Part shown: positions 1 through 14,064 of the stretch, in pieces
Layout: each line of letters begins with the position of its first letter
Numbering within the stretch: the stretch's first letter is position 1
Source of the DNA: Methanothrix sp.
GTDB lineage: Archaea > Halobacteriota > Methanosarcinia > Methanotrichales > Methanotrichaceae
Reading direction: 5' to 3'
Assembly: GCA_028679775.1 (NCBI GenBank)
Contig: JAJRAX010000042.1
Location: 1 to 14,064, forward strand
DNA: 14,064 nt
Notes under the pieces: generated by a model
What the model was told of the DNA's origin: nothing
Seen by the model: only the letters and a program-made list of their open reading frames with translations
The model's database searches: none
Position numbers and translations under genes: made by a program

Positions 1-352
1 CCTCGCAGTCGCCCTTTTTTAAAACAAGCGTCTCCTCAGGAAAGAGCCAGTAGTCCTCAAGTCCAAAGACGGCCTTGTCTGTGATGTACTGGACCTCTTT
101 TGCCACGTAGTCCCAGATCTTTATGGCACGCAGATCGAAGGTTCCCTCCTCGCGAGCGGAAGGAAGATCTATCTCATTTAATGCTTTCTGGATGACCTCG
201 CTATTCGCAGAGCTGAGCCAGGCCCGAATGTCGGTTGGAATGGACAGCCTCAAATTGCCGATGACAGCTCTCTTATCGTACATGACCGTATCCCTGAGGA
301 TCACATCCCCAGCCCAGTTACATCCGGCAGCCATTTCGAACCCACGCCCCAT
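1..352 (-). CDS. Transglutaminase-like domain protein, N-terminal part (runs off left edge)
   Basis: This minus-strand reading frame stays open to the window edge, so only about 117 N-terminal residues are present. The visible sequence ends in YWLFPEETLVLKKGDCE. In transglutaminase-like cysteine-protease-fold proteins, the Cys of a GDCED-type motif is the catalytic nucleophile, preceded by a helix such as the one around IWDYVAKEVQYITD. No signal peptide is evident. Two in-frame ATGs exist, at 352 and 334. A TATA-like TTAAATATAA at 375-384 predicts transcription starting near 353, so the ATG at 352 would be leaderless. The ATG at 334 would have a weak GGG-rich leader. The family call is good; the substrate and the His/Asp part of the triad lie outside the window. 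Confidence 0.75.
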   Translation of the reverse strand, partial: MGRGFEMAAGCNWAGDVILRDTVMYDKRAVIGNLRLSIPTDIRAWLSSANSEVIQKALNEIDLPSAREEGTFDLRAIKIWDYVAKEVQYITDKAVFGLEDYWLFPEETLVLKKGDCE

Positions 353-374
353 CTACAATAATAATTTTAACTAG

Positions 375-384
375 TTATATTTAA
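375..384 (-). promoter_or_regulatory. TATA box of the transglutaminase-like gene
   Basis: Minus-strand TTAAATATAA is centred about 26 bases upstream of the ATG at 352, the usual archaeal TATA-to-start distance, and suggests a leaderless transcript. Position and sequence only; not tested. Confidence 0.4.
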
Positions 385-483
385 GATTTTGGACCGATAT
401 GCGGAGCATCTGCTCCCAATGCAATCATGCCTTTCGCGGACATGAGCTTCTTTCTGTGGCCCTGCATCCTCATCTTCTGGGGC

Positions 484-642
484 CTATCCCACTCGCCAGG
501 CACCATTCTTGAGGTCGGGATGAGGCAGCAGCCCATCATAGCCGCACATCTTGCAGCGGATCCTGATGGATACACCGTCCTCTGTCCAGGCCTCGGCGAC
601 ATTGCCGCATCTGGGGCAGTTGTTTGGATAGGAGATCGTCAT
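484..642 (-). CDS. Small zinc-ribbon protein
   Basis: A 52-residue protein with a CPRCG motif (Cys9, Cys12) and a CKMCG motif (Cys30, Cys33), seventeen residues apart. This is the classic four-Cys zinc ribbon found in many small archaeal nucleic-acid or protein-binding proteins. The short C-terminal tail has no other recognisable domain. The frame also allows starts at 690 and 741. A TATA-like TTATAAATAT at 703-712 predicts a transcript start near 681, downstream of both, so the ATG at 642 is preferred although its Shine-Dalgarno is weak. It is a lone gene between the transglutaminase-like gene and the tRNA. Function unknown. Confidence 0.7.
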   Translation of the reverse strand: MTISYPNNCPRCGNVAEAWTEDGVSIRIRCKMCGYDGLLPHPDLKNGAWRVG

Positions 643-759
643 GGTAGATTCCAGCTGTTTGACTGATTTTACGGGACGGATCTTATTCATATTGCTTCGT
701 TCATATTTATAACTTGAGCCATCTCGAAAGACAAATGTCACATGGATTGCCCGCTCAAC

Positions 760-774
760 GGGAAAGGTTAATAG
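760..774 (+). promoter_or_regulatory. Probable tRNA-Arg promoter (BRE/TATA-like)
   Basis: GGGAAAGG followed by TTAATAG (768-774) is centred about 26 bases before position 797, just upstream of the tRNA 5' end at 802. A weak match to the archaeal BRE-TATA arrangement. Confidence 0.35.
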
Positions 775-801
775 CCTAAAAGCAGAGGAAGGTTAGACGA
801 T

Positions 802-890
802 GGGCTCGTAGGGTAGTGGACATCCTAGCGGGCTTCGGTGGCTATGGTCGGAGATACCCGCTGACCTGGGTTCGAGTCCCAGCGTGCCCG
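802..890 (+). tRNA. tRNA-Arg(UCG) with a 17-nt intron
   Basis: All arms can be drawn. Acceptor: 802-808 with 883-889. D stem: GGGT 811-814 with ATCC 822-825. Anticodon stem: GCGGG 828-832 with CCCGC 857-861. T arm: CTGGG-TTCGAGT-CCCAG 866-882. Discriminator: G at 890; CCA is not encoded. The anticodon arm closes only if 839-855 is removed, leaving the loop C-U-UCG-G-A with canonical C32, U33 and anticodon UCG (835-837), which reads CGA arginine codons. The mature length is 72 nt. One oddity is a U-U apposition at acceptor pair 5-68 (806/885). A T7 tract follows at 896-902. Confidence 0.93.
839..855 (+). other. tRNA-Arg intron with canonical bulge-helix-bulge
   Basis: The intron sits between tRNA positions 37 and 38. 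A four-pair central helix, CTTC (833-836) with GGAG (850-853), is flanked by two three-base bulges, GGT (837-839) and ATA (854-856). The outer helix is the anticodon stem. The inner helix is GGC/GTC closing a UAUG loop. Cutting after the second base of each bulge, as the archaeal splicing endonuclease EndA does, removes exactly these 17 bases. Confidence 0.9.
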
Positions 891-895
891 TTAAG

Positions 896-902
896 TTTTT
901 TT
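896..902 (+). terminator. T-tract terminator after tRNA-Arg
   Basis: Seven consecutive T residues begin six bases after the tRNA 3' end. Archaeal RNA polymerase terminates on such tracts without needing a hairpin. Confidence 0.5.
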
Positions 903-949
903 GCCAGGTTAAGTCCATGGAAACATGATGGTGCAGCGAGTGATTGGCG

Positions 950-1654
950 ATGATGCAACAATTCAAAACAGAAGTAATTGACACTGCAGAAAAAACGCCG
1001 TCATCCAGGTCGGTCAGTTTTCTCCGGCCACACGGATTTGACTACCTTCCTGGCCAGTTTGTGATCCTCGGCCTTGACGGCGAAAATGGAGAGGTAAAAA
1101 AGCCCCTCAGCCTCTCCAGCAGCCCTACAGAAGAGTTTTTGGCCGTTACCAAAAGGCTGACCGGCCATGAGTTCTCCAATGCATTCCTCACCTTAAAAAA
1201 GGCAGATACAATCAGGTTCACCGGGCCGTATGGCAATTTCACATTCCGAGGAGAGCATGCCAGGATCGCCATGCTCTCAGGTGGAATCGGCATAACGCCG
1301 CTTTTGAGCATGATCAAGTACTGCACAGACATGAACCTGCCAACTGAAATACTTCTATTCTATTCCAACCGCGAAGAGTCTGACATTCCCTTCAAAGATG
1401 AGCTTGTTGCGCTCAGAGAAAGGAACAGCAACCTCACAGTCGTAAACACTCTGACCCGTCCTGGTCCCCTCTGGAAGGACCACACGGGCAGAATAAATGC
1501 CAAGCTGATCAAAGAGCACATTGCCGATGTCAACGAATGGTTCTTCTATTCCAGCGGTCCGGCAAAGATGGTCGATTCAATGCTTCTTGTGCTTAAGGAG
1601 ATGAACATTTCCGAGAACCGATCCCTTCGGGAGTACTTTCCCGGCTACGATTGA
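950..1654 (+). CDS. FAD/NAD(P)-binding oxidoreductase, ferredoxin-NADP reductase type
   Basis: A 234-residue protein spanning the two FNR domains and nothing else. The FAD-binding barrel carries KPLSLSSSP (residues 51-59, the counterpart of the RxYS flavin motif) and GPYG (92-95). The nucleotide-binding half carries GGIGITPLLSM (111-121) and SSGPAKM (201-207), and ends in EYFPGYD. No [2Fe-2S] ferredoxin domain or membrane segment is attached, so a separate electron acceptor or donor is expected. The first ATG (950) is preferred: GAGTGA lies six bases upstream. A TTG at 944 and a second ATG at 953 are alternatives. The gene starts 60 bases after the tRNA and has no obvious partner gene. The fold is certain; the physiological partner is unknown. 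Confidence 0.88.
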   Translation: MMQQFKTEVIDTAEKTPSSRSVSFLRPHGFDYLPGQFVILGLDGENGEVKKPLSLSSSPTEEFLAVTKRLTGHEFSNAFLTLKKADTIRFTGPYGNFTFRGEHARIAMLSGGIGITPLLSMIKYCTDMNLPTEILLFYSNREESDIPFKDELVALRERNSNLTVVNTLTRPGPLWKDHTGRINAKLIKEHIADVNEWFFYSSGPAKMVDSMLLVLKEMNISENRSLREYFPGYD

Positions 1655-1688
1655 AAAAGGCAAATGGACAAAAAGAGGGATATCGAGA

Positions 1689-1943
1689 CTATTCCTCGTC
1701 CGGTTGCCAGGCAACCTCCTGCCAGTACTTTCCCCTGGCAGGTGCCTTGCTTAATGCATCTTCGATCTGTGCATTCCCAAGCCCATCTAGCCAATCGTTG
1801 AGCTTCTTGCCCGGATTATGCCCGGTCCAGTATGATTGGAGCCGAATATGCAGGTCGCACAGGTGATTGAGGCTTATGCCTCGCTGACAAATTGGGCCGC
1901 GGCATGGTCCGTGACCCTTGAGGTCGCACTCTGGGGATTTCAT
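1689..1943 (-). CDS. Small Cys-rich hypothetical protein coupled to mch
   Basis: An 84-residue ORF whose ATG overlaps the mch stop codon as ATGA (1940-1943), an arrangement typical of translational coupling. The N-terminal third has four Cys (C6, C14, C19, C29), with His residues among them, which could bind a metal. The C-terminal part is Trp-rich and hydrophilic. No membrane segment or known domain is recognised. The coupling argues that it is real and made in step with the cyclohydrolase. Against it, the frame could be a chance opening, since the opposite strand is also open over part of this region. Confidence 0.5.
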   Translation of the reverse strand: MKSPECDLKGHGPCRGPICQRGISLNHLCDLHIRLQSYWTGHNPGKKLNDWLDGLGNAQIEDALSKAPARGKYWQEVAWQPDEE

Positions 1944-2920
1944 CTTCGATCATCTCCAAGATCAAGCTTCTGCAGATTAAATGACTCAGCTAGCACATCC
2001 AGATTTACATTGCCGCTCACAAATGTACTCCGAGACCGCATCTCATTCATGACAACCTTGGCAGGCGCAAAGACATTGTGATCCACCTTAAAGAAGTCAA
2101 ATCCAGCCGCCTTGAAGGTCTTATAAAATGGTGCACCCCAATCGCGAGATGCCTGAGAGGGCATGCCTTTCAAATGCTGTCCAAGCTCCTCCAGGTTCTC
2201 GTAATCCAGAGTGTAATAGGTCTCTCCTCCATAGATTATGGCGTCGTTTGAAGAGCCCATGCACATCGTAGCGTCGCCGGTGATGGGTGAGATGGGAGCC
2301 CGTCCCCAGCCGCTTTTAATTGTATTTATATCAAAGCCCATTGTAAAGAGCTTATGAAGACCCGTCTCAACCACCCGTGCCGAGACCTGGACCAGTCCAG
2401 CCACAGAGTCCGTTGGAGCACAGGCAATCCTCAGATCAGCAGGATCGATGCTGCACGTTTCCGCAATAAAGGCTGCGACCTTCTCATCCGGAAGCTTGTT
2501 GGACTCGAGGACTATGACCCCCACATCCGAGAACTCCTCAAAGCCGATCTTATCATACAGCTCGCGGGTCTTTCTAGCTAAAACTCGGGCCGGGCCGCTT
2601 CCCATGGCAAAGTACTTGTCAGACTTGATCTGCCACATAGCACATTGGGATGCCATGCAAGAGATAGCAGGATGGTCGGTAGCTACCTGGATGCCAGGCA
2701 GAAGAACGCCATTGATGTCGAAGGGTGTTAGCTGGACCTCTGCCAAGTCTGCCATGCAGATGCGAGAGAGATAGATGCCTGCACCATAGCCACCCTGAGC
2801 CTTCACACCAGCATCAGCCACGATAGCGCCGTTTTCCAGTTCGTGGACCTCGATATTCAGCTCATCCCCATAATCGAGCATCTCCTCGAAGACCTCGAAT
2901 CCCATCTCATTGATTCCCAT
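1940..2920 (-). CDS. mch: Methenyltetrahydromethanopterin (sarcinapterin) cyclohydrolase
   Basis: Mch interconverts N5-formyl- and N5,N10-methenyl-tetrahydromethanopterin (tetrahydrosarcinapterin here) in the cytoplasm. This is a C1-pathway step used in CO2 reduction, methyl oxidation and C1 biosynthesis. The 326-residue length and the whole sequence match the family: ELENGAIVADAGV near the N-terminus, ATDHPAISCMASQCAMW, GSGPARVLA, PTDSVAGLVQVSARVVETGLHK, and GWGRAPISP. The ATG at 2920 gives MGINEMG, in register with other Mch N-termini. A TTG one codon upstream sits closer to the GAGGTGA Shine-Dalgarno. The neighbour upstream on the same strand is a secreted-protein gene 56 bases away; the small Cys-rich ORF follows by overlap. 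No missing residues were noticed. Confidence 0.97.
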   Translation of the reverse strand: MGINEMGFEVFEEMLDYGDELNIEVHELENGAIVADAGVKAQGGYGAGIYLSRICMADLAEVQLTPFDINGVLLPGIQVATDHPAISCMASQCAMWQIKSDKYFAMGSGPARVLARKTRELYDKIGFEEFSDVGVIVLESNKLPDEKVAAFIAETCSIDPADLRIACAPTDSVAGLVQVSARVVETGLHKLFTMGFDINTIKSGWGRAPISPITGDATMCMGSSNDAIIYGGETYYTLDYENLEELGQHLKGMPSQASRDWGAPFYKTFKAAGFDFFKVDHNVFAPAKVVMNEMRSRSTFVSGNVNLDVLAESFNLQKLDLGDDRR

Positions 2921-2976
2921 CAAGCCGGATCACCTCAATTCATTCAAGCTCAGAAGACAAAAAAGATCTAATCGGA

Positions 2977-3474
2977 TCATACGATATCGCAGACGAAGAA
3001 CATCTTTCCAACATCCCGCATGGGCTTGGTGGCAATGCCAAGGCTCAGTGGCTGCACATCCACATGCTCCGGATTGAAGGGGTCGATGCCACCGACACTG
3101 GCGCCAATCTTGAATGAGCCTTCTGGCTCAGTGGCTACCTGGGCGGAGGATGCTGTAGCGGCCATAAGCGGGTCGACGCCAGCCATCTTGCTGATGGGAG
3201 CCACGGTCGTGGTCTTGCCGTTGACAGTGCTCAAGTTTTCTACACCCTGGCTGGCAACATCGAGACTTTGCGCCCCCCCAATAGAAGCTGTCGCAGGAGC
3301 TGATTGCTGCCTTGCAATATCGTCAGTTGAATTGTCTATCGCAGTCTCATTCAGTGTAGTGTTATTCATAGTGATATTATTCACAGAAACATTGGCTTCC
3401 TGAGCGGAGGCGACGGCCATTGTCGCAATTGCCAATACCAGAATGCTTGCCAAAGATATAAACCGGGTATTCAT
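2977..3474 (-). CDS. Secreted sequon-rich protein, smaller paralogue
   Basis: A 165-residue protein with an N-terminal signal sequence: a Thr-Arg start, a hydrophobic stretch of about 18 residues, and a likely cut after ASA. About seven N-glycosylation sequons follow (NVS, NIT, NTT, NET, NST, NLS), mostly within 35 residues of the predicted cut. The rest is Ala/Ser/Val-rich without a known domain and ends in a hydrophobic, Cys-containing tail (KMFFVCDIV). The ATG at 3474 is chosen because GAGG lies six bases upstream and the signal peptide starts there, although the frame extends to 3558. It resembles the upstream 213-aa gene in signal, sequon block, C-terminal pattern and 5' leader. Probably exported and glycosylated; role unknown. 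Confidence 0.75.
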   Translation of the reverse strand: MNTRFISLASILVLAIATMAVASAQEANVSVNNITMNNTTLNETAIDNSTDDIARQQSAPATASIGGAQSLDVASQGVENLSTVNGKTTTVAPISKMAGVDPLMAATASSAQVATEPEGSFKIGASVGGIDPFNPEHVDVQPLSLGIATKPMRDVGKMFFVCDIV

Positions 3475-3536
3475 GTTCGTCCTCAGGCGGAAAAGATAGT
3501 TTAGTAGCTTATCAAATTTGCCGTACGTCAGAAATG

Positions 3537-3545
3537 AAAAAAAAA
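3537..3545 (-). terminator. T9 terminator between the two secreted-protein genes
   Basis: Nine consecutive T residues on the minus strand, starting 10 bases after the stop of the 213-aa gene. This would end or attenuate that transcript and implies that the next gene has its own promoter. Confidence 0.5.
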
Positions 3546-3554
3546 TTGATGAGC

Positions 3555-4196
3555 TCAAATCTTATTCACATAGAACGGCAATGCGCTCAGGTCCATGATG
3601 GTCTCAGCAGGCAGGCCGACCTCGTAGGCCTCCTTGTGAAGGGGCTGATTTTCAATGGAGAAGGTGGCAGGAGAACTGGCTAGTCTGCTGACTGCAAAAA
3701 CCGAATTTTGAGAGGATTCCATCTGAATTGACCCGATCGCTAAGGGCACAGATAACTGGCTGGAAACGCTGACAGGCTCGGTAGCCAGCAAAACGTTCTC
3801 AGACGCTGTTTCATTTGATGCCGGCACAGTCTCGTTTTGAACTGGCAGAGTCTCGTTCAACGCGGGCGCTGTGTCGTTTGATGCAGGCACGGTCTCGTTT
3901 TGAACTGGCAGGGCCTCATTCAACGCTGGCGCTGTGTCGTTGGATGCCGGCACAGTCTCGTTTTGAACTGGCAGGGTCTCGTTCAACGCGGGCGCTGTGT
4001 CGGTTGATTCAGGCGCGGTCCCGTTTTGAACTGGCAGGGTCTCGTTCATCGAGGCATTCAATGTCGTGTTATTCAATAGGGACATGTTGTTCATGGTGGA
4101 ATTATCCAGGATTGTGCTGTTATCCTGAGCGGTGACAGCGGTTATGGCCACCATTGCGAACAATGCACATGTGAAATAAATAATCTGGTTGTTCAT
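3555..4196 (-). CDS. Secreted sequon-rich repeat protein
   Basis: A 213-residue protein. Residues 1-23 form a signal peptide with a likely cut after VTA. Residues 25-60 are packed with NxS/T sequons. Residues of the middle part form a 21-aa repeat containing LNETLPVQNETVPASNDT, present about four times. A non-repetitive tail of about 75 residues ends in LPFYVNKI. Around fifteen potential N-glycosylation sites are visible, so the mature protein would be a heavily glycosylated Pro/Thr-rich stalk, if archaeal AglB recognises them. GAGG six bases before the ATG supports the start. It lies 37 bases downstream of the ABC ATPase gene and has a paralogue downstream. No enzymatic domain is seen; a cell-envelope or sheath role is a guess. 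Confidence 0.8.
   Translation of the reverse strand: MNNQIIYFTCALFAMVAITAVTAQDNSTILDNSTMNNMSLLNNTTLNASMNETLPVQNGTAPESTDTAPALNETLPVQNETVPASNDTAPALNEALPVQNETVPASNDTAPALNETLPVQNETVPASNETASENVLLATEPVSVSSQLSVPLAIGSIQMESSQNSVFAVSRLASSPATFSIENQPLHKEAYEVGLPAETIMDLSALPFYVNKI
3803..4054. repeat. Four in-frame 63-bp tandem repeats
   Basis: Units start at about 3803, 3866, 3929 and 3992. Each is 63 bp (21 codons) and shares blocks such as CTCGTTTTGAACTGGCAG. The outermost units have diverged more than the inner ones, which suggests expansion by slippage or unequal exchange within the secreted-protein gene. The antisense frame stays open through the repeats, but only as a by-product. Confidence 0.9.
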
Positions 4197-4241
4197 TTGA
4201 TTCCTCGGCCCGACGATATAATCTGGTGGCTTATCAATTTT
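4197..4241 (-). promoter_or_regulatory. Leader/promoter of the 213-aa gene, duplicated at 3475-3520
   Basis: The 45 bases before both secreted-protein ATGs align: AATTGATAAGCCACCAGATTAT here against AATTTGATAAGCTACTAAACTAT before the second gene, then a GAGGA Shine-Dalgarno at equal distance from the ATG. The ABC ATPase stop codon (TGA, 4234-4236) lies inside this block. It may contain the promoter (a TTATAT-like core) and the ribosome site copied along with the gene. Confidence 0.5.
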
Positions 4242-4989
4242 CCTGGTCTAGGTCGCGCGCCTCGCCCGGATCACAGATATCTGTGCTGACAAAGCCCTCA
4301 CCACCGCGCCTCAGCTCGCAGACGATCTTGCCGTCCACTATTCTCAAAATACGGTCAGTCTTCTCTGCGAGGGTCATGTCATGCGTCACCAGTATGAAGG
4401 TCTGATTGATCTTTCGGTTAAGCTCTCGCAGAAGGTTGTAGATCAAGTCAGAGGTCTTGGTGTCCAGGTTGCCTGTCAGCTCATCGCCGATCACAATCGA
4501 CGGACCATTGGCCAGAGCTCGCGCCACTGCCACCCTCTGGTTCTGGCCGCCGGAGAGCTGATTGGGGCGATTGTCCCTGCGATCAGCGAGACCTACTGCC
4601 GTGAGCAGCTCGAGAGCCCTTGCTCCGGCAAACGCTCGATCCTTCTTGGCGATGAGCATGGGCATCATGACATTCTCAAGGGCTGAAAACTCCGGGATGA
4701 GGTGATGATACTGAAAGACGAACCCCAGCTCTTGATTGCGAAGCCTCGCCCGTTCCAAGGAGCTAGCCTGGCTCACATCGATCCCCTTGAGAAAGAACCG
4801 GCCAGAGGTAGGCGTGTCGAGGAGCCCGATCATGTTTAAGAGAGTGCTCTTTCCGCTGCCGCTGGGGCCCACGATGGCCACGAACTCTCCGGCCTTGATC
4901 CTGACGCTGACGTCGTCTAAAGCCCGAACTTCTACCCCGTTTCCATAGATCTTGCTGATGTTTTGGAGCACAATTATATCGTCATTCAA
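4234..4989 (-). CDS. ABC transporter ATP-binding protein, LolD/MacB type
   Basis: A 251-residue nucleotide-binding subunit that would power a membrane permease from the cytoplasmic side. It has Walker A GPSGSGKST (41-49), Q-loop Gln93, signature LSGGQ (145-149), Walker B IVIGDE (165-170) and the H-loop His203 in LVTHD. The pattern GDELTGNLDTK matches the LolD/FtsE/MacB group (usually ADEPTGNLD), with Leu replacing Pro. No FtsX-like permease is encoded next to it here. The first usable codon is TTG at 4989, or GTG at 4971. An ATG with a purine-rich leader at 5010 is in frame but separated by a TAG at 4993-4995. Downstream lie the secreted sequon-rich proteins, which could be its clients, by position only. 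Confidence 0.9.
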   Translation of the reverse strand: MNDDIIVLQNISKIYGNGVEVRALDDVSVRIKAGEFVAIVGPSGSGKSTLLNMIGLLDTPTSGRFFLKGIDVSQASSLERARLRNQELGFVFQYHHLIPEFSALENVMMPMLIAKKDRAFAGARALELLTAVGLADRRDNRPNQLSGGQNQRVAVARALANGPSIVIGDELTGNLDTKTSDLIYNLLRELNRKINQTFILVTHDMTLAEKTDRILRIVDGKIVCELRRGGEGFVSTDICDPGEARDLDQEN

Positions 4990-5026
4990 TTGCTATCGCC
5001 ATTTTGCCATTCCCTATCCTCAATGG

Positions 5027-5043
5027 CGAAATGAGATATAAAA
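5027..5043 (+). promoter_or_regulatory. Shared promoter core between mmp12 and the ABC gene
   Basis: Plus strand: CGAAAT (5027-5032, BRE-like) then ATATAAAA (5036-5043, TATA). This predicts a plus-strand start near 5066 and an 85-base leader for mmp12. The same AT core reads TTTTATAT on the minus strand and could also serve the divergent ABC gene, but with a poorer BRE. Confidence 0.45.
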
Positions 5044-5150
5044 CTAATCTAAAAGTTGTTCAATGGGCGTTGTCCGCGGTGACGGGATACGCTTATGAAG
5101 GCCTAGCTGGAATACCGGGTGAGCCAAGAATCTAGGTTTGGGCTGATCTC

Positions 5151-6086
5151 ATGTTCTTAGGAGTAGACCACGGAACCACTGCCATCAGATTTGCCACCCC
5201 GGAGGGGCACTGCTGGGACCTTGCCAGAAAGGAGGCGAGCCTTAGTTCTTCAGAAGAGATCCAAAAGCTGATCATTCGGAACCTGGGCTCGGAAGATATC
5301 GACCTTGTGGCCCTCTCATACTCCATGGGAGACGGAATCAGCCGGATTATGAGGCTCGCGGACGCCCCGAATCGCGGATTAATCCGCAGGGATGGAGCCG
5401 GGCTTCATGTCGGCGGAGGCACAAAGGTCTTTGAGGCCATTGCCGCCTCCGGCTGGCCGGCCATACTCCTGCCCGGCATCCACCGCGATAGCGACATCGA
5501 TCCGAGGCTGAAGGTCTTCTCGCACGGCATGAGCCCGGAGAAGGTGGGCCTGGCCTATGGAGTTTTTAAGAGCATCAGTGAGAGCTTCATCGTATGCGAT
5601 GCCAGCTCCAATACAGTATCGTTTGTTGTTCTCGATGGAAGGATCATCGGTGCCATAGATGCTCCCATCTTTGCCCCAGGATTGATGCAGGGGCCACTGG
5701 ATGTGCAGGCCATCAGAGACGTTGACTGCGGAATGATGACGGCAAACGAAGCTTTCAACAGCGGCGGCATTCTATCCAAGATGGGGGTATCAAGCCTTGA
5801 AGAATGCTCCCAGCAAGAGGAGGAGCACGCTTTGAGATCGCTCTCATTGTTCGCAGCCATGGAGATTGCCGCCCTTCTGGTCCTCTCTCGCGAACGAGGC
5901 CAGCCGAATCCCGATCTCTTCCTGGCGGGAAGCCCCGCGGCGAGGATATGCGAAGAAGTATCCGGGCTTTTGGGCAGGAATGTCTTGCCGCTGGACCGAT
6001 ATGCTGCAGCTAGGGGATGCGCAAGGATCGCTGAAGACGTATTCAAAGGCAAAAAGAGCATTTTGGGGTTGGAAGTAGGCCTGTGA
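5151..6086 (+). CDS. Methanogenesis marker protein 12 (ASKHA-fold ATPase-like)
   Basis: A 311-residue protein matching the methanogenesis marker 12 family, which is found essentially only in methanogens and related archaea and has no firmly assigned reaction. It has the actin/sugar-kinase/BadF-type layout: phosphate-1 motif GVDHGTTAIRF (4-14), a second phosphate-type turn DASSNTVSFVVLDG (150-163), and an adenosine-pocket LFLAGSPA (257-263). It is soluble, with no membrane segment. The ATG at 5151 is the first in frame and the N-terminal motif starts right behind it; the Shine-Dalgarno is weak (GGGCTGAT). It is divergent from the ABC ATPase and convergent with the DUF1646 gene, so it is probably monocistronic. 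Ligand unknown; binding of a phosphorylated cofactor is a reasonable inference from the fold. Confidence 0.88.
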   Translation: MFLGVDHGTTAIRFATPEGHCWDLARKEASLSSSEEIQKLIIRNLGSEDIDLVALSYSMGDGISRIMRLADAPNRGLIRRDGAGLHVGGGTKVFEAIAASGWPAILLPGIHRDSDIDPRLKVFSHGMSPEKVGLAYGVFKSISESFIVCDASSNTVSFVVLDGRIIGAIDAPIFAPGLMQGPLDVQAIRDVDCGMMTANEAFNSGGILSKMGVSSLEECSQQEEEHALRSLSLFAAMEIAALLVLSRERGQPNPDLFLAGSPAARICEEVSGLLGRNVLPLDRYAAARGCARIAEDVFKGKKSILGLEVGL

Positions 6087-6149
6087 ACTCGTCTATGGCT
6101 CAAATGTTATTTTTGCTGAAAAAAGAGGCGATAGGATTTGCTCTCGCCC

Positions 6150-7286
6150 TCAGAAATGAAACTCTACATGGAAGGGTATGTAGAAGATCCACACGAAGTA
6201 TACTGCCATCAGGATGAGTCCCAGTGGGACGCCAAGCTTTGCCCATTCCTTGCTGGAGATGCCGAGCTTACCTGCAGAGATGATGTTGGGGATGTTTCCT
6301 GGAATCAGCATGCCACCGGCGATGAGCAATCCCATTAGAACCGCCTTAATTTGAGTCAAGCTCATGGCCGGACTTATCTCGGCAGCCGTTAGCGTGGCAT
6401 TATCAAGAATTGCAGAGACCATGTTGACCCAGTAGAGGATCTCTGGCGATATGCCGAGGACGTACTTGTCTATAACAACCTTCATTCCAGCGCCTAATAG
6501 CAGAAGAGCCATGACGAAGACATAGACCTTAATGGCCCTCATGCCCACATCTTTCAGGCCGCCGTCATCTTCTTCACTCGCTTTGGATTCCACGGCCTTG
6601 GCTTTGCCGGTAAAGAACATGGCCAGAAGGCCCATAGCCAGACAGCCGGGAATAATGTAAATAGCGAGCTGGTTGAAGAGGAAGAAGAATGCAGCATGGA
6701 AAGGTTCTCCCTGCAGCTTGGTGATGGCAATGGTGGAAAGCGGCTCGCCTACGGGAGTCAGAACTGCACCAAGGCCAATGGAAAAGCATGCGATGATGAC
6801 TACATTGATTTTGGTCTGCCTGTCAAAGGGCATGCAGTTCATGAGCTCTACCAGGAGCAAAGAGGCGATGATGGCCGTAATAACGCTTGAAAACATGCCC
6901 AGGAGAGCAACAATCAAGAATACGATTATTTTAGCTGGAACCTTTTTGGTGATGGAATTCATTGAACTTTGGACGTAATTTTTTCCATAATAGAAGAGAA
7001 GGCCTGCGACCAGCACCGCGGGAACGATTCCCTTTACTATCGGCTCTTTAATGGCCTCCATTACTATTTCCATGTTCCAGCCAATGAGCTCCGCCTGGTG
7101 TTCGGTGTAGCCCAAGGAAGCCATTAAAGCCTCTTTGTTGTAGAAGCTGGATATCGTTACCGCCAATATTCCCATAACAAACAGAAATGCCTCAAGGTTG
7201 TGCTCAATCTTCTTGACCATAAATGGTCCAACGAGCACAATAAGGACTATAGCTAATAAACCAAGGTCTAACGGGTCAAACTGCAC
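6150..7286 (-). CDS. DUF1646 family membrane transporter (ion-transporter superfamily)
   Basis: A 378-residue polytopic membrane protein with ten or more hydrophobic segments, and a charged cytoplasmic loop (KAKAVESKASEEDDGG) in the middle. It matches DUF1646, common in methanogens and related to the ion-transporter superfamily of Na+- or H+-coupled carriers. Family-like motifs are GLGAVLTPVGEPLSTIA in the first half and a second-half counterpart around SAILDNATLTAAEISP. The start is set by the ribosome site: GGAGGG seven bases upstream of a GTG at 7286, giving MQFDPLDLG. A longer frame to 7352 lacks such a site and adds a charged, non-homologous-looking tail. The substrate is not known. It stands alone, with a long regulatory-looking upstream region. 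Confidence 0.85.
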   Translation of the reverse strand: MQFDPLDLGLLAIVLIVLVGPFMVKKIEHNLEAFLFVMGILAVTISSFYNKEALMASLGYTEHQAELIGWNMEIVMEAIKEPIVKGIVPAVLVAGLLFYYGKNYVQSSMNSITKKVPAKIIVFLIVALLGMFSSVITAIIASLLLVELMNCMPFDRQTKINVVIIACFSIGLGAVLTPVGEPLSTIAITKLQGEPFHAAFFFLFNQLAIYIIPGCLAMGLLAMFFTGKAKAVESKASEEDDGGLKDVGMRAIKVYVFVMALLLLGAGMKVVIDKYVLGISPEILYWVNMVSAILDNATLTAAEISPAMSLTQIKAVLMGLLIAGGMLIPGNIPNIISAGKLGISSKEWAKLGVPLGLILMAVYFVWIFYIPFHVEFHF

Positions 7287-7514
7287 AATTATTCCCTCCA
7301 GTATCTGATGATCGTTATTTGCTTTTCCGACCCATGGCCACATCTCTGCCACAGGTCGTCCTCATTGCTTGCAGATGCCGCATGCCGTTGCATACTCATG
7401 ATGCAATTAAGGTGGCTTCGCAGCATAACCATTGACGGAATCCTTCGGTACAGACCGATTCGATCTGGGAATCCTGAGCGCGAACCACAGAGCCATACGA
7501 TATTTATGGCTAGT

Positions 7515-7570
7515 CTACCATTTTTCCGAATTGGCTAAATGGTAGTTAACCTTTTCGGATGAAATACCAT
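7515..7570. promoter_or_regulatory. Triple half-site inverted repeat upstream of the DUF1646 gene
   Basis: CTACCATTT (7515-7523) and AAATGGTAG (7537-7545) are perfect 9-bp complements. The second half-site is reused with TACCAT at 7565-7570. Between the last two lies GTTAACCTTTTCGG (7545-7558). The alternating half-sites look like an operator for a dimeric regulator. It lies 230-280 bases upstream of the transporter start. Confidence 0.45.
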
Positions 7571-7607
7571 AAAAATCTCTTTTCGCACGCAATACAATCT
7601 AAAAAAG

Positions 7608-7628
7608 CGCCAAAAAATTTTTAAAGAG
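7608..7628 (+). promoter_or_regulatory. BRE/TATA promoter before the candidate ncRNA
   Basis: GCGCCAAAAAA followed by TTTTTAAAGAG. The TATA centre is near 7622, so the predicted start is about 7648, exactly the first base of the long stem described in the next entry. Confidence 0.45.
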
Positions 7629-7647
7629 ATTTAATTCATTGAAAGAT

Positions 7648-7774
7648 GTTAGGCAGACCGGAACCGGATGGCATAAACAGTATGTACTGTATCGGTCTTT
7701 GCTGGAGGTGGTCTAGGCCCCTGTAAAGTGAACTCCTGTACAGACTGCATGCGCAATCCGGCCTACCTGCTAAC
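7648..7774 (+). ncRNA. Candidate structured small RNA (about 127 nt)
   Basis: The ends pair: GTTAG (7648-7652) with CTAAC (7770-7774), CAG (7654-7656) with CTG (7767-7769), and CCGG (7658-7661) with CCGG (7758-7761). That is 12 base pairs broken by a one-base bulge and a small internal loop. Inside, ACCGGAT (7663-7669) pairs with ATCGGT (7691-7696), enclosing a hairpin ACAGT-ATGT-ACTGT (7677-7690). A second arm can form from GGAG (7704-7707) with CTCC (7733-7736), and TTGC with GCAA (7753-7756). A promoter sits at the right distance upstream and T-tracts follow at 7790-7803. It is not 5S, SRP, RNase P or tRNA as far as can be read. No ORF with a ribosome site covers it. The structure is by eye; no covariation was examined. 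Confidence 0.4.
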
Positions 7775-7788
7775 TCATTGATTTATTG

Positions 7789-7822
7789 GTTTTTAACCTT
7801 TTTGGTATAATGGTAAAAAAGG
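7789..7822. promoter_or_regulatory. T-tracts and inverted repeat after the candidate ncRNA
   Basis: TTTTTAACCTTTTTGG: the two T5 runs could terminate the plus-strand RNA. CCTTTTT (7797-7803) and AAAAAGG (7816-7822) form a 7-bp inverted repeat with ATGGTA between them. This resembles the elements at 7515-7570, 9565-9620 and 11284-11316. Confidence 0.35.
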
Positions 7823-8292
7823 AAATTAGCCAAATACCAGGCAGAATTTAAATACGGATCCGCAGTCCAATCTTCGGGACAGAAGGCAAAGAAAGATAAT
7901 GACCCCCACAGTCTTATGTGGGCGGACAGGAAGATAGAGCGAATCCGATTGAGAACAGATTGCTGAAAAGTTATGCTCAGGTGTGAATTATCGCTATCCT
8001 ATGATATATCGGTTAGGCTCAGGGGCAAATATGGCTCACAAAGACCGTTGATCGATATCCTGAGAGTTGCCCACCGAGAAGAGCGAAGAGACGAAATAAT
8101 CATGCGTTGCGCGAAATATGATGATTTTCAAATTATGCGAGCCAAGAAGCATGTTGATCTGCCCATTTTGTGCTGACCTTGGAAACAACCAATATAGGGA
8201 GTTCATCGATGGCCCATATATGATCCGTTAATCCTGCGTGAGGGTTATACTCACATGCTATGGAGTCGCGACGTTTTGAACATTTTTGGCGC
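7823..8292. other. Non-coding stretch with a strong TATA box and small hairpins
   Basis: No convincing gene. TTTAAATA (7847-7854) is a near-perfect plus-strand TATA box predicting a transcript from about 7877. That transcript would carry a hairpin CCCACA-GTCTTA-TGTGGG (7905-7922) lying inside a 12-codon reading frame that begins at ATG 7898. Further on, CTCAGG...CCTGAG and GGGCAA...TTGCCC between about 8017 and 8080 are short complementary pairs. A 67-codon frame at 7973-8176 lacks a ribosome site and homology signals. The stretch may be a leader, a small RNA or gene decay. Confidence 0.3.
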
Positions 8293-8742
8293 TCATTTGC
8301 CGCCCTGCATCCTCCTCAGGCTCTTAATGATATCCACGGCCATAACTGAAGGTACTCTATCTAGCTGACAGGTTGTCAGTATCCTAAAGAGCTCATCCCG
8401 TTGCGCCGATGCCGTATGTTGAGCCACATACAACATTGCACCTTGATATCCTTCATCAACCAGGCTTTTTTGGACATGCTCCATAATGCCCTCATCGATG
8501 TTGATCTTCGTTGTGCCGATATCGTTAATCACTTTTGATAGTCTGTCTCTGCTAAAATTCAAGTTGGATTCAATCGAGACTGTAGATTCCTGCACAAAAT
8601 TTAGAGCCTTCTCGGAAGCGCCATTCAGTATCATTTCTGATGCGAGCTTCTTCAAGGTCTTCCCTTGGAGAATGGCTTCCGCCTCTAAAGCCATGTACGC
8701 TTCTTGGGTAATTTCTATTCGGGTATATTTTACGCTGGGCAT
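8293..8742 (-). CDS. Ribbon-helix-helix-like N-terminus, hypothetical protein
   Basis: A 149-residue soluble protein. Residues 4-45 (a polar strand VKYTRIEIT, a helix EAYMALEAEAILQ, a Gly turn, and a helix LKKLASEMILNGA) fit a CopG/Arc-type ribbon-helix-helix DNA-binding fold. The remaining hundred residues are predicted helical, with no named domain (LSKVINDIGTTKINIDEGIMEHVQKSL, then LFRILTTCQLDRVPSVMAVDIIKSL). The ATG at 8742 has only a weak GGCGAG leader. It is isolated among long non-coding stretches that contain palindromic sites, so a role as a local regulator is possible but inferred. Alternatives are an antitoxin or a partitioning-type protein. Confidence 0.6.
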   Translation of the reverse strand: MPSVKYTRIEITQEAYMALEAEAILQGKTLKKLASEMILNGASEKALNFVQESTVSIESNLNFSRDRLSKVINDIGTTKINIDEGIMEHVQKSLVDEGYQGAMLYVAQHTASAQRDELFRILTTCQLDRVPSVMAVDIIKSLRRMQGGK

Positions 8743-9086
8743 TTGCTCGCCGGGCCTTTTTGTTTTTTAGTCTGCCTTCATCAGTATTAAAAGCTATGGA
8801 AGATTTGCCATGAATTTAGCTTGCACTTACAAAAAGATGATGACTGAGCCATTATATCTTGGCATTTCCTGTAGAGTCCTAAAAGCTTGGCATTTCCCGA
8901 AAAGGCTAAATATCATGAATGGTTAAAAAGCGCGTTGGCGAGAAAATCCTAGTTGCAACGATTATCGCCAAATGCATAACCTCCAGGTCTAAATGAGTTT
9001 TCTCGCCAGACCACCTCATCAATGCAAATCTCCGTCGCAGATCCAAATTTTAACCTGTAGCTTGCTCGCGACCGCCGTGCCCGTTT
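8743..9086. other. Non-coding stretch with promoter-like element and switch-like stem
   Basis: No gene seen. CTTGGCATTTCC occurs twice (8862 and 8886 regions). CCGAAAAGGCTAAATAT (8897-8913) resembles a plus-strand BRE/TATA and predicts a start near 8936. From there TGGCGAGAAAA (8936-8946) is complementary over 11 bp to TTTTCTCGCCA (8998-9008), while its first part TTGGCGA also pairs with TCGCCAA (8965-8971). On the minus strand the long stem is followed by CGCGCTTTTT, so it could instead be a terminator for the gene ending at 9087. Confidence 0.4.
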
Positions 9087-9494
9087 TTAAGCTAAATCCG
9101 GCTGGCAAATCATCAGTTTTACATATTCTGTTAAAATCGGGATATCTTTCGCGGTCATCGGCTTCCAGTCTTCATCGACCATCGGCTCCCAGGCACCCCC
9201 TTTTTTCGCCCAATAGAGGATTTCGTCGATGTTGCATTGCCCCGAGGTCAATCCATCCACCTTATTCTCGAAGAATCCAAAGAATTTCCTTCCAATAGGA
9301 CCATACTCTGCAAGATACCAATGCATATTCTTTTTATTAAAAAGATGCATGTAAATTATCTCTTCACCGATACAGGCATGATCATATGTTAGACCAGGCA
9401 GCTTGGCCAAATCGCTTGGTTTTAGATCGCTAAATTTACGACTCATGTCCTTAATCTCCGAGGCATAGTCCTCTCTATTCAGTTCGTCCTTCAT
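9087..9494 (-). CDS. DUF2958-like hypothetical protein
   Basis: A 135-residue soluble protein. The central part (YMHLFNKKNMHWYLAEYGP, then KFFGFFENK, then a helix and WEPMVDEDWKPM) follows the order seen in DUF2958: a short strand with a Trp-Tyr pair, a Glu, an FFG strand, and an acidic-Trp-Pro segment near the C-terminus. That family is frequent on plasmids and integrated elements and has no assigned reaction. The match is by pattern only, and the N-terminal 40 residues are unlike it. The ATG at 9494 is the first in frame; no strong ribosome site. It is divergent from the 59-aa membrane-protein gene across a palindrome-bearing intergenic region. Confidence 0.6.
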   Translation of the reverse strand: MKDELNREDYASEIKDMSRKFSDLKPSDLAKLPGLTYDHACIGEEIIYMHLFNKKNMHWYLAEYGPIGRKFFGFFENKVDGLTSGQCNIDEILYWAKKGGAWEPMVDEDWKPMTAKDIPILTEYVKLMICQPDLA

Positions 9495-9564
9495 TAAATA
9501 TCCGCTCTATAGACCTCTGCACGCCAGTGCTATTCTCGGTCTTTTATGATTCATTAATAGTCAT

Positions 9565-9620
9565 TTACCTTTTTTCAATAATGAAATAATCCATTTTCGG
9601 TATTGTGCCAAAAAGGTAAA
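9565..9620. promoter_or_regulatory. 11-bp inverted repeat and promoter before the 59-aa gene
   Basis: TTTACCTTTTT (9565-9575) and AAAAAGGTAAA (9610-9620) are perfect 11-bp complements 34 bases apart. The right arm is embedded in GCCAAAAAGGTAAAATAG, a BRE/TATA-like core that predicts a start near 9646 and a 23-base leader for the gene at 9669. An operator overlapping the promoter, or a site controlling both divergent genes, would fit. Confidence 0.45.
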
Positions 9621-9668
9621 ATAGGTGAAAAGAGTGTTTACAGCAGGCAAACGGTTGAGGTGAATTAG

Positions 9669-9848
9669 ATGACGGTTACAGGAATAACAGATCAAATGCT
9701 TCAATATGGGAAGGTCACTGAAGGAATATACAACAATAAGCCAAAACATCCAAAGGCTTATGGAATCAAACGGCCAGAGTCAATGAACATTATCGCTGCG
9801 CTGACAGGGCTCTTTTTGGTCTTAGTGCTAATCTATAAGTTTGTGTAA
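9669..9848 (+). CDS. Small tail-anchored membrane protein (59 aa)
   Basis: A 59-residue protein with a hydrophilic N-terminal 38 residues (KPKHPKAYGIKRP, basic) and one C-terminal hydrophobic helix at about 40-57 (IIAALTGLFLVLVLIY), so it is probably tail-anchored with the N-terminus in the cytoplasm. GAGGTGA lies five bases before the ATG, a full-strength ribosome site, which is the main evidence that this short frame is real. It is related to the 56-aa protein at 12688-12858: both start MTV, share D-x-MLQ-x-x-K and a (K/R)PK segment, and end in one helix. A T6 terminator follows. No known family is recognised. It is convergent with the symporter gene. Confidence 0.75.
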   Translation: MTVTGITDQMLQYGKVTEGIYNNKPKHPKAYGIKRPESMNIIAALTGLFLVLVLIYKFV

Positions 9849-9889
9849 ATAAAAATTAGAACAGCCAATAGGAGCTGGTATCCAACTAT

Positions 9890-9895
9890 TTTTTG
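9890..9895 (+). terminator. T6 terminator after the 59-aa gene
   Basis: AACTATTTTTTG lies 41 bases after the stop codon on the plus strand, the first T-tract downstream. Confidence 0.4.
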
Positions 9896-9922
9896 AGAAT
9901 TGAACTCGTTTTATGTTGTGTT

Positions 9923-11266
9923 TTAGCATTTTGGCCCTGCATATCGTCTATCCAGCCAGCTTGCCCCCAATAAGAACGCCGCAGAGACCGCCATGCCAAG
10001 CAGAGGATACTTCTGGCCCAGGAAGATTGCTGTTGCACCCCCCCCAACCAACGCAGCCAGCGCACCATTTGGCGTAAGGCCCAGCCGGTCTTTGAAAAAA
10101 CCGGCAATAACCGGCAAGAGCAGCCCGCTGGTAAAGACGGTATAAGCAATGAGCAGGGTCTTGATGATACCGGGCATTGAAACTGCCAATACCAAAGCCA
10201 AAAAGCCTAAGATCAACACAAAAAGTCTCGAGACTGCCATCAATTTAGGTTCACTCGAACCGGGACATGCCTTTCTGTAAATATCCAGAGTCAGAATGGA
10301 AGTGACTGTCATGAGGCTCGTGTCCGCTGAGGACATGAATGCAGCCAGGAGAGCTGCCGCGACCAGGCCCTCAGTAGCGGGCGACAGTAGCCCGGTCAGA
10401 AGCACTGAGAACGCCTGCTCCGGTGATGATGCAGGATAAAGCGATCTGGCGAAAAGGCCCAGGGATGTGATCAGAAAGGCCAGGGGAATTAGGATGATGG
10501 CTGCGATCACAACAGATGCTTTCGCGTCCTTCGCGCTTTTGGCTGAGAACAGACGCGAATACATATCCGGCCCGACCAGATATGCTGAGCCGACAACCAG
10601 TAACATGGACAATACATCCCAGCCGCCCATCTCAACTGAAGTGGGAAAGCTCTGGCCCAGGAGCACACCCGGTCCGGCAGCCTCTAAGGCACTGGAAAAG
10701 AGGACGATCATCCCCACTAATATTATCATGAATTGCACAAGATCAGTCCTTATTACCGAGCTCTGTCCTCCATGGACTGTATATAGCACGAAGACCGCCG
10801 TGCATGCCACCATGAATATAGTCTCTCCTCCCCCAAATACTGCACTGAGTACTTGGCCAGAGGCCACGATCTGCACCGCAATGACACCCACCCAGGATAC
10901 AACAATGAGAACTGAGGCCGCAAACCTTGTCTTTTCTCCATAAAAGGAGCCCACTAGCTCGGGCAGAGTGCAACATCCGGTAGATCTCACTTTCTCGGCA
11001 AAAAATGCAGCCAGCACCAGAAGGCCTGCGGTCCCTGAGAGCATCCACCAGGCCCCAGGCAAGCCATTAGAGAAGCCCAAACCCGCCATGCCAAGAGTTG
11101 AAGATGCGCCCACGATGCTGGCGCAAAATGTGCCTGTTAGAAGAACAAGCTTTATGCTCCGCCCTGCCAGGTGGAAATCCTCAAGTCCTTTCATGGGCAG
11201 ACCCCAGGCACCTATGGCGAGCATCGCGAGCAAATATATTATTATTACGACGACAGCCAAATCCAT
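9923..11266 (-). CDS. Sodium:solute symporter (SSS family)
   Basis: A 447-residue membrane carrier with 12-13 hydrophobic helices, somewhat shorter than the 480-550 residues typical of SSS members. Family signatures run in order: the first helix, then FHLAGRSI (31-38), GASSTLGMAGLGFSNGLPG (53-71, core of the substrate/Na+ region), VIRTDLVQF (171-179), YLVGPDMYSRLFSAKSAKDA (229-248), and AAFMSSADTSLMTVTSILT (308-326, containing the Na+-site Ser/Thr residues). It would import a small solute, such as an organic acid or amino acid, with Na+; the substrate cannot be read. GAGG eight bases before the ATG supports the start. A palindrome and a TATA box lie just upstream, and a 33-aa helix ORF lies 238 bases upstream on the same strand. 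Confidence 0.93.
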   Translation of the reverse strand: MDLAVVVIIIYLLAMLAIGAWGLPMKGLEDFHLAGRSIKLVLLTGTFCASIVGASSTLGMAGLGFSNGLPGAWWMLSGTAGLLVLAAFFAEKVRSTGCCTLPELVGSFYGEKTRFAASVLIVVSWVGVIAVQIVASGQVLSAVFGGGETIFMVACTAVFVLYTVHGGQSSVIRTDLVQFMIILVGMIVLFSSALEAAGPGVLLGQSFPTSVEMGGWDVLSMLLVVGSAYLVGPDMYSRLFSAKSAKDAKASVVIAAIILIPLAFLITSLGLFARSLYPASSPEQAFSVLLTGLLSPATEGLVAAALLAAFMSSADTSLMTVTSILTLDIYRKACPGSSEPKLMAVSRLFVLILGFLALVLAVSMPGIIKTLLIAYTVFTSGLLLPVIAGFFKDRLGLTPNGALAALVGGGATAIFLGQKYPLLGMAVSAAFLLGASWLDRRYAGPKC

Positions 11267-11283
11267 GAACCATGCCTCATATA

Positions 11284-11327
11284 TTGTAAACCTTTTCGTT
11301 TGATGGTAGTTTACAAAACTATAAAGC
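11284..11327 (-). promoter_or_regulatory. Symporter promoter with overlapping palindromic operator
   Basis: CTTTATAG (11320-11327, minus) is a TATA box predicting a start near 11298. The perfect 8-bp inverted repeat TTGTAAAC (11284-11291) / GTTTACAA (11309-11316) spans that start, the classic place for a repressor site. Inside lies AACCTTTTCG, also found at 7545-7558. Confidence 0.5.
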
Positions 11328-11503
11328 TTTTGCTGCAGCTGCAGTTTAAAGACCCGATCGTGATGATGGCGACCCTGGCCACAACGTGCGACGACACACC
11401 CACAACGACTGTGAAGCAGGACATCTGCATAAATGCAACAAAAAATGCAATAATATCATTAGCGATCCTAGCCGGAGCCGGGATCGCAGAATAAAATTAG
11501 GAT

Positions 11504-11605
11504 TTACCTGACTCCTGCTCTGCTATCAGACCACTTATTCAATACATATGGCAGTACGACTGTCAAAACGCCAAGTACTATTACGGCGATCAATTGATCC
11601 GCGAT
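11504..11605 (-). CDS. Putative 33-aa single-helix protein with ATC start
   Basis: A strong Shine-Dalgarno GGAGGTG (11611-11617, minus) is followed after five bases by ATC, then an uninterrupted 33-residue frame. It reads ADQLIAVIVLGVLTVVLPYV, then a basic/polar tail NKWSDSRAGVR and TAA. No ATG, GTG or suitably placed TTG exists in that frame, so either ATC initiates or the ATG has been changed by mutation or sequencing error. CCAAAAAGTTTATG upstream (about 11664-11680) could be its promoter. Its size and single helix recall the tiny accessory subunits encoded beside some SSS and NSS carriers, and the symporter is the next gene on this strand. Function is inferred from position only. Confidence 0.45.
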   Translation of the reverse strand: MADQLIAVIVLGVLTVVLPYVLNKWSDSRAGVR

Positions 11606-11824
11606 GTTTCCACCTCCTTTTTGGCAATTAATACATTAGGCAGGACGTTTTCCTACTGCATCCCACATAAACTTTTTGGCTCCCATCGGTTTGATGAGAA
11701 AGCTGCTCATCGAACATTGGCGACAGGACGCACACCTATGGCTCGACTTCGACAGGTATCCTCGCAGAAACATTCTGATCTAAATACTATGCATGCCAAC
11801 TCAACAATTCTGGGTAATTCGGAT

Positions 11825-12643
11825 ATGACAGAGGCATTTGTATACACGGAGACAGATCGAACAAAATCCCGATGGGTAGCGAGAGCATATCAGGATTTTG
11901 TAAATAACACAGGCAGAAGAAGAACCACTCTACGAGGACTATTCTACCACGCACTGCAGATGAAGGCCTCAGACTATCCCATTTGCGGTGGATTTGTAGG
12001 AGAAATCAGAATCACAAGGCCATACCATGAGAGCGACGGGGTGAAGCTTCTCAAATGGATGAGCAAGGCAAGAAGTCTGGGATTCATTCCTGCCGACGCT
12101 ATACTCGATGAGACTGCAGGAGAACAAATATTCATGCCGGATATAGCTCAGGATCGGACCTATTCCCTGGAGGTTTGGGTCGCTAAGTCCGCCTTAAATC
12201 CGCTGCTTTATCCAATCTGTCAGAGACACGGGGCAGCTCTCGTCTCAGTCAATTGCAAGGCATCAGATAGGGCGATTTCTGACCTATGCCAGCGCTGCCG
12301 CCTGCCGACCACCATCCTCTGCCTGTCCGACTTGAGTCCCAGCGGCGCGTTCTTCAGCGAAAATCTGGCGACGAAGATTGCCAGGATCAAGCCATCGACG
12401 AGCAGCATGGATATAAAACTGAAATGCATTGGCCTCAAGCCGGAACAAGTAATCGATTGGGGACTTCCCCTTATCAATGCAAATATGGGTTCAAAAGAGG
12501 ACTATAGCTCATTCAAGAGCTACCTCAAGCCATACCCCATTGATCCAAGAAAGATGGCAGAACTGGATTGTTTAGAGGTCCATTATCCAGATGGCGTCGC
12601 TGGTTTCGTTGACGAGTGCCTATCAGAATATACAAAAAAGTAA
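11825..12643 (+). CDS. Toprim-like (topoisomerase VI A-related) protein with degenerate acidic motifs
   Basis: A 272-residue protein resembling the element-associated proteins that have a Toprim domain like that of Spo11/topoisomerase VI A. The order is kept: RTTLRGLFYHAL (33-44), LLKWMSKARSLGFIPADAILDETAG (75-99), LEVWVAKSAL (115-124), ILCLSDLSPSG (164-174), LKPEQVIDWGLP (204-215), and AELDCL (245-250). In active relatives these read VWVEKxAL and DxDPSG. Here the Glu is Ala120 and the second Asp is Ser171, so Mg2+ binding and catalysis look lost. The frame is open back to 11594, but a TATA-like TCTAAATACT at about 11776-11785 predicts a start near 11809, favouring the ATG at 11825. It has no partner gene nearby. 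Convergent with the 56-aa gene across the palindrome ATGGCCGGCCAT (12667-12678). Confidence 0.7.
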   Translation: MTEAFVYTETDRTKSRWVARAYQDFVNNTGRRRTTLRGLFYHALQMKASDYPICGGFVGEIRITRPYHESDGVKLLKWMSKARSLGFIPADAILDETAGEQIFMPDIAQDRTYSLEVWVAKSALNPLLYPICQRHGAALVSVNCKASDRAISDLCQRCRLPTTILCLSDLSPSGAFFSENLATKIARIKPSTSSMDIKLKCIGLKPEQVIDWGLPLINANMGSKEDYSSFKSYLKPYPIDPRKMAELDCLEVHYPDGVAGFVDECLSEYTKK

Positions 12644-12687
12644 ATTAAAGCCAGATGGCTGTCCAGATGGCCGGCCATAAAATCTCT

Positions 12688-12858
12688 TCACATGGAAGAT
12701 ATTGCTATCACCACAGCTACGACTGCAGCCGCGACCACTAAGATATTTCTCCACTCGATATGCATAACTTCATCATTGCTGCGCTTTGGCCTGTGAGCCA
12801 CCACCTCAGCGATTGTCTTTTCGTGCTGCAACATAGCATCGCTCTTTACAACTGTCAT
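12688..12858 (-). CDS. Small tail-anchored membrane protein (56 aa), paralogue of the 9669 gene
   Basis: A 56-residue protein with a charged N-terminal 37 residues (MTVVKSDAMLQHEK, then HRPKRSNDE) and one C-terminal helix at about 38-54 (NILVVAAAVVAVVIAI). GGGAGGTGAG six bases before the ATG is a near-perfect ribosome site and fixes the start, although the frame extends to 13116. It shares MTV, D-x-MLQ-x-x-K and the (K/R)PK block with the 59-aa protein at 9669-9848. A TATA-like CTATATG at about 12912-12921 lies upstream. It follows the YkgJ-type gene on the same strand with a 109-base gap. Role unknown; no catalytic residues are visible. Confidence 0.75.
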   Translation of the reverse strand: MTVVKSDAMLQHEKTIAEVVAHRPKRSNDEVMHIEWRNILVVAAAVVAVVIAISSM

Positions 12859-12967
12859 GAATCTCACCTCCCAAATCATGGCGCTGGAATAACCCGTGCC
12901 GCGTTGCATATAGAAATCTCTAGGAGAAAAACTTTCCTGAGCCTTTGATCCATAAATTGCTATGTTT

Positions 12968-13612
12968 TCAGATCGAATCGCTCTGGAGCTTTCGGCCAGG
13001 ATGACTTCGATAGACTCTGGCATCGCTCGAAATCTTGCCTTCCTGAGCCAAGATTCGGACCTCAGTCGCGACGGACTCGCTTCTCTCCTGGAACTGCTGG
13101 ACAACCAATTTTTCAAGCGACTTCTTGTCAGCGATTTTGCCTTTATTTATTCCTGGGCAGCTCTTGTTGCAGGATATGTTTAGTATTATGTCGCCTTGCT
13201 GCGTGGTTTCCTCCTCCACACGAAAGGGAAAAAGCCGGCAGGCTTTTGGCCGGACGGAGTAGATCGTGCAGCCGTTATCATAAAAGACACAGGTAGTATC
13301 CGCCTTGCTTTTCATTACAGGAAAATCCAGGATTATTCTTTTTCCAGAATCATCAACGTGAACTATTTTTCCACCATATCCATAAAGCGTATCCACAAAA
13401 TCGCAAGGTTCAAGGCCTGATTCGCGACTAATATTTTCAATATCCTTAGCAGTCATGTAGATCAGATTCGACTTTTCCCAGAACTCCTTGAGCCTCTCTA
13501 ATGGGACCAAATCGCCAAATTCCTCAGGCCTCTTGTGATGGCAGCAAGTGCCACATCTAAGGCACTTGAATCTGATATTATGAAAGACGGTCTTTATAAA
13601 AACGCGCGGCAA
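12968..13612 (-). CDS. YkgJ-type Cys-cluster (zinc/iron-chelating) protein
   Basis: A 214-residue cytosolic protein. It has the family's N-terminal CLRCGTCC (17-24), then CVFYDNGCTIYSVRPKACRLFPF (C108, C115, C125) and two further Cys (C148, C152). Together these form the metal-binding cluster, thought to hold Zn2+ or an Fe-S centre. The biochemical role of the family is not established. The only standard start in frame before the first Cys motif is TTG at 13612, behind GGGGAT. A TATA-like TTTTTATAAAG lies inside the first codons (about 13590-13600), so the real transcript or start may be shorter and use a non-standard codon. It lies 38 bases downstream of mtrH but behind a T8 terminator. Confidence 0.85.
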   Translation of the reverse strand: MPRVFIKTVFHNIRFKCLRCGTCCHHKRPEEFGDLVPLERLKEFWEKSNLIYMTAKDIENISRESGLEPCDFVDTLYGYGGKIVHVDDSGKRIILDFPVMKSKADTTCVFYDNGCTIYSVRPKACRLFPFRVEEETTQQGDIILNISCNKSCPGINKGKIADKKSLEKLVVQQFQERSESVATEVRILAQEGKISSDARVYRSHPGRKLQSDSI

Positions 13613-13624
13613 CGTTGATCCCCG

Positions 13625-13638
13625 AAAAATAAAAAAAA
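13625..13638 (-). terminator. T-tract terminator after mtrH
   Basis: TTTTTTTTATTTTT on the minus strand, 12-26 bases after the mtrH stop codon. This is expected at the end of the mtr operon, in which mtrH is usually the last gene. Confidence 0.6.
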
Positions 13639-13650
13639 GAAGAACACGAC

Positions 13651-14064
13651 TTACAGGGTCGTATTCTTGGGATGCTTTTCGGCCAGAACTTTCAGTCCCA
13701 GCTCCTCAGCAGACTCTGCCTTCATGATATCCACCATTGCAGCGGCTGGGAAGATCATGGGGGCGTTCTCAATGGGCCCGTAGAGGTAGTAGTCAGCGCC
13801 TACGATTCCGGCCACCAGGTTGGAGCCGATATCGACAGGAGAGAAAGCCTCCTTGTGCTGCTTCTTCCACTTCTTCATCCAGTCCCAGGCGGAGGCACCA
13901 TTATGGAATCCGGCACCAACCGGCAGGCCATACAGAGCCTTGACGGCAATTACGGCGCGATAGGTTGCGCCAGAGCCGGCTCCGAGAGGCATGGCTGCGA
14001 CATCGATGAGGGGCCTGGTGATGCCGCACTCCTTGGCGTACTCCATCAGGCTCTTCTTGGCGCC
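13651..14064 (-). CDS. mtrH: Tetrahydromethanopterin S-methyltransferase subunit H, C-terminal part (runs off right edge)
   Basis: Only the last 137 residues of about 310 are present; the frame continues past the window edge. MtrH moves the methyl group from methyl-tetrahydromethanopterin (sarcinapterin) to the corrinoid of MtrA. The membrane complex MtrA-H then passes it to coenzyme M while pumping Na+. The sequence matches MtrH closely: ITRPLIDVAAMPLGAGSGA, YGLPVGAGFHNGASAWDWMKKWKK, GADYYLYGPIENAPMIFPAAAMVD. No defects are visible. A T8 tract follows the stop codon, fitting its usual place as the last gene of the mtr operon. Confidence 0.97.
   Translation of the reverse strand, partial: GAKKSLMEYAKECGITRPLIDVAAMPLGAGSGATYRAVIAVKALYGLPVGAGFHNGASAWDWMKKWKKQHKEAFSPVDIGSNLVAGIVGADYYLYGPIENAPMIFPAAAMVDIMKAESAEELGLKVLAEKHPKNTTL

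Follow-up and report, generated by a model that had tools for sequence, protein, structure and literature searches.

According to the available excerpt of its description, the Na+-I riboswitch, formerly the DUF1646 motif, is a bacterial RNA with two stems, P1 and P2, and DUF1646 proteins are predicted to be Na+/H+ antiporters (White et al. 2022, PMC9337991). For the mgtB Mg2+ transporter of Salmonella, the excerpt available describes an 8-codon leader ORF, mgtQ, which is located between two genes of the operon, and a stem-loop that hides the transporter's own RBS (PMC8092293).

Here, we analysed a window of 14,064 nucleotides (the whole stretch of DNA) from Methanothrix sp., in which a hairpin is located upstream of a DUF1646 gene. 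Energy metabolism of methanogens depends on Na+, and, to our knowledge, few cis-regulatory RNAs have been described in archaea. A DUF1646 leader makes RNA control of ion transport in methanogens directly testable, and it was after this gene family that the bacterial Na+ riboswitch was first named.

The preliminary description of this DNA had proposed a new, free-standing structured RNA on the plus strand. By comparison with relatives, the fold of 7648-7774 is real, but its strand is minus and it is part of the leader of the gene that we call DUF1646-I, and the hairpin is probably an uncatalogued leader element of Methanotrichaceae. The paired ends, the long internal arm and the intergenic position were all present as described; the ends do pair, but the predicted plus-strand fold lacks the 12 uninterrupted bp claimed for them. 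The features concerned are as follows.

6150-7286, minus strand: DUF1646-I transporter gene (PF07854, E 1.1e-114), with its GTG start at 7284-7286 placed by a conserved SD and start (the form in the ORF list is longer, to 7352)
7640-7780, minus strand: leader hairpin element, the homologous unit aligned in A3, including 7648-7774 (alignment, pairing and energy comparisons)
7760-7767, minus strand: 5' strand of the closing stem, GGTAGGCC, which holds an SD-like sequence; transcription would be expected to start near its first base, judging from the TATA distance
7652-7659, minus strand: 3' strand of the closing stem, GGTCTGCC (closing-stem counts)
7704-7717, minus strand: conserved loop core, CCTAGACCACCTCC (GGAGGTGGTCTAGG on the plus strand), from the alignment; we take it to resemble the 16S 3' end

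Homologues and gene context

The preliminary description had recognised no known structural RNA in 7648-7774, and no Rfam family matched it. At the gathering score the window gave only a tRNA elsewhere, 7400-8300 gave two weak unrelated models at E up to 10, and six related loci gave only an unrelated snoRNA model at E up to 1. On neither strand did the element match an Rfam family, the Na+-I riboswitch included if it is among the 4227 models. Searches of the literature on DUF1646 riboswitches, archaeal or Methanosaeta noncoding RNA and archaeal leader peptides revealed no description of the element among the matches listed, judged by title and the start of the abstract.

A DNA search matched 10 of 41 genomes including the window's own, all of one genus. 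With a covariance model built from nine sequences (alignment A1), 13 of the 26 genus genomes were matched at E<=0.05 and the other 13 were not; eleven were below 1e-11, corresponding to 12 places, two of them in G013 (G denotes genomes and L loci; L006 is G013a, L008 is G019, L088 is G234 and L121 is G218). The two marginal genus matches were in G023, adjoining DUF1646, and in G008, a genome without detected DUF1646. Among 237 genomes of the class, 17 were matched at E<=0.01: the eleven genus genomes, two members of sister genera, G218 (3.9e-6) and G234 (0.0013), and four with marginal matches. The G234 locus was also located independently beside DUF1646. Thus, the covariance model suggested in the preliminary description did find homologues in the genus and its sister genera, but covariation among them is weak, as column shuffles reach the observed counts (see below). 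Mean column identity was 70-74% among the nine aligned sequences, in which the stem strands and the loop core are conserved. In some DUF1646-bearing genus genomes the element is degenerate (G011, G023 and G014), shortened (G018 and G019) or absent.

Matches outside the family were rejected as homologues (G103, G149, G206 and G207, E 0.001-0.008). Of the three inspected in context (G103, G206 and G207), two fall inside long ORFs and the third lies in a gap between ORFs, none of them DUF1646; the match of G149 spans 22 nt.

In the minus reading, DUF1646-I is downstream of the element at 13 of 14 places (12 in the genus, G218 and L088); at the fourteenth, G013:C121, the contig ends. The order in G218 is element, mtrE and DUF1646 (PF07854, E 3.8e-119). 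DUF1646 was detected in 20 of the 26 genus genomes. A second paralogue, DUF1646-II, is located on the plus side of the element in G006, G007, G024, G016 and G019, where a short leader and a promoter-like string of its own precede it. In G010, G015, G005 and the window no DUF1646-II was found nearby on that side, which leaves DUF1646-I as the constant partner.

Several other features of these loci were observed. The mtrE gene of G218 (L121 3330-4235, PF04206, E 1e-120) is in an unusual place for a Na+-pump subunit. An origin of the element from an mtr-operon leader, an idea raised by this gene, was rejected: the upstream parts scanned had no P1-like motif and the two inspected were unlike the element (6 of 23 mtrE loci were located by the search string, and one upstream part was only 64 nt). 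The neighbours of the hairpin in the window are the DUF1646 gene and, at 8293-8742, a gene for a ParD-like protein of 149 aa, both on the minus strand; the Pfam match of the latter is weak (E 4.1e-4, below the Pfam cut-off), and similar proteins, MPS..YTRIEITQEAYM, are found near DUF1646 in several relatives. Arrays of DUF1646 copies were observed at G003:C1:1217000-1231200 (9 matches in G003) and in G001:C50 and C121 (8 in G001), and some of their ORFs reach 579 aa. A tRNA-Pro(cgg) at 801-891 on the plus strand of the window has 91 nt by ARAGORN, a length that suggests an intron. The DUF1646-II leaders (L055:1370-1450 and nine others, alignment A4) share a conserved hairpin, in which CAUC..GAUG encloses CUCUC..GAGAG and which is flanked by the promoter-like string CCAAAAGCRTTTAATATTGG and GAGGTGGTCTAATG; RNAalifold found no both-sides change in A4, and Rfam had no match at L054 and L055.

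Strand of the hairpin and flanking signals

On the plus strand, 7648-7774 (127 nt) folds at -45.3 kcal/mol (z -2.35, with 5 of 200 shuffles as good). In the register common to relatives, the C.A and A.C mismatches of the plus-strand stem are G.U pairs on the minus strand. Over 14 sequences, the closing stem has 112 cells, of which the minus reading pairs 107 and the plus reading 89; 18 cells were paired on minus only and none on plus only. When a second helix was included (125 cells), 93.6% were paired on minus and 80.0% on plus, against 28.0-40.0% (minus) and 16.4-36.4% (plus) in slid-partner controls. The shuffle-corrected ensemble energy, taken as minus strand less plus strand, favoured minus in all ten full-length sequences compared (z -0.38 to -3.43; G013a and G218 were excluded), a preference missing from the shortened elements of G018 and G019. 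By absolute stability, plus is slightly above minus in the window (-45.8 vs -43.5) and in G007 (-41.9 vs -39.8), and the fold of G218 has -56.6 kcal/mol on minus and -39.7 on plus. Strand calls for intergenic hairpins need relatives: G.U versus A.C in one stem made up most of the decision here.

Of 13 sequences, 10 allow an apical stem around the core. Compared with shuffled flanks its sum was unusual (2/1000), a result carried by G006 and G024, whereas the other 7 of the 9 sequences were individually ordinary. Shuffling the 3' letters within columns reached the observed pairing in 123 of 500 trials and the observed double changes in 380 of 500, and column-shuffle tests on alignments A1 and A2 gave no excess. 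Covariation is thus weak, and it is the register, the tolerance of G.U and the fold energies that make the case for a structure. In these alignments, L006, which differs from L004 by one base within the unit, was excluded from A1, A3 and the nine-sequence apical-stem test, and L008 was excluded from A1-A3 as its core is missing.

The signals on either side of the hairpin are listed below.

7788-7806, minus strand: P1, a conserved 19-nt BRE/TATA-like motif, ACCAAAAAGGTTAAAAACC, presumed to be the leader promoter (read as a T-tract terminator in the preliminary description)
7601-7617, minus strand: two T6 tracts (7612-7617 and 7601-7606), a candidate terminator in the window genome, overlapping the plus-strand BRE/TATA-like string at 7610-7626
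7541-7559, minus strand: P2, a second P1-like motif found as a direct repeat, presumed to be a nearer promoter of DUF1646-I in the window genome
7400-7519, minus strand: unit A, a second related leader segment with approximate bounds, which adjoins the hairpin in some relatives

The P1 region reads ACCAAAARRGTTAAAAACCTTTT on the minus strand of the genus alignment. The pattern ACCRAAARRGTTAAAARCC had 14 matches in 13 of the 26 genus genomes and none in reversed-pattern controls; 13 matches were upstream of DUF1646-I and one was at the contig end of G013:C121. By archaeal convention TATA is about 26 nt before the transcription start, and a transcript from P1 would have the first bases of the closing stem as its 5' end. 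The promoter and terminator of the preliminary description appear, on the comparative evidence, to have been swapped as a consequence of the wrong strand. Its BRE/TATA was a string of that kind, CCAAAAAATTTTTAAAG at 7610-7626, but other sequence occupies this place in relatives, which argues against a plus-strand promoter. Its T-tracts exist as T5 at 7790-7794 and 7799-7803, but they are part of the conserved motif that reads ACCAAAAAGGTTAAAAACC on the minus strand, where it looks like an archaeal BRE and TATA.

T-runs of at least five within 120 nt after the hairpin were found in the window, G024 and L088, and in none of the other 7 of 10 sequences. On this ground, the hairpin of most relatives would be the first part of the DUF1646-I leader and not a free-standing RNA. 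In the window, P2 and unit A follow in tandem at 7400-7559 (minus) before DUF1646-I, the two units being adjacent in relatives, and the segments 7530-7558 and 7777-7805 form a direct repeat of 76%. Since a second P1-like copy comes after the T6 tracts and before DUF1646-I, the hairpin RNA may be separate in the window, whereas most relatives may have it within the mRNA leader.

The putative embedded short ORF and rival explanations

Comparison of relatives also suggested a candidate translated ORF inside the hairpin.

7649-7756, minus strand: putative short ORF with a TTG start, 35 codons and a stop

Its start is just past the 5' stem strand in all ten sequences (ATG in eight, GTG in one and TTG in the window). 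No stop interrupts this frame within the hairpin in 9 of 10 sequences, compared with 12 of 50 for the other five frames (G018, G019, G013a and G218 were excluded). Codon changes were more conservative than in column shuffles for G013b/G016 (p 0.0035), for G024/G006 (p 0.047) and for the four together (p 0.008). When eight sequences were compared over their first nine codons, 60 of 1000 shuffles did equally well (G010 and L088 were excluded for gaps). The plus-strand frame that shares wobble positions had similar codon scores in several pairs, so the coding-like signal alone leaves the strand unfixed; exclusion of this frame by stop codons was dropped, as it is open in 6 of 10 hairpins in register, without a homologous start. 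The distance from the start to the 3' strand is 0, 1 or 2 mod 3 by lineage while the 3' strand is kept, which implies that RNA constraint and coding may overlap. The preliminary description had named a short ORF as an explanation of conservation that would speak against a structured RNA. There is some truth in this, as the minus ORF starts in the stem and carries a coding-like signal in two close pairs, but the 3' stem strand and loop core are kept despite the shifting frame. Separately, a 118-aa frame of unit A (G006/G024) was rejected as a protein, with differences of 7, 11 and 7 at the codon positions and 3 synonymous versus 17 other codons.

It is rather unlikely that the element is a small protein gene that evolves fast ahead of DUF1646-I, with the hairpin as a by-product of its sequence and of the masking of its own start. 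The open frame and the conservative codon changes agree with such a gene, as does the G218 ORF of 53 aa, which has two hydrophobic stretches by eye; however, the shifting register against the 3' stem strand, the shuffles that equal the first nine codons and the likewise open plus frame all count against it. Besides, the G218 protein matched only itself and one weak sequence (E 0.033, with one stop) in 50 family genomes, and two of the short ORFs had no Pfam match. We consider it improbable that the locus is a decaying leftover of a promoter and a small gene, now functionless. The degenerate and shortened versions and the varying ORF frames would fit such decay, whereas the stem strands and loop core are still conserved across the nine aligned sequences and the promoter motif is intact in 13 genomes.

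The other two explanations concern a separate RNA. A trans-acting small RNA from the minus strand, ended by the T6 tracts that come after the hairpin in the window, might pair through its loop ACCACCUC with RBSs, for instance the one of DUF1646-II. Between the loop core and the DUF1646-II start GAGGTGGTCTAATG there are 11-12 nt of complementarity, and this start string has 6 occurrences in the 26 genomes, every one at DUF1646-II. However, the two do not change together: G005 has the core GGAGGTGAGCTAAA but the RBS GAGGTGGTCGTATG, and G016 and G013 have the RBS GAGGTGCTC with the core GGAGGTGGTC. With the scarcity of T-runs in relatives added, this explanation too is quite unlikely, and the idea that the loop core controls DUF1646-II as an antisense, rejected for the same lack of co-change, survives only as part of it. 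Even less probable is the free-standing plus-strand RNA from 7648 to 7774 originally proposed. The fold z-score, the slightly more stable plus fold of the window, and a BRE/TATA-like string at a fitting distance with T-tracts behind are in its favour, but the helix counts and the shuffle-corrected energies point to minus, and that BRE/TATA was not found in relatives.

A possible mechanism and comparison with known systems

In the reading that we adopt, tentatively and as somewhat short of probable, a minus-strand transcript starts at P1 (7788-7806) and carries at its 5' end an interrupted hairpin of ~120 nt; in most relatives this transcript would extend into DUF1646-I, whereas in the window genome, to judge by the T6 tracts and P2, the hairpin RNA may stop short of this gene. 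The closing stem would take in the SD-like sequence of the short ORF starting inside the hairpin, so folding and translation of the ORF would compete, and this competition would set DUF1646-I output. Sequence comparison supports a family of homologues located ahead of DUF1646-I, the minus-strand assignment of their closing stem, a nearly locus-specific P1 and a homologous ORF start. That P1 drives transcription, that this reads through into DUF1646-I, that the ORF is translated and that any of this is regulatory we infer. An anti-SD switch onto the DUF1646-I RBS was rejected: pairing prediction with the core ACCACCUCC gave masking in only 2 of 8 core-bearing sequences (strong in G007, partial in the window and none in six others), so any coupling to DUF1646-I is tentative. 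It is highly doubtful that the element is an ion-responsive (Na+-type) archaeal leader RNA, unrelated to the bacterial Na+-I, that toggles between a closed hairpin and translation of the embedded ORF to control the DUF1646 transporter; sodium sensing by the leader is a guess.

Compared with mgtQ as presented in the available excerpt, the locus is alike in having a short ORF overlapped by a stem-loop upstream of an ion transporter gene (PMC8092293); the putative ORF is on the same strand and has its own start in all ten sequences. Unlike mgtQ, where the structure sequesters the downstream RBS, the core-to-SD pairing that would hide it here was predicted in just the two core-bearing sequences named above. 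Like the Na+-I riboswitch in its excerpted description, the element would be a structured RNA leading DUF1646-family genes, and it is in sense orientation upstream of DUF1646, on the minus strand, at 13 of the 14 places (PMC9337991). Unlike Na+-I, with whose published consensus it was compared by description, it is archaeal and has one predicted interrupted hairpin with an embedded ORF (PMC9337991).
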